Below the pieces are notes generated by a model. It worked only from the letters and a program-made list of their open reading frames with translations, was not told the DNA's origin and made no database searches. The position numbers and the translations under genes are program-made. Shown one piece after another: positions 1-64,000 of a stretch of DNA of 64,000 nt. The stretch is from Flammeovirgaceae bacterium UBA4465 (GTDB lineage Bacteria; Bacteroidota; Bacteroidia; Cytophagales; Cyclobacteriaceae). The DNA lies in contig CAJJBF010000007.1 of the NCBI GenBank assembly GCA_905182375.1, positions 124,001-188,000 of the forward strand, in the 5' to 3' direction. Position 1 is the stretch's first letter; each line of letters begins with the position of its first letter.

Positions 1-800
1 TATTTGACAGTGGATATCTGGTGGGAGATGGTATTTGGGAAGGGGTTCGATTACATCGTGGACGCTTGATCTTTATTGACGATCATTTAAACAGATTGTG
101 GAAAGCCGCTAGAGCAACCTCTATTCAGCTCCCTTTTACCAAAGAAGCATTGATACAGCACATCCTTGACACCGTAGCAAAAAATGAGATGGTTGATGAC
201 GTTCATATCCGAGTGATGATTACTCGAGGTATTAAAAAAACTCCCTCACAAGATCCCAGACTTACTTTATCAGGACCCAACTTGGTGATCATTGCAGAGC
301 ATAAAAAAGCGGCAACCTCTACGCTCAAAGAAGGTATTAAATTATTTACCAGTACCATCCGTCGGGGATCTCCCGACTATCTGGATCCCAAATTGAACTG
401 CCATAGTAAATTATATGAAGTGCAAGCCTTGATTCAAGCCATTGAAGCTGGGGCTGATGAGGCGTTGATGCTAGATATTAATGGTTTTGTGAGTACTTGT
501 AATGCAACTAATTTTTTTATAGTCACGGATAGAGAGGTGTGGACCTCTACCGATGCCTATTGCATGAATGGCATTACAAGATCTAAAGTGATTGATATAT
601 GTTATAAAAACGGTATCATTTGCCATGAAAAAAACTTCTCACTTTATGATGTATACAGCGCAGATGAAGCCTTTGTGACAGGTACGTTCGGAGGCCTGAC
701 ACCCGTCCGTCATATTGATGGCAAATTTATTGGTGACTTCAATCTTACCCTTACCCAAAGGCTGCAAGCATTATACTATGATATGATCACAGCTTTCTAA
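1..800 (+). CDS. Class IV PLP aminotransferase, 5' truncated by window edge
   Basis: The reading frame is open from base 3, so the N-terminus lies outside the window; the first in-frame GTG (base 21) falls inside a conserved segment (DSGYLVGDGIWEG) and is not the true start. That segment and a DPKLN motif, probably holding the PLP lysine, followed by a conserved Ala-Asp-Glu-Ala-Leu and an STCNATNFF stretch, are typical of fold-type IV enzymes such as branched-chain aminotransferase, D-amino-acid transaminase and aminodeoxychorismate lyase. About 260 residues are visible, close to a full domain. Substrate cannot be assigned: the family is defined by fold, and the specificity loop is not diagnostic by eye. 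It is followed by a 334-base AT-rich gap, so it is probably the last gene of its unit. Confidence 0.85.
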   Translation, partial: FDSGYLVGDGIWEGVRLHRGRLIFIDDHLNRLWKAARATSIQLPFTKEALIQHILDTVAKNEMVDDVHIRVMITRGIKKTPSQDPRLTLSGPNLVIIAEHKKAATSTLKEGIKLFTSTIRRGSPDYLDPKLNCHSKLYEVQALIQAIEAGADEALMLDINGFVSTCNATNFFIVTDREVWTSTDAYCMNGITRSKVIDICYKNGIICHEKNFSLYDVYSADEAFVTGTFGGLTPVRHIDGKFIGDFNLTLTQRLQALYYDMITAF

Positions 801-1134
801 GAAAAATTTATCAAGAACTCCATTTATTTTCCTTTAATAAATCATTATAAAATTGATTGTTTCAAAACATTAATATGTTAGCATCGACTTAAATCAGTAG
901 AAATTATAATTTTATTCAAAAAAATAGTGTGTTAGAATACCTCGATATAGGAAATAAGTTGAAAAATATAGGTATCAAAATTAACTTTTTTGGAAGCTCT
1001 CTATCCTGCCAGAAAAAATATAGATATGAAATAATTTGAGCGCTGTCATGAAAATAGTAACTCCCTCTCTTTTATTAAATAATTGATGGCCCTTCTTTTC
1101 CAAAAACAACTCATCAGTTATTTAAACAAACTAA
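801..1134. other. AT-rich intergenic gap
   Basis: This is 334 bases between the aminotransferase and the convergent esterase. I see no convincing ORF, tRNA, strong hairpin or repeat in it. Confidence 0.6.
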
Positions 1135-1950
1135 TCATAATTTGGCATCATAATTAACATGTGACAACATCCACGCATAAATATCATGTCCCCATCGAGC
1201 ATCTAACTTATATGTTATCGGCCAAATACCATGTCCCCATCCTCTAAAAATTGTCTTGCGCGCATCGAGAGGAGCCGAGCAAATTTCTAGATCAGCATCT
1301 TCAAGACACTCATTTGCACAATTATTTAAACCATCAATCGGAATATTTGCATTTCTAACAGTTACATTATCTTCATCTCCATGAAAAGCCCAAATTGGTA
1401 AAATCCCCATATTACAACCAAGTCTATTCCAAATATATTCTCCCATGAGAGCCGCAACCGGTACTGCTGCCGCTACTAAATCATCAGAAATATATTTCCC
1501 TATATAATTCCATACTCCACCACCTCCACAACTGTACCCAGAGAGATAAATTCTTGTAATATCAACATCGTATTCATTTATTGCCCACCTCATAAAATCA
1601 TTCACTTTATCTGCTGTTGGGCATCCTGAATCATTTTGCATAGAAAGCACAACAAAGGCATCACCCGCTGTTGAAGCTGCATTTGAGGCAGTAGCTGTTA
1701 TAGGCCATTTATCTTCACTTATCAAATTAGGCGGACCTGTGTAAAGCACTCTATATAAATCTGAATTCCCATTACCATTATCTCCTAATCCGTGAAAATA
1801 AAGGATTAACGGCCATTTGTTCCCCAGACCGTAGCCTGCAGGAAGATATTCCCAATAACCAATACTAGGATTTCGACTTCCTTTTACTATCCTACTAAAG
1901 CGTTCCGATGAAGGACCAGTTGGTAATGAGGTCAATGCTTTTTTATACAA
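1135..1950 (-). CDS. Alpha/beta-hydrolase esterase (PHB depolymerase/dienelactone hydrolase-like), start unclear
   Basis: About 270 residues with an alpha/beta-hydrolase core: an oxyanion segment (LILYFHGLGDNG), a nucleophile elbow GYSCGG, an acid segment AFHGDEDNVT and a late GWGHGIW histidine, which together give a Ser-Asp-His triad. Several cysteines suggest an exported enzyme, and relatives normally carry a signal peptide. None is present: the frame opens after a TGA near base 2008 with no ATG, and the first usable codon is TTG at 1950. It may therefore be a 5'-truncated remnant, or start at a rare codon. It sits alone between an aminotransferase and the polyketide cluster and is transcribed away from the latter. 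The substrate, probably an ester on a polymer or carbohydrate, is unknown. Confidence 0.6.
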   Translation of the reverse strand: MYKKALTSLPTGPSSERFSRIVKGSRNPSIGYWEYLPAGYGLGNKWPLILYFHGLGDNGNGNSDLYRVLYTGPPNLISEDKWPITATASNAASTAGDAFVVLSMQNDSGCPTADKVNDFMRWAINEYDVDITRIYLSGYSCGGGGVWNYIGKYISDDLVAAAVPVAALMGEYIWNRLGCNMGILPIWAFHGDEDNVTVRNANIPIDGLNNCANECLEDADLEICSAPLDARKTIFRGWGHGIWPITYKLDARWGHDIYAWMLSHVNYDAKL

Positions 1951-2044
1951 ATCATGAGGTGCAAGTATTAAAGTTTCAATGTGTAAATTACTCTTTAAAG
2001 CAAATCAAGTATTCATATGAAAGTAAATCATCAACAACTTCAAG

Positions 2045-2737
2045 GTGAATTTTAAGAAACGATCTGAGCTAAAAGAGCTCATGGATGATCTGGACTGCGA
2101 TGGAACTGTAGTGGACCAAAGTTTAGCAGAGCTAGACACTATTAATTATTGGTTGGGCGGAGATTGGGTGAGCTTAAAAGGGATTAAAAAATTGATCGAT
2201 AAAAATAAAGCCCCTTTTTCTATTATTGATTTAGGATGCGGAAGCGGTACTCTTTTGGCGCAAATGGCCCGTAAATATCAAGATCAATTGAATTCGGGAG
2301 TAGGCATTGATGCCAATGCCTACATTCTACAATACGCTCGAGACGCCCAAGCAGCATTTAAACAATTGTCCTTCATTGATGTCAATGTACTGGATGCGGC
2401 TGAAAAGGATTTTAATTGTGACATTTTACACGCCAGTCTATTTTTACACCATTTTAATCATGATGAATTGGTCATGTTATTTAAAATATTTAGGCATCAA
2501 GCAAGTCAAGGAATGGTCATTAGCGATTTACATCGCCACTGGTTGGCCTACTATAGCATAAAATATTTGACTCAATGGTTTTCAAAATCAGCTATGGTTC
2601 AATACGATGGTCCCTTGTCAGTGGTGCGTGGTTTTCGTCGTAAAGAATGGATACGTATATTTGAAGCAGCCGGTATCAAGGATTATCAGATCCGTTGGAA
2701 ATGGGCTTTCAGATGGCAAATCATCATTAAATTTTAA
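2045..2737 (+). CDS. Class I SAM-dependent methyltransferase of the type III PKS cluster
   Basis: A 230-residue protein with the SAM-binding motif I (IIDLGCGSGTLL, residues about 60-71), an acidic residue at the end of strand 2 (GIDAN) and a Rossmann-type layout. The start is GTG at 2045: an in-frame TAA lies 7 codons upstream and no ATG is available in frame. An ATG at 2017 is in another frame and closes after 12 codons. It is followed 4 bases later by the FAD oxidoreductase, implying co-transcription. Context suggests O- or C-methylation of the polyketide product. Family membership is seen directly; the substrate is inferred from neighbours only. Confidence 0.8.
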   Translation: MNFKKRSELKELMDDLDCDGTVVDQSLAELDTINYWLGGDWVSLKGIKKLIDKNKAPFSIIDLGCGSGTLLAQMARKYQDQLNSGVGIDANAYILQYARDAQAAFKQLSFIDVNVLDAAEKDFNCDILHASLFLHHFNHDELVMLFKIFRHQASQGMVISDLHRHWLAYYSIKYLTQWFSKSAMVQYDGPLSVVRGFRRKEWIRIFEAAGIKDYQIRWKWAFRWQIIIKF

Positions 2738-2741
2738 TTAT

Positions 2742-3854
2742 ATGTACGATGTAGCAATTCTCGGTGGAGGATTGGCAGGATTGACCAATGCTTATCTCTT
2801 GGCTAAAGCAGGTTATAAAGTCATTCTACTTGAAAAAGGCAGTTATCCACAACATAAAGTTTGCGGAGAATACATCAGCAATGAGGCGCTTCCTTTTCTA
2901 AAAAAACATGATTTATACCCCAAAGATCTTAAGCCTAGTCAAATTAATAAGTTTCAATTGACTACTCAGATAGGTAAATCTTTAGACTTAGACCTAGAGA
3001 CAGGTGCTTTCGGCATCAGTAGACTTATTTTTGATGATTATTTATATCAAAAGTGTAAGGCTCTGGGCGTTGAATGTTTAACGCACACCAAAGTTCATGA
3101 TTGTGTTTTTGAAAATCCACATTTCAATATATCCTCTTCAAAAGGAAGGTACCAAGCGCATTATGCTGTGGGTGCCTTTGGTAAAAAAAGTAATTTAGAT
3201 CGCGTCTTAAATCGCAGCATAAAGCCTGAAAAATCATCTTATTTAGGAGTTAAATATCATGTGCGTACTGATTTTTCCATAGATACAGTTGCCCTACACA
3301 ATTTTCGTGGCGGTTATTGTGGCGTGAATAAGATTGAAGAAGACCTCTATAATATTTGCTACTTAACCAAAGGTAACAATCTCAAGCAATCGGGATCCAT
3401 TGAGTCCATGGAAAAAGATATATTATTTAAGAATCCCTATATCAGAGAATTATTTAAATCAAGTGATTTTATTTTTAATAAACCTCTCATTATTAATCAG
3501 ATAAACTTTAATAAAAAACAATTAATTGAAGATCATCTGATCATGTGTGGTGATACGGCAGGTTTGATTACTCCTTTATGTGGAAACGGAATGGCCATGG
3601 CAATACATTCAGGAAAATTATTGGCTGAAATCATCATTCAAAAAAAAGCCCGGCCTGATCTCCGTCGAGAAGTACAAGATATATATAAATTTCAATGGAA
3701 TCGATGGTTTAGTAATCGACTCATGTGGGGAAGAAGCCTACAACTTCTATTTGGAAATCACAGCCTGAGTAATGCTACTTTAGCCTTAGCTAAATCTGTT
3801 CCTATTCTGGCACAGAAATTCATCTCAAAGACACACGGAAAGTCATTTAGCTGA
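2742..3854 (+). CDS. FAD-dependent oxidoreductase, geranylgeranyl-reductase/aromatic hydroxylase family
   Basis: The ATG at 2742 places the dinucleotide-binding motif (GGGLAG, residues 8-13) at the usual N-terminal position, followed by an acidic LLEK at the end of strand 2. The frame is open further upstream to 2607, but that part overlaps the methyltransferase and is not needed. Residues about 39-44 (KVCGEY) match the family's conserved KxCGE/G motif, and GDTAGLITPLCGNGMA (about residue 270) is the second FAD-binding GD motif. At 370 residues it is full length. Members either reduce isoprenoid chains or hydroxylate phenolic rings; beside a type III PKS and a UbiA enzyme both are possible. 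In Streptomyces a flavoprotein next to a type III PKS and methyltransferase oxidises alkylresorcinols, which is a useful analogy but not evidence. Confidence 0.8.
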   Translation: MYDVAILGGGLAGLTNAYLLAKAGYKVILLEKGSYPQHKVCGEYISNEALPFLKKHDLYPKDLKPSQINKFQLTTQIGKSLDLDLETGAFGISRLIFDDYLYQKCKALGVECLTHTKVHDCVFENPHFNISSSKGRYQAHYAVGAFGKKSNLDRVLNRSIKPEKSSYLGVKYHVRTDFSIDTVALHNFRGGYCGVNKIEEDLYNICYLTKGNNLKQSGSIESMEKDILFKNPYIRELFKSSDFIFNKPLIINQINFNKKQLIEDHLIMCGDTAGLITPLCGNGMAMAIHSGKLLAEIIIQKKARPDLRREVQDIYKFQWNRWFSNRLMWGRSLQLLFGNHSLSNATLALAKSVPILAQKFISKTHGKSFS

Positions 3855-3859
3855 CTTTG

Positions 3860-4762
3860 TTAGAAAAATATCTGCTGGGCTAATTTGAAGGTATTGGCGT
3901 GGGCATCTATGATATCTTTAATGTTTGGAGAATAGCCCCCTCCCATACATACCACCATAGGTATTTGTTCACGATGGGCAAATTCAAGAACATATTGATC
4001 TCTTTTTTTACAACCCGCTTTCGTCAATCCAAGTCGACCTAATTTATCTGTTGTTAGGACATCTACGCCTGCTTGATAAAAAATGAAGTCTGGATGAAAA
4101 TATTGCGTCACTTCATTGAGGTGTTGCATTAATAAGGCTAAGTAAGCTTCATCCTTACAACCATCCTCAAGTCCAATATCTAGATCACTTCGTTCTTTTC
4201 TAATGGGATAATTTTTTGCCCCATGCATACTGAAGGTAAATACGCGAGGCTCATTTTTAAAAATTTCAGCCGTTCCATTGCCTTGATGCACGTCTAAATC
4301 AATAATAAGTACTCGCTTGGCCTTTTCCTTTCTTAGTAAGTAATTTGCGCCAATGGCCTGATCGTTAAGCATACAGAAGCCTTCGCCGCGATCAGAAAAC
4401 GCATGATGAGTGCCTCCAGCAATATTGAAGGATATACCATGTACCAACGCATAAGTGACACACTGCAGTGTTCCACCGGCAATATGAATTTCTCTTTCAA
4501 TCAGCCGTCCACTTAGTGGAAACCCTATCGCTCTGATCTCTGATGGGGAAAGATTAAGTTGAATTAATCGGTGCCAATAGTGTACGTTGTGAATTTCTAA
4601 AATATCTTTTTCTAAAGCATTTTTGGGGTGAAAGAAATTTTCCTGCACCACCACGCCTTCATGCATCAGTTGTTTAGGCAACAACTCATATTTGAGCATA
4701 GGAAAACGATGCTTTTCAGGTAAGTGATGTGCATAAATTTCAGAAAAGGCAATTTTAAGCAT
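3860..4762 (-). CDS. Histone deacetylase-superfamily (HDAC/AcuC fold) amidohydrolase
   Basis: A 300-residue, single-domain zinc hydrolase. Visible catalytic features are the His-His dyad in GGTHHAF (H119, H120), zinc ligands in DLDVHQGNGT (D157, H159), the third ligand in TTDKLG (D239) and the transition-state tyrosine in GGGYSP (Y277). All key residues are present, so it should be active. Bacterial members deacetylate acetylpolyamines, acetoin-related substrates or small-molecule amides. Its start overlaps the end of the UbiA gene by 8 bases, which implies translational coupling and a role within the polyketide cluster, perhaps removal of an acyl group or an unrelated co-regulated function. 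It converges on the FAD oxidoreductase with only 5 bases between stops. Confidence 0.85.
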   Translation of the reverse strand: MLKIAFSEIYAHHLPEKHRFPMLKYELLPKQLMHEGVVVQENFFHPKNALEKDILEIHNVHYWHRLIQLNLSPSEIRAIGFPLSGRLIEREIHIAGGTLQCVTYALVHGISFNIAGGTHHAFSDRGEGFCMLNDQAIGANYLLRKEKAKRVLIIDLDVHQGNGTAEIFKNEPRVFTFSMHGAKNYPIRKERSDLDIGLEDGCKDEAYLALLMQHLNEVTQYFHPDFIFYQAGVDVLTTDKLGRLGLTKAGCKKRDQYVLEFAHREQIPMVVCMGGGYSPNIKDIIDAHANTFKLAQQIFF

Positions 4763-5633
4763 TGAAAATAATCAAGAGAAGAAAAAAGGTATTCAGGCAT
4801 AGTGCCGAAAGCCGATTCAACTTCATAGTATGTTCAAAATCGGCCAACTCTATGTTTTCTCTTACCTCTTGATACCAAGAAACATAATATATGAAGAGAG
4901 GGGTCATCAAGGTAAGGTAAAGTAACAGGGTCTGTAAATCCTGATAATAATAAAAATAGCCAGCATAACCCAGCGTTGTCATGACAAATGCAAGGGCTGT
5001 GAAGTGAAATGTACCTAGGATACCTAAACTTAAGCTTAGAGTAAAATCACCTCTTTCTCTATCTTCCTTATGTTGATATACTTGTGTAATGGGATAGGCA
5101 CTCATAAGCATCATAGTGGTTAGTAATGCAGGAATTTGAATCATAGACGTAGCAAGTATCGATATAGGTATATCGTGTACGGCCCAATAAGTGACTAAAA
5201 ATACGAAATACCCCTGAAAAAGAGATACTATGATCCAGCTGACTATAGGCCTCTTTTTTAATCGAATGGAAGGATGACTGTAAGCTTTACTGATAAGACC
5301 ATATATGAGCATGGAAATAGCTGTTGGAAGATCTATACACAAGGCCAATAAAATACCTATTCCATCTAAAGTAATTGAAAAATAGTACAGCTCTTTCGTT
5401 ACTTTAGGCGGATATTTAATTCCTGAAATACTTTCCTTGTCTTTGTCAAAATAGGAATTAAACCCATTACTTGCAGGATAAATGAAAAAATGCCAGCACA
5501 AAAATAACACAATGGCGTCTATCCAATTAATAGACTGGGGCGTTATGACCAACCCAAATAAAAAAATAGGTAATAAATTAAAACTAAAAGTAATTCTTAA
5601 ATGTTTTAAAGTTGAATGTGAGATTAAGGACAT
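4755..5633 (-). CDS. UbiA-family membrane prenyltransferase
   Basis: A 292-residue, strongly hydrophobic protein with about 8-9 membrane segments. The two aspartate-rich motifs expected for Mg-prenyl diphosphate binding are present: NSYFDKDKE (N59, D63, D65) and EDRERGD (D191, D196). The first departs from the classical NDxxDxxxD, with Ser in the second position. UbiA enzymes attach isoprenoid chains to aromatic or other acceptors in the membrane. Here the natural acceptor candidate is the product of the divergent type III PKS. It is transcribed leftward from a 102-base divergent region shared with the PKS gene and is followed by the overlapping deacetylase. Confidence 0.85.
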   Translation of the reverse strand: MSLISHSTLKHLRITFSFNLLPIFLFGLVITPQSINWIDAIVLFLCWHFFIYPASNGFNSYFDKDKESISGIKYPPKVTKELYYFSITLDGIGILLALCIDLPTAISMLIYGLISKAYSHPSIRLKKRPIVSWIIVSLFQGYFVFLVTYWAVHDIPISILATSMIQIPALLTTMMLMSAYPITQVYQHKEDRERGDFTLSLSLGILGTFHFTALAFVMTTLGYAGYFYYYQDLQTLLLYLTLMTPLFIYYVSWYQEVRENIELADFEHTMKLNRLSALCLNTFFLLLIIFNA

Positions 5634-5704
5634 TTCGAGTATTAAGCTATATCAAACTTGTGCATATTACAGATAAACGCATCAAATAATTCAATTTTTA
5701 GGTT

Positions 5705-5712
5705 CAAAAATA
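5705..5712 (-). promoter_or_regulatory. Possible -7 element for ubiA-like gene in the divergent region
   Basis: The 102-base region between the UbiA and PKS starts must hold both promoters. On the minus strand TATTTTTG fits the Bacteroidota -7 consensus TAnnTTTG, 72 bases upstream of the UbiA ATG. No good -33 TTTG is found at the right spacing, so the call is weak. No clear match was found on the plus strand for the PKS gene. Confidence 0.25.
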
Positions 5713-5735
5713 TAACATAACTCAATTTTAATTCT

Positions 5736-6809
5736 ATGTCTGCTTACATTAATGCAATTGGTACTGCGGTTCCTAATTCGAAGATCTCTCAAAGTAAAAT
5801 TGCTACTTATATGAAGCAGCATATTGAGTTCAACGAAGAGCAATCCCATCAATTAGATGTAATTTATAGAGCTTCGGGCATTGATTACAGATATTCCATT
5901 CTACCTGACTTCCATCAAACAACAGAAACTCCAGGCTTCATCATGCATGGTAGAGAGCCTAGTCTCAATGATCGTATGAAGTTGTATGAAATAGAAGCTC
6001 CTGTATTGGCTATTCAGTCAATCTTGGAGTGTATGAAAGGAAAGGACCTCAATCACTTAACGCACCTTATTACCGTAAGCTGCACCGGCATGTATGCGCC
6101 TGGGATTGACTTGGAAATTGTTGAACAATTAACAATGAGGACCGATATCCATAGAACGGCCATCAATTTTATGGGTTGTTATGGTGTTTTTAATGCTTTA
6201 AAATTGGCCCAATCGATATGTGAAGCATCGGCAACAGCTCAAGTGCTCATTGTTTCTGTAGAATTATGTACGCTCCATTTTCAACGTAAGAATGATGAAT
6301 TCTTAAATTTATCGCAAGCGCTTTTTTCAGATGGTGCCTCGAGCTGTTTGGTTACAAATAACGAAACACCCAATGCTTTTTTAATAGATCAATTTCATTG
6401 TGATATCCTCTTCAAAGGAAAAAATGAAATGTCATGGAAAATAGGTCAAAATGCTTTTGACATGGTATTGACTCATGAGGTGGCTAAATTGATTGAGGAA
6501 AATGCACAAAGTGCAGTATCAAAATTACTCGAAAAAGTCCCTTTTAATTTTTCTGAAATAAGTCACTATGCCCTACATCCTGGAGGTAAAAGTATTCTTA
6601 AAGCCATAGAGCATAACTTAAATCTGTCAAAAGAGCATAATGTGCACGCTTATCATATTCTGAAAAACTATGGAAATATGTCTTCTGCTACGATATTATT
6701 TGTTTTGAAAAAATTATTAGATGACCACAATCAGGTAAAAGGTCCAGTTTTGTCTATGGCTTTTGGTCCTGGATTAACTATCGAAACTATGTTGCTGAGA
6801 CTCAAATAA
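5736..6809 (+). CDS. Type III polyketide synthase (chalcone/stilbene synthase-like)
   Basis: A 357-residue thiolase-fold enzyme. The complete catalytic triad is visible: Cys116 in VSCTGMYAPG, His281 in LHPGGKSI and Asn314 in NYGNMSSAT. The C-terminal AFGPGLTIE loop that shapes the active site is also conserved. It condenses malonyl-CoA units onto an acyl-CoA starter and cyclises the chain to a resorcinol, resorcylic acid, phloroglucinol or pyrone. Bacterial relatives often use long fatty acyl starters. It diverges from the UbiA-deacetylase pair and faces the methyltransferase-flavoprotein pair across them, forming a five-gene cluster. A strong terminator follows at once. Product identity is inference. 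Confidence 0.92.
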   Translation: MSAYINAIGTAVPNSKISQSKIATYMKQHIEFNEEQSHQLDVIYRASGIDYRYSILPDFHQTTETPGFIMHGREPSLNDRMKLYEIEAPVLAIQSILECMKGKDLNHLTHLITVSCTGMYAPGIDLEIVEQLTMRTDIHRTAINFMGCYGVFNALKLAQSICEASATAQVLIVSVELCTLHFQRKNDEFLNLSQALFSDGASSCLVTNNETPNAFLIDQFHCDILFKGKNEMSWKIGQNAFDMVLTHEVAKLIEENAQSAVSKLLEKVPFNFSEISHYALHPGGKSILKAIEHNLNLSKEHNVHAYHILKNYGNMSSATILFVLKKLLDDHNQVKGPVLSMAFGPGLTIETMLLRLK

Positions 6810-6839
6810 AAAAGACCGAAGGTGACTTAGGTCTTTTTT
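6808..6839. terminator. Rho-independent terminator, probably bidirectional
   Basis: A 10-bp stem AAAAAAGACC / GGTCTTTTTT, with a further 3-bp AAG/CTT extension inside around a GTGA loop, starts one base before the end of the PKS stop codon. The A-run on one side and T-run on the other let it work for both the PKS gene and the convergent TPR gene. Confidence 0.85.
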
Positions 6840-6875
6840 ATCATGCTATAATGATCTCATTAATTTGCTTCCACT

Positions 6876-8087
6876 TTACTTCAAGGCATCAATTTTTTCT
6901 TGAGTACTTTCAGCCTTATCGTACATCTTTTTCATAGTATATAGATAGACCAAAGTCTCTAAGGCAGGTATCTCATCATCTTTAAGCAAGACTGTTTTTT
7001 CCCAAAGCGGTAAAGCTAAAGATAGTTTTTCTTGAATTATGGGCTCTAATTCCTTTGCCTTTTTTAAATCTGCTTTTGAATAACCTAGTGCATTTTGCTC
7101 CTTAATATAAATATTAACTTCTGTCATGGCCAACACGCCTAAATTATAATGCCCATTATAATAATTTGGATCTGCATTAATTGCCGCCGTGTAAGCCTTG
7201 CGAGCTAATTCGATTCTTTCGGATTTTTCAGCTTCGCTGTCTACTTTTAACCCAATTTCCTCATGCAAGATACCCAAGGTAAAATGTAAATTAGGATCAT
7301 CCGGTTCAGCTTCTATGGCTTTGATAAGATTAGTAGTTGCTTCTTCGCTTCTATCTAATTGTATAAGAACATTGATTTCTTGTCTTGCCAGTTCATTATC
7401 ACTAGGGTAAAGAACGCGAGCGTCACGAATAATCTCCAGAGACTCTTCAAGTAGTTTTTGTCCCGTAGATACTACATAAATTAAGATTAATCTGACATCT
7501 CTTTCTGTGGAACCGAGTTCTATCGCTTTATAAAAACTATTTTTTGCCTGATCATACATTTTGGCCTGAACAGCAGCATAACCTGCATTAATTACTGAAT
7601 TAGTATCGTTAGGCTTGATCAAAGCGGCATTGTTAAAAGAAGTGATTGCCTCAACATAATCTTTTTCCCCGAATGCGGTAGCTGCTTTGTTGTAGTAAAA
7701 GCCCCAATAGGTCTCAATTTGCTGAGTTTTTGTAGTCGGGATTCCTACATTGTCTGTAATGAAAGGTTCTTTATCCTCACCTTCATTTAGCACATCACTT
7801 TTATTAAAGCTAGATAAGGAAGTTTGTAAGGCATCACTGGTTACTCCCACCATACTGGCAGAGGTATCTAAAGCCATATATATTAGCCCTCTCAAATACC
7901 AAGTTTTAGGATTATTCATGGTTTTTTCGTAGCTGATAGATACATCTGAAATTTCTTTAGCTTCAATAAGTTCACCTTTTTTAAATAAGGATTCTATTTT
8001 ACTCAGCTTAGGCTTAATTTGTTTTTGTGCATAAATATTAGTTGTGCTTATTAAAGCAAAAACCAATAAGGTTAATACTATTTTCAT
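6876..8087 (-). CDS. Exported TPR-repeat protein
   Basis: A 403-residue protein with a clear Sec signal peptide (hydrophobic residues 4-17, then ANIYAQ-like cleavage near residue 20) and no lipobox. The body is a series of helix pairs with TPR-type residues: AFGEKDYVEAITSFNNAALIKP, then NAGYAAVQAKMYDQAKNSFY-type repeats and later ANPNYYNGHYNLGVLA-like repeats. It therefore acts as a periplasmic or outer-membrane-facing scaffold; the partner is unknown. It lies 30 bases downstream of gyrA on the same strand and may be co-transcribed with it. Similar TPR proteins commonly follow gyrA in Bacteroidota, as far as I recall, but their role is not known. Confidence 0.8.
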   Translation of the reverse strand: MKIVLTLLVFALISTTNIYAQKQIKPKLSKIESLFKKGELIEAKEISDVSISYEKTMNNPKTWYLRGLIYMALDTSASMVGVTSDALQTSLSSFNKSDVLNEGEDKEPFITDNVGIPTTKTQQIETYWGFYYNKAATAFGEKDYVEAITSFNNAALIKPNDTNSVINAGYAAVQAKMYDQAKNSFYKAIELGSTERDVRLILIYVVSTGQKLLEESLEIIRDARVLYPSDNELARQEINVLIQLDRSEEATTNLIKAIEAEPDDPNLHFTLGILHEEIGLKVDSEAEKSERIELARKAYTAAINADPNYYNGHYNLGVLAMTEVNIYIKEQNALGYSKADLKKAKELEPIIQEKLSLALPLWEKTVLLKDDEIPALETLVYLYTMKKMYDKAESTQEKIDALK

Positions 8088-8117
8088 TTTACTCTATTTT
8101 TCGATTATCATTTCAAA

Positions 8118-10652
8118 TTATACGTTTTTATTGGTTGGATTTGAATTATCTTCATCCGATTCATCGTGCTCTGCGATTTCATCTGAGGCAACGAATTCTA
8201 TTTTCTCTACTGCAGAGATTTCATCGTCTTGATTGAGTCTAATTAATTTTACTCCTTGTGTAGCCCTTCCCATAACACGCAGCTGATCCACTGGCAATCT
8301 AATAGCGATCCCTGATTTATTGATGATCATGAGTTCATCACCATCTACCACATCTTTGATCGCTACCAATGCACCCGTCTTTTCAGTTACATTGATGGTT
8401 TTTACTCCTTTTCCCCCACGCTTTGTGACTCTATAGTCACCTAAATCAGATCTTTTTCCATAGCCTTTCTCGGATACTACGAGTAAGTTAGATGCCGTAT
8501 CTTTTTTGATGCATACCATGCCCACAACGAACTGGTCCTCTTGTAGATGAATACCCCTCACACCAGCCGCAGTTCTGCCCATAGAACGAACGTCTGATTC
8601 GTGAAAATGAATAGCAGTACCCGAATTCTTTGCGATCACAACGTCATTGTCCCCATCTGTTAATCGCACATCTAGTAGCTTATCGCCTTCATGAATGGTA
8701 ATGGCATTGATCCCATTTTGTCTAGGACGACTGTAAGCTTCTAAGGTTGTTTTCTTGACAGTACCTCTTGAAGTACACATGATGAGATAATTATTATTAA
8801 TATAATCGGGATCAGAAAGGGTCTTCACATTTATAACAGTCCTCACCGCATCCTCAGGTTCGATATTGATAAGGTTTTGTATCGCACGCCCTTTCGATGT
8901 TTTTCCTCCCTCTGGAATTTCCCATACCTTCTTCCAAAAGACTTTGCCCAGTTGGGTAAAAATAAGTAAGTAATTATGTGCGGTAGCCACAAACAAATGC
9001 TCGGTGAAATCATCATCTTTACTTTTTACTGCACGGGACCCCACACCTCCCCTTCCTTGTGTTCGATATTCTACTAGGGCCGTTCTTTTAATATAACCTT
9101 GATGCGAAATGGTTAAAACCATTTCATCATCTGGAATCATGTCTTCTGCTGTGAAATCATCAGCAGCGTGTTCTATAATCGAATTTCTTTCATCACCATA
9201 TCTATCCTTAACTTCAAGAAGTTCGTCCTTGATGATTTTCATTCTAAGATCAACGTTATCAAGTATTTCCTGAAGTTTATCGATTAATCTTTTTATTTCC
9301 TCATATTCTTTGATGATTTTATCTCTTTCAAGACCTGTGAGTCGCTGCAATCTCATTTCTAAGATGGCTTTTGCCTGAATTTCTGACAAAGAAAACTTTT
9401 CTATAAGATTATTTTTTGCTATTTCGGGGTCGCGACTGTTTCTAATCAAAGCAATCACTTCATCCAAGTTGTCTAAAGCAATTAAATATCCTTCTAGAAT
9501 GTGCGCACGCTTTTCTGCCTCTTCTAATTCATATTTTGTCCTGCGAATCACTACCTCATGTCTGTGATCAACATAGTACACAATTAAATCTTTTAGATTC
9601 AGCATCTTAGGTCTCCCTTTAACTAGGGCCACATTGTTCACACTGAATGCCGATTGCAACTGGGTGTGCTTAAAAAGTGTATTTAGTACAATATTGGGAA
9701 TCGCATCTCTTTTTAACTCGTAAACGATACGCATTCCATCTCGATCTGATTCGTCTCTCAAATCTGATATCCCTTCTATTTTCTTTTCATTGATTAATTG
9801 AGCGGTTTTCTCAATCATAGAAGCCTTATTGACTTGAAAAGGAATTTCCGTCACAACAATTTGTTCCTTTCCACTTTTCATTACCTCAATGTCTGCTTTG
9901 GCGCGCATCATGATACGACCTCTCCCTGTTTCAAAAGCTGAACGAACTCCTTGATAACCATATATGATGGCTCCCGTTGGAAAATCAGGTGCCGTAATGA
10001 ATTCCATGAGCTCAGGAATAGTAATCTCATTGTTATCTATATAGGCAACGATTCCGTTGGCCACCTCCGTTAAATTATGAGGGGCCATATTTGTAGCCAT
10101 ACCTACTGCGATACCCGAAGCTCCATTTAAAAGCAAATTGGGCAGTCGTGCAGGCAATACGGAAGGTTCTGTCGTAGAATCATCATAATTGGGAACAAAA
10201 TCTACTGTGTTTTTTTGTATGTCTCCAAGAAGATCTTCAGAAATACGCTTGAGTCTCGCTTCTGTATATCTCATGGCCGCTGGAGAATCTCCATCTACAG
10301 ACCCGAAATTTCCTTGTCCGTCTACAAGCGGATACCTAAGGGACCAAGATTGGGCCATACGCACCATGGAATCATAAACAGCTGTATCACCATGTGGATG
10401 ATACTTACCCAAGACATCTCCTACAATCCTGGCACATTTTTTATAGGGCCGATTGTAATTGACACCTAATTCATCCATTCCAAATAGAATTCTTCTGTGA
10501 ACAGGCTTTAATCCATCTCTCACATCAGGTAAGGCCCTTGAAACGATCACACTCATCGAATAATCGATGTAGGCGCCCCTCATTTCATCCTCAATATTTA
10601 TGGGTATTATGTTGCCTGATTCGGCAATATTTTCAACATCTCCGTCTGACAT
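8118..10652 (-). CDS. gyrA: DNA gyrase subunit A
   Basis: An 844-residue protein of normal length. It makes the DNA-cleaving subunit of gyrase, which introduces negative supercoils with GyrB. The active-site tyrosine is Y129 in AAMRYTEAR. The winged-helix segment with [12 protein letters not shown] is intact; the positions matching E. coli Ser83 and Asp87 are Thr90 and Asp94. The C-terminal pinwheel contains a GyrA-box, QGRGGVG, which separates gyrase from topoisomerase IV ParC. The tail is acidic, as in many GyrA proteins. gyrB is not in the window. The downstream TPR gene is 30 bases away. Confidence 0.98.
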
Positions 10653-10718
10653 GAAAAGTATCTTGGTTTAGTAAAAAATCAAGTGGTAATTTAATCATTT
10701 TTTAATTCAAAAATAACA

Positions 10719-11825
10719 TTAATAGGGATGAGATTTTTTCTTATTAATAGCCTTATTGCGGATGAGTCGTCTGTGGTTTTGGCCCATTTTTGGATTTTGT
10801 TCTTTCCACAACACCTGACCCCTTACCTCTTCCAATCTTCCATTCTTAGGATCCGTAATGACATGTTTCAATTGAACATGATCTGCCGCTAGCGGAGATC
10901 TTCTTAATTCAGGTATATTTATACTTATCCCTGCTTGTATATAGAAAGCATTATAATTGTGTGATACTTGATCTAACAGCGTTCCAGAAGCATCTAAAAT
11001 ATTCATTTTATAGCTTTTAATCTCAAAAGAAGGCTTCAGTACGAACCTTAAGTATTCCGAAAAATGATATTCATAATTTAAACCTAAGTTTACCATTAAA
11101 CTACTCTTAATTAAATCATTATTAAATTCACGACTTGATTTTACGTTTCCTATTTGGATTTCTCCGACCAGGGCAGAATTCCATTCTTCATAAAACTTAT
11201 AACCCAATATGCCATAATATTTATACAACTTTGTGGTTTTAAAGCCTGGATCATAATCTAAAATACCGTAATTATTGTTGGTTGGACTTAATACATTTGT
11301 TCTTAGTTTTTCATAATGTATGCCTACCCCTACTCTAAATTTTAAAAACTCATAATGGGCAGAAAAATTGATAGGAATACTAGACCATTGACTCTGAAAT
11401 TGAAAATCAGCAGTATCACTGTCCAAAAAAACAGTTTGTGCACTGAGTTGCCCATTGTAAACCGGTGAATCCAATCGGTCATATCCTACATCAAATAGAT
11501 CACCTACATTCACATCCTCTATCTCCGTTGGATTGTTTAGCCAATTGGTTTGGCCATTGATGAGATCGCCGGAAAAGCTTTCTGCATTTTTAGATCGGAT
11601 GAGTTGGACTTCTGAAGACTGATATAAATAGAAATTTTTTAAGCTGTGATTGAAATGTGTTTTCCCAGAACCCATACTCAGTGTCCAAGAGATTTTGTTG
11701 GAAATCACAAGTGCTGGATTTCTATAAATACCATACTTTTTATAGATACTCTGACCTAAACTTGAAGGTAGATTAAAAATAAAAATCAAGATAAAAAACG
11801 AGTATAAGGCTTTGTTCAGCGTCAC
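10719..11825 (-). CDS. Putative outer-membrane beta-barrel protein with basic C-terminal tail
   Basis: A 368-residue protein starting at GTG, with a signal peptide (residues 5-24, ending SLGQS). The body shows alternating hydrophobic/aromatic beta-strands (for example YYGILGYKFYEEWNSALVGE, MVNLGLNYEYHF, FYIQAGISINIP) typical of an 8- to 14-strand barrel. The last 60 residues leave the barrel pattern and become strongly basic (RRLIRNKAINKKK), an unusual end for an outer-membrane protein. It lies between the double-FKBP lipoprotein gene and gyrA on the same strand. No family is recognised; a loose resemblance to PorP/SprF-type or OmpW-type barrels is not strong enough to name. Confidence 0.6.
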   Translation of the reverse strand: MTLNKALYSFFILIFIFNLPSSLGQSIYKKYGIYRNPALVISNKISWTLSMGSGKTHFNHSLKNFYLYQSSEVQLIRSKNAESFSGDLINGQTNWLNNPTEIEDVNVGDLFDVGYDRLDSPVYNGQLSAQTVFLDSDTADFQFQSQWSSIPINFSAHYEFLKFRVGVGIHYEKLRTNVLSPTNNNYGILDYDPGFKTTKLYKYYGILGYKFYEEWNSALVGEIQIGNVKSSREFNNDLIKSSLMVNLGLNYEYHFSEYLRFVLKPSFEIKSYKMNILDASGTLLDQVSHNYNAFYIQAGISINIPELRRSPLAADHVQLKHVITDPKNGRLEEVRGQVLWKEQNPKMGQNHRRLIRNKAINKKKSHPY

Positions 11826-11869
11826 TTTATAAGACCTTAATAATTGCTAATTACAAAATTACGCTTTTT

Positions 11870-12946
11870 TTAATCTATTTTTTCTATTGACGCTTCAAAT
11901 CTCAAAATTTGAAAGGGTTCAATCTCTGCAGCGTAGGCAGGAATTCCTTGTGCCGATACCAATGCTTGTCTCAATCCCTCATAATTCGGAATAACTGCCG
12001 CACTTTCTTGGTAGGCAATGTCTGAGGTTAGCAGAATCAATGTTGGCTCATTAAGATGCATGTTACGAACCGCCTCATCCAATCCAGGTATAATCTCATC
12101 TACGCCTAAAGTAAATAAAAATGGATCTACAATCGTTCTTCGATCAATGACTGCAGATGAGTCATTCAGATCATAAAGAACATAGGATAAGGACACTGTA
12201 TTGCCCTCAACAGGGGATACTAAAAAGCTAGAGTCGAGTACCTTCATGACCAATCTTGATGAAGATGAACGATAAATAAATCCATCATTACCACTCCAAA
12301 CCGAGGTATCATTTAAAGCTGTATCGTTAATATACTCGTTAATTTCGAGTGATTGAGTAGCGGGTATATCGAATAAAGCAGTTAATGCTACTAATTTTAT
12401 TTGAATATTAAGTATCGAATTCTTCGGAATAATAGCTTGAAAATCACCTAAATCTAAGTCTCCATAGGCCAACGCGGGAGGTAAAATATAGTTATATTCC
12501 TCGCCTACTCGAATATCCGATTGACCAATGGCGAAGTCGAGACCTACGGGAATCAAGGCGTTCATGCCTTGTCCAAAGGAGAATATTTCACCTCCTAAGT
12601 TATAAAAGGCAATGGTATCCCCTCCTAAAATACTTATTTGGTATTTTATGGATAAAATATTACCTTCCTCTTGACCCTTTCCGCTTGAGTTTGATGTGAT
12701 AGGATAATAATAATATGAGTCAAGACCTATCGAAGCTTTAGTCACTGCCAAGGTATCAATACCCACATTGGTAAGCTGATCAAAAACATTCACCTCAAAA
12801 GTTTTATAATCATAACCTTCTTCTGTAAAATCTTCTTGGTCACTACAAGAATTAAATAGAGATAAAACCAATATACTCTGGCATAACCAAATGGTTGATC
12901 TACCTAAGTTTAAAATAAATACACAATTTAATTTTTTAAAGAACAT
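11870..12946 (-). CDS. Lipoprotein with two FKBP-like peptidyl-prolyl isomerase domains
   Basis: A 358-residue protein with a lipoprotein signal (SLFNSC, Cys at about residue 34), a rather long n-region and no shorter Met start. Two FKBP-type halves can be traced. The first has an ending like ILPPALAYGDLDLG and IPKNSILNIQIKLV, which is the classic FKBP flap and last strand; the second has PGLDEAVRNM, LTSDIAYQES and a final FEASIEKI strand. FKBP enzymes speed cis-trans proline isomerisation of exported proteins; some copies are only chaperones. The second domain looks degenerate in the flap. It is in a leftward run with the TonB receptor, rpe and protease genes. Confidence 0.7.
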   Translation of the reverse strand: MFFKKLNCVFILNLGRSTIWLCQSILVLSLFNSCSDQEDFTEEGYDYKTFEVNVFDQLTNVGIDTLAVTKASIGLDSYYYYPITSNSSGKGQEEGNILSIKYQISILGGDTIAFYNLGGEIFSFGQGMNALIPVGLDFAIGQSDIRVGEEYNYILPPALAYGDLDLGDFQAIIPKNSILNIQIKLVALTALFDIPATQSLEINEYINDTALNDTSVWSGNDGFIYRSSSSRLVMKVLDSSFLVSPVEGNTVSLSYVLYDLNDSSAVIDRRTIVDPFLFTLGVDEIIPGLDEAVRNMHLNEPTLILLTSDIAYQESAAVIPNYEGLRQALVSAQGIPAYAAEIEPFQILRFEASIEKID

Positions 12947-13002
12947 GTATAATAGACCTTTTACGTTTTTATTTTTTTGTCCTCAACACTCTATAAATTT
13001 AG

Positions 13003-15390
13003 TTAGAGGTTACACATTATTTTCAAGTTAAAATATCTTGCTGATAATGAGTTAGGTATCGCCAAATTATTACCATTTACATCTTCAATCCATTGATAAC
13101 TAATGGTATTATCTGCTTCAAGTACATTTAATACTTCTAATCGAAAAATGATATTTTTGACAAAATTAGAATTGATCACGGGAAGGATCTTCGTCAACCC
13201 CATATCTATGCGATAATATTCATCTCCAGAAAAAGCATTTCGATAGACACTGTTATTGGGAGGGCCAAAGGGATAACCAGACCCAAAATTTAAATTCAAA
13301 TAAACTCTTAATGAAGGGTCATTGGGTAAATGATCTTCAAAAAATGCACCTATCGTTATTCTTTGATCAGATGGACGCCTTTGATAACCGTTTTCATCAT
13401 TTTCGATGTCTTCCATTGTTTTTAATAAGCCTAAACTAAACCAAGATTGAGTACCGGCTATAAATTCACCATTGATCCTAATATCAAGGCCCGAGGCATA
13501 ACCTTTGGCGATGTTATCTGCGTAGTATCGTATTCTTACATTATCAATCTCATAAGGATTCAAATCCCATAAATATTTATAGTAGGCTTGTGTGGTAAAT
13601 ATAAAAGGTCTCCCCCATAAGGTTAAGAATCGATCTATTCCAGTAATAAACTGTAAAGATTTTTGAGCGGTCACACCTTTATTGATCATACCTTCACGGT
13701 TTCTGAATTCCCTGTACTGTGGGTGCTGATGATAAAAGCCCATAGAAAAATTGATTCGAGTGGGTACAGACCAACTCGGTCGATATTGATATTGTACTCG
13801 GGGACTTAGTAACAATTGATCGGTCCAATTCATATAATTAAATCTGGAGCCGATGTTGAATATGTGCGAGGAGTCTTGATCAAAAAAAGAATATTGGAAA
13901 TAACCAAAATAGTTATTACTCGACATACTAAACTTATTTTGAATGTACTGAGTCGTAGTTACATAATCAGCGGAATCAATGAAGCCATATTCATGAATAT
14001 CATCAGTAATGTTTTGGTGGCTCATCCCAAAGCCAAATTCAAATAGATTATTAGAATTAATAAGCCACTCATTTCTGTTTTCAATAGTCGAAATATGTAC
14101 ATTTAATGCATTTCGTCCATAATCAAAATGGGTTCCAATGGCTCTGGTAACTATACATTTATCACTAAAATCAACCTGAGTTTTTTGATCTACATCACAT
14201 AAACGATACGCCCCTTCAACTTCAAAATTTTCTTTTTCTTGCGTCGAAACTGTTGATGCAATAAGGGAAGTCTTAAATCGATCATTTATCCTATGTGACA
14301 AATTAAAGCCTGTTTGATACGTGTCATAATCTAAAGACTCATTTCCCATAAAATCAGTTTGAAGTCTAAAATTTTGAGTCACCGAACCAAAAACTGTACT
14401 TTGAGATATTGGAATTGTTTGATATCGATTTTGGCCATAAGATAAGAGCCAGTTTAACTTAGTTTTATTAATCAAGGAACTTGACTTTTTAGTTAAGTCG
14501 AAAGTGAAAAATCCTTGCAGATCTCTGTATATTGGAAAATATTGACCTGACACTTCTAAAGTATTTAACAAATATCTGGCATCTTTATGCCTTACACCAA
14601 TGGAGAATTTTGAACGCTGATTGTCAGAACTTCCCCCCAAATAGATCTTCCCTCCCAAAAGCCCTACCGAGGCACTGCCTTCAAAACGATCCGGTTCTTT
14701 ATATTCTATGTTTAAGCTACTGGACAACTTATCCCCATATTTTGGCTGCCACCCCCCTGCATAAAACGAGATGTCTTGTACAAAATCGGGATTGATAAAG
14801 CTCAATCCTTCTTGCCTACCCATATTGGCTAAAAAAGGTCTATAAACTTGAATCCCATTGACATAAACCAAATTTTCCTGAAAATTTCCTCCACGTACCG
14901 AATAAGTGGATGAAAGTTCATTATTGGAAGATACACCAGGTAATGTTGACAATACTTTGCTGAAATCTCCAAAGGCAGAAGGCATGACAAGAACTGATTT
15001 GGCATTTAACTTGATTTGATTTTGATCCATCCCTTGATACTTCTCATTAGTCTCAAAAATTTCGATTTTTTCCATCAAAATCTCCCTACTTACCAAAACA
15101 AATTTAATGTCTTGACTACTATTCTTCTTAACTATCAAGAAGTCATTACGCTGATAGGCAATATGCGTAATGATGATTTTTATCTGGTCAGTACTGTCAT
15201 TAATATTGAAATGGAAGACCCCAAAATCATCGCTATTAATTGTTTTATTAAAATCTGGAAAAAATATCTCTGCTTGTGTAATGGCCTTACCCTCTTGAGA
15301 AGTAATATGACCATTAATGGTCCATTGAGCGTATGGACTATAACCCATCAATACCACACAAAAAACCAAGAATAACTTAAAAGAACTCAA
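13003..15390 (-). CDS. TonB-dependent receptor with carboxypeptidase-like N-terminal domain
   Basis: A 795-residue outer-membrane receptor. Order: signal peptide (residues 1-21, ending SPYAQ), a beta-sandwich CarboxypepD_reg-like domain (INGHITSQEGKAITQAEIFF), a plug domain (VLSTLPGVSS, YSVRGGNFQENLVYVNGIQV) and a 22-strand-type barrel ending in an aromatic strand (YFNLKIMCNL). It would import a ligand energised by TonB-ExbBD; a candidate energising complex lies at 22498-24499. There is no SusD partner, so it is not a typical SusCD polysaccharide system. The start is TTG 4 bases after the rpe stop, with no in-frame ATG until residue 15. Substrate unknown. Confidence 0.85.
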   Translation of the reverse strand: MSSFKLFLVFCVVLMGYSPYAQWTINGHITSQEGKAITQAEIFFPDFNKTINSDDFGVFHFNINDSTDQIKIIITHIAYQRNDFLIVKKNSSQDIKFVLVSREILMEKIEIFETNEKYQGMDQNQIKLNAKSVLVMPSAFGDFSKVLSTLPGVSSNNELSSTYSVRGGNFQENLVYVNGIQVYRPFLANMGRQEGLSFINPDFVQDISFYAGGWQPKYGDKLSSSLNIEYKEPDRFEGSASVGLLGGKIYLGGSSDNQRSKFSIGVRHKDARYLLNTLEVSGQYFPIYRDLQGFFTFDLTKKSSSLINKTKLNWLLSYGQNRYQTIPISQSTVFGSVTQNFRLQTDFMGNESLDYDTYQTGFNLSHRINDRFKTSLIASTVSTQEKENFEVEGAYRLCDVDQKTQVDFSDKCIVTRAIGTHFDYGRNALNVHISTIENRNEWLINSNNLFEFGFGMSHQNITDDIHEYGFIDSADYVTTTQYIQNKFSMSSNNYFGYFQYSFFDQDSSHIFNIGSRFNYMNWTDQLLLSPRVQYQYRPSWSVPTRINFSMGFYHQHPQYREFRNREGMINKGVTAQKSLQFITGIDRFLTLWGRPFIFTTQAYYKYLWDLNPYEIDNVRIRYYADNIAKGYASGLDIRINGEFIAGTQSWFSLGLLKTMEDIENDENGYQRRPSDQRITIGAFFEDHLPNDPSLRVYLNLNFGSGYPFGPPNNSVYRNAFSGDEYYRIDMGLTKILPVINSNFVKNIIFRLEVLNVLEADNTISYQWIEDVNGNNLAIPNSLSARYFNLKIMCNL

Positions 15391-15394
15391 AAGA

Positions 15395-16048
15395 TCAAGG
15401 ATTCTTTAAAGACTCTATGGTTTGAGAAGGATTCATGGAGTTAAAGACATAACTTCCTGCCACCAGCATATTTGCACCCGCCTTTACGAGCAAAGGTGAA
15501 TTCTCACCGTTCACTCCACCATCTATTTCAATGAGTATGTTTTTTCCCGCCGCGTCTGCTAATTGTTTTATTTCTTTAACCTTGGCATAAGTATTGTCAA
15601 TAAATTTTTGACCTCCAAAGCCTGGGTTTACTGACATGATGAGGATCAGATCCAGGTCACTGATGACATTCTTTAATACATCTACCGAAGTATGAGGGTT
15701 CAAAGCGACGCCGGCAAGTGCGCCTAATTCTTTGATCCGATGGAGGGTTCGGTTGAGGTGGTTACAGACCTCTGCATGGACCGTAATTATTTTGGCCCCA
15801 CTATTTACACAGTCTTCCAAATAATTATCAGGGTTATTGATCATTAAATGAAAGTCTAAAGGCTTTTTGGCATGCTTATAAATCGCTTGAGTTACTGGAA
15901 ATCCAAATGATATATTAGGTACAAAATTACCATCCATTATATCAATATGAATATAGTCAGCTTGACTTTCATTGATCATATGCGTCGCTGCAGCTAGGTT
16001 ACCAAAGTCAGCAGCTAAAATAGAGGGTGCAATCAGGATTTCAGACAT
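15395..16048 (-). CDS. rpe: Ribulose-phosphate 3-epimerase
   Basis: A 217-residue TIM-barrel enzyme converting ribulose 5-phosphate to xylulose 5-phosphate in the pentose phosphate pathway. Diagnostic segments are IAPSILAADFGNL at the N-terminus, HIDIMDGNFVPN with the metal-binding and catalytic Asp, FHLMI, MSVNPGFGGQKF and IEIDGGVN with the second catalytic Asp. Length is normal. It is packed between the protease gene (2-base gap) and the TonB receptor gene (4-base gap), so it is probably read from the same transcript. Confidence 0.96.
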   Translation of the reverse strand: MSEILIAPSILAADFGNLAAATHMINESQADYIHIDIMDGNFVPNISFGFPVTQAIYKHAKKPLDFHLMINNPDNYLEDCVNSGAKIITVHAEVCNHLNRTLHRIKELGALAGVALNPHTSVDVLKNVISDLDLILIMSVNPGFGGQKFIDNTYAKVKEIKQLADAAGKNILIEIDGGVNGENSPLLVKAGANMLVAGSYVFNSMNPSQTIESLKNP

Positions 16049-16050
16049 AA

Positions 16051-17700
16051 TTAATACTTAATCAGTTTTATCTTTCTTGAAATATTATCAGATGATAATA
16101 TTAAAATATAAACACCCGCACGAATCATAGAAATATCCATTGATATCAATCCTCCTGATTGTGCTGTTAAAACGTTCAGTTCACTCACATTATTTCCTTT
16201 TAAGTCCAATAATTTGATGTCAAGAGGGTAAATGTCGATTTTTGAATCTATTTTAATAGAAATAGCATTTCCATAAATTGGATTTGGATAAATAGAAATT
16301 CCATCTGAAGCAAATTCTGAAAGAGCCAACATCGTGGTATCTGTCTCAATCAAACTATCTTCAGCGGTCAAATAAATGGGGATGCCAAAACCAAAATAAT
16401 TATCAGGATCTTCAAAACGCGTACCTAAATTACGTAAGTGATCAACAACTTCTAAATTAGTGAATTCAGGATGTGCTTGCCAAATTCCTGCTGAAAAACC
16501 GGCAATTAAGGGCGCAGAAAAGCTCGTGCCATTAGCTTGCGAAATACTCCCGTTTGAGGTCAATAATGTAGTGCCTTGTCCGAGTGCAACCAGATCAGGT
16601 TTAATTCGATCATCCACTGTAGGACCTTGGGAGCTAAAGGCTGAAATGCTGTAATCACTTTTGACACTTCCTACCGTGATATTATCTGGGCCGTCCGCTG
16701 GAGCAGTAATATATCTCCATGAATCATTGCCTTCATTGCCGGCACTCGTGATGACTAAGAGACCTTTTTTTATGGCCAAATTTGATGCCCTCGTGATGAT
16801 AGCTGTCTTTCCATCCATATCCTCATAAGTATAGTCCATCGCCACATCAGAAAAGCCACTGTAGCCCAATGAACTCGAAATGATATCTGCCCCGAGACTA
16901 TCCGCATATTCGGCAGCTATAAGCCAATTGTACTCTTCGATTCTGTATTCAGAAGCAACGTCTTCAGTTACACACAAAATGAATGCTGCCTTCGGGGCTG
17001 TACCTATAAAATCTTTATAATCACTTGCTATGGTTGACCACGCCGAGGTGCCATGCCCACTGTATAAGAACGGATTTCCTCCATTCGTTACAAAATCTTT
17101 TGCAGCAATCAAGCGATTTTCATTGAATACGTTTTCAAGAGGTTCAAATAAATTGGCTCCTTTAAAGCCTGCATCCAAAACGGCAATAAGCATACTCTCA
17201 CCTCGGTATCCGTCCTCATGCATTTGATGAGCATTCATCATTGCCAGCTGTAACTCAGAAGATTCAAGTGGATTGTTTGGCTCTTCAAAGGTCACCGGCC
17301 ATTCGAAACCTATATTTTCATAGGTTAACCTAGCACCCGGAGCTATGAAAACTACACTATCAACATAAGACCTATCTACGACCTCTAGTAAAGTACTTGA
17401 ATCCGTTTGAATGAGTAAGGCGTTCATCCATTTGGAAGTAAAGAACACATCCACCTCTAAAGAAGCTAAATCTTGAATATAAGTAGTACTAACAGGTAGG
17501 TCTAGCAAATCAATCTTAACGTTATGTCGGATTTTTCTAGCAATTGCACGCGTACTCAAAAATTCTTCTGGTTCATCTAAAGAGTAGGCTGAATGAGCTT
17601 TATCAGAGAGAAAAACCATATATCGATGGGTTTGGGCGCTGGTTGAATAAAAGCCGATCGAAAAGAGTGACAACAAATAGATGGCCTTTAGATTTTTCAT
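16051..17700 (-). CDS. Subtilisin-like (S8) serine protease with T9SS sorting domain
   Basis: A 549-residue exported protease. Signal peptide at residues 1-22; a propeptide-like region; then the S8 catalytic domain with Asp176 (AVLDAGFKG), His216 (SGHGTSAWS), the oxyanion Asn322 (SAGNEGND) and Ser393 (GTSFSAPLIAG). The last 85 residues form a type A C-terminal sorting domain (ISIYPNPIYGN, then a hydrophobic strand and a basic ISRKIKLIKY end), so it should leave the cell through the type IX secretion system and be released or anchored on the surface. This is among the strongest taxonomic markers for Bacteroidota in the window. No T9SS machinery is seen here. Confidence 0.95.
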   Translation of the reverse strand: MKNLKAIYLLSLFSIGFYSTSAQTHRYMVFLSDKAHSAYSLDEPEEFLSTRAIARKIRHNVKIDLLDLPVSTTYIQDLASLEVDVFFTSKWMNALLIQTDSSTLLEVVDRSYVDSVVFIAPGARLTYENIGFEWPVTFEEPNNPLESSELQLAMMNAHQMHEDGYRGESMLIAVLDAGFKGANLFEPLENVFNENRLIAAKDFVTNGGNPFLYSGHGTSAWSTIASDYKDFIGTAPKAAFILCVTEDVASEYRIEEYNWLIAAEYADSLGADIISSSLGYSGFSDVAMDYTYEDMDGKTAIITRASNLAIKKGLLVITSAGNEGNDSWRYITAPADGPDNITVGSVKSDYSISAFSSQGPTVDDRIKPDLVALGQGTTLLTSNGSISQANGTSFSAPLIAGFSAGIWQAHPEFTNLEVVDHLRNLGTRFEDPDNYFGFGIPIYLTAEDSLIETDTTMLALSEFASDGISIYPNPIYGNAISIKIDSKIDIYPLDIKLLDLKGNNVSELNVLTAQSGGLISMDISMIRAGVYILILSSDNISRKIKLIKY

Positions 17701-17851
17701 TTTTCTTTCTGATAATAGGTTTAATTTAATAATTATTAAATCTCTCTATATATTTATTTACCCTTTTTGTAAAAAGCTGTATCAATTTTATGTTCTCAAC
17801 TATTAATATTCGAATACTCAATTAGCTTTTTAATACTAAAAAATATTGATT

Positions 17852-18988
17852 CTAGACATTAGCATTCGTTTTATTTAACATGCTCAATTGCTTAAAACTT
17901 TTAGTGATCCAACCGCCACCAATTATGTCATCACCCTCGTAAAATACGGCGGCTTGCCCGGGTGCGATAGAATTGACACCGTTGCCAAAATATACTTTCA
18001 TAATATCCCCAATTTGCTCAATGATCGCAGGATTTCCTAAGTCATTGTATCGCACTTTTGTAATGGTATCTAATTTACCTAAAGGGATTTCAGGATATTT
18101 TTGAAGGTTTAAATTTTTAACATACATGCCATCTCTAGAGAGTTCATCAAAAGTTCCCAAAACTACCCGATTCGTCTCTTTTTGAATTTCCGTAACGTAT
18201 ACAGGATAACCTAAGGCAATACCTAGACCTTTCCTCTGACCTACGGTGTAAAAAGGATAGCCTTCATGGCTTCCTACCACTTCTCCTGTTTCCAAGACGA
18301 ATGCTCCTCCTGCCACCCTTTCTTCTAGACCCGCTACCCTTCTACGTAAAAAACCTCGATAATCATTATCGGGAACAAAACAGATTTCATATGATTCAGA
18401 TTTAGATGCCAATTCAAACAAGCCTTTTTGAAGGGCCAGTGCTTTAATATCTGTTTTGTGAAGATCACCTAATGGAAAAATAGTACGACTTAAACTTTCT
18501 TGAGAGATTCCCCAGAGCGCATAGGATTGATCCTTTTGTAAATCTTTACCCCTTGATACTACATATCGTTCGTTTTCTAATCTAATTTTAGCATAATGGC
18601 CCGTAGCTATAAATTCACAGTCAAGTTGATCCGCCCTCCTGAGCAAACTGTCCCATTTTATATGGGTATTGCAGAGTACACACGGGTTAGGTGTTCTCCC
18701 CTCTAAGTATTCACTCGTAAAATGATCTATGACATAATCTCCAAACTCTTCTCTTATGTCAATAATATAATGAGGAAATCCCAAGTTGACGGCGATATTC
18801 CTAGCATCATTAATAGAATCAAGGCTACAACAACCGGTTTCTTTTTTACTTCCTCCTGAGGTGCTGTAATCCCACGTCTTCATGGTCATCCCAATAACCT
18901 CATATCCCTGTTCGTGCAACATTATCGCTGCAATCGAACTATCTATTCCACCACTCATGGCGACTAAAACTCTACTCTTTTTGCTCAT
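17852..18988 (-). CDS. mnmA: tRNA-specific 2-thiouridylase
   Basis: The enzyme installs sulfur at C2 of wobble uridine 34 in tRNA Lys, Glu and Gln. From the ATG at 18988 the protein has 378 residues; the frame continues upstream to a non-ATG codon but the family begins here. The PP-loop SGGIDSS (residues 12-18) binds ATP. Catalytic cysteines are C103 in NPCVLCN and C203 in YEICFVP. A Cys-Cys pair at 53-54 (TGCCS) is common in related sequences. A possible -7 element TATTTTTG lies at 19040-19047 on the minus strand, without a convincing -33 element. Confidence 0.96.
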   Translation of the reverse strand: MSKKSRVLVAMSGGIDSSIAAIMLHEQGYEVIGMTMKTWDYSTSGGSKKETGCCSLDSINDARNIAVNLGFPHYIIDIREEFGDYVIDHFTSEYLEGRTPNPCVLCNTHIKWDSLLRRADQLDCEFIATGHYAKIRLENERYVVSRGKDLQKDQSYALWGISQESLSRTIFPLGDLHKTDIKALALQKGLFELASKSESYEICFVPDNDYRGFLRRRVAGLEERVAGGAFVLETGEVVGSHEGYPFYTVGQRKGLGIALGYPVYVTEIQKETNRVVLGTFDELSRDGMYVKNLNLQKYPEIPLGKLDTITKVRYNDLGNPAIIEQIGDIMKVYFGNGVNSIAPGQAAVFYEGDDIIGGGWITKSFKQLSMLNKTNANV

Positions 18989-19310
18989 TTGCTTTTTGCC
19001 GGGTTCACAGCCTCGGTTTACGCTATTTAAAATTATATACAAAAATAAGCTGCGGTAATTATAATTAATGATTTTGAGACTTTTAATTTTAAATACAAAG
19101 CATTAATTAGCGAACTACTCCCCTATGTTTTTCGTTTTTAAGTTGAATGAAGAATAAATAAATTCAAGAGAAAGCAATATTCTATTTCCTCTTGGGTAAT
19201 CATTAGCTTATTCATTTTTTTTTACATTTATATAAAAAACTATTCTAAAGAGCCTTCCCATTTCTTAAAAAAAGTTTATTAAAACTATTTTATTAATAAA
19301 TTGCAATTAA
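18989..19310. other. Divergent intergenic region, mnmA / TrpF-like gene
   Basis: This AT-rich stretch of 322 bases separates two divergently transcribed genes and must hold both promoters. Only one weak -7-like match is seen (minus strand, 19040-19047). I see no RNA gene or repeat. Confidence 0.4.
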
Positions 19311-19913
19311 ATGAAGTCAGAAAAGTTTGTAAAAATAAGAGGTGTCAATAACCTAAGCGATGCACGTTATTGTTCAGGAATGATGGTAGACGTAATTGGT
19401 TTCAATCTAAATTCAAATCACAAGGATGGTGTAAGTATTGATGCATTAAAAGCCATAACACAATGGATACAAGGTCCTCAAATTGCAGGAGAATTTGAGG
19501 ATATGGAGCTTGAACTTATTCAAACTTACCTTCCTCTCGTTGATCTAGACATTATAGAAACAAGTAATCCTGATTTATTGGTTCCATTATCCGAAACAGG
19601 GAAGAAAATATATTTAAAAATAAATCTAGATACCATCGATAACGAGCAAACCCTTCAGAATAAGATTAAAGAAGGACAAATGGCTCATAAAATTGTTGTC
19701 TGCAGATCTCAAAAAGGTAAAAATAAGACACTGATCAAACCGCTGCTCCATTACACTCAAAGTGAACAAATCATTAATGGATTTAATTTGGATCTAGACC
19801 AAATCGATTCATGGCCAGAAATTGAAATAATGGCTACCGGCGAAGAGAAACCTGGATTTAAAGATTACGGAGAGATCATGGATATTTTGGAGTATATAGA
19901 AGACCAAAAATAA
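19311..19913 (+). CDS. TrpF-like (phosphoribosylanthranilate isomerase fold) protein lacking catalytic Cys
   Basis: A 200-residue protein whose N-terminus follows the TrpF pattern KICGIxxLEDA...GADxxGF: here KIRGVNNLSDARYCSG, then VDVIGFN. The catalytic cysteine of the KICG motif is replaced by Arg. The second catalytic residue (the Asp of an LLD segment) cannot be placed either. The C-terminus (GEEKPGFKDYGEIMDIL) resembles the phosphate-side end of the barrel. No other trp gene is nearby. It is therefore probably not a working isomerase but a repurposed or regulatory TIM-barrel relative. A terminator directly follows the gene. Confidence 0.6.
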   Translation: MKSEKFVKIRGVNNLSDARYCSGMMVDVIGFNLNSNHKDGVSIDALKAITQWIQGPQIAGEFEDMELELIQTYLPLVDLDIIETSNPDLLVPLSETGKKIYLKINLDTIDNEQTLQNKIKEGQMAHKIVVCRSQKGKNKTLIKPLLHYTQSEQIINGFNLDLDQIDSWPEIEIMATGEEKPGFKDYGEIMDILEYIEDQK

Positions 19914-19943
19914 AAATATCAAATCATATAATCTGATATTTTT
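19912..19943 (+). terminator. Terminator after TrpF-like gene
   Basis: A 10-bp stem AAAAATATCA / TGATATTTTT with a 12-base loop runs into a T-run. The stem is AT-rich and so weaker than usual. The symmetry would also allow function on the minus strand. Confidence 0.6.
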
Positions 19944-20046
19944 TAAAAGATAGGTTGTCGTCTATTTGAAAATCAAATGAATATTTCAAAAATCACTTAA
20001 AGAGTCCTTAATAATTTTAATTTATATTAAAATAAAAGATTAATTA

Positions 20047-20553
20047 TTAAATAATTTCTATCATTTCTACTTCAAAGATAAGATTAGCATTGCTAGGGAT
20101 ACTTGAACCACTACCGTCGCAGCCATAGCCCAGTCTAGAAGGAATATACAACATTATTTTCCCTCCCTCCTTAATAAGAGGAACACCTATTTGCCATCCA
20201 GCAATAACGAAAGATAGTGGTAATTCAATCCCCTCAGTATTCTCATCAAACAAACTATTGTCACTCAATAAAGTCCCCCTATATTTAACATTAACCCTGC
20301 TATCTGCAGTAGGTCTTGATCCCTCTCCTTCTTCAATAATAACATATCGAAGGCCTGATTCATCTATTTCTGCAATAATACCCTCCTCGCTCAAATATTC
20401 ATCTATAAGCGCAACATCAATCGCCATTTGATCAGTATAAGGAAGTTTGGTGTAGCATGGATTATTATAATAGCTATTCATATTGTTGTTATCTGAACAA
20501 GATATGAAAAGATGCAAGCTGACCAAAAAAACAAGGATAATTATATTTTTCAT
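20047..20553 (-). CDS. FKBP-type peptidyl-prolyl isomerase lipoprotein
   Basis: A 168-residue lipoprotein: a hydrophobic signal ending in FISC places the lipidated Cys at residue 19. The FKBP domain covers about residues 65-168, with VNVKYRGTLL, a LPLSFVIAGWQIGVPLIKEGGK segment and IPSRLGYGCDGSG plus IPSNANLIFEVEMIEI at the end, all family hallmarks. An additional Cys pair may form a disulfide. It folds proline-containing exported proteins in the periplasm. It follows trmB by 7 bases and is probably the last gene of the exbB-to-trmB transcript. Confidence 0.9.
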   Translation of the reverse strand: MKNIIILVFLVSLHLFISCSDNNNMNSYYNNPCYTKLPYTDQMAIDVALIDEYLSEEGIIAEIDESGLRYVIIEEGEGSRPTADSRVNVKYRGTLLSDNSLFDENTEGIELPLSFVIAGWQIGVPLIKEGGKIMLYIPSRLGYGCDGSGSSIPSNANLIFEVEMIEII

Positions 20554-20560
20554 CTTTAGT

Positions 20561-21224
20561 TTATTGAAATTGAAATTTAAGGTATTTTATTGTTTCACCC
20601 AATGCAGCAAATTTACGCTCATATTTTGTTTTTATTCCATAATGTTCAAATACATATTCAGAATCATATAAGTCATGAGTAAAGGCTAGGTTTTTAATAC
20701 TCATTCTATTTTGATTTATCAATTTCAGTGTATAATTGAAAAGTTCAGTATTATCTGTTTTGAACCTTAACCAACCGTCTGGTTTTAATAGATTTTGAAA
20801 AATGGCCAAGAATCTAGGAGCGATTAATCTTCTTTTTTCATCTTTTTCCTTGGGTCTTGGGTCTGGAAAAGTAATCCATATTTCATCAATCTCTCCTTTC
20901 TTAAAAAAATGCTCTAGAAATTGAATTTGAGTTCTCAAAAAAGCAGCATTCTGAATACCTTCTCGAAGTGCTATTCCTGAACCCTACCCATAATCGATCT
21001 CCTTTTATATCGACCCCAATATGATTACGATTCGGAAAAGCTTGGGCAAGTCCCAATGTGTATTCACCCTTTCCACAGCCCAGCTCAAGAACTATGGGTT
21101 GCTGATCAGTAAAAACTTTTAAATGCCATTTCCCTTTGATCTCATCATAGAAATCTTTTCCTGACTCGACCAAATTAGCCCTCAATTTATTCTCTGCAAA
21201 GCGTCTTTTTTTTTGTCTCGTCAC
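20561..21224 (-). pseudogene. trmB: tRNA (guanine-N7)-methyltransferase, split by a +1 frameshift
   Basis: Two frames together give one TrmB. The first part (from GTG at 21224, overlapping the folC stop by 4) carries the SAM motif ELGCGKGEYTLGLA and the IGVDIKGDRLWVG segment. The second resumes with SGIALREGIQNAAFLRTQ in another frame and carries the catalytic WITFPDPRPK motif and a normal C-terminus. They join if one G is removed from the GGG at 20982-20984 (CCC on the plus strand). All parts of the enzyme are present, about 220 residues. The shift is either a sequencing or assembly indel or a recent null mutation. TrmB methylates G46 of tRNA and is usually conserved but not essential. Confidence 0.85.
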
Positions 21225-22501
21225 AACTCGTCAATTTCTCCAATGATAAAAGCACTTCCCGTAATTAAAATCACATCATCTTTATCAGCTATTGATTTAA
21301 CAAATGTTAAGGCCAAATTCACATTAAGAAATTCACGTTTCTCTAGACAATTTTTTTCTGCAATTTCAGCCAATGACTTCAGATCCAGCAATCTTGAATT
21401 ATTTCCTGTAGTCAAATAGTACTGCGCTTCCTTTGGGAACTGATTAAATATCTCATCTATATTCCGTTCTTTGGCTGCCCCATAAATGATATGTAATTGC
21501 TTATGCTCAAACATCTTTATTTGATCCATTAGCTCGATAATTCCTTCTAAATTATGACTGACATCCGCAATGATCTTTGGAAGATTCGAAAGTATTTGAA
21601 ATCTCCCTTTCAAGCCCGTTGAAGTTGTTATTTCACCTAGGCCGCTTACCATTTGGTCTGGACTTATTTTCCATCCTTTTTTCTTTAATTGTAAAAGAAC
21701 TTCTAAGATCCCTGGGATATTTTTTACAAAATATTTTGCTTTAATATCAAAAGATATTTCCTCAAGAAGCAGCTCATCTTTTTTTGAAATATGATATTGA
21801 CCCTTGGCCTTGGGCGTAATCTGGTATTGGTCTGATAATTGGATCAATGGGGCTTCTTTCTCTGTGGCTTGTACTTTAAAAAGATCGATTAATCTATTTT
21901 GAAAGGAACCAATGATTACAGGTTTGTTTTTTTTCATAATGCCCGCTTTTTCTACCGCAATTTTCTCAAGGGTATCTCCAAGAATATCTGTGTGGTCTAA
22001 ACCTATATTAGTTATTAAAGCTACTTCAGGATCAATGACATTAGTACTATCTAATCTTCCACCTAGTCCGGTTTCAACAATAGCAATATCTACCTTCTGC
22101 GTAGCAAAATAATCAAAAGCCATAGCTACAGTCATTTCAAAAAAGGACGGAGATATAACCTTAATTATATCTTTATGCTTTTTAACAAAATCTATAATTG
22201 AATTTTGATCAATTTGATGACCATTAATTTTGATTCTTTCTCGAAATGATTTTAAATGAGGAGAAGTATACAGGCCCACCTTATAATCACTGGCCTGTAG
22301 CACCGCTGCAATCGCATGCGCACTCGTACCTTTTCCATTCGTCCCAGCAATATGAACACATTTTATTTTATGTTCTGGATGATCTAAAACATTTAATAAA
22401 GCAACGGTATTATCAAGGTTTTCTTTAAAGGCTCGCCTACCAGATCGTTGATAACTCGGTAATTGCAGATAAAGAAAGTCAAGACATTCATGATACTTCA
22501 A
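21221..22501 (-). CDS. folC: Folylpolyglutamate synthase / dihydrofolate synthase
   Basis: A 426-residue Mur-ligase-fold enzyme that adds glutamate to dihydropteroate and/or folates. The ATP-binding loop HIAGTNGKGTSAHA (about residue 50) and the DSTNVIDPEVALITNIGLDH segment, with the Mg-binding residues, are diagnostic. The C-terminal domain has IADVSHNLEG, in which the DxSHN motif replaces the more common DGAHN. The start codon is TTG, forming a TTGA overlap with the tonB stop; homologues begin at this position. The end overlaps trmB by GTGA. Confidence 0.93.
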   Translation of the reverse strand: MKYHECLDFLYLQLPSYQRSGRRAFKENLDNTVALLNVLDHPEHKIKCVHIAGTNGKGTSAHAIAAVLQASDYKVGLYTSPHLKSFRERIKINGHQIDQNSIIDFVKKHKDIIKVISPSFFEMTVAMAFDYFATQKVDIAIVETGLGGRLDSTNVIDPEVALITNIGLDHTDILGDTLEKIAVEKAGIMKKNKPVIIGSFQNRLIDLFKVQATEKEAPLIQLSDQYQITPKAKGQYHISKKDELLLEEISFDIKAKYFVKNIPGILEVLLQLKKKGWKISPDQMVSGLGEITTSTGLKGRFQILSNLPKIIADVSHNLEGIIELMDQIKMFEHKQLHIIYGAAKERNIDEIFNQFPKEAQYYLTTGNNSRLLDLKSLAEIAEKNCLEKREFLNVNLALTFVKSIADKDDVILITGSAFIIGEIDEL

Positions 22502-23436
22502 TCTAACTTCGGTTTTAAGATAAAGACAACTTTACCCATTGATCCCAAAGTCACGCCGTCATCCTTGATTTCCAACTGCAAACCATCAAGTGAATTTTTA
22601 TAGGCAATTGCTACCGAGGGTGGCGTCGTATAGCTGTCTAATTGTGCAGAAATATAACCATCTGAGTCAACTCTTATGTTACAGATGACTTTCCCTACAA
22701 TTTCATCAGAGGTATCCTTAGGCCTTGGTTTTTGTGCGCCCCACTCCCATCCTGAGATTTGCAATTCTGGACCTTCATTCGCTCCTTGTTTAGACCCAGC
22801 ATTTGTCTTATATAAGGCTCTTTCGTCGATTTCATTGATTTGATTATTTGATCCTGTCTTAGAGTCAGTTTGCTCCATTTTACCTTGCAATTCTGATTCA
22901 GAATCATCCAAAGATGCATTTTGAAGATCTTCTTCATCCGTATTTAACGTTTTTTTAGCCGTATTATCTTCCGGTTCAATGTCCTCTTCTTTTTTATCAG
23001 TAGATTCCACATCTTCCATAATTTGTTCAGATTCATCTAAAATAGCTACTGTTTCATCATCTGTCAACGCATCTATTTGTGAAGATGCTATTATTTGATC
23101 TGTTTCTACCTCTTGGTCTGTGATATCACCTTGTGACTCACCAATTGATTCCGAAATTTCCTGTGATTCCGTTACTTCATTGAGGCCGATTTCATCATTG
23201 CTTGTTTCTTCTTGAATAATCTGACTATTCTCCGTTGGTGAGTCATTTGTTTGATTGGGACTCGCTTCTTCAGTACCTGTAAACACTTCAAAACCCAGTT
23301 CAATACCGTACTGAGCGATGGGAGGATTAGGTTCCTTCCATGCAACGGCAAAAAAGAGTCCGCACACTAATACAATTTGTAGTATTAAAGTAATTAACGC
23401 ACTTTTTTTTTCAATTCTATTCGACTCTTTTTTCAC
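22498..23436 (-). CDS. TonB-type energy transducer with acidic linker
   Basis: A 312-residue protein with one N-terminal membrane helix (residues 14-32) after a basic cytoplasmic start, a long periplasmic linker and a TonB-like C-domain (VGKVICNIRVDSDGYI...PPSVAIAYKNSL, about residues 240-300). Instead of the usual Pro/Lys-rich rod, residues 50-215 are rich in Glu, Asp, Ser, Thr, Asn and Gln. The gene starts with GTG in a GTGA overlap with exbD, and its stop overlaps the TTG of folC. With ExbBD it should transmit proton-motive force to an outer-membrane receptor or other envelope target. A Tol-like role is possible. Confidence 0.75.
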   Translation of the reverse strand: MKKESNRIEKKSALITLILQIVLVCGLFFAVAWKEPNPPIAQYGIELGFEVFTGTEEASPNQTNDSPTENSQIIQEETSNDEIGLNEVTESQEISESIGESQGDITDQEVETDQIIASSQIDALTDDETVAILDESEQIMEDVESTDKKEEDIEPEDNTAKKTLNTDEEDLQNASLDDSESELQGKMEQTDSKTGSNNQINEIDERALYKTNAGSKQGANEGPELQISGWEWGAQKPRPKDTSDEIVGKVICNIRVDSDGYISAQLDSYTTPPSVAIAYKNSLDGLQLEIKDDGVTLGSMGKVVFILKPKLD

Positions 23437-23825
23437 AAGTTGGGTTTCGTAGCAATGGAAACTTTAGCTTCAAGCATGGTGGCAATCGACGCAACATATA
23501 CCAAGTCTTCAACCGGCACCGTTTTATCACAATGTAGCACTACCGAACCTTCTTCCCCATTAAATGAATTTCTCAATATCCCCTCTAGTTGATCCTTAGA
23601 AATAAGCTGTTCATCTACATAGTATCCCAATTCTTTAGTAATGGTAACGCTTACTTTTTGCATGACAATCGCAGAAGATTTGGAAGTAGGTAGATTAACT
23701 GGGAGTCCTGAGGGGGTAATGAACGAAGAAGTCAGCATGAAAAAAATCAATAACAAAAAAACGATATCTGTCATAGACGACATACTAAAAGTCGCATCTA
23801 CTTTATATTTTGAATTAATATTCAT
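23433..23825 (-). CDS. exbD: ExbD/TolR-family proton-channel subunit
   Basis: A 130-residue protein with one membrane helix (about residues 17-37). The helix begins with MTDIVFLLLIFFMLTSSF, which places the conserved proton-carrying Asp (D19 or neighbour) at the membrane face. The periplasmic domain ends with VYVASIATMLEAKVSIATKP, a standard ExbD/TolR fold segment. It starts at an ATG overlapping the exbB stop by four bases and overlaps the TonB-type gene by another four, so stoichiometric coupled translation is likely. Confidence 0.92.
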   Translation of the reverse strand: MNINSKYKVDATFSMSSMTDIVFLLLIFFMLTSSFITPSGLPVNLPTSKSSAIVMQKVSVTITKELGYYVDEQLISKDQLEGILRNSFNGEEGSVVLHCDKTVPVEDLVYVASIATMLEAKVSIATKPNL

Positions 23826-24499
23826 TTTTTTGGCTCTTGAAGCAACTCAATGAAATCTATCGACGTAAACTCCATGTTATGGACTAACTTTTGTACCCGT
23901 GTGACGAGGTAGTTATAACCAAGATAAGCAATAATACCTACGAATAAGCCTACTGAAGTTGTGATCATAGCCTCATAAATACCGCTAGACAATAATTTTG
24001 GACTTACCGCACCTTCTTCCTGCGCAATCGAGATGAACGCCTGAATCATTCCCGTAACCGTACCTAGAAAACCAATCATTGGGGCTGCTCCTGCAATTGT
24101 TGCGAGCAGAGATAAGTTTTTCTCTAATTTATTGAGTTCAATTTTACCAATATTTTCAATAGATGCTTCTATATTTGACATATTAGCCCCTATTCTTGAA
24201 ATGCCTTTTTCAATCATTCTTGCAACGGGTGTATCTACTTTGCTACATACTAATTTAGCCTCATTAATAGCACCCGCTTGAACTTTTTCTCTGATATCAT
24301 TTTGAAAATTTTCGGGAGTTTTTGATGCGTGTTTCAGGACTAAAATTCTTTCGATGAATACATATACAGCAATGATCCAAAGAATAATTAGTGGAATCAT
24401 CATATAGCCCCCTTTGGTCAATAAAACCAATAAACTAAGTGATCCTTCATCAGCGGGTAATATTTCTTCTATTTGAAGTAATAAGGATAAGACGGTCAT
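23822..24499 (-). CDS. exbB: ExbB/TolQ/MotA-family proton-channel subunit
   Basis: A 225-residue protein with three membrane segments (about residues 27-50, 128-150 and 170-195), the last two separated by a short loop and containing the family-typical AGAAPMIGFLGTVTGMI and EAMITTSVGLFVGIIAY. These line the ExbBD proton channel. It is the first gene of a tight rightmost-to-leftmost unit: exbB, exbD, tonB-like, folC, trmB, FKBP. No recognisable promoter was found in the 134 bases upstream, which separate it from the SPOR-domain gene. Confidence 0.93.
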   Translation of the reverse strand: MTVLSLLLQIEEILPADEGSLSLLVLLTKGGYMMIPLIILWIIAVYVFIERILVLKHASKTPENFQNDIREKVQAGAINEAKLVCSKVDTPVARMIEKGISRIGANMSNIEASIENIGKIELNKLEKNLSLLATIAGAAPMIGFLGTVTGMIQAFISIAQEEGAVSPKLLSSGIYEAMITTSVGLFVGIIAYLGYNYLVTRVQKLVHNMEFTSIDFIELLQEPKK

Positions 24500-24633
24500 A
24501 AATCAGAATTTGTTTAGCCTATGATTCAATAAAAACATTCTTGAGGTAGAAAAAATTGAAATTATATTTATTGTATAACTAGAAAAACAGTAAAATATTG
24601 TTCAGTATAACAGAAGACTTGACCACTTTAGGA

Positions 24634-25377
24634 TCAATATTTTAATACCCATAACTGCTCATCGAATTCATCTTTGTATTTATCCAGTCCAATATTCACT
24701 TTGTCAAGAGTTTCATATTCGAGGAGAGCTACCCTCGTAAATTTACTCGTGCTAAAAGGTGGGATGATGATAACATTTGACCCTGATAAAATCAATTTTT
24801 CAGCATAATCGAAGGCCAAGTCATTATCAAAAAAACTAGCCACAATTAAATAATATTTATCCAATGGCTGACTTATTTCGGATATCGCTCCAATTGCTTT
24901 TGGTGCAGATTCCAGTTCAGGGGGATCTGTCTTAACTTCAGGTTCAATGACTTCTTCAATGACGGGTTCAGGTATTATTTCTTTTTTTACCTCTTTTTTA
25001 ACTTCAGCTTTAATGGTCGGTTTGGGGTCCTCAGTCATACTCAATAAAGTAATACCGATAACAGAGGCAAATAACATGCCTAATACGACGACCAAGATAA
25101 ATTTTAGCTTTTGATTTCCATCTGCTTGATGAATGTAAGTCGATGTTTCTTCAATCTCGACCAAGGGAGAATACGTGGATTCATTGACGTCTGGGATCGT
25201 TTGAGTTTCATCATCTACTGAAGTCCTTGAGGAAGGTGTTTTGATACCGATCTCATTGAATTCAAGTGGGTCTAATGGCGAAAAATCTAATTGGGGTAGA
25301 CCATAATCCTCTCCTTCTTCGAATTGTCCTTTAAAACCATTCCCCCCATTTTCTTCTAGATTACTTGTTGTCACCAT
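24634..25377 (-). CDS. Single-pass membrane protein with C-terminal SPOR-like domain
   Basis: A 247-residue protein: acidic cytoplasmic N-terminus (residues 1-90), one membrane helix (FILVVVLGMLFASVIGITLL, about 93-112), a Lys/Glu/Pro-rich periplasmic linker and a C-terminal SPOR-like domain (YYLIVASFFDNDLAFDYAEKL ... TRVALLEYETLD, about 170-247). SPOR domains bind denuded peptidoglycan at division sites, so a role in cell-envelope or division biology is likely. The topology is the same as TonB or FtsN. It lies between a barrel gene and the exbBD operon, all on the minus strand. Confidence 0.75.
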   Translation of the reverse strand: MVTTSNLEENGGNGFKGQFEEGEDYGLPQLDFSPLDPLEFNEIGIKTPSSRTSVDDETQTIPDVNESTYSPLVEIEETSTYIHQADGNQKLKFILVVVLGMLFASVIGITLLSMTEDPKPTIKAEVKKEVKKEIIPEPVIEEVIEPEVKTDPPELESAPKAIGAISEISQPLDKYYLIVASFFDNDLAFDYAEKLILSGSNVIIIPPFSTSKFTRVALLEYETLDKVNIGLDKYKDEFDEQLWVLKY

Positions 25378-25449
25378 AATAATTTTGTCAGCAGCAGATC
25401 AAAAAAAAGCATCAAGACTTAATTCCACATGCAAAATATATATTTACAA

Positions 25450-27138
25450 TTAAAAACGCACACTGATTCCCCCATAAATATCAAATTCTCTTGAATTATA
25501 ATAATTATAAATTTGATTCTCTTTACCAAAAAGGTTCCTCATTTTTAAAAATGCTCCTATTTTTTCATTAAAGGTCACGTCAATATCCATACCAAAATCT
25601 ATGACATTTGGTAAAACAATGATTTCCTCATCTACTGATAAGGCCTTTATATTAGATAAATTAATTAAGTATGGAGAAAAAATTAATCTATCCTTCTTAA
25701 GTTTGACATTAGCCCCCATTTGAAACGAGGTTGATGGAGTATGCCAAGGCGTTTGAATGGTATTGGTTTTAATTTCATTGTACTTCATTAAGGCAAACCA
25801 TGATAGCTGATTTGTTGCATCAAAATTCAGAAAACTTTCAACATCGAACCGAGAACTATTCCCTATATCATACACAACGTCAAAATAAGCAGGATTACTT
25901 TTATTATTTGTAAAATATAGCTGATCGTCTATTGATTTTATCGATAGGTTAACATCATAGGTCATGCGTGGTAAAAGCCCTCCAGATAAACCTAGTTTTA
26001 AACCTATTTTCTCAATGCTCGTCTTTAAGAAGATACTATCAGATACATGTCTATTAAGACTGACTACACTTTTAAAATCATTTCTTTTAACATCTCCCTT
26101 TACTTCTCCATAGACAGAAATATGATTTCCAAAGGTATAAGATGCTGTCAGATCAGGTAATAAAAATCCAGAGCCACCTTCCGCAGCGTCATCATAAAAA
26201 CCTATCTTAAATCCGGCAGACACAGACCAATCACTAAAGGTTAAACCAATTTTTGGGATTCCATAAGCCCATATTCGCTGATTATTTTCAGTTCGTTGAT
26301 TAGTGAATTGGGTCAAAGCCGTAAATAAATTAAAATCAAGCACCCAAGATCTCTTTTTCAATGCTGCTAGATTGAAATTTAAAATGAAATCATTTTCTTC
26401 TCCACCTGAATAATAACTCGATACATTATCTATTTTACTCAACCCTTGTTGTCCGGTATAATGCCATTCTGGCACGATATGAATCGAATTTTCACCTTTA
26501 GTGTTTATGAGATAGTCAAAAAATAAATTAAAACGATGTTGTCTTCTTAGGTAATGATCTGCTGTATCTGAAACGCTAGAAAAGGCACTCAACTCATCAA
26601 ACATCCCAAAATTATAAAATTTATCATACCCATAGTCAAGTGAAGATGACAAGGTTCCTTTGCTCAAATTGGCTCGATGCCAAAGCTGTACTTCAGAAGT
26701 GCTTTCACTACTATAATTTGCTTGAACAGGGCCTTTTTGATGCTCTTTCAGCCCAATATTCATTCCGTAGTTGGGGGAGGTTAAGCGATGAGTACTGTAT
26801 TCATATAATATTCCAGGGGTATTATACGAGCCATAACCTATATTAATTAAATGGTCATAATCCTTTTCTTGAGCAGGATCTTCAAGCTGTGCTACTTTCA
26901 GAATTGGATGATAAGATCGGATTTCAAAGGGAATCTCTTTTAAATCAAAAGTTAATGAATCAACAGATACCGAAGTTGGACTGGACTTAACACGTTCAAA
27001 TAATCTTTGCCTCTTGGGAAGTTTTAAATCCTTATCTTTTTCAACAATGAACTCCGCAGACTCTATTTCTTGGGTGCTTTGACCAAAAGAAAGCAAAGGC
27101 AGAAAAAGCAAGTAGAGCTTAAGTAAATTTTTAACCAT
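25450..27138 (-). CDS. Outer-membrane beta-barrel, TonB-receptor-like without plug
   Basis: A 562-residue protein with a signal peptide (residues 1-19, ending SFGQS) followed by a short pre-barrel segment and then continuous amphipathic strands to a C-terminal aromatic end (YGGISVRF). The strand pattern is that of the barrel half of TonB-dependent receptors, but no plug or carboxypeptidase-like domain is visible. The start overlaps the end of the 1009-residue TPR gene by 8 bases, so the two are translationally coupled and probably function together at the outer membrane. No substrate can be named. Confidence 0.7.
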   Translation of the reverse strand: MVKNLLKLYLLFLPLLSFGQSTQEIESAEFIVEKDKDLKLPKRQRLFERVKSSPTSVSVDSLTFDLKEIPFEIRSYHPILKVAQLEDPAQEKDYDHLINIGYGSYNTPGILYEYSTHRLTSPNYGMNIGLKEHQKGPVQANYSSESTSEVQLWHRANLSKGTLSSSLDYGYDKFYNFGMFDELSAFSSVSDTADHYLRRQHRFNLFFDYLINTKGENSIHIVPEWHYTGQQGLSKIDNVSSYYSGGEENDFILNFNLAALKKRSWVLDFNLFTALTQFTNQRTENNQRIWAYGIPKIGLTFSDWSVSAGFKIGFYDDAAEGGSGFLLPDLTASYTFGNHISVYGEVKGDVKRNDFKSVVSLNRHVSDSIFLKTSIEKIGLKLGLSGGLLPRMTYDVNLSIKSIDDQLYFTNNKSNPAYFDVVYDIGNSSRFDVESFLNFDATNQLSWFALMKYNEIKTNTIQTPWHTPSTSFQMGANVKLKKDRLIFSPYLINLSNIKALSVDEEIIVLPNVIDFGMDIDVTFNEKIGAFLKMRNLFGKENQIYNYYNSREFDIYGGISVRF

Positions 27139-30100
27139 CTATCGAATCGTTTTCTTCCGTAAGTACTCTTTTTTCTAGCTGAGTTATGTTTTCGAGTAGA
27201 TCCACTGCTTTAATTTTAAGTGCGTCATTCTCTGTATTATCCAATATGGAATTTAAAGTAGCTTTGGCTTGAAGCAATTCTCCTGAAGCCATGTAATTAT
27301 TGACCAATAACAAATAAGTTTTATCTGTCCATTGCTCATAAAGACCATATTTTCCCAATAGTACAATGCATTGTTCTATTGAAGCGGCGAAGTCATCTTG
27401 TTTGTATCGTATTTGGGCTATGATGAAAGCTGCCTCGGCAGCTGTTTGATTATCCGCACTTTCTATTAATGACTCTGCGAGCAACAAAGCTTTGTCATAC
27501 TCTAGCCTATCCATTGAAATCCTCAATAGATATAGCGCACCTAAATTCCTTTTAGACTCCGATAAACTAACATTTTCACTTATTTCCTGTGCTATGAGAA
27601 ATGCCTTTTCAACATCACTGATATCATAATAGGCCATCATCAAACCTTCCTGCGCTTGATCTCGCTCGCGTTCACTACTGGCGTTTTCATTCAACAAAAT
27701 AAATAAATCTATGGCTTGGTCATATCTTTTCAGACTCATATATGCCTTAGCTGATTTGGTGAGGGCTCTACCGAGGTAAACTCCTTGTTGTGAAATGATC
27801 GGTTCAAACTGAGCAATTCCATCCTCCCACTCCCCGAGCTCATAATAGGCATCTCCCATGAAATAACACAAATCATAGTTACGCAACGTATTTGGATAGA
27901 TACTTCTGAAAGAATTTACCCCTTGTATCAACTGCTCATAATCTTGGTTGAAATAGTCATTTTTTAATTGCTCAAACGAAATGAATTCTAAGCTCGCATT
28001 ATTAGGATCAAGTGTTCTTAGCTTGACCATATATTCCTCAAAATCATCAACTTGGTAACCTTTATTACGGATATTCTGAAGACCTAAGATGGCTTCGTTT
28101 GCTATTGGGTGACTCAGATGGTTGTCCAAAATAATATAATAATCTTTAGCGGCGTCAGCCCACTGATTTTTATTTGTAAAGGCAACGGCTCTTCCCTCAT
28201 ATACGTTGGGAAGCAATGCGCTTTTATCATAGCGCTCAATAAAATAATTGAAATTAGTAATAGCCAACTCAAATTTCTCTAAGTCAATCAGAATTTCTCC
28301 AAGCTGAAAGATTGCGTTATCAGCAAGAAATGAGTTTGAATAAATGTCAATAAAATTCTCAAACATTTTTTGAGCTGTTTCTAACTCATTTTTCAAATAA
28401 TAGATATTGGCTATTTGATAACTAGCATATTCTTGTCCGGCTTTTACATTATTTTTTCGATACATCAAAATAGCCTCATCAAACCGTTTTAAGATAAACA
28501 AACAATCGGCTGCTCTTAAAACTGCATCATTCATGTAAATATGATTTTTTGAAGTGTTCAAGTTCATAAGCAAAGAAAAGTTTTTATAGGCTATTTCATA
28601 CTGCTCCCCATTATATTGAGTATATCCTAAACCATAATAGGCCTTCCTTTTCTGCTCCATACTTACCTCTTTTGCATTAATTACCCTTTCAAAATAGCTT
28701 TCGCTTAGGTCATATTTATTCTGTGCAGAGAGACATTCAGCCATCAATAAATTTGCCTCTAATTGATGTTTGGAATCCAACGCATTCATTAATGACCTTG
28801 AAAGCCAATATTCTGCGTCAGCATAAAGCTGATCATTGAATAAAATTTGGGCGTATTTTAAAGTAACCATTTGATAGGTTCTTTTAAGTGACCAAGTTTT
28901 AAGTTGGGTAGCTTGTAGATGATCGATTGCAGCCTTATAATTTGAAGTATATAAATAGGCATCAGCCAAAATTTGGGCTGCCTCAGCCCTATTTTCATCA
29001 TTGGGATGTCCATTTAAATATTTTTCTAAAATATCAATAGTGGCTTCGAAATTATTGAGTTGAAACCAAGATTTTGCAATCAAAAAATAAGATTGATTTT
29101 TTAATTCTGAACTGAATTCACTTTCCAAAACAATTTGAAAGGCATTGATCGCAGTATTGAATTGGTTTAATTGAATATAAATTTGTCCCAGTCGAAAGGC
29201 CGCAAGTTGGCCCAATGCATCTTCTGCTAAAGCTGCAATTTTATATTGGTCTGCTGCCGCAACCATTTTTCCAGCTTGCTCTAACGAGTATCCGAAATTA
29301 AAGAACAAGGCTACATCCCCCTTTGATTTACTCAAAAGGAGTACTTCGGTATAATATTGAATGGCCTTCGAATAATTTAATTGAGCAAACGATGCTTCAG
29401 CAGCGACTCTATTCAATATGATTTTACCTTCTAAATTGATACCCTTTGTTTCGCTAAGATGCGTATCAGCATAGGCAATCACCTCCGTATATTGCTTTTG
29501 ATTTAAATAAATTTTAGCGATGAAGGGTGCTGTAAATTTATACATTTTAGGTATTTTTTGAGCCAATAGCAACTGCTCTAATGCATTGTCAAAATCTTGA
29601 TTATTGAAGTATATCACGCCAGCGTAATAATGGGCATTGTACTTTTCTTCTTGGGGGTAATAAGTTACCTCATTAAACAAGGGAAGTGCTTCATTATAGA
29701 GTTGGTCCATATAGAGACTATAGGCCAATTTAAATCTTATATTGACATAAGTGGATTCCAATAAAATTTTGGGCCGAATGCGGTAAAAATAAGGAACTGC
29801 ATGCTTGTATTCTTTCAAATGAAAATGATAATTACCCAAAGCAAGTAAGGCCTTCATATAAAAAGCCTCTACCTTATAATGATCAATGAATTGGATCATT
29901 AGGTGGATATTTTGATTGACCTCTAGTTCTATCTGTGCCAAATAAAAATGTGACCCTACTAAAAAAGAGCTCGTCTTTCCTGTTTTTAAATACTGATTAA
30001 ATCCATTTAAAGCCGCTTGATAACGTCCCGATTCGTAGTATGAAATAGATTGAATATAAGCAGGATCGTCCGCGTGATCTTGAATTGGACTTTGACCGTA

Positions 30101-30160
30101 CAATTGGAATCCAAAGATGATTATGAAGAATGTAAATGGGTTCTTGATAGGCTTACTCAT
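27131..30160 (-). CDS. Large exported TPR-repeat protein
   Basis: A 1009-residue protein with a signal peptide (residues 8-22, ending LYGQS) and an almost unbroken array of tetratricopeptide-like helix pairs over the remaining length; examples are AALNGFNQYLKTG, AIQYYTEVL, FELAITNFNYFIERY and DQAIDLFILL. Such arrays scaffold protein complexes; some Bacteroidota versions resemble the YbgF/CpoB or BamD class that works with envelope machines. It is coupled to the following barrel gene (8-base overlap) and preceded by holA (33 bases). Together with the barrel, SPOR and exbBD/tonB genes it suggests an envelope-linked locus. Confidence 0.8.
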   Translation of the reverse strand: MSKPIKNPFTFFIIIFGFQLYGQSPIQDHADDPAYIQSISYYESGRYQAALNGFNQYLKTGKTSSFLVGSHFYLAQIELEVNQNIHLMIQFIDHYKVEAFYMKALLALGNYHFHLKEYKHAVPYFYRIRPKILLESTYVNIRFKLAYSLYMDQLYNEALPLFNEVTYYPQEEKYNAHYYAGVIYFNNQDFDNALEQLLLAQKIPKMYKFTAPFIAKIYLNQKQYTEVIAYADTHLSETKGINLEGKIILNRVAAEASFAQLNYSKAIQYYTEVLLLSKSKGDVALFFNFGYSLEQAGKMVAAADQYKIAALAEDALGQLAAFRLGQIYIQLNQFNTAINAFQIVLESEFSSELKNQSYFLIAKSWFQLNNFEATIDILEKYLNGHPNDENRAEAAQILADAYLYTSNYKAAIDHLQATQLKTWSLKRTYQMVTLKYAQILFNDQLYADAEYWLSRSLMNALDSKHQLEANLLMAECLSAQNKYDLSESYFERVINAKEVSMEQKRKAYYGLGYTQYNGEQYEIAYKNFSLLMNLNTSKNHIYMNDAVLRAADCLFILKRFDEAILMYRKNNVKAGQEYASYQIANIYYLKNELETAQKMFENFIDIYSNSFLADNAIFQLGEILIDLEKFELAITNFNYFIERYDKSALLPNVYEGRAVAFTNKNQWADAAKDYYIILDNHLSHPIANEAILGLQNIRNKGYQVDDFEEYMVKLRTLDPNNASLEFISFEQLKNDYFNQDYEQLIQGVNSFRSIYPNTLRNYDLCYFMGDAYYELGEWEDGIAQFEPIISQQGVYLGRALTKSAKAYMSLKRYDQAIDLFILLNENASSERERDQAQEGLMMAYYDISDVEKAFLIAQEISENVSLSESKRNLGALYLLRISMDRLEYDKALLLAESLIESADNQTAAEAAFIIAQIRYKQDDFAASIEQCIVLLGKYGLYEQWTDKTYLLLVNNYMASGELLQAKATLNSILDNTENDALKIKAVDLLENITQLEKRVLTEENDSIDG

Positions 30161-30193
30161 TATGCATACAAAACTAAGTCATTGAAACTGCTT

Positions 30194-31222
30194 CTAATGC
30201 ATCAATTTAAAAATCAATTCTTTTAACAGAGCGGCTTCCTTTCCTTTGGGACTAGCAAAAGGTTTAATCCCCTTAAATTTTAAATCTGTATCGTGGACTA
30301 ATGCAATGTTTCTCAATACAATCGGTAAACTAAACCGTTTACTCGCATTCAAATACTCACCGACAAAATAGGGATTAACCCCTATCAGAGATGCAATCTG
30401 ATGCTTTTCTTTTACTGTTGATTGATGGATGATGAGAAGTTTATTGAAGTAGGCAAATAACTGAGCAATCGTTAATACAAAAGGATTCTTAGTTAAATTT
30501 AAAGTAAAGTATTCAATAATTTTAAAGGCTTTAGAAAAATCCCCAAAAGAAAGCGCTTTTTGGAGTTCAAAAATATTATAATCTCTATTAATACCTACAT
30601 AATTTTGAATGTGCTGCTCGTCTATCTCTTGACCCTTAGTTATATTTAAGGCTAGTTTATCTATTTCACTAGACAATCTCTGAAGGTTATTTCCAATGTT
30701 TTCAGACAACATCATGATCCCTTTTTGATTCATTGTAAGGGATTTGGTATTTAGATAACTCTGAATCCAGGGACCAATTTGGTTATCATATATTTTTTTG
30801 GACTCCATCATGATGGATGTTTTAGTTAACACTTTGGCCAGCTTGCTCCTTTTGTCTAAAGGTTTGTGTTGGTAGGCAAAAACTAAAATAGTCGAGGGCA
30901 CGGGTGTCTTCAAATAATGAAGCAGCGCTTCAATGCTCTGAGTTTTTTTCCAATCTTTAATATCTTGAGCTTCTTTGACCACAATAAGCTGCTGATCTCC
31001 CATCATAGGAAATTTTCTTGCGGTAGTTATGATTTGAGGGATGTCAATTTCTTTACCGTAAAACATGTATTGATTGAAACTTTTTTGACTTTCATCTAGC
31101 AATTCGTTTTCAAAAAGAGCCACTATATTATTAATAAAAAAAAATTCTTCTCCATGCAAGAAATAAATAGGCGCATATTTCTTTGACTTAAAATCTTTAA
31201 TTATTTCGCCATATTCAGCCAT
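30194..31222 (-). CDS. holA: DNA polymerase III subunit delta
   Basis: A 342-residue clamp-loader subunit that opens the beta clamp. Segments expected for HolA are visible: APIYFLHGEEFFFINNIV near the N-terminus, LIVVKEAQDIKDW, and a C-terminal domain with LFAYFNKLLIIH and LRNIALVHDTDLKFKG. I chose the ATG at 31222 because homologues begin with a short helix immediately before KxAPIYFLHG; the frame runs 14 codons further upstream but that part looks non-coding. It is divergent from tyrS and followed by the large TPR gene. Confidence 0.9.
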   Translation of the reverse strand: MAEYGEIIKDFKSKKYAPIYFLHGEEFFFINNIVALFENELLDESQKSFNQYMFYGKEIDIPQIITTARKFPMMGDQQLIVVKEAQDIKDWKKTQSIEALLHYLKTPVPSTILVFAYQHKPLDKRSKLAKVLTKTSIMMESKKIYDNQIGPWIQSYLNTKSLTMNQKGIMMLSENIGNNLQRLSSEIDKLALNITKGQEIDEQHIQNYVGINRDYNIFELQKALSFGDFSKAFKIIEYFTLNLTKNPFVLTIAQLFAYFNKLLIIHQSTVKEKHQIASLIGVNPYFVGEYLNASKRFSLPIVLRNIALVHDTDLKFKGIKPFASPKGKEAALLKELIFKLMH

Positions 31223-31360
31223 CTCCCAAAAATATTGATAAGATTCATTAATACAACCATCCACAAAAGAGAATTTATATAATTATTAAACTATTGATAA
31301 TAATAATTACCTCTATCTCTTGTCTTTTATTGAATGGGAGCGCTTATTTTTACTTTCTAA

Positions 31361-32653
31361 ATGATGAAAATGACTGACTTTTTAGCTGAATTGACCTGGA
31401 GGGGTATGGTACATGATAAAATGCCCAACGTTGAAGCCCAACTCAAGAAAGAAATGACCAGCGCCTATATTGGTTTTGATCCAACAGCAGATTCTTTACA
31501 CATAGGCAATCTTGTTCAAATCATGAGTTTAGTTCATCTCCAAAAATGTGGTCACAAACCCTTTGCATTGGTAGGTGGCGCCACGGGTATGGTAGGTGAT
31601 CCCTCAGGAAAATCTAGCGAGAGAAATTTACTGGATGAGGCAACCATCAAACATAATATCCATGGAGTTACTGCCCAACTCAAGAAATTTTTGGCCTTTA
31701 ATGGTGTAAATGGTGCAGAAGTAGTCAATAATCAGGATTGGTTCAAAGGATTTGAATTTCTTGACTTTATTAGGGAGGTAGGGAAACATATTTCAATCAA
31801 TTATATGTTGGCTAAAGATTCTGTCAAAAGTAGATTAGACACTGGAATGTCTTTTACAGAGTTTTGCTATCAATTGGTTCAAGGATATGATTTTTATTGG
31901 TTGTGGAAGAATAAAAATATAAAACTTCAATTGGGTGGTTCTGATCAATGGGGAAATATTGTGACCGGAACAGAGCTTATCCGACGGAAAGGTCAAGGTG
32001 AGGCCTTTGCCATCACCACTCCCCTGATCACCAAAGCAGATGGTACTAAATTTGGGAAATCAGAAGGCGGAAATATTTGGCTAGATCCAAAGAAAACAAG
32101 CCCTTATAAATTTTATCAATATTGGATTAACTCTTCAGATGAGGATATGGTAACCTATATCAAGATTTTCAGCTTAAAGTCAAAAGAAGAAATAGAAACA
32201 CTGATCCATCAGCATCAAGAAAATCAGCATTTAAGACTTCTTCAAACTAGTTTAGCAGAAGAAATAACGGCACGTGTTCATTCAGAGTCAGACTTAGAGA
32301 TGGCAAAAAAAGCCTCTCAGATTTTATTTGGAAAATCGACGCAAGAGGATTTATCAACCCTTAAGGAAGAATGGTTACTACAAGTACTCGAAGGCGTTCC
32401 AAAAGTCAAAATTTCTAGAAACGTTTATGAATCACTGTCATCAGTAACCGAACTGCTGACCGAGGCAACCGAAGGCCTTATTTTTGCCTCGAAAGGAGAA
32501 GCCAGAAGGTTGATTCAAGGTGGCGGGGTCAGTATAAACAAGCAAAAGATACATACACCAGATGCCCCAGTTGATTTTTTACTCTTAAATAATAAATATA
32601 TTCTGGCACAAAAAGGCAAAAAAAATTATTATCTTGTTATTATAGAAGGTTGA
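31361..32653 (+). CDS. tyrS: Tyrosyl-tRNA synthetase
   Basis: A 430-residue class I synthetase. HIGH-type motif HIGN at residues 47-50 ([10 protein letters not shown]), KMSKS-type motif KFGKS at about residues 230-234, and a C-terminal S4 RNA-binding domain ([19 protein letters not shown]). [11 protein letters not shown] is the tyrosine-site segment. Length is typical of the bacterial TyrRS form. The start ATGATGAAAATG has two Met choices, 31361 or 31364. The next gene's frame overlaps its stop, but the true start of that gene is 48 bases later. Confidence 0.97.
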
Positions 32654-32700
32654 TTTCTTTTTACAGATTTCTATTGAGACCATACTTAAATCATATTACT

Positions 32701-33291
32701 ATGAAAATATCTTTCAGTAATTTTTTAATCGCCCTAATCCCTTTTTTATCGCTTTCCGCTTGTGCCCAATATCCAAGCGTTGAATGGCAAATCAGTACCG
32801 CTGTGTTGGCAAGTCCAGAGGAGTTTAGAGCACAATCAACCGTATTGGGGTATCGGGAAAATGGTATTTTGGAAGTACTTAGAAAAGGAACAAATAATAT
32901 GATTTGCTTAGCTGATAATCCTGAGACTGATGGTTTTAGTGCGTCTTCTTACCATTCTGATTTAGAGCCATTTATGGAAAGAGGCAGGACGTTAAAAACC
33001 GAAGGTCTTGATTTTAAGACCATCTTTGATATCCGAGAATCTGAAGCTAAATCTGGTACACTAAAAATGCCGACAAGGGCCACTTTATATGTTTTGAGTG
33101 GAGACATCAACGCGCAAACTCAAGAAATCGAAAATACTTACCTCAGGTATGTCATTTATATTCCATTTGCAACTCCAGAATCAACAGGACTGCCCACTAA
33201 ACCTTCAATTCCAAGTGAGCCTTGGATCATGGATCCAGGTACGCACAGGGCACATATAATGATTAGTCCTGAACGAAAAAAACAGATCTAA
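32701..33291 (+). CDS. Predicted lipoprotein of unknown function
   Basis: A 196-residue protein from the ATG at 32701; the frame continues upstream into a TTG overlapping the tyrS stop, but the ATG gives a clean lipoprotein signal (LSLSAC, Cys near residue 21). The mature part is about 175 residues with short predicted beta-strands and a histidine-containing C-terminus (DPGTHRAHIMI). I do not recognise a family. Its position directly after tyrS (48 bases) may only reflect chance. Confidence 0.55.
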   Translation: MKISFSNFLIALIPFLSLSACAQYPSVEWQISTAVLASPEEFRAQSTVLGYRENGILEVLRKGTNNMICLADNPETDGFSASSYHSDLEPFMERGRTLKTEGLDFKTIFDIRESEAKSGTLKMPTRATLYVLSGDINAQTQEIENTYLRYVIYIPFATPESTGLPTKPSIPSEPWIMDPGTHRAHIMISPERKKQI

Positions 33292-33476
33292 ATCTACTGC
33301 TATTCATTTCGCTGAATGAGCATTATTCGTTCTTTATAATAGCCAATAGGCATTAATAGATCATTTTTTTTTATATACTCCTACTCCGTTTGTAATTTTC
33401 TTTTCCCTACTGTGTAATAGTATGCGTATCGCAAGCTACTTTAACTATAATTTGAAGTAGATAAAAATTTAACATC

Positions 33477-36400
33477 ATGAAAAAGATTCTAACTTCTTGT
33501 ATCCTCTTGATCCCTTTTTTACTTGCTTCTCAGAAGTTAGACATGGATCTATTTGAAAAAATTGAACCAAGGAGTATCGGGCCGGGAGGTATGGCAGGAA
33601 GGATTACTTCCATTGATGTGGTCCATTCGCAATCAGAAATTATCTATGTAGGAACGGCTTCAGGGGGTCTTTGGAAATCCACTTCAGGAGGCGTTACCTG
33701 GGAAGCTATTTTTGACAAACAAACGACCTCCTCTATCGGAGCGGTCGCGATTCAACAATCAAATCCATCTGTCGTTTGGGTAGGGACGGGTGAAGGTAAT
33801 CCCAGAAATTCATTAAATGGGGGTGACGGTATTTATAAAAGCTTGGACGGAGGTAAGCATTGGATTAAAATGGGCTTAGAAAAAAGCCGTAACATTCACA
33901 GGATCATTATACATCCACAAAACCCAGATATCGTGTATGTTGCAGTGATTGGTTCTCCATGGGGTTTGCATCCTGAACGTGGCGTATATAAAACAATGGA
34001 TGGGGGCATGAATTGGGAAAGGATCTTGTTCACCAATCAGTCAAGTGGTGCGGCTGACCTAGTGATGGATCCTCGTAATCCAAATAAACTCATCGCCGCC
34101 CTTTGGGATCATCACCGAGATCCATGGTTTTTCAGATCTGGAGGTAATGGATCAGGTTTGTTTATCAGTCATGATGCAGGTAAAACTTGGGAACAAAGGT
34201 CGGATGAGGATGGCCTTCCTGAAGGAGATTTGGGTCGAATAGGGCTCGCTATAGCTCCCAGCAGTCCAGAAATCATATATGCATTGATCGAATCTAAAAA
34301 AAATGCCTTATATAAGTCTACTGATGGAGGTTTTAAATGGAAATTAATAAATGATAAAGACGAAATTGGGAATCGGCCCTTTTATTACAGTGATCTTCGG
34401 GTAGATCCTAAAAATGAAAATAGAATTTATAGTATTTTTACTTATGTCAATGTGAGTGAGGATGGTGGTCGTTCCTTTTCCGAACTGATGTCGGCTTATG
34501 GCGTTTCCAATGGGGTTCATCCCGATCACCATGCCTGGTGGATTCATCCAGATGATCCCAACTATATGATGGATGGCAACGATGGTGGACTGAATATAAC
34601 CCGAGATAGAGGTGAAACTTGGCATTTTGCACAAAATATACCTGTTGCCCAATTTTATCATATCGCAGTTGATCATGATTTGCCCTATAATGTTTATGGA
34701 GGTATGCAAGACAATGGCTCCTGGGCAGGTCCTGCCTATACTTGGCGAGTACAAGGTATTAGAAATAGTTATTGGCAAGAAATCTCATTTGGAGATGGCT
34801 TTGATGTGTTGCCTGATCCTGATAATAGTCGTTTCGGCATCTCTGCATCACAGCAAGGAAGTGCCGTTATTTACGATCGCTTGACGGGCTACAACGAAGG
34901 TATTAGACCTACACATCCTGAAAGAGAAGAAAAACTGCGATTTAACTGGAATGCGGCTATGAATCGCGATCCTTTCCATTCAAACACCCTATATTTTGGT
35001 TCTCAATTTGTTCACAAAAGTACGGATGGTGGACAGACGTGGAATATTATTTCCGAAGATTTAACCACAAATAACCCAGATTATCAAAAACAAGGGGAAA
35101 GTGGTGGATTGACTATGGATGCCACTGGCGCTGAAAATTATTGTACGATATTGGTTATCGAGCCCTCTCCTATTCAAAAAGAATTATTATGGATAGGGAC
35201 TGATGATGGGCAGGTACATCTAAGTTTAAATGGAGGTGATGATTGGCAAAATATTACGACAAATATCCCCATGCCCACAGGCGCTTGGATCAATCAGATA
35301 AGGGCTTCAAACCATAATCCTGCAGAAGCATTGCTTGTGGCCAATGATTATCGCCGCTTTAATGATGCTCCTATGGTATACAGAACTAGAGATTTTGGGA
35401 AAAGTTGGGAGCAAATAGTTGATAAAAATGATGTTATTGGCTATGCCCTTTGCGTATTACAGGATCCTATTGAACCAAATCTTTACTTTTTAGGTACCGG
35501 TGATGGTTTATACGTAAGCTTTGATGGGGCCGAAAACTGGAATAAATGGACCGCCGGCTTTCCTACTACAAATGTCATGGATCTAGCTATCCAACCGAGA
35601 GAACATGATTTAGTCATTGGTACCTTTGGTAGGGCCGCCTATGTGTTAGACGATATCCAACCCTTAAGGGCGATTGCCGCTCATCCTGCGTACCTCGATG
35701 ATCCAGTGAAATTATTTCAAGCGCCTGACGCTTACCAAGTTTACCGACAGCAGCCTACGGGCTCTCGTTTTGGGGCCGATGGTATGTTTCATGGAGAAAA
35801 TCGATCATTTGATGGGAGAATCACTTATTATCTTCAAGTACCCGAAAGTTTATCGGTACCGGATCCAAGCAACACGAATAAGAAAAAGAAATCCAAAAAA
35901 GAGCAGATAACCGAACCTTCTGTGAAGAAAAAAGTGAATACTGACTCGATTACCTTTCAAATTATGAATGGATCATCTGTGATTCGAACGCTTACACTGA
36001 AAACTCCTGAAAAATCAGGGCTTCATAAATTATCATGGAGGTTAGATGAAAAAGGCATACCCTATATTTCCAGAAAAAATTCAAGAACTTCGAATGCAGA
36101 GGCCGGTGGTATCGACGTGCTGCCGGGAGATTACAAAATTAAAGTTCACTATGGTGAGCATACAGATTCAAGTATGATTAAAGTTCTTTTTGATCCCAGA
36201 ATTGATATCAGTCAGCAGGAGTTAATCGAAAAATATGATGCCCTTAAAGCCCTAGAAAAGTCAGAAATGAAAATGTATGTCGCCGTAAATCGTCTTAAAG
36301 AGGGATTGAAATTAGCCAATAAATTTAAGGCAGATTTTGAGGCATTGAGACAGTATCCTTTATATAGTCTGACCATTTGACTTATTGTCGAAAACATCCA

Positions 36401-36695
36401 AGACAGTATCCATGTCTTGTTGGACCAGTTTTTCGGTGAAGAAGACGAAAGACAGGGCATCACTATGCGTTCAGATAAAACCTTAATGAGTCTTTACCGC
36501 CAAGCTTTTCGCTATACTGCCAACGCGGGTCATAAGCCTACTTCTACCGAGTATGCTTTAATTTCAAAGTTTGAATCTCATCTAGTCCAAGTATTAGAGA
36601 ATGTAAATGGATTTTATGAAAAAGATTGGTTGAATTTTAGAACCACGATAGAGCAATTATCATCTCAATCCTTTCATGGATTACGAGAAAATTGA
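33477..36695 (+). pseudogene. BNR/sortilin-type beta-propeller protein, interrupted by in-frame TGA
   Basis: The first 967 codons give a signal peptide (residues 1-18) and a long propeller region with many BNR/Asp-box repeats: SSGGLWKSTSGGVTWE, GDGIYKSLDGGKHW, STDGGQTWN, SFDGAENWN. This is the VPS10/sortilin-like or exo-sialidase-like glycosyl-hydrolase-annotated family. At 36378-36380 the frame meets TGA, but the same frame stays open to 36695 with clearly coding sequence (IVENIQDSIHV, LLDQFFGEEDERQG). Either the TGA is a nonsense change, or two compensating one-base indels (an extra T at 36376-36378 and a lost A just after) created it; restoring both gives TIDLIVENI. Full-length protein would be about 1072 residues. 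The catalytic status of such proteins is unknown. Confidence 0.8.
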
Positions 36696-36700
36696 ATAAT

Positions 36701-37881
36701 CTAAAGGGCAAACTCCACTTGTAATCTAAACCTCAAAAAGTCATCCTCTGTAAGCTCAAGATCATGATAAGACAGATCTGCCTGGCACTTTAGATTATGA
36801 CCTGAAAAATACTTAGAAAATCCCAAGGCATATTCACTTTGATCATTTAAGCTAGAGATGAGTTCTGCATTGATGTTCGAGTATCGTGCAGCAAATTCTA
36901 CCTTGTTGGTAAACACATATCCTGCTTGGAGGTTTAACCCCTTGACCTACGCCAAAATCTCCCAAGCTGTTTGGTGACTTTCTGATGGCATAAACTGCCT
37001 GAGATGAAAAGCCATTCTTTTTAACTATGGCATCTACAAATAAAGTATTTAAATTATCTGTGATGTAATCTCCGGATACAGGATCAACGAGAAAACTACC
37101 TAAATTACCCCTACTCCTGAACGCGTTATTATTATAATCTGCGGTTATGCCAATTGCCATTTTTAGTGTTTTTTCTCTGGCCAAATCTGCACCATAATAG
37201 TCTCCCTTACCTGTAAATTCACCCATTGGCAAAAACTCTATTCTCCCTGTATACTGATATCCATTTTCATCATTGATGATCACATTTCTTCCATTACCCA
37301 ACGCTATTGAGAAGGCCTCTTTCACAATACACAGGTTTCCGATTCTACCCTTGTGGTGTATTTGGATACACCTACGTCTCGGTCCAAATTGAATCGCGCG
37401 TTCACCAAGACTTCGATCTACGAACTGGAGTTTTTGAGAGGAGAACACCCGCTCTCTGTTACCTGGCAATTTAGTTTGACCAAACCACAGCAGACCAATG
37501 GGAGTTGATGTGATATTTTAGGACCGCATCCAGAATAATGTTGGCCGTATTACCAAACTCTGTTTTGCTTCCTCCTTTAATATCCCGATTGGATAATGCC
37601 AATTCTACTTTATATGAAAACTTGGGAGATAAAGCCCAGCCCTCGGCTTTTAATCGAGATCTTCTGATCATCATGGAACGATCCCAAACATCATTTTCGA
37701 GATTGAGAGACGAAGAAAATAAACTTTGAAAACGAAATCCAATTTTGGCATAAAATGAAGAATCTTTGGCTTGAACTTTGATACCCTTTCCAAAAGACTC
37801 ATAAGATATACCTTGTGCATAACTATTTAAAGGGATGAGTGACAGTACCAAAAAAATTAGGTGAACTAAGATATTTTTCAT
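36701..37881 (-). pseudogene. Phosphate-selective porin (OprO/OprP family), multiple frameshifts
   Basis: Starting from ATG at 37881 with a signal peptide (ending SYAQG), the frame is broken at about 37485-37493, 37403-37408, 37361-37369 and 36931-36941. Joining the pieces restores one porin of about 390 residues: GIKVQAKDSSFYAKIGFRFQ, LWFGQTKLPGNRERV, VNARFNLDRDVGV, VIINDENGYQYTGRIEFLP, GVNLQAGYVFTNKVEF, ending FRLQVEFAL with the terminal aromatic strand expected of outer-membrane porins. Such trimers give selective uptake of phosphate or polyphosphate. It is divergent from a PiT transporter, which supports a phosphate role. At least four shifts point to decay or poor local sequence. Confidence 0.75.
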
Positions 37882-38158
37882 GTTATCACTTTTATCTACA
37901 AAGTTGACCCGTGTTATGTTACCGAATCATTAACAAATCATTATTAAAATGTCATTCGATTTTTAATAGTTTATCAACATGTCTAAAATAAAAAGGTCAA
38001 ATTAGGGATTCAACATAACTTTTATTCATATTTCCCTTGAAAGTGAAAATATTTAAGCTATTTATCTTTTAGATCTCTAATTCTTTAAAATAATTTTTAT
38101 CGTTAAAATAATTGAATGATGAGTTAGATTTAGGTTTTTAAAATAATTCTATAGCATT

Positions 38159-40478
38159 ATGGATAATATATTCTTACTTATGGTAGTGGCCTTGGTTTTT
38201 CTTGCCATTGCAGACTTGATCGTGGGCGTAAGTAATGACGCAGTGAATTTCTTGAATTCTGCCCTTGGTTCAAAAGCACTTTCCTTTAGAACGATCATGA
38301 TCTTGGCAAGTCTAGGCATTGCGTTCGGAGCCATCTTCTCGAGTGGCATGATGGAAGTGGCGCGTAAGGGAATTTTTAATCCAGGAGAATTTATGTTCGA
38401 TGAAATTATGTTCATCTTCATGGCGGTCATGATTACCGATATTCTATTGTTAGATTTTTTCAATTCATTGGGCATGCCTACCTCAACGACAGTCTCCATT
38501 GTCTTTGAATTATTAGGAGCTTCCGTAGCTATGGCCCTAATCAAAATCAGTGCTGATGGAGGTGAATTTGCGGATTTGATTATCTATATCAATACCTCTA
38601 AAGCCGTTCAAATTATTTTTGGTATCCTACTCTCGGTGGTGGTGGCCTTCTCTGTAGGTGCACTCGTGCAGTGGATCTCTCGATTGTTATTGTCCTATCA
38701 TTATGAGAAAAAGGCAAAATGGATCGGTGCTTTATTTGGAAGTATTGCCCTTACCGCAATCACCTACTTTATCTTATTAAAAGGAATTAAGGGTACCTCA
38801 TATGCTGGGCAAAGTTTTGAATTATTGGGAGGTGAGACCATCAAAAGTTTTTTAACGAATCAAATATTTCTCATCATTATTGTCAGTTTGACTTTGTGGT
38901 ATTTTCTTTCTTTATTATTCATTAAAAAGCTTAAAATAAATATATACAAAGTTATCATTGGTGTCGGCACCTTTGCCTTAGCACTTGCCTTTGCAGGAAA
39001 CGATTTGGTGAATTTCATTGGTGTGCCAATAGCCGCATGGCAGTCCTACGAAGCTTGGGTAATATCGGGTGTACCTGCCCATGAATTTAGCATGCAAGTG
39101 CTGGATGCTAAAGTACCCACCCCTACGCTCTTCTTATTTATTGCCGGTATCATTATGGTGTTGACCTTATGGTTTTCAAGTAAAGCTAAATTAGTAGTAA
39201 AAACCTCCATTGATTTATCCAATCAAGGAGAAATTAAAGAACGTTTCCAGCCCAATTGGGTATCCAGAGGGTTTGTGCGCTTTGCCATGGGGATGTCAAC
39301 GTTTTATCAAAAGTACTCCCAGAAACTCTTCAAAATAAAATCGAAGCGCAATTTGAAAAGCCCACCATTTACTTAGTCAAAGATAAAACACTAGAATTCC
39401 TGCATTCTGATATGGTCCGGGCGGCCGTCAATCTGATGGTGGCAGGGGTTTTAATTTCAATAGCAACCTCTTACAAATTACCTCTTTCTACCACTTATGT
39501 GACCTTCATGGTTGCCATGGGCTCTTCCTTAGCGGATCGAGCTTGGGGACGTGAAAGCGCCGTCTACAGAGTAGCCGGAGTATTAAATGTTATTGGTGGA
39601 TGGTTTTTTACGGCGCTTGTTGCTTTTTCAGCTGCCGGTGTTATCGCTTATTTAATCAATTTAGGGGGTCCTGACGGCCATTGCTGTTTTACTCTTTATT
39701 GTACTCTTAAATTTTGGTTCGAATTATATTATCTCGCGTTATAAAATCGAAAGAAATCAATGCAGAAGACCGATTGAAAAAAGCGGAAAGCAGTTCGGTT
39801 CAAGGTGTCATTACTGAAAGCGCAGCGAATATCGCCAATGTAGTCAAGCGAGGTAATCGAATCTATACCAATGCCATGCATGGTCTCGCTGAACATGATT
39901 TGGAATTACTCAAAAAGAATAAAAAACAAATTGTCAAACTTTCTGCTGAGGTAGATGAATTGAGTGATAATGTGTTTTACTTCATTAAAAATTTGGACGA
40001 ATCGAGCTTAAGTGCGAGCAACTTCTATCTCAACATATTGGGATATCTCCAAGATATGACCCAATCACTTGAGTATATCTCTAAAGTCAGCCACAAGCAT
40101 GTTAACAATAATCATAAAAAATTAACCCCTACGCAAACCAAAGAGCTTAAAGATTTAGACGATCGTTTTGAAACTTTCTTCATTAATATCATCAATGCCT
40201 TTAGGACAGAATCCTTTGAAGAAGTTGGTGTAATTTTAAATAGAAAAACTGAATTGATCAATTCAGTTTCCGACAAAATCAATAAGCAAATTGAACGAAC
40301 CAGGGCAGATGAATCGAGTCCAAAAAATACAACTTTATATTTTAGCTTGTTAATAGAAACCAAAGATTTATTGAATGCAACCATGAGCATATTAGATGAA
40401 TATTATAGTTCGTATGACAAATCAGCGTCAAACTTCTCCTCATGGCTAAAAAAGATAAGCCTACTTGATTTTAAATAA
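38159..40478 (+). pseudogene. PiT-family inorganic phosphate transporter with PhoU-like C-terminus, three frameshifts
   Basis: Four frame segments make one long transporter of about 770 residues. The N-part has DLIVGVSNDAVNFLNSALG and a repeat near 39000 (AGNDLVNFIGVPIAAW), the duplicated signature of PiT phosphate/cation symporters. Frame changes occur at the A-run 39309-39312 (one base missing), the G-run 39664-39668 (one extra) and the A-run 39743-39746 (one extra). Between them are KVLPETLQNKIEAQFEKP, VLTAIAVLLFIVLLNFG and KSKEINAEDRLKKAES in the proper order. The last 240 residues form a helical PhoU-like domain, as in many Bacteroidota PiT proteins. Each indel is in a homopolymer, so sequencing error is as likely as loss of function. 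Confidence 0.8.
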
Positions 40479-40799
40479 GCTGACTCTCGAAGAATACTCT
40501 TTTTCATCTTCTCGATTGAGGAGTTATTCATATGAATTCCTCAGGTAATAGTTACGGAATTTTCGCTATTCTTGATGTACAACCTAACTACATCAAAAAT
40601 GTAATCGTTTTATTTTAACATAAAATGGTCAAATTGGACTCTTGTCCATAATTATACAAATCGAAATGATCAATTTCCAACGTAGTCCAAACTCAATCTC
40701 TCTTAAAATAAAGAGGCGTCAAGTAATTAGTTAATTTTGTATTAATCGTAAAATCCTACTCATTTCATAAGCCTTTTAAGTAATTTAGTTAACTAAATC
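40479..40799. other. AT-rich intergenic region with small palindromes
   Basis: This 321-base region separates the phosphate transporter from the symporter pair. It holds an imperfect palindrome at 40517-40542 centred on ATTCATATGAAT, a small hairpin TGGAC-TCTT-GTCCA near 40635-40648, and a -7-like element at 40732-40739. No ORF or RNA gene is evident. Confidence 0.4.
40732..40739 (+). promoter_or_regulatory. Possible -7 element for symporter pair
   Basis: TAATTTTG matches the Bacteroidota -7 consensus TAnnTTTG and lies 60 bases before the proposed TTG start at 40800. A -33 TTTG at the usual 17-23 base spacing is missing, so it is weak. Confidence 0.3.
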
Positions 40800-41315
40800 T
40801 TGAGTCTGTTGAAGCTAAAAGTTGATGCGTTTTTATTGGTGGGTCTGATTTTTTTGACGCTTGTTGTTCTTTATTTTTTGATAACAACACCTGAAGTCTC
40901 TTATTATCAAACGTTACACTCAGAGTTCAATGGTCTGATGATCTCAGGTAGAACTGCGAATGATCATTCTTCTTATAGCTTTATTTTCTGTTTTGGAATG
41001 ATCTGGGTCTATTTAGGAAGTCTTTTGTTGTCTACCAGACATCTAATTAAACAAAAGCGTAAGAACATTCAAATCGTAATGACCTGCTTTTGTTTGGTCT
41101 ATTTATGCCTACTTGGATTATTGATTTTTTCAAAGGATCTCAACCTTCAATCTTTTTATTTTGGTTTCCCAAGATCAACCGCAGTGATGCTATATTTAAT
41201 TGGATTTTCCCCTTTATCCCTATCATACATCTATATCCGTTATTTTGAAACTCTCATAATAACTGAAGCATCTTTCAAAAGTTTTCAAAATTTCATAAAG
41301 TCTCAAGATAAATAA
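40800..41315 (+). CDS. Small four-helix membrane protein upstream of SSS symporter
   Basis: A 171-residue hydrophobic protein with four predicted membrane segments (about residues 9-29, 61-81, 92-110 and 126-146). The start is TTG at 40800, because an in-frame TAA lies two codons upstream and no ATG is available. Its stop is one base before the TTG of the SSS symporter, so the two are translated together. No family is recognised. Small membrane partners are known for some sodium symporters, which makes an accessory role reasonable but unproven. Confidence 0.6.
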   Translation: MSLLKLKVDAFLLVGLIFLTLVVLYFLITTPEVSYYQTLHSEFNGLMISGRTANDHSSYSFIFCFGMIWVYLGSLLLSTRHLIKQKRKNIQIVMTCFCLVYLCLLGLLIFSKDLNLQSFYFGFPRSTAVMLYLIGFSPLSLSYIYIRYFETLIITEASFKSFQNFIKSQDK

Positions 41316-41316
41316 T

Positions 41317-42798
41317 TTGGAAGCATTTAGAAACCCCATCATTCTCGGCTTTGTAGCCGCTTATATGCTTTTAACTGTTTTAGTTGGTATTTGGGCCCTT
41401 CGAAAAACCAAATCCACTCAGGATTTCTTTATGGCTGGAAGAGACTTGGGCATCATGGTTACTGGATTTGCTGTTTTTTCAAGTCTCTTGAGCGGCTTTG
41501 GATTCGTAGGTGGCCCTGCCCTAGTATACAAAATGGGAATGAGTTCAGTATGGATGTTTGTCTGCGTGATCATGGGATTTAATTTATCCTTTTTTTTACT
41601 CGCGAAACGTTTGAGATTGTTTGCTGAAATTGGCAATCCCATCTCTCTGCCCGATGTGGTTAGATTGAGATATGACAATGCTTTTACTCAAGGACTCATG
41701 GCTTTAGCTATTATCTTAGGTGTATTAGGTTATTTAGCCACGCAGATATTAGCAATGTCCATTGTGCTGCAAGAAATATTAAATGCGTCTAGTTTCATTG
41801 AATACATAAGTATCGGCTACTGCATGCTCATTTCATGTTCTATTTTAGTTTTTTACAGTATTACGGGAGGTATTGTTGCCTCAGTTTATACTGATCTGGT
41901 CCAAGGCGCTATTATGATATTTGGTGCTATATTGATTTTTTTTAGTGTCCTCAATTTATTTGAAGGGGGCTTTCAAGAGATCAGCCAAATCATCGGTCAA
42001 GACGATGCCGGAGCGATTGGACCTTGGGGTACTTTAGGTACCATGGGCTCCTTGTCGTGGCTATTTGTTTTCATGATGGGTGGAGCAGGCCAACCACATG
42101 TGATTACTAAGATGATGATGTACAAAAACATCTCAGACGCAAAATATATTTTGCCTACTTCGATTATTGGTTATTTTTTTTCAGCTCTTTTATGGTTGTC
42201 GATTGGTTTAGCCATGAGAGCGCTGGTAATCAGTGGTATGCACTCTGAATTATCAAATGCAGATATGGCGGCTTCAGTATATTTACAATATTATACTAAT
42301 CCAATATTGGCAGGTCTTGTTTTCGCTGGTCTTTTCGCAGCGATCATGTCTACCGCGGATGCCTTTCTAAATATTGGTACGGCGGCCATTATGCATGATC
42401 TTCCTAATGCCATTGGCATTAAAATTAAAAATGATCTCTTTTGGGCACGCGTAGTTACTTTCATATTAACCGTAATTGCGGCCCTATTTGCTCGTTATTC
42501 AGGAGATTTAGTGGCTATTTTAGGCGCTTTTGGTTGGGGTACTTTTGCTGCAGCCATTGTACCTGTAGTAGTCATTGGATTTAATTGGAAACGTGCCACA
42601 CCTTTAGCCGCTAATGTGTGCATTATAACAAGTCTATTGATCAATTTTAGTGTGAAAATACTAGATATCAAGGTTCCCTATGCCATTGATATAGGCGCTA
42701 TATCACTCATTACTTCCATGCTTTTATTTGTAAGTATCTCGCTTCTGTCTAAAAAGCCTTTTATCAACAAGAACGTTGAAGCAGCTATGGACTTATAA
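41317..42798 (+). CDS. Sodium:solute symporter (SSS family)
   Basis: A 493-residue transporter with about 13 membrane helices. It begins with TTG one base after the small membrane gene. SSS hallmarks: DFFMAGRDLGIMVTGFAVFSS-type segment in helix 2, the YSITGGIVASVYTDLVQGAIM segment of helix 6, and MSTADAFLNIGTAAIMHD in helix 9. It takes up a solute with Na+, likely a monocarboxylate, amino acid or similar, but the substrate cannot be told. A TetR-type regulator follows on the opposite strand, its 3' end 11 bases away. Confidence 0.9.
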   Translation: MEAFRNPIILGFVAAYMLLTVLVGIWALRKTKSTQDFFMAGRDLGIMVTGFAVFSSLLSGFGFVGGPALVYKMGMSSVWMFVCVIMGFNLSFFLLAKRLRLFAEIGNPISLPDVVRLRYDNAFTQGLMALAIILGVLGYLATQILAMSIVLQEILNASSFIEYISIGYCMLISCSILVFYSITGGIVASVYTDLVQGAIMIFGAILIFFSVLNLFEGGFQEISQIIGQDDAGAIGPWGTLGTMGSLSWLFVFMMGGAGQPHVITKMMMYKNISDAKYILPTSIIGYFFSALLWLSIGLAMRALVISGMHSELSNADMAASVYLQYYTNPILAGLVFAGLFAAIMSTADAFLNIGTAAIMHDLPNAIGIKIKNDLFWARVVTFILTVIAALFARYSGDLVAILGAFGWGTFAAAIVPVVVIGFNWKRATPLAANVCIITSLLINFSVKILDIKVPYAIDIGAISLITSMLLFVSISLLSKKPFINKNVEAAMDL

Positions 42799-42809
42799 AA
42801 GACTTGTTT

Positions 42810-43442
42810 TTAGGCTTTTACTACTTCTGAAACTGAAAATTTTATGATTTCAATATATTCATGGTAGCCCTTTTCCGTCATTAAGGGGATAGCATTACTC
42901 CATAAAATATCAAGTTGAGAGGGGCTATCTCTAAAGGTATCCGCTGTCATTAAACTATAGGTCTTCCAAAATACACTGATCATCCATATGGTACGAATGA
43001 AATAAGCATAATTAATTTTTTCATTTTCAGGTTTCAATCTACCTGTCTTTATATAATAATTAATTAATAATTTTGCGTCTCGAAATCTTTTCCGCGTGAT
43101 GATACGATAACTCTTTGTGATTTCGGGGAAAGTTTTGAATATGTATTGTAGGTTATTATAGTAGAAATGGTATTTCGCCTGTATCTGGCTATAACTTTTG
43201 AAAATTTCCTCAAAATGATACAGCGTAATATAGCCGCTTGGCATAATATCTATAGAAGTCTCCTGTATTAACTGATGTTGAATGGCTTTTAATAAATCTG
43301 TCTTTTTTGTAAAATAATAAGTGAGATTTCCAGGACTAATTGATAAGCTATCGGCAATTTGTTTAATGCTCACATCATGAAACCCTTTTTCATTAAATAG
43401 CTTAAGTGCCCGATCTATTATTTCTTGTCTCCTTCTACTCAT
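42810..43442 (-). CDS. TetR/AcrR-family transcriptional regulator
   Basis: A 210-residue regulator with the N-terminal DNA-binding domain RQEIIDRALKLFNEKGFHD-VSIKQIADSLSISPGNLTYYFTKK (residues about 4-50); the final part is the recognition helix with the common GNLTYYF pattern. The remaining 150 residues form the ligand-binding/dimer domain, unassigned. It is convergent with the SSS symporter and divergent from the basic-tailed gene at 43570. The inverted repeat in front of the acyl-CoA dehydrogenase, about 1.1 kb away, is a candidate operator for a TetR-type dimer, though nothing links it to this protein directly. Confidence 0.85.
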   Translation of the reverse strand: MSRRRQEIIDRALKLFNEKGFHDVSIKQIADSLSISPGNLTYYFTKKTDLLKAIQHQLIQETSIDIMPSGYITLYHFEEIFKSYSQIQAKYHFYYNNLQYIFKTFPEITKSYRIITRKRFRDAKLLINYYIKTGRLKPENEKINYAYFIRTIWMISVFWKTYSLMTADTFRDSPSQLDILWSNAIPLMTEKGYHEYIEIIKFSVSEVVKA

Positions 43443-43569
43443 CCTTACAAAGAAATTAAATAAAAATTAAAGACATAAAATTTTTTGAAAAGATATAGTT
43501 TTTTACGCATTTTTAGCCGGAAGTCCATACATGTCCTTTAAATTAGTGGTATTATATGCCATCTAAGCC

Positions 43570-44435
43570 ATGAGATTAAGCTCACTATCGAGAAAATTAA
43601 AATTAAAACCTTCAGAACTAGAGCTCTTTTATGAAAATAAAGGAATCGAATTACTGGCCTCTAGCAATTCTAAACTTAGTGACGAGGAAATAAAAATTGC
43701 CCTGGAGTATTATGATTTTCAAGAAGAGGAAGAAGAAGTTGTCGTTGCTAATTCTGATCACCTAGCTCAGTCAAGCGATCACGAACCTATTATTTTCCAA
43801 GATCTGGAAATAAAATCGAATGCAGAGGATACCGTGGCCCTCGATATCGAAGAGGTCAAACTAGAAGATGTCGAAATAATTGAGGTGAAAGAAAAACTAA
43901 AACCCCTCAATGACGATGACTTAAGAGTGAGAAAGAAATAGTAAAAACATCAGATGCCGATGATTTAATCAAGAAAATTGATGAGAATATTGAAGTCATC
44001 AAGGCTCCAGTAATCAAACTTAAAGGACTTACGGTTAAGGGTAAAATTGAGTTAACTCCCGAAAAAGTAAAAGAGGAATCATCCATTGTAGCAAAAAAAA
44101 TATCTATCAACTCTCATAACTCCAAAACAAAAAAGATTACTTATAATTCATTCAATCCCTTAGATGAAGTTCGAAAAAAGGAGGCTAAAAAAGAGCGTGA
44201 ACTCAGAAAAAAAAGAGCGGATCAACTGAAAAAAGAAAAAAGAGCGCGGTACTTAAAAGAACATCCCCCACGCAAGGAGCCGTTAAAAAAGAAGTTAAAC
44301 AAAAAACCCAAAAAAACATCTACGGTTCATATGAACGTGCCTGCGCCAACTAATAAACCATATCAATCAGCAGTCATCCCTCAAAAGAAACCTAATTTAT
44401 TTCAGCGTATTTGGCAGTGGTTAAACACTTACTGA
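43570..44435 (+). pseudogene. Acidic-then-basic hypothetical protein, frameshifted at about 43924
   Basis: The first frame gives 123 residues: an N-terminal helix-turn-helix-like module (SLSRKLKLKPSELELFYENK, similar in layout to small IF-2 N-like modules), then an acidic segment. It stops soon after 43921. In the frame that is one base shorter the sequence stays open with SEKEIVKTSDADDLIKKIDEN, a KEKRARYLKE-type basic coiled region and a C-terminus ending FQRIWQWLNTY before TGA at 44433-44435. One A missing from the TTAA(A)G at 43923-43925 would make a single protein of about 288 residues. Function is unknown; the Lys/Arg/Glu-rich tail suggests nucleic-acid or ribosome contact. Confidence 0.65.
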
Positions 44436-44542
44436 TTGTTTTAATAAGTTCCTCATCAATTTTATTTTCCTCCTGAAGCGAAGTAATCCTATCACTTGCT
44501 AAATAAATCACCCAGATGGCACCTCTTTTTTTTTAATTATAC

Positions 44543-44591
44543 GCTGCATGCATAACAATATTGATTATATTTGAAATGTTATGCATGCAGC
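44543..44591. repeat. Perfect 15-bp inverted repeat upstream of acyl-CoA dehydrogenase
   Basis: GCTGCATGCATAACA (44543-44557) is repeated as its exact reverse complement TGTTATGCATGCAGC (44577-44591), with a 19-base spacer. Each arm itself contains the palindrome TGCATGCA. The spacer contains the -7 element TATATTTG, so regulator binding to the arms would sit on the promoter. It could instead form a hairpin in RNA. An operator is the more natural reading. Confidence 0.7.
44566..44573 (+). promoter_or_regulatory. -7 element of acyl-CoA dehydrogenase promoter
   Basis: TATATTTG is an exact TAnnTTTG match inside the spacer of the inverted repeat, 43 bases before the ATG at 44616. Transcription would start near 44580, within the right arm. 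No clear -33 TTTG is seen; activation or another sigma factor contact may compensate. Confidence 0.45.
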
Positions 44592-44615
44592 ATGTTATTT
44601 AAATACCCAATAGAA

Positions 44616-46415
44616 ATGGAAAAGACATTAGAAAAGAACATTGTTAAAGGCGGAGGATTTTTATTCAACCATCCTCATTTTTCGGAAATATTTATCCCTG
44701 AAGAATTTAATGATGAACAAAAAATGATGGCTAAGGCCACACAAGATTTTATTGACAAAGAAGTATTTCCATTTGTCGAAAGAATAGATGCCTTAGAGGA
44801 AGGACTTATGCCTTCAATCATGACCAAAGCGGGAGAGTTGGGTCTTTTAGGAGTATGTATTCCTGAACAATATGGTGGTTTAGGTATGAGTTTTAATACG
44901 GGTATGTTAATTGCTGATATCGTCGCATCCACGGGATCATTTACTACTGCATTTGGAGCCCATACGGGAATTGGAACTTTACCTATTTTATATTATGGTG
45001 ATGACACTCAAAAACAAAAATATTTGCCCAGACTCTCATCTGGTGAATGGAAAGCTTGTTATTGTCTCACGGAACCTGATTCGGGGTCTGATGCAAATGC
45101 TGCAAAAACAAAAGCTGTGTTGTCTGAGGACAAGCAGTATTATTTTATATCTGGTCAGAAAATGTGGATTTCAAATGCTGGATTTGCTGATTTATTTATT
45201 GTTTTTGCTAAAATTGAAGACGATAAGAATCTTACCGCATTTATCGTGGAAAAATCCTTTGGAGGAATCACCATGAATGATGAAGAACGAAAAATGGGAA
45301 TAAAGGGATCTTCTACCCGTCAAGTATTTTTTAACGAGACAAAAGTGCCCGTTGAAAATATGCTTTCAAATCGTCAAAACGGATTTAAAATTGCCGTAAA
45401 TATTTTAAACATAGGTAGAATTAAATTGGGTTGTGGAGTGATTAACGCTTGTAAACAAATTGCAAATCAATCAACCCAATATGCCAATGATAGAAAACAA
45501 TTTGGTGTATCCATTTCTTCATTTGGTGCTATCAAGCAAAAATTGTCTCAAATGGCCGCCAAAACCTTTGGTATCGAATCCGCTTCTTATCGTGCGGGTC
45601 AAAACATCGATGATCAAGTTGATGTTTTAATAGCACAAGGACGCCCAGAGCATGAAGCCAAACTGCAAGGCGTTGAACAATTCGCTATTGAAGCAGCCAT
45701 CATAAAAGTACATGGATCTGATGTTTTGAATGAAATTGCTGACCAAGGCGTTCAGGTGTATGGCGGTATGGGATTTTCAGAAGAAGCTCCCATGGCTCGG
45801 GCTTACAGGGATGCTCGGATTGCTAAGATTTACGAGGGTACCAATGAAATAAATAGAATGCTTTTGGTAGGAATGATTGTTAAAAAAATTGCTAAAGGCG
45901 AATTTAATTTAAATGATGAACTTGATTTCTTCAATACAGGGATGATCCATAAGGATACTTTTGATGCTGCTCCGCTTTCGAAGGAATACAAAGCGATTAA
46001 GAATCTCAAAAAAACAACCTTAATGATAACGAGCAAAGCGCTCGAAATTTATGGCGCCAAAATCAATGAAGAACAGGAGGTCCTCATAAATATTTCAGAG
46101 ATGGTTATTGAAACTTACGTTGCCGAATCTACTTTACTCAGAACCTTAAAGTTGATTGATCAATCTGGAGCAAATTCAGCCGAATTATTCATAAATCTCA
46201 CCAAACTATACCTATATGATGCGGTCAGAAAGTCCAAAAATGCAGGTTATGAAGCCTTGGCTTGCATGATAGGTGATGAGGCTCATTTGAGCTCATTATT
46301 GAAAGTCATGGATCTATTAACCGCCTATAATCATTTGAATACAAGTAGGCTTTCTCGGGATATTGCAGATGAGATGATTCTGCAAAATAAATTTCCTTAC
46401 ACACTCTATCCTTAA
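44616..46415 (+). CDS. Acyl-CoA dehydrogenase, long (VLCAD-like) form
   Basis: A 599-residue flavoenzyme performing the first step of fatty-acid beta-oxidation. The ATG at 44616 was chosen over the upstream frame opening at 44571, which lies inside the inverted repeat. Features: CYCLTEPDSGSDANA and MWISNAGFADL (FAD-contacting strands), RKQFGVSISSFGAIKQKL, and the catalytic Glu in KIYEGTNEINRMLL (about residue 424). A 160-residue helical C-terminal extension beyond the normal 400-residue domain places it in the very-long-chain type class. Partner thiolase and hydratase genes are not adjacent. Confidence 0.93.
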   Translation: MEKTLEKNIVKGGGFLFNHPHFSEIFIPEEFNDEQKMMAKATQDFIDKEVFPFVERIDALEEGLMPSIMTKAGELGLLGVCIPEQYGGLGMSFNTGMLIADIVASTGSFTTAFGAHTGIGTLPILYYGDDTQKQKYLPRLSSGEWKACYCLTEPDSGSDANAAKTKAVLSEDKQYYFISGQKMWISNAGFADLFIVFAKIEDDKNLTAFIVEKSFGGITMNDEERKMGIKGSSTRQVFFNETKVPVENMLSNRQNGFKIAVNILNIGRIKLGCGVINACKQIANQSTQYANDRKQFGVSISSFGAIKQKLSQMAAKTFGIESASYRAGQNIDDQVDVLIAQGRPEHEAKLQGVEQFAIEAAIIKVHGSDVLNEIADQGVQVYGGMGFSEEAPMARAYRDARIAKIYEGTNEINRMLLVGMIVKKIAKGEFNLNDELDFFNTGMIHKDTFDAAPLSKEYKAIKNLKKTTLMITSKALEIYGAKINEEQEVLINISEMVIETYVAESTLLRTLKLIDQSGANSAELFINLTKLYLYDAVRKSKNAGYEALACMIGDEAHLSSLLKVMDLLTAYNHLNTSRLSRDIADEMILQNKFPYTLYP

Positions 46416-46485
46416 TTTAGCAAAAGGTATTTTTTATCTGTTCATAAATTACCCAGCTAAATATTTTTAAATGGAGTAAAGCCCC

Positions 46486-46493
46486 TACTTTTG
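46486..46493 (+). promoter_or_regulatory. Possible -7 element for the 46510 gene
   Basis: TACTTTTG matches TAnnTTTG and would start transcription about 10 bases before the ATG, giving a very short leader. There is no obvious -33 TTTG at proper spacing. Confidence 0.35.
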
Positions 46494-46509
46494 TGGAATA
46501 CTTTTATAT

Positions 46510-47904
46510 ATGGAAGCATTCAAAACATTAACGACTAAAGAAAAAGCCCTCAAACTTAATTTAAATGCTGAAATATATGGAACCATTGCCGAAATAGGTG
46601 GTGGACAAGAGGTCGCCAGTCATTTTTTCAAGGCAGGTGCTGCCTCAGGTACCATCGCCAAGACCATGTCAGCTTATGATATGACTTTTAGTGATGCCAT
46701 TTATGGGAAATCTAAAAAATATGTTTGTGAAGACAAACTTGATAAAATGCTCAGTAGAGAATATAATCTTTTGGCTGAGCGTTTGACGGAACGAGCCCCT
46801 CACTCGAAATTTTTTGCCTTCGCCAATACAGTTGAAACTTTGAACTTTGGCAAGACCAATGATGGTCATGGCTGGATTGGATTACGCTTCCAAAAGCAAC
46901 CCTTAGCCCCTCCTAATAATTGCATTATTCATGTTAAGTTACTAGATAAAGATGCCCAGTGGCAACAACTGCTGCTGGGTATGCTGGGCGTGAATTTAAT
47001 TCATGCATGTTTTAGTTATGACAATCCTGAAAAAATTATTTTGGCATTGGCGGATAATTTAGACCAAGATCGCTTTCAGATAGATATGTTCTCCATCATG
47101 GGCCCTGATTTTGAACAAATTGACAATAGACTAATGAGTTTACTTCTAGTTAAAAATGGCCTCTCTCAGTCTGCTATGTTTGGACCCAAAGGAAACGTAC
47201 TTCAGGCTTCTGAAGCTTTATATAAGAAGAACGTCTTGGTCCTAAGAGGCAGGTTTAGGCCCGTGACCAATGTCAACGTAGATATGATGATTAATGGCTT
47301 AAAAGTCATTAAGGAAGAATCAGAAATGGAAACAACTCATCTTCTGGCCCTAACTGAATTGACACTATATGATTTGACTTTGGCAGGTGAAATTGATGAG
47401 GCCGATTATTTAGATCGTGTGGATTTATTATGTGCATTAGGGCAAACCGTTTTGATATCAAATTATCGTGAGCATTATAAGCTGGCTTCTTATTTATCAA
47501 ATATTACTCAACGTATGAAGTTGCGAATTATTTGTGGCTTAGGTAATCTTGAAGGCATTTTTGATGAATCCTATTATGAGAATTTAAAAGGGGGCATCAT
47601 TGAATCCTTTGGTCAGCTATTTGCTCTCAACGTAAAAATTTACGTTTATCCTGCCTTGATTGCTGGCAAGGTAAAATCTATCGAAGACTTTGTTCCAGCT
47701 CCCCATCTCATCGACCTTTATAAATACCTTATTTCAAATAAACGAATAGTAGGTATAAAGGGCGCTAAAACCCAGTGGTTAACTATTGTTTCAGATGAGG
47801 TGCTGACTTTACTTAAAACGGGAAATCCAAAATGGGAAGAAATGGTCCCAAGAAGAGTTTGTCAAATAATCAAAGATAAAAAGATGTTTAATGTGCACAG
47901 GTAG
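46510..47904 (+). CDS. Conserved Bacteroidota protein of unknown function
   Basis: A 464-residue soluble protein with no signal peptide or membrane helix. Conserved-looking stretches include EIGGGQEVASHFFKAG, SGTIAKTMSAYDMTFSDAIYG and NDGHGWIGLRFQ. From memory, close relatives are widespread in Bacteroidota and are often labelled nicotinate-nucleotide adenylyltransferase; however, I see no GxFxPxHxGH nucleotidyltransferase motif, so that label is not supported. The N-terminal GGGQEVA-type segment with following Ser/Thr residues may bind a nucleotide or metal, but this is a guess. It stands alone downstream of the acyl-CoA dehydrogenase. Confidence 0.7.
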   Translation: MEAFKTLTTKEKALKLNLNAEIYGTIAEIGGGQEVASHFFKAGAASGTIAKTMSAYDMTFSDAIYGKSKKYVCEDKLDKMLSREYNLLAERLTERAPHSKFFAFANTVETLNFGKTNDGHGWIGLRFQKQPLAPPNNCIIHVKLLDKDAQWQQLLLGMLGVNLIHACFSYDNPEKIILALADNLDQDRFQIDMFSIMGPDFEQIDNRLMSLLLVKNGLSQSAMFGPKGNVLQASEALYKKNVLVLRGRFRPVTNVNVDMMINGLKVIKEESEMETTHLLALTELTLYDLTLAGEIDEADYLDRVDLLCALGQTVLISNYREHYKLASYLSNITQRMKLRIICGLGNLEGIFDESYYENLKGGIIESFGQLFALNVKIYVYPALIAGKVKSIEDFVPAPHLIDLYKYLISNKRIVGIKGAKTQWLTIVSDEVLTLLKTGNPKWEEMVPRRVCQIIKDKKMFNVHR

Positions 47905-48002
47905 ATGTTGTTATGTGTGAAATCCATTTATTTTCTTACCTCACTGTCTTCACTCGTTTGATTATAGTATATTTAGCCATCGTTTAAAAATGACATCATT
48001 TT

Positions 48003-49415
48003 ATGGTTGCAGAAAGAGGTAAATTCACCAATAAGCTCGGATTCATATTGGCCGCGGCAGGCTCAGCTGTTGGTTTAGGTAATATTTGGAAATTTCCTTT
48101 CGAAGTTGGCTTAGGGGGTGGTGCTGCTTTTGTCGTCATGTATCTTGTTTTTTGCTTTTTATTATGCTTCCCTGTAATGGTTACTGAAATCGCTATTGGA
48201 AGAAAAACACGCAAGAATCCTGTAGGTGCATTTACCGCATTGGGATTCAAAAATTGGAGGTTTATAGGTGTCTTTGGAGTTTTGGCCGGTATTTTGATCT
48301 TGTCGTTTTATAATGTGATCGCAGGTTGGGCATTTGGATTCTTTTTTGAGATGGTTACCGGCAACTTTAGCGTAAGTAAGCATTTCGGAGATTTCACCTC
48401 TGACATGATCAAAGTAGGTACTTATGCGGTTATTTTCATGTCTGCTACAAGTTTTTTTGTAGGTAGAGGTGTCTCAGGTGGAATAGAAAAATTATCAAAA
48501 ATTCTTATGCCTACACTCATCATAATGATCGTAATCATTGCAGCATACGCTCTAACTTTGCCAAATGCCTTTGAAGGTATCAAATTTTACTTAATTCCAG
48601 ACCTCAACGAAATCACGATAAATACGATTGGTGGAGCCTTAAGACAAGCCTTTTTTTCACTTTCATTGGGTATGGGTACCCTCATTACTTACGGAAGTTA
48701 TTTATCTAAAAATGATAATGTAATTTCCTCAGCTGCGTATATTACCTTGGCTGATGTCAGCATTGCTTTTGTTGCCGGTATGATGATTTTTCCTTTGGTT
48801 GCCTTCATCAACCAAGGAGATATGAGTACCGTAGCTTCTGATCAAGCGGGTCCTGGTTTAATTTTCATTACAATGCCTCGAGCTTTTGAAACCTTGGGGC
48901 CTAATTTAGGTGCCTTTGTGGGAGGGACGTTTTTTCTGTTATTATCTTTTGCAGCGTTAACCTCAACAGTTTCGCTACTAGAGGTGCCTACTGCATATAT
49001 CGTTGATGAGTGGAAAGTAAGTAGAAAAAAAGCAGTTTTAATTGCTTCCATCATCATTTTTCTTATTGGATTACCTTCAATGCTTGCTAATGGGGCCTCT
49101 GACTTCTTCTCCAATCAATTCAAAATTGCTGGGTCATCAGATTTTCTTTCGTTAGTTTCAAAAATAACAGACAGTATGTTGTTGTTAGGAGGCATGTGTA
49201 TTGTGATTTTTGCTGCCTACATTTGGAAAAAAGAGCAGCTCAATGAAGAGATATCCAATGGCTATGAAGGATTCAAAAAAAAGTTAGTGAGTAAATATCT
49301 TAATTTCACTATTTCTTATGTCAGCCCCATCATCTTGGCAATCTTGTTTGTTATTGTTGTGTTGAGTGAGTTTTTTGGAGTCAATGTTTATAACTACCTA
49401 TCAATTCTTTTTTGA
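48003..49415 (+). CDS. Neurotransmitter:sodium symporter (NSS/SLC6-type) family transporter
   Basis: A 470-residue membrane protein with about 11-12 helices. The start NKLGFILAAAGSAVGLGNIWKFP is the highly conserved first helix carrying substrate- and sodium-binding backbone groups. A second hallmark is SLGMGTLITYGSYL in helix 6. Bacterial members such as LeuT and MhsT import amino acids; the substrate here is unknown. The gene ends 15 bases inside the convergent hypothetical gene. Confidence 0.93.
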   Translation: MVAERGKFTNKLGFILAAAGSAVGLGNIWKFPFEVGLGGGAAFVVMYLVFCFLLCFPVMVTEIAIGRKTRKNPVGAFTALGFKNWRFIGVFGVLAGILILSFYNVIAGWAFGFFFEMVTGNFSVSKHFGDFTSDMIKVGTYAVIFMSATSFFVGRGVSGGIEKLSKILMPTLIIMIVIIAAYALTLPNAFEGIKFYLIPDLNEITINTIGGALRQAFFSLSLGMGTLITYGSYLSKNDNVISSAAYITLADVSIAFVAGMMIFPLVAFINQGDMSTVASDQAGPGLIFITMPRAFETLGPNLGAFVGGTFFLLLSFAALTSTVSLLEVPTAYIVDEWKVSRKKAVLIASIIIFLIGLPSMLANGASDFFSNQFKIAGSSDFLSLVSKITDSMLLLGGMCIVIFAAYIWKKEQLNEEISNGYEGFKKKLVSKYLNFTISYVSPIILAILFVIVVLSEFFGVNVYNYLSILF

Positions 49416-50198
49416 GAATCCAGTGGGCGCGATCCCATCAAAATAAATAACATAATCGCCTTCTTTTAACTTGCTGATGTTAATGACAATACCATCACCT
49501 TCCATCACCAAAGTAGATCCAGCATCATACACTTCATAATGCGCCTTCCTAGAAAGTTTAATGAGCTCATTTGAGTCATTAATACTGAAGATTACAGGGC
49601 TTGGATAATATTCATAATCAAGCTCTTGAGAATATAAATACTTATCATTATCAAAATCATATTTGATCCTGAACTTGTTGGCTCCAGGAACTAAAACAGG
49701 AGTGATTCCATAACTTGATTTTTCAAATTTTGAAGTGGACTTAATTTCAGCAATGTGTTCCCAAAGACCATCATATAACCTTTCAATAGAATAATTACCC
49801 TTACCATGCTCCCCTTGTGTCTCCCATTCTAAAAGAGTATCACTTACGGCCAGCTTATTGAACCTAAAGTTAGAATGATAAAATATGGCATCTGGATTAA
49901 TGACTATAGGATTACAAAGAGAGTCATTGTAGAAAATTTTAATCGAAACCGGTGAAAATAAATCAATTTTGTTAAAATCAAGAATTAAGGCACTTAATTG
50001 ATAGTTTAAATTAAGTGCCTTACCATTTAAGTCAATTTTAGTAATACAATAATTTGATGACTCATTTTGGTAAGGATTTTGTATAAATAAGGAATTACCT
50101 CTGTAGACACCAATGTACTCAGTTGAATAATCAGAATCAACTTGAAAGGCATTAAAAATAAAAAGAGCCCATGAAATAATAATTTTTGAAAAAATCAT
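49401..50198 (-). CDS. Exported hypothetical protein with possible FN3-like module
   Basis: A 265-residue protein. I chose the ATG at 50198 because the longer frame starts at TTG and the shorter one gives a good signal peptide (MIFSKIIISWALFIFNAF). The body is beta-rich. Residues about 115-215 contain LLEWETQGEHGKGNYSIERLYDG, which resembles the interactions-with-exported-protein style of FN3-type modules often seen before T9SS sorting domains. The C-terminal part (HYEVYDAGSTLVMEGDG ... EGDYVIYFDG) has the form of a T9SS-like sorting tail but lacks the usual basic end. Family not recognised. Confidence 0.5.
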   Translation of the reverse strand: MIFSKIIISWALFIFNAFQVDSDYSTEYIGVYRGNSLFIQNPYQNESSNYCITKIDLNGKALNLNYQLSALILDFNKIDLFSPVSIKIFYNDSLCNPIVINPDAIFYHSNFRFNKLAVSDTLLEWETQGEHGKGNYSIERLYDGLWEHIAEIKSTSKFEKSSYGITPVLVPGANKFRIKYDFDNDKYLYSQELDYEYYPSPVIFSINDSNELIKLSRKAHYEVYDAGSTLVMEGDGIVINISKLKEGDYVIYFDGIAPTGFSKKN

Positions 50199-50267
50199 AA
50201 TTATTGCTACCAATTATCCCTCGAAAAAATAGGCCTTTACTCAGCACGCTATTAGATTAAATGCATT

Positions 50268-50967
50268 CTAATTTAAATCTTCGAGCTGTTTTTTCACAAG
50301 ATCAAAATCCGGTGAAATTAATAATATGTCTTTGTATATTTTTGTTGCTTCAACTACATTTCCTTGCTCTTCATATATCATGGCCTTGAGACGTTTAGCC
50401 GCTGTTTTTAAGACTACTTCTTGCTCTGACTCATCATTTTTAGGAAAACGAATTTGAACTTCATTGGACTTAGCATCTGCTATGATAATGTCGACATTGG
50501 TAAAAGCTTCATTTAATCTCTTTAGTCTATACTGAAGAAACGAAACTTGATAAAGAATCATGATATCATTTCTAAGTAAATAGAGAGTTTCATAATATTT
50601 CAATGCCCTTTCAGTAGCCCCGATTTGCTCAAAGCTCAAAGCAGCTATTTCAGCTGCCAATTCATCTTTGGGATTTAGCGAAACAGCATCTACACTTATC
50701 CAATGCTGCAGAAACATATTGTTGCAATCCAAAATATATAAGGGCGATTGAATCTAGGATAGCACTATTATTACGGTTAAAGGCCAATAAATTGTACAGA
50801 GTTGATAATTGCATCATCTTATCATTATATTTTTTGGCCGCTCCATAAACAAATATTTGTCTTTGGACCTCCATGGGTATCAGCGTATCTCCCTCTACAT
50901 TATCTTGTGCAAATGTTAAACAGGGTAAAGAGCCTAGAATTAATATTGCAATAATGATTTTTTTCAT
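50268..50967 (-). pseudogene. Exported TPR-type protein, frameshifted near 50702
   Basis: From ATG at 50967: signal peptide (residues 1-20, ending LTFAQ), then NLLAFNRNNSAILDSIALIYFG and a break near the CCAA at 50700-50703. In the neighbouring frame the protein resumes with ISVDAVSLNPKDELAAEIAALS and TPR-like helix pairs (ALKYYETLYLLRN, AFTNVDIIIADAK, NVVEATKIYKDILLISPD). Removing one base restores a protein of about 232 residues. Role unknown; probably a periplasmic scaffold or chaperone-like factor. It is followed by the exported hypothetical gene. Confidence 0.7.
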
Positions 50968-51209
50968 TTGCTTAACTTATATTTTAGGTAAAGATAAGAA
51001 TTACTTCAACTTCTAATAACACAGGGTATTTTATTGTAACAAAAAATAAGCTTTTTTATTAAAAATTCAATGATTATTTATAATCATCAACTTTAGTATA
51101 ATATATCAAAACTAATCTTTTTGCCGATTTTCTACCAATGCTTTTTTTCATCTCAAAAAGTGCTTATATTTATCAAATGGGGATATTTTTAATTATTTTA
51201 AGATAATAA

Positions 51210-52634
51210 TTATTTCTGTTTAAAGACAATGCCCTGACTTTTACCTTCCTTTTTTATATATTCTAAGGCGGCATCGTATTGATTGGGTATTTTATTTTCA
51301 ATAATGGCTTCTTTAACCATCTCTTTCAACTCTCCCACTATTCTAGAGGGCTCCAAATCAAATATTTCCATGATTTTTTCTCCTGTGATCGGATTTTTAA
51401 AGTTACGAAGAGAATCTTTTGATTCTACTTTTTGAATTTTATCTTCCACATGTTTAAAATTCATTAAGTATTGTTGCACTCTGTTGTTGTTTTTAGAGGT
51501 AATATCAGCTTTACACAACATGAGCAAATCATCAATCTCATCACCCGCTTCATACATCAAGCGTCGGATCGCAGCATCGGTCACATTTTTACTTATCAAT
51601 GCAATCGGTCTGAGATGGAGGCGAACCAATTTTTGAACCAATTTCATATGCTCATTTAAGGGAAGTTTCATTCTTTTAAAAATACTAGGCACCCATTGAG
51701 CACCTTTGTCTTCATGCCCATGAAAGGTCCATCCTACCTTTTTATTAAATCTTTTAGTGTCGGGTTTAGCGATGTCATGTAAAATAGCCGCCCACCTCAA
51801 CCATAAATCATCCGTAGCTTTCGATATATTATCCAATACTTGCAGAGTATGAAAAAAATTGTCCTTGTGAGATTTACCCTCTCTGATTTGAACCCCATGT
51901 AATTTTTGTAACTCTGGGAAGATGATTTTTAAAAGGCCCGACTGAAACAACAAATTAAAACCATACGCAGGCTTTTCAGATAAAATAATTTTATTCAATT
52001 CCGTGGTTATACGCTCTTGCGAGATGATACTTATTCTTGAATTCATTTTTTGAATGGCCAAAAAAGTATCCGATTCAATATCAAAATTTAATTGGGCTGC
52101 GAATCGAATGGCACGAAGCATTCTCAAAGGGTCATCTGAGAAGGTTTCCTCGGGATCTAATGGAGTTTTTATACTTTTTTTCTTTGCATCAATTATTCCA
52201 TCAAAAGGATCTGTGAGTTCACCAAAATCTTTTTCATTGAGGCTTATGGCTAAGGCATTGATTGTGAAATCACGTCGATTTTGATCTTCTTCTAAAGTCC
52301 CCTCTTCCACTGTTGGCTTTCGAGATTCTGATCTATAAGATTCTTTTCGAGCCCCGACAAATTCTATTTCGAATTTTTGATATTTCACACATGCGGTTCC
52401 GAACTGCTTGTAAATCGCCAAAGATGCGCTGTCTCCAAGATACTTTTTTAATATTTGTGCCAAATGAATTCCGCTACCTAAGCACACAATATCAATATCT
52501 TGCTTACTATTTCGCTCGATGATTAGGTCTCGAACAAAGCCACCGATCACATAAGTCTCTATATTATGTTTTCCCGCCAAATCTCGAATGATTTGGAATA
52601 TATCAATATTTTGTATCCGATCTTTTAGATTCAA
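51210..52634 (-). CDS. cca: CCA tRNA nucleotidyltransferase with HD domain
   Basis: A 474-residue enzyme adding CCA to tRNA 3' ends. The class II head contains VIGGFVRDLII, the catalytic QDIDIVC carboxylates and RRDFTINALAIS. An HD-type domain follows (WAAILHDIAKPDTKRF and FHGHEDKGAQW), as in E. coli-type enzymes. The start is TTG: no ATG lies in frame before an upstream TAA. A weak -7 element is at 52701-52708. ligA is divergent on the other side of a 209-base gap. Confidence 0.9.
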   Translation of the reverse strand: MNLKDRIQNIDIFQIIRDLAGKHNIETYVIGGFVRDLIIERNSKQDIDIVCLGSGIHLAQILKKYLGDSASLAIYKQFGTACVKYQKFEIEFVGARKESYRSESRKPTVEEGTLEEDQNRRDFTINALAISLNEKDFGELTDPFDGIIDAKKKSIKTPLDPEETFSDDPLRMLRAIRFAAQLNFDIESDTFLAIQKMNSRISIISQERITTELNKIILSEKPAYGFNLLFQSGLLKIIFPELQKLHGVQIREGKSHKDNFFHTLQVLDNISKATDDLWLRWAAILHDIAKPDTKRFNKKVGWTFHGHEDKGAQWVPSIFKRMKLPLNEHMKLVQKLVRLHLRPIALISKNVTDAAIRRLMYEAGDEIDDLLMLCKADITSKNNNRVQQYLMNFKHVEDKIQKVESKDSLRNFKNPITGEKIMEIFDLEPSRIVGELKEMVKEAIIENKIPNQYDAALEYIKKEGKSQGIVFKQK

Positions 52635-52700
52635 TGATTTTTTATTTTTTGGAAAATGACCTTGACCTATTTAGTGATTCCAATGGATCTTTTCATTGAA

Positions 52701-52708
52701 CAAATTTA
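52701..52708 (-). promoter_or_regulatory. Possible -7 element for cca
   Basis: On the minus strand TAAATTTG fits TAnnTTTG, 67 bases upstream of the TTG start. No -33 TTTG is seen at the right spacing. Confidence 0.3.
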
Positions 52709-52810
52709 CGATTGGTTATTGAATGAACTGCTGCTCACACCATAAATATTTTAATTATTCAAAATTAATAATTCTATTTTTTTTGTTGATAACCTAATTA
52801 GATTCGATAA

Positions 52811-54879
<2,069 letters not shown>

Positions 54880-54880
<1 letters not shown>

Positions 54881-55377
54881 TGATGCAAAAACTAATTATT
54901 GAATGGCTCTTTAGACTACGAATAAAAAAAAAAAATATCCCAGTTGAAGGATTCAAAAAAATAAAAAATATTGTTATCATTATAAATTTAGATGAAAACA
55001 GGACTTGTGATCTAGAAGCACTGATTGATTCTTTCCAAGCATTAGGTAAAAAGGTCCAATCCATCGGTGTCACCTTAGCGGACCAGACTCCTGAGCAAAA
55101 TACCATGAAAATGATTATGAAAGACGATTTTACCTTTCGGGGGAAGCCAAAAACTACAGAGGTTCAGCAATTTTTTAATATGAAATTTGATTATGTTTTA
55201 TTGATAGACCGAAGTAATAATTATCTAGTCAATCATGTAGCAATTCATTGCAAAGCTAATTGTTATATTGGATATAGGTCCATCCCTGAAAATGAATTAT
55301 TAACTTTACAAATTGCACCCCTACAAGAAAATGAGCACGAAGATTTTTTGCGCTACATAAAATTAATAGAAAGTTAA
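54880..55377 (+). CDS. Conserved Bacteroidota protein of DUF6913 type
   Basis: A 165-residue protein starting at ATG within TGATG, so it is translationally coupled to ligA. The middle looks like an alpha/beta fold (NIVIIINLDEN, YVLLIDRSN), and the basic N-terminus may contact membrane or nucleic acid. Related proteins of this size occur beside ligA and dapA in Bacteroidota, as far as I remember, under a domain-of-unknown-function label. dapA begins 1 base after its stop. Confidence 0.6.
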
Positions 55378-55378
55378 G

Positions 55379-56248
55379 ATGAGTGAACTATTTGTAGGTA
55401 CCGGTGTGGCCCTTGTCACGCCCTTCTTATCAGATAAAAGAATTGATTACGATTCTCTAGAACGCATCATTAAATTTGTGGATCTTCCTGAAATAAATTA
55501 CCTCGCCATTATAGGCTCTACAGGTGAAAGCGCCACTTTGAGCTGGAATGAGAAAATTGAAATCCTTGAATTCACTAAAGGAAAAGCCCCAGATCAACCC
55601 ATCCTATTTGGATTAGGAGGTAACGACACAGCCCAATTACTGAAAGAAATCAGCCTTATCGACAAGTATCCTATTGATGGAATTCTATCCGTCACTCCTT
55701 ATTATAATCGGCCGAGTCAAGCAGGTTTAATCTATCATTATAGACAGATAGCAGATGCTTCTGACCATCCTATCATACTTTACAATGTCCCTTCTCGTAC
55801 CGGTGTTAACCTTGAGTCCGACACCACGCTTATATTGTCGGAGCATCCCAATATCATGGGCATAAAAGAAGCTTCTGGAGACTTAAAGCAATGTGAACGG
55901 ATCATCAATTCAAAATCCGATGATTTCTTATTGCTATCTGGTAATGATCCTGAGACTTTAGCTATCCTTAAACTCGGAGGGAATGGATCAATCTCAGTTT
56001 TGGCCAATTACAAGCCTGAAATGTTCGGAAACATGGTAAGGTCTTATTTGAACAAGGAATATGGGAAAGCTTTAAAGTACCAGAATGAGCTCAGAGAATA
56101 CTTTGAATGGATGGATTTGGAAGGAAATCCAACTTCTATTAAAACCGCACTTAAAACCATCCATCTTTGCGAGAAAACGGTACGTTCTCCTTTAATGGAG
56201 GGCTCAATTGATTTAGAGAATAAGTTTTTAAAAAAAGGATCCCATTAA
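55379..56248 (+). CDS. dapA: 4-hydroxy-tetrahydrodipicolinate synthase
   Basis: A 289-residue TIM-barrel enzyme of the lysine/diaminopimelate pathway, joining pyruvate and aspartate semialdehyde. The Schiff-base lysine is K163 in GIKEASGD; the proton-relay tyrosine is Y135 in LYNVPSRTG; GSTGESATL is the pyruvate carboxylate-binding segment. Length is standard. It is the last gene in ligA-DUF-dapA and its stop lies inside a strong terminator hairpin. Confidence 0.95.
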   Translation: MSELFVGTGVALVTPFLSDKRIDYDSLERIIKFVDLPEINYLAIIGSTGESATLSWNEKIEILEFTKGKAPDQPILFGLGGNDTAQLLKEISLIDKYPIDGILSVTPYYNRPSQAGLIYHYRQIADASDHPIILYNVPSRTGVNLESDTTLILSEHPNIMGIKEASGDLKQCERIINSKSDDFLLLSGNDPETLAILKLGGNGSISVLANYKPEMFGNMVRSYLNKEYGKALKYQNELREYFEWMDLEGNPTSIKTALKTIHLCEKTVRSPLMEGSIDLENKFLKKGSH

Positions 56249-56262
56249 TGGATCCTTTTTTT
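56231..56262. terminator. Rho-independent terminator after dapA
   Basis: A 12-bp stem AAAAAAGGATCC / GGATCCTTTTTT with a 7-base loop CATTAAT (which includes the dapA stop TAA) is followed by T residues. Its symmetry also fits the convergent lipoprotein gene. Confidence 0.9.
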
Positions 56263-56278
56263 AAATCTGAAATTATAT

Positions 56279-56575
56279 TTATTTCGTAACTGTTACCGTT
56301 CGAGGGGCTATGGTTACAGCACCTGTAAAAGCTCCAATAATCGCATCTACAAAACTCTGCTTTACTTCAATGTTATAATCTTCTGCACCTCCTGCCATTG
56401 AATTTGTATCCACATCATTTAAAGGAGCTAATCCCCAAAGCACATACCATTGCCGTTGGACAACTTCAGTATTGCCTTTGGCCCCTTCTCCTACGGTATG
56501 ATTCATTACATAACATGATGACAAAGCAAAAGCCATGAGAATTAAAATTGAAATAGCTGTTAAGATCTTTTTCAT
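56279..56575 (-). CDS. Bor-like lipoprotein
   Basis: A 98-residue lipoprotein with Cys at residue 21 (ALSSC). The mature part NHTVGEGAKGNTEVVQRQWYVLWGLAPLN follows the phage lambda Bor/Iss pattern (short, glycine-rich with WxLxGL) and ends in a strongly apolar FVDAIIGAFTGAVTIAPRTVTV. In Enterobacteria, Bor-type proteins aid serum survival; in Bacteroidota their role is unknown. I see no phage genes near it. Confidence 0.65.
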   Translation of the reverse strand: MKKILTAISILILMAFALSSCYVMNHTVGEGAKGNTEVVQRQWYVLWGLAPLNDVDTNSMAGGAEDYNIEVKQSFVDAIIGAFTGAVTIAPRTVTVTK

Positions 56576-56649
56576 TATTTTGTCTATTTTAAATTGTATT
56601 AGTTATAACCTAGGCTTTAATATAAATTTTTTTAATAAAAAATCCAAAT

Positions 56650-57126
56650 TTAATTTAAACGAACCGACCCTATAGATGATTCAATATTACCTACATTTTC
56701 TTCTATTCGTAGTCTTGGGACAGCGAAATAGAAACTTAGAGAATCATCATTATTCTGTACTTTTATATCAAAAACGACAGCCTTAGAGTTTTGATAAACA
56801 TTTTGTTGAAACTTTATTTCGTTATTTATAAACGTTGCATACTGAGGTTTTGAAAAAAGTGAAGGATCAAATTTATTAATGATATTTACCAACATCATGC
56901 TTGAATCTATTGGTGATAAAAAAACTAAATTGATAGAATCTTTAGGATTCATTAAAACCCAACCTTTGGGCGTATTGAACGTGAAATTCTGAAACGTATA
57001 ACTCTTCTCAGACAAAAGCTTTTCATTAATATTTAGTATGTTTTTTCTATTTGAAGAAGTATCAATACATTGATAAAAAAGCAAAGTCAAAAAAAATATA
57101 AGGGTATTTGAACTAAGTCTTTTCAT
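56650..57126 (-). CDS. Predicted lipoprotein
   Basis: A 158-residue protein with lipoprotein signal (LLFYQC, Cys near residue 20). The mature region is beta-rich, with FTFNTPKGWVLMNP resembling PsbP/DcrB-like segments that fold a small lipid- or metal-associated domain. Without a search the family is not secure. It is between the Bor-like and H1-like genes on the same strand. Confidence 0.5.
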   Translation of the reverse strand: MKRLSSNTLIFFLTLLFYQCIDTSSNRKNILNINEKLLSEKSYTFQNFTFNTPKGWVLMNPKDSINLVFLSPIDSSMMLVNIINKFDPSLFSKPQYATFINNEIKFQQNVYQNSKAVVFDIKVQNNDDSLSFYFAVPRLRIEENVGNIESSIGSVRLN

Positions 57127-57258
57127 AAAAGATCAATTTTTATATTTTTAGAGATATTATTAAAAGGCACTTTATGTTTTTTGTCTTTTTTCTATCGCAT
57201 AAAAAAAGGATCAGAATGAATAAAGTACTTGTTTTATGCTAGTACTTAAGGCTATTAC

Positions 57259-57432
57259 TTAAGAATTTTTCTGACTCTGAACTTCTATTCTAATTTCTTG
57301 TGCCATATTCTTCATTTCCTGCATTCCTTTTCTTACTCTAGTTCCTGCAGCATTATTTCCTTTGTCATAAAATTTTTCAAAGTCTCCTTCTAGGGCATCT
57401 ACCAGTTCTTTGAGTTGGTTAAATCTTTTCAT
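57259..57432 (-). CDS. Histone H1-like small basic protein
   Basis: A 57-residue reading frame (start ATG at 57432, stop TAA). The protein reads as one long helix with the Bacteroidota histone-H1-like pattern: KRFNQLKELVDALEGDFE, FYDKGNNAAGTRVRKGMQ, MKNMAQEIRIEVQSQKN. Members are abundant nucleoid-associated proteins thought to compact DNA. The length and layout match the family, which is why I call it in spite of small size. Confidence 0.8.
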   Translation of the reverse strand: MKRFNQLKELVDALEGDFEKFYDKGNNAAGTRVRKGMQEMKNMAQEIRIEVQSQKNS

Positions 57433-57516
57433 TGTTATCTGTATTTAAACGGTGAATATTATAATGATCTTTAATACTAAATAAAAAAAATTAATCCATA
57501 AAAACTAATTTTTTAG

Positions 57517-58782
57517 TCATAATCCTTCCTTTTTAGCCAAAATAGCTGCTTTTTCACCTTGAGATGCATAAAAACCAGCATCTAACTTTATTTTTACCTT
57601 TTCAAATGCCGATATAGTTTGTGATACATCTTCTAAAGTATGAACCGCTGTAGGTATAATTCTAAGCATAATAACACCTTTAGGCACTACAGGGTAGGCA
57701 ATAACAGAACAAAAGATGCTGTATTCATTTCTCAAATCTCTCACCATATTCATGGCTTCGTAGGTTGTACCATTTAAAAGAACGGGGGTCACAGGTGACT
57801 GAGTACTTCCTATATTAAAACCTTTCTCTTTCAACCCACTTTGAATTGCATTGACAATGACCCACAACTGATCTTTCAATCCTGGATTAGATCTGAGCAA
57901 CTCAAGTCTTTTTAGATTACCAATAACCAATGGCATAGGTAATGTTTTGGCGAAAATTTGGGATCGAATATTGTATTTTAAATGATCAATAATATTAAAA
58001 TCTCCAGCTATAAACGCACCTATACTCGCCATTGATTTGGCAAATGTTGAAAAATAAATATCAATTCCTTGTTGTGAATTTTGTTCTTCACCTGCTCCAG
58101 CACCAGTTGCACCCATCGTCCCGAAACCATGGGCATCATCCACCAGTAACCGGAAATTAAACTTGTCTTTTAAACGAATGATAGGCTTCAAGTCTCCCAT
58201 ATTACCAGACATCCCAAAAACACCTTCTGTGATCACGAGAATACCGCCCCCAGACTCCTTGGTCAGCCTTTCAGCCCGCCTTAGTTGAGTCTCTAGACTG
58301 TCGATGTCATTGTGAGGGTATACGAAACGTTTGCCCATGTGGAGTCTGAGACCATCAATGATGCAGGCATGTGCTTCTGCATCATAAACAATAACATCTT
58401 TTCGGTCGACCAGCGCATCTATCACAGATAAAATTCCTTGGTAACCAAAATTGAGCAACATACCCGTCTCTTTTCCGACAAACGTAGCCAATTCTTGCTC
58501 AAGCTGCTCATGATGATCTGAATTTCCCGTCATCATGCGGGCTCCCATAGGATACCCAAGTCCCCAATTTGCCGCAGCCTGTGCATCTGCTTTTCTTACC
58601 TCAGGGTGGTTGGCTAAACCCAAATAATTATTTAGACTCCAGGTCAGCATCTCCTTGCCCTTAAACATCATTCTAGGTGCTATCTCCCCTTCTAATTTGG
58701 GAAACATATAATAATTATCATCTACATGCGAGTGGCTACCTAAATGTCCTCTATCTTTTAATAATTTTTCAAATAAATCCAT
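57517..58782 (-). CDS. Alpha-oxoamine synthase, serine palmitoyltransferase-like
   Basis: A 421-residue fold-type I PLP enzyme. The PLP lysine is K249 in STFAKSMASIGAF; H138 (AEAHAC) stacks on the ring; D216 and H218 lie in VDDAHGFGTMG. This is the AOS group (BioF, Kbl, serine palmitoyltransferase, HemA). In Bacteroidota such a gene outside bio and kbl clusters most often serves sphingolipid synthesis. The start is ATG at 58782, not the TTG at 58812, since the latter lies within a promoter -7 element. A tight promoter is at 58810-58839; accC diverges on the other side. Confidence 0.7.
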   Translation of the reverse strand: MDLFEKLLKDRGHLGSHSHVDDNYYMFPKLEGEIAPRMMFKGKEMLTWSLNNYLGLANHPEVRKADAQAAANWGLGYPMGARMMTGNSDHHEQLEQELATFVGKETGMLLNFGYQGILSVIDALVDRKDVIVYDAEAHACIIDGLRLHMGKRFVYPHNDIDSLETQLRRAERLTKESGGGILVITEGVFGMSGNMGDLKPIIRLKDKFNFRLLVDDAHGFGTMGATGAGAGEEQNSQQGIDIYFSTFAKSMASIGAFIAGDFNIIDHLKYNIRSQIFAKTLPMPLVIGNLKRLELLRSNPGLKDQLWVIVNAIQSGLKEKGFNIGSTQSPVTPVLLNGTTYEAMNMVRDLRNEYSIFCSVIAYPVVPKGVIMLRIIPTAVHTLEDVSQTISAFEKVKIKLDAGFYASQGEKAAILAKKEGL

Positions 58783-58809
58783 ACTATCTTCTACAACATA
58801 AATATCCCT

Positions 58810-58839
58810 CAAAGTTAATACAAATTGTCTCTGTACAAA
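58810..58839 (-). promoter_or_regulatory. Bacteroidota-type promoter of the oxoamine synthase gene
   Basis: On the minus strand a -33 TTTG (58836-58839) and a -7 TAACTTTG (58810-58817) are separated by 18 bases, matching the TTTG-N17-23-TAnnTTTG consensus. Transcription should start near 58803, about 20 bases before the ATG at 58782. This is the clearest promoter in the window. Confidence 0.65.
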
Positions 58840-58895
58840 TGACAGATTGATATATTTTAGTGGTAACTATTATCCTAAAATCAAATAAACAGACC

Positions 58896-60398
58896 ATGAT
58901 AAAAAAAATTACCAAAATACTGATTGCCAATAGAGGTGAAATAGCGGTGAGAATTATTAGGTCAGCGCATGAAATGGATATAAGTACAGTCAGTATATAC
59001 AGTGATGTAGATGCCCAATCTCCCCACGTCTTACTGGCCAATGAAGCAGTTGGAATTGGTGGAAGCACCTCTGCAGAATCATATTTAGACATAGATAAAA
59101 TCATTAAAGCTTGTAGCATTTCGGGTGCCGATGCCATTCACCCGGGTTATGGATTTTTATCTGAAAATGCAGATTTTGCAGAACGGTGTACTTCTGAGGG
59201 TCTCATTTTTATTGGTCCTAGGGCCCAGTCCATTCAAATCATGGGGGATAAACTTTCAGCAAAGAAAAAAGTAAAAGAATTTGGTGTACCCTTAGTCCCT
59301 GGTACCGATTTCGCCATTTCAGATGTGGAGAAAGCCATCAAAATAGCCGAGAAAATCAAATATCCTGTGATGATTAAAGCCAGTGCCGGAGGAGGAGGCA
59401 AAGGGATGCGCGTGGTTCACGACAGCAATCATTTTGGTGAAGAAATGAAAAGAGCCATGAGTGAGGCCAAAAATGCATTTGGAAGTAATCAAGTTTTTAT
59501 TGAAAAATTTATTGAAGCACCTAAACATGTTGAGGTTCAAATAGTGGGTGATCATCATGGTAATTATGCTGCACTATTCGAACGTGACTGTAGTATTCAA
59601 CGCAGAAACCAAAAAGTAATAGAAGAAGCCCCATGTGCCCTTCTTCCTCCTGAAAAACGTGAAGAAATCCAGAATTTAGCTATTAAAGTCGCAAAGTCAT
59701 GTGAATATACAGGAGCGGGTACAGTAGAGTTCATCGCTGATGATCAGTTTAATTTTTATTTTTTAGAGATGAATACACGCCTTCAGGTTGAGCATCCTGT
59801 AACTGAGGAAATTACGGGTATTGATTTGGTAAAGGAGCAAATTAATATTGCCAAGGGCAAAAAACTCTCTGTAAGCAATGAAACACTCACGATCCTAGGC
59901 CACAGTATAGAGGTGCGCGTATATGCTGAAGATCCAGCAAATGACTTTCTTCCAGATGTGGGTACCTTAACTACTTATAAGGTTCCTAAAGGGCCAGGTG
60001 TCCGTGTAGATGATGGATTTGAACAAGGTATGAACATACCCATTCAATATGATCCCATGATCGCCAAATTAATCACTCACGGTAAAGATCGTGAAGAAGC
60101 TAGGCGGAGAATGATCAGAGCGATAGATGAATATAAAATTTCTGGAATTGAGACCACGCTCGGGTTCTGTAAATTCACCCTTCAACACCCCGAATTTATA
60201 AGTGGTCACTACAATACCCATTTTGTTGAAAAGTATTTTTCTTCAGAACAACTCAAAGAACCCTTGAATAAAGAAGAAGAAATAGCCGCTTCAATAGCTG
60301 TTTTGACATTTTTAGAAGATCAAATTAGGAAGCAAGAGATAAAGCCAAAGCGCGAGAATAATAAATCCTCAGCTTGGCGAAATCGACTGAGAAAATGA
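58896..60398 (+). CDS. accC: Biotin carboxylase subunit of acetyl-/propionyl-CoA carboxylase
   Basis: A 500-residue ATP-grasp enzyme charging biotin with bicarbonate. The start at ATG 58896 puts KILIANRGEIAVRI at the N-terminus as in AccC; the frame runs 12 codons upstream to a GTG, without supporting sequence. Active-site segments: KASAGGGGKGMRVV (glycine loop), ERDCSIQRRNQKVIEEAP and EMNTRLQVEHPVTE (catalytic and biotin-contacting). It is about 50 residues longer than the E. coli protein because of a basic C-terminal tail, as in propionyl-CoA-type subunits. No carboxyltransferase or biotin carrier gene is adjacent. Confidence 0.9.
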   Translation: MIKKITKILIANRGEIAVRIIRSAHEMDISTVSIYSDVDAQSPHVLLANEAVGIGGSTSAESYLDIDKIIKACSISGADAIHPGYGFLSENADFAERCTSEGLIFIGPRAQSIQIMGDKLSAKKKVKEFGVPLVPGTDFAISDVEKAIKIAEKIKYPVMIKASAGGGGKGMRVVHDSNHFGEEMKRAMSEAKNAFGSNQVFIEKFIEAPKHVEVQIVGDHHGNYAALFERDCSIQRRNQKVIEEAPCALLPPEKREEIQNLAIKVAKSCEYTGAGTVEFIADDQFNFYFLEMNTRLQVEHPVTEEITGIDLVKEQINIAKGKKLSVSNETLTILGHSIEVRVYAEDPANDFLPDVGTLTTYKVPKGPGVRVDDGFEQGMNIPIQYDPMIAKLITHGKDREEARRRMIRAIDEYKISGIETTLGFCKFTLQHPEFISGHYNTHFVEKYFSSEQLKEPLNKEEEIAASIAVLTFLEDQIRKQEIKPKRENNKSSAWRNRLRK

Positions 60399-60445
60399 CC
60401 TATTGCCTCTATACTATAAGCCTTTTATCCTGAATATTAAATGCT

Positions 60446-61030
60446 ATGACTGAAAATTTGACCTTATGCTCCCATTCACCAAGAAGAAAGCAAATTCTCA
60501 AGGCCGCAAACTACAAATTTGAAGTAAAATCGGTTGAAGTTGATGAATCTTTTCCACTTGAAATGAACAAAACTAAGGTTGCCGAATTCATCGCTGTACA
60601 AAAAAATAAACATCATCAAAAGATTTTTAACAACGAAATCATTATCACTGCTGACACTACCGTGGTCTTAGAAGACGAAATTTTGGGGAAACCTGATCAT
60701 TTTGAAGAGGCGAAAAGTATGCTTGAAAGATTATCGGGTAACACCCATCAAGTGGTGACGGGTGTTTGTATTTCAAATCAAAGTCAGCGGATTTCTTTTT
60801 CTTCGACCACCGAAGTCTCCTTTAAAATACTGTATCCAGAGGAAATTTATTTTTATATAGATACTTTTAAACCTTTTGACAAAGCAGGGGGCTATGGTAT
60901 CCAAGAATGGATAGGGATGATCGGAGTCACGCGCATCAAAGGCTGCTATTATAACGTGGTAGGATTACCTATTCAAGAACTTTGTCAAGCCCTAAAAGAT
61001 AAATTTTCTATCCTACCATTTAATCATTAG
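60446..61030 (+). CDS. Maf-family nucleoside triphosphate pyrophosphatase
   Basis: A 194-residue protein that hydrolyses non-canonical or modified nucleoside triphosphates. The N-terminal phosphate-binding motif is CSHSPRRKQIL (usual form SxSPRR), followed by EVDESFP, ADTTVVLEDEILGKP with the catalytic Asp, and SGNTHQVVTGV. C-terminal KAGGYGIQEWIG and GLPIQELCQAL are family conserved. Length is typical. It overlaps the convergent efflux gene by 11 bases. Confidence 0.92.
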   Translation: MTENLTLCSHSPRRKQILKAANYKFEVKSVEVDESFPLEMNKTKVAEFIAVQKNKHHQKIFNNEIIITADTTVVLEDEILGKPDHFEEAKSMLERLSGNTHQVVTGVCISNQSQRISFSSTTEVSFKILYPEEIYFYIDTFKPFDKAGGYGIQEWIGMIGVTRIKGCYYNVVGLPIQELCQALKDKFSILPFNH

Positions 61031-62435
61031 CATCCTCATCATCTTGATCTCCGCGATCTTTCTCTCTGAGAACTACTGCGCTCTCATCTTTTAACCGTTT
61101 AGAGACCAACAAAAAGGGACCCGTGACGATTTCGTCATCTGCAGATAATCCTGAAATTATTTCAATATTTTCAAAATCACTGATTCCGGTCTGAACTTTG
61201 ACTTTCTTAACTTTTCCTTCTGAATGAACAAAAACTATTTCTTCCAGCGTTTCGCTGTCAAATTGAATATCATCTTCCTGATCTTGGGACCTCTTATCAT
61301 AGGAAGCATCTTCATCTTCCCCTTCATCTTTTGACCCAAGAGAACCTTTCTTTGTCTCTTTTCGCGTCGTTACGGCAGATAAAGGAACGGTGAGAATGTT
61401 CTGCTTGGTCATCGTGATGATTTCTACACTCGCAGTCATTCCGGGTCTAAAAGGATAAATGATATCCATTTCCTCAAGCAAATCCTGATATGAATCATTC
61501 AATATTTTAATTCTCACCTCAAACTCCGTCACGGCATCTGAGGAAACTTTATTGTTGGCTGAATTGGCTATCTGTGTAACGACTCCTTTAAATTCTTTTT
61601 TTAGATAGGAATATGAATCAACATCTATCAAGGTGGTGTCCCCTATCGATATTTTAATAATGTCGTTTTCATTGACATCTACCCTTACTTCCATGTTATT
61701 TAAATCCGCAATTCTTAACATCTCAGTACCTTGCATTTGACTGGTTCCCACAACAGTCTCCCCTTTTTCTACATCTAACTTAGAAACAATACCTGTCATG
61801 GGTGCTTGAATATTGGTTAACATGAGATTTTCTTGCGCTTCGTCAACCGTAGCTTGTGAGCTTTTGACAATATAAATGGCCGCTTCAACCGTCTGCTTGG
61901 CTGATTCCAAATCTTGCGTTGCTATTTTATAATTGGCTTCTGCCAACTCATATTCTGCATCCGAAATCATTTCTTCTTTATGCAAAAGAGATTGTCTATT
62001 AAACTCTAATTGAGACCGATAAAACCCGGCTTCTGCCCGAGCTAAATTAGCTTTAGAAGCAGCTAAATTAGCTTTTTGCTGATTTAGATTGGCCTTAGAC
62101 CGATTGAGGGATGATATGAAATTATCGGGTCTAATCTTGAGCAATAAATCTCCTGATTTCACAGAATCACCTTCTTTGATCTGAAGTTCAATGATCTCCC
62201 CTGCCACTTCAGGACTTATTTTTATTTCTATCACCGGACGAACCATACCCGAAGCACTTACTTTTTCAACAATGGTTTCAAAAGTTACTTTGGCCATATC
62301 TACTTCAAACATCTTTTTCTTGCCCACCCATCCCAATGATTTTCCAATAATGGCAAATAACAATAAAGCGCCCACAAGAACGGATAAAATAATGATCAGT
62401 TTATTACTTGACTTTTTTTGATTAGGAATTTTCAT
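61020..62435 (-). CDS. Membrane-fusion/periplasmic adaptor of an efflux pump
   Basis: A 471-residue adaptor: N-terminal membrane anchor (residues 13-30), a biotinyl-lipoyl-like half (VEKVSASGMVRPVIEIKISPEV and LQIKEGDSVKSGDLLLKI), a long coiled-coil hairpin rich in Ala/Glu/Gln (residues 105-200) and a beta-barrel domain with MTASVEIITM. The acidic C-terminal region (SKDEGEDEDASYDK, QEDDIQF, DRGDQDDEDAND) is longer than usual. It follows the TolC gene by one base, so the two are co-transcribed; the inner-membrane pump is probably a MacB-type ABC transporter located beyond the Maf gene or elsewhere. Confidence 0.9.
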   Translation of the reverse strand: MKIPNQKKSSNKLIIILSVLVGALLLFAIIGKSLGWVGKKKMFEVDMAKVTFETIVEKVSASGMVRPVIEIKISPEVAGEIIELQIKEGDSVKSGDLLLKIRPDNFISSLNRSKANLNQQKANLAASKANLARAEAGFYRSQLEFNRQSLLHKEEMISDAEYELAEANYKIATQDLESAKQTVEAAIYIVKSSQATVDEAQENLMLTNIQAPMTGIVSKLDVEKGETVVGTSQMQGTEMLRIADLNNMEVRVDVNENDIIKISIGDTTLIDVDSYSYLKKEFKGVVTQIANSANNKVSSDAVTEFEVRIKILNDSYQDLLEEMDIIYPFRPGMTASVEIITMTKQNILTVPLSAVTTRKETKKGSLGSKDEGEDEDASYDKRSQDQEDDIQFDSETLEEIVFVHSEGKVKKVKVQTGISDFENIEIISGLSADDEIVTGPFLLVSKRLKDESAVVLREKDRGDQDDEDAND

Positions 62436-62436
62436 A

Positions 62437-63915
62437 TTAGAAAGTTAAGGGTCGATTTTGATAGAAATCTAGTATTTTTTGTTTGAAAATATAATTAAAC
62501 TTTGAACGAGCTAAATCCGATTTTGCCGCAAAAAGATTATTACTTGCTATTTGATATTCGGTGAAGTTGGCCGCTCCCAAATTATATTGACTTTCGATAA
62601 TTCTCAAGGTTTCCTCTAATGCTTCCACTTGCTTTTTGGAAGCAAGAAAACTCTTTTGGCTGGATTGGGTGTCATTGAATGCTGATTCAATTGCTTGGCG
62701 GAGTTGGTTCGTTTGCTCTTTGACCGCGATTTCAGACTGCTGTAACTGTATTTTTGCCCTTTGGACATTGGAACTGGTTCGAAGATTATTGAAGACCGGT
62801 ACTGACAAATTAAAACTTAATGACTGACTGAAATTTTCTCGCCACTGTCTCGACCGATTGAAAGATTCCGTACCTATTATAGTCCCAGAGGTTATCCGTG
62901 AATATACAGGAACTTCTAACATGCTACCATCGACATAAAAACCAATTGGAACATCTTGGATCACAGGAGTCAAATTATCATATATAATTCTCTCTCGATC
63001 AGCAATATCAGAATAGTTCGTAAACAAGTTCCCATTCAATCGCAGAGAAGGATAGTAGGCACCCTTTGATATTTTTAAACCTACATTTGCCGACTCCACA
63101 CGCAAATAAGCACTTTTTATTTCAGGTCTTACCCCTATTGCATGGTCGTAGATTTCTTGAATCGTTTGATTTTCTGTAATTAATTGCTCAACATCAATAT
63201 CAGGAATGACTATTTCAATTTCTTCTGATGCTGGTATCAACATGGCTTGCTTTAAATTTAGAACTGCCAAGGCAAGATTATTCTGCGCATTGATTAAGGT
63301 TACTTCATCCCCAGCCAATTGGCTGATCAATGCCAATTCAGAGGTTCTAGGTAAAGAACCCGCTGCCACCAAGCGCTGTGTACGGTTCAATTGCTGCTGG
63401 GTCGAGGTCAACTGTAGACGTGCATTTTCCAATAACTCTTGATTAAAGATGACATTCAAATAGAAATTGGCAATATTCATTGCGATATTGTCTTTGGTCC
63501 TTGCCAAATCATATTGAGCAGCAGATAGGTTAAGTTGAGATTGTTTGATAGAAAAATAAATTTGTCCTCCTGTAAAAAGGCTTAAACTCGAATTTCCTGA
63601 TAAACCTGAAGTGTTAATCTGTTGGGCAATAAAGGAATTAGTTGTAGGATCAATGGATCGCCCCCAATTGTTTCCATAGTTAGCTCCTAAGTTTAAATTG
63701 GGCAATCGACTTGCTTGTGATTCTTGGACCGAAATCTTTGAACGTTCCGCATCTAGGGCGCTCCTTTTTACCGTTAAATTATTTTCTAAAGCTACGTCTA
63801 TACATTCCTGAAGATTGAGCTGACGAGATTCCCCTTGGGCAACGCTAGAGTGGCCTAAAAGGAACGTCAAAAAAGAAAATAGCAGGATATAAATATGATG
63901 CATACTACCGATCAT
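62437..63915 (-). CDS. TolC-family outer-membrane efflux channel
   Basis: A 492-residue outer-membrane protein. The signal peptide runs to about residue 27 (SSVAQG), then two repeats of the TolC helical tunnel, each starting with a coiled region (LNLQECIDVALENNLTVKRS and IQEIYDHAIGVRPEIKSAYL) and containing amphipathic strands (LSLFTGGQIYFSIKQ, LSFNLSVPVFNNLRTSS). It would pair with the downstream adaptor to export drugs, lipids or peptides. Two Met starts are possible (63915 or 63903). Upstream to the window edge I see no promoter. Confidence 0.93.
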   Translation of the reverse strand: MIGSMHHIYILLFSFLTFLLGHSSVAQGESRQLNLQECIDVALENNLTVKRSALDAERSKISVQESQASRLPNLNLGANYGNNWGRSIDPTTNSFIAQQINTSGLSGNSSLSLFTGGQIYFSIKQSQLNLSAAQYDLARTKDNIAMNIANFYLNVIFNQELLENARLQLTSTQQQLNRTQRLVAAGSLPRTSELALISQLAGDEVTLINAQNNLALAVLNLKQAMLIPASEEIEIVIPDIDVEQLITENQTIQEIYDHAIGVRPEIKSAYLRVESANVGLKISKGAYYPSLRLNGNLFTNYSDIADRERIIYDNLTPVIQDVPIGFYVDGSMLEVPVYSRITSGTIIGTESFNRSRQWRENFSQSLSFNLSVPVFNNLRTSSNVQRAKIQLQQSEIAVKEQTNQLRQAIESAFNDTQSSQKSFLASKKQVEALEETLRIIESQYNLGAANFTEYQIASNNLFAAKSDLARSKFNYIFKQKILDFYQNRPLTF

Positions 63916-64000
63916 TAAAAGTAAAATTGATATTTGTTAAAGTTACTAATTTCAGCCCTTAGGCATGTCAAGTATTTCATTTTCCCATTTCATCTGAACA

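Follow-up and report, generated by a model that had tools for sequence, protein, structure and literature searches.

A candidate twin-operator promoter of fadE and a probable MarR-type circuit controlling beta-oxidation in many Bacteroidota

Results

An inverted repeat encloses the -7 box of the fadE promoter

We analysed a 64,000-nucleotide stretch of Flammeovirgaceae bacterium UBA4465 DNA (contig CAJJBF010000007.1, positions 124,001 to 188,000), referred to as the window, with a focus on the promoter of fadE. This gene, the presumed target of the control described below, occupies positions 44616-46415 on the plus strand and encodes an acyl-CoA dehydrogenase of 599 aa, which contains Pfam Acyl-CoA_dh domains and matched NCBIfam NF058590 (FadE) with 678.7 bits (cut-off 600). 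The start codon is best set at the ATG at 44616, since the nearest relatives do not share the other in-frame ATG (44592). A gene encoding a TetR-family protein (Pfam TetR_N and PF13972) is located on the minus strand at 42810-43442. Upstream of fadE, at 43570-44434, an ORF of 123 aa in the window corresponds to one of 270-288 aa in each of four relatives (L029-L032). The remainder of the same protein is legible further on in another frame, which makes a frameshift or an assembly error likely. Three overlapping ORFs in different frames were also noted at 38159-40478, covering a phosphate-transporter-like protein and what follows it. The last part of this region is an unbroken ORF in one relative (L029), pointing to likely indel errors in the assembly of the window.

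The segment 44577-44591 is the exact reverse complement of 44543-44557; the two form 15-bp arms separated by a 19-nt spacer, and the left arm reads GCTGCATGCATAACA. When mismatches were allowed, the repeat widened to 27-nt arms with 85% complementarity, and no other inverted repeat of the window whose arms are separated by 60 nt or less is as long. When 200 windows were simulated with the dinucleotide composition of the real one, perfect 15-bp arms within this distance appeared in 2 of them (mean of 0.03 per window), and a chance origin of the repeat at 44543-44591 is unlikely on this basis. The real window contained three such pairs of arms at two places, 44543-44591 and 56227-56265. The latter is a second perfect inverted repeat, with 16-bp arms (TTTAAAAAAAGGATCC) and 7 nt between them. 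The arm motif was not over-represented inside the window alone when three mismatches were allowed (19 matches versus 25 expected); its recurrence is genome-wide and extends beyond the window.

The spacer contains a -7 box, TATATTTG, which conforms to TAnnTTTG and is located at 44566-44573 on the plus strand. Reading the window by eye did not reveal a -33 TTTG at the usual spacing. In a published Flavobacterium transcription start site map, the TAnnTTTG box lies at -12 to -5 (PMC9723704), and applying this position to the box of the window places the predicted transcription start at 44578 on the plus strand, inside the right arm. The features reported in the preliminary description, i.e., a perfect 15-bp inverted repeat with a 19-base spacer, a -7 element inside that spacer and a TetR gene about 1.1 kb away, were all recovered (the near end of the tetR gene is 1.1 kb from the repeat), and the transcription start that it put in the right arm agrees with the position predicted from the Flavobacterium box.

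The repeat is most likely a pair of operators

The preliminary description attributed the geometry of the repeat to a dimeric regulator acting at the promoter of an acyl-CoA dehydrogenase. This part of the proposal is supported. In place of one operator with half-sites 19 bp apart, the repeat is most likely better read as two operators, with each arm being a version of the palindrome TGTTATGCATGCATAACA. Both putative sites are variants of this consensus and neither is assigned to a strand. The left operator (TACGCTGCATGCATAACA, 44540-44557) spans approximately -38 to -21 relative to the predicted start, and the right operator (TGTTATGCATGCAGCATG, 44577-44594) spans approximately -1 to +17. Each would be close to an 18-bp palindrome, and the arms look inverted because each operator is nearly self-complementary. 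The two sites of the window each differ from the 12-bp core by two mismatches.

The arrangement was evaluated in a survey of 59 genomes (including that of the window), which returned 61 FadE-like matches; the best 30 of these 61 were examined. Two sites (at most two mismatches, within 125 bp upstream) were present at 12 of the 30 fadE loci, a single site at -249 was found at one locus (G056), and 17 loci had no site. A TAnnTTTG box was present between the sites in all 12 pairs, with a chance expectation of about 0.046 per gap, and both operators occupy the same places in all 12 loci. Six of the pairs came from the genus of the window and had the outer half-site [CT]GCTGCA. The other six (G014, G016, G021, G034, G039 and G058) consisted of two complete or near-complete palindromes, the right operator being a full or near-full palindrome in these relatives outside the genus. 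The same paired arrangement was found on two named contigs, L033 and L034; in L033, the two palindromes and the box between them were read directly from the sequence. The full palindromes outside the genus suggest that two full operators, rather than one long inverted repeat, are likely the ancestral state. The centre-to-centre distances were 37, 39, 41 and 45 bp over the 12 pairs, and 46 bp in L033 and L034. This variation (37-45 bp) favours independent binding at the two sites, and with such varying distances no looping is claimed from helical phasing. Contig L033 (CAKZMZ010000538.1) is filed under a Thalassobius MAG; its fadE is of the Bacteroidota type and has two full palindromes, and the filing is probably a binning error.

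The motif recurs upstream of beta-oxidation genes in the genome and the genus

The genome of the window (G000) comprises 2.67 Mb in 20 contigs and is 94.7% complete. The pattern YKMTGCATGCATAM occurred in this genome at four loci only, all of which, by our count, precede beta-oxidation genes. Apart from the site in the window, they were the palindrome TATTATGCATGCATAATA before a gene for a 380-aa acyl-CoA dehydrogenase, the palindrome TGTTATGCATGCATACAT before an Fe-S (Fer4) gene followed by a CCG gene, and the arm variant CGCTGCATGCATAACA before a second fadE, which is followed by genes for a thiolase and an enoyl-CoA hydratase/3-hydroxyacyl-CoA dehydrogenase (fadB). The reversed control of YKMTGCATGCATAM gave no matches in any of the ten genomes of the genus. 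Among the 26 genus loci (L141-L166), 25 were upstream of fadE1, fadE2, the same acyl-CoA dehydrogenase gene or the Fe-S gene. At the remaining locus (L149), a contig start only 189 bases away cuts off the gene, and the other flank is a sigma-factor gene that adjoins fadE2 in other genomes. One motif match (G003:C5:407694) was located inside an ORF, prmC-like in our own reading. Searches of the own genome with looser patterns returned 14 rows for a 12-mer with one mismatch (versus 4 in the reversed control), of which 6 were at fatty-acid genes and 8 elsewhere, and 14 places for a 14-mer with two mismatches (versus 5 in the control). Thus, the recurrence before other fatty-acid genes, which the preliminary description had named as a check, was found both in the own genome and in relatives.

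The region L229:2669-4795 (G000:C9, about 516168-518294) encodes a Fer4 protein, whose N-terminus is hydrophobic, and then a CCG protein, downstream of a perfect core palindrome, and the same gene order behind the core palindrome was observed in relatives (L234, L255, L256, L259 and L260). By analogy with EMO/HdrCB-like systems, the Fer4 and CCG proteins may link ETF to menaquinone as electron carriers during beta-oxidation. The second fadE (L227:451-2293, G000:C12) encodes 481 aa in G000 versus 613 aa in G007 (L114), suggesting a frameshift in the assembly.

A MarR-family protein is the candidate regulator

In a Lutibacter contig (L035) and three other Bacteroidetes contigs (L037-L039), the gene order was MarR, fadB-like, fadA-like and fadE, the fadB-like and fadA-like genes being named by reading the sequence, and the palindrome was located directly upstream of the MarR gene. 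A search with the MarR of the Lutibacter-type cluster gave matches in 42 of the 59 genomes. The palindrome was present within 350 bp upstream in 28 of the 30 MarR genes examined, in 27 of these with at most one mismatch. The corresponding stretches downstream gave 0/30, and shuffled sequences gave 0.5% (one mismatch) and 3.5% (two mismatches). The candidate is a MarR-domain protein of 150 residues. All three orthologs scanned exceeded the PF01047 cut-off (38.4, 47.1 and 47.5 bits versus 24.6), and none of these three proteins reached the cut-off of any NCBIfam MarR equivalog (top score of 45 bits versus 200). The paired sites followed the position of the MarR gene: when fadE was within 8 kb of it, fadE had its own pair in none of 14 genomes, and when fadE was away from it, in 10 of 11 genomes, the exception being G056 with its single site. 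Where no MarR was detected, two of five genomes (G000 and G006) had the fadE pair.

The situation within the genus of the window is less uniform. A close MarR was found in six of the ten genus genomes and was lacking in G000, G004, G006 and G008. No MarR was found in the 94.7% complete G000, and the 6-kb neighbourhood of the MarR gene in G007 had no match there. The latter suggests missing sequence, and the absence may be a gap in the incomplete assembly. G004 and G008, likewise without a close MarR, are 81% and 84% complete. G006, which is rated 99% complete, kept the paired sites without a close MarR, and its contig beside the flank matching the MarR region of G007 runs on with another gene. 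The MarR genes of the genus lie away from fadB and fadA (three loci read), and none of the six had a site upstream (best 3-5 mismatches). Compared to the MarR of G016, one of 20 positions in the helix region differed in the genus protein. The MarR of the genus may act at a distance and be missing from some members, having been lost there, or its role may have passed to another regulator. On this account, we regard the MarR explanation as likely without being certain. G000 has a second MarR-like gene (C5:149370), which was discounted as the regulator; its product is 27% identical and the palindrome upstream is, by eye, a different one. This palindrome-like sequence, TTTAGTTG...CAACTAAA (L132:1290-1340, G000:C5, near 149180), is perhaps the putative operator of the second MarR-like gene itself.

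The core palindrome and MarR co-occur across the phylum

The association was further examined in 296 Bacteroidota genomes, using the exact core TATGCATGCATA and a MarR profile (A1, E at most 1e-22). The core was present in 57 genomes, compared to 14 genomes (at most two copies per genome) for the reversed control core, and MarR was detected in 53. Counted without correction for phylogeny, the core occurred in 45 of the 53 genomes with MarR versus 12 of the 243 without it, and at least two copies were found in 36/53 versus 2/243, respectively. Since the 296 genomes are related to each other, the Fisher values computed for this association are too favourable. Within the class, the core was found in 45/53 genomes with MarR versus 3/20 without. 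Eight of the 53 MarR genomes had no exact core. Among the 59 nearer genomes, the core was present in 31 of 42 with MarR versus 5 of 17 without; four of these five belong to the genus of the window, and in the fifth (G019) the site lies away from any fatty-acid gene.

Nineteen of the 27 sites fetched in the phylum search precede genes for EtfB, ketoacyl-synthase III, MarR, short-chain dehydrogenase, thiolase or acyl-CoA dehydrogenase, and eight (L167, L172, L174, L175, L179, L190, L192 and L193) had no clear beta-oxidation neighbour. Of the 29 sites fetched from the nearer genomes, two (L237 and L249) likewise had none. Apart from MarR, one or two representatives of each of these gene families were checked against Pfam and the rest were assigned by matching N-termini.

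Discussion

The genome comparison shows the sites and how they are placed about the -7 box; it also shows that they recur upstream of beta-oxidation genes and that they are associated with MarR. The fadE gene of the window is probably transcribed from a twin operator-promoter run by a MarR-family repressor encoded elsewhere, and the arrangement is most likely part of a control circuit common to many Bacteroidota, with a probable MarR-type regulator and not the neighbouring TetR. According to the proposed mechanism, a MarR-family dimer would bind to each of the two palindromic sites with the consensus TGTTATGCATGCATAACA. The protein would be encoded elsewhere, as it presumably is in the strain of the window; in many relatives it heads a MarR-fadB-fadA-fadE cluster. 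The left site would overlap the -33 region and the right site would cover the transcription start, so that with both dimers bound, RNA polymerase would have no access to the intervening -7 box. Judging from the pathway, a fatty-acid signal, probably acyl-CoA or a free fatty acid, would release the repressor, and fadE would be switched on together with the other genes bearing the site. In F. psychrophilum, beta-oxidation genes were up-regulated with fish mucus and plasma, with no regulator named (PMC9723704), and this induction fits an inducible regulon.

The preliminary description had put forward the neighbouring TetR (42810-43442) as the regulator, and repression of fadE by this protein through the repeat, perhaps as a MarR replacement inside the genus, would be in line with its presence beside fadE in exactly those six of the ten genus genomes that have this fadE; G000 and G006 have the TetR and no close MarR. 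However, the linkage may be plain synteny. Close TetR orthologs (86-100% identical, own gene counted) were confined to these 6/10 genus genomes and absent from the 49 other genomes searched, in which only five matches of 28-34% identity were found. Six relatives outside the genus have paired fadE sites without a TetR ortholog, G004, G005, G008 and G009 carry sites at other genes without one, and nothing like the palindrome is located upstream of tetR (best four mismatches), which makes TetR quite doubtful as the regulator. The palindrome could instead be read by another regulator, for which MarR is one target gene or which replaced MarR in the genus. The persistence of sites in G006, G004 and G008 without a close MarR would be explained in this way, as would the outer half-site changed to [CT]GCTGCA at all genus fadE loci. 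Nevertheless, we consider it unlikely, as the exact core was found in one of 13 MarR-less relatives outside the genus, away from any fatty-acid gene, with no sites at fatty-acid genes found in these relatives, and a palindrome just upstream of the gene for a MarR protein is the usual pattern of autoregulation.

If transcribed, the whole repeat would fold strongly (-23.5 kcal/mol, z -5.6), as expected for an attenuator or another hairpin in the fadE leader; the preliminary description had named evidence of an attenuator hairpin as something that would refute its proposal. This reading is disfavoured because transcription from the predicted start at 44578 would leave out the left arm and include the right arm alone, and the folding of the leader does not surpass that of its shuffles (z +0.84, with 162 of 200 shuffles as good). 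Single copies of the palindrome also precede other genes, and the position of the -7 box between the arms is conserved in relatives; a function in RNA is highly improbable. We attach as little weight to an invertible promoter in which the arms would serve as recombination sites. A TAnnTTTG promoter flanked by inverted repeats, as found in the window, is the outward sign of such switches in gut Bacteroidales, where all 48 invertible promoters of one study were just downstream of an invertase gene (PMC8748976). In contrast, the spacer of the window is only 19 bp, the -7 box has the same direction in each of the 12 paired loci, which come from different genomes, and inspection by eye of the listed ORFs of at least 100 aa at 38000-52000 revealed no invertase. 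Moreover, the arms recur singly before other genes and each is a palindrome of its own outside the genus.

A broader picture may be drawn, which we offer as a speculation with a rather small chance of being right. Bacteroidota would possess a global fatty-acid-degradation regulon of their own, governed by MarR through TGTTATGCATGCATAACA, and a fadE leaving the MarR operon would gain a twin-operator promoter. In the genus of the window, MarR would have come loose from the operon and be in the course of being lost or replaced, with the operators, including the new outer half-site, persisting under another regulator.

In proteobacteria and Bacillus, much work has been devoted to how beta-oxidation is controlled. 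For Bacteroidota, no description of such control, of the motif or of a fatty-acid MarR regulon was found in the literature searched, most subscription journals and regulon databases (e.g., RegPrecise) being outside its scope. For a large environmental group, the results provide a candidate regulator with a candidate operator, both precise and testable, and the sites point to likely further members of the pathway, i.e., the membrane Fe-S protein and the ketoacyl-synthase III homolog. The paired operator at a fadE located apart from MarR would represent a regulon that survives the break-up of its operon.

Both the architecture and the protein family belong to types already described. MarR, SlyA and FabT are autoregulated repressors of the MarR family with short palindromic operators, and the candidate resembles them as a 150-residue MarR-domain protein with a palindrome upstream of its own gene in 28/30 cases. 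It differs from them in its targets, which are beta-oxidation genes, in the pairing of its operators around the -7 box at a free-standing fadE, and in reaching no NCBIfam MarR equivalog cut-off in the three proteins scanned. Fatty-acid degradation is repressed by FadR of the GntR family in E. coli, by FadR of the TetR family in Bacillus and Thermus, and by PsrA, also of the TetR family. The likely role of the candidate is similar, in that a single regulator would control fadE, fadBA, etf and further genes of beta-oxidation, whereas the protein belongs to the MarR family rather than to GntR or TetR, and its putative operator differs from those known for FadR and PsrA.
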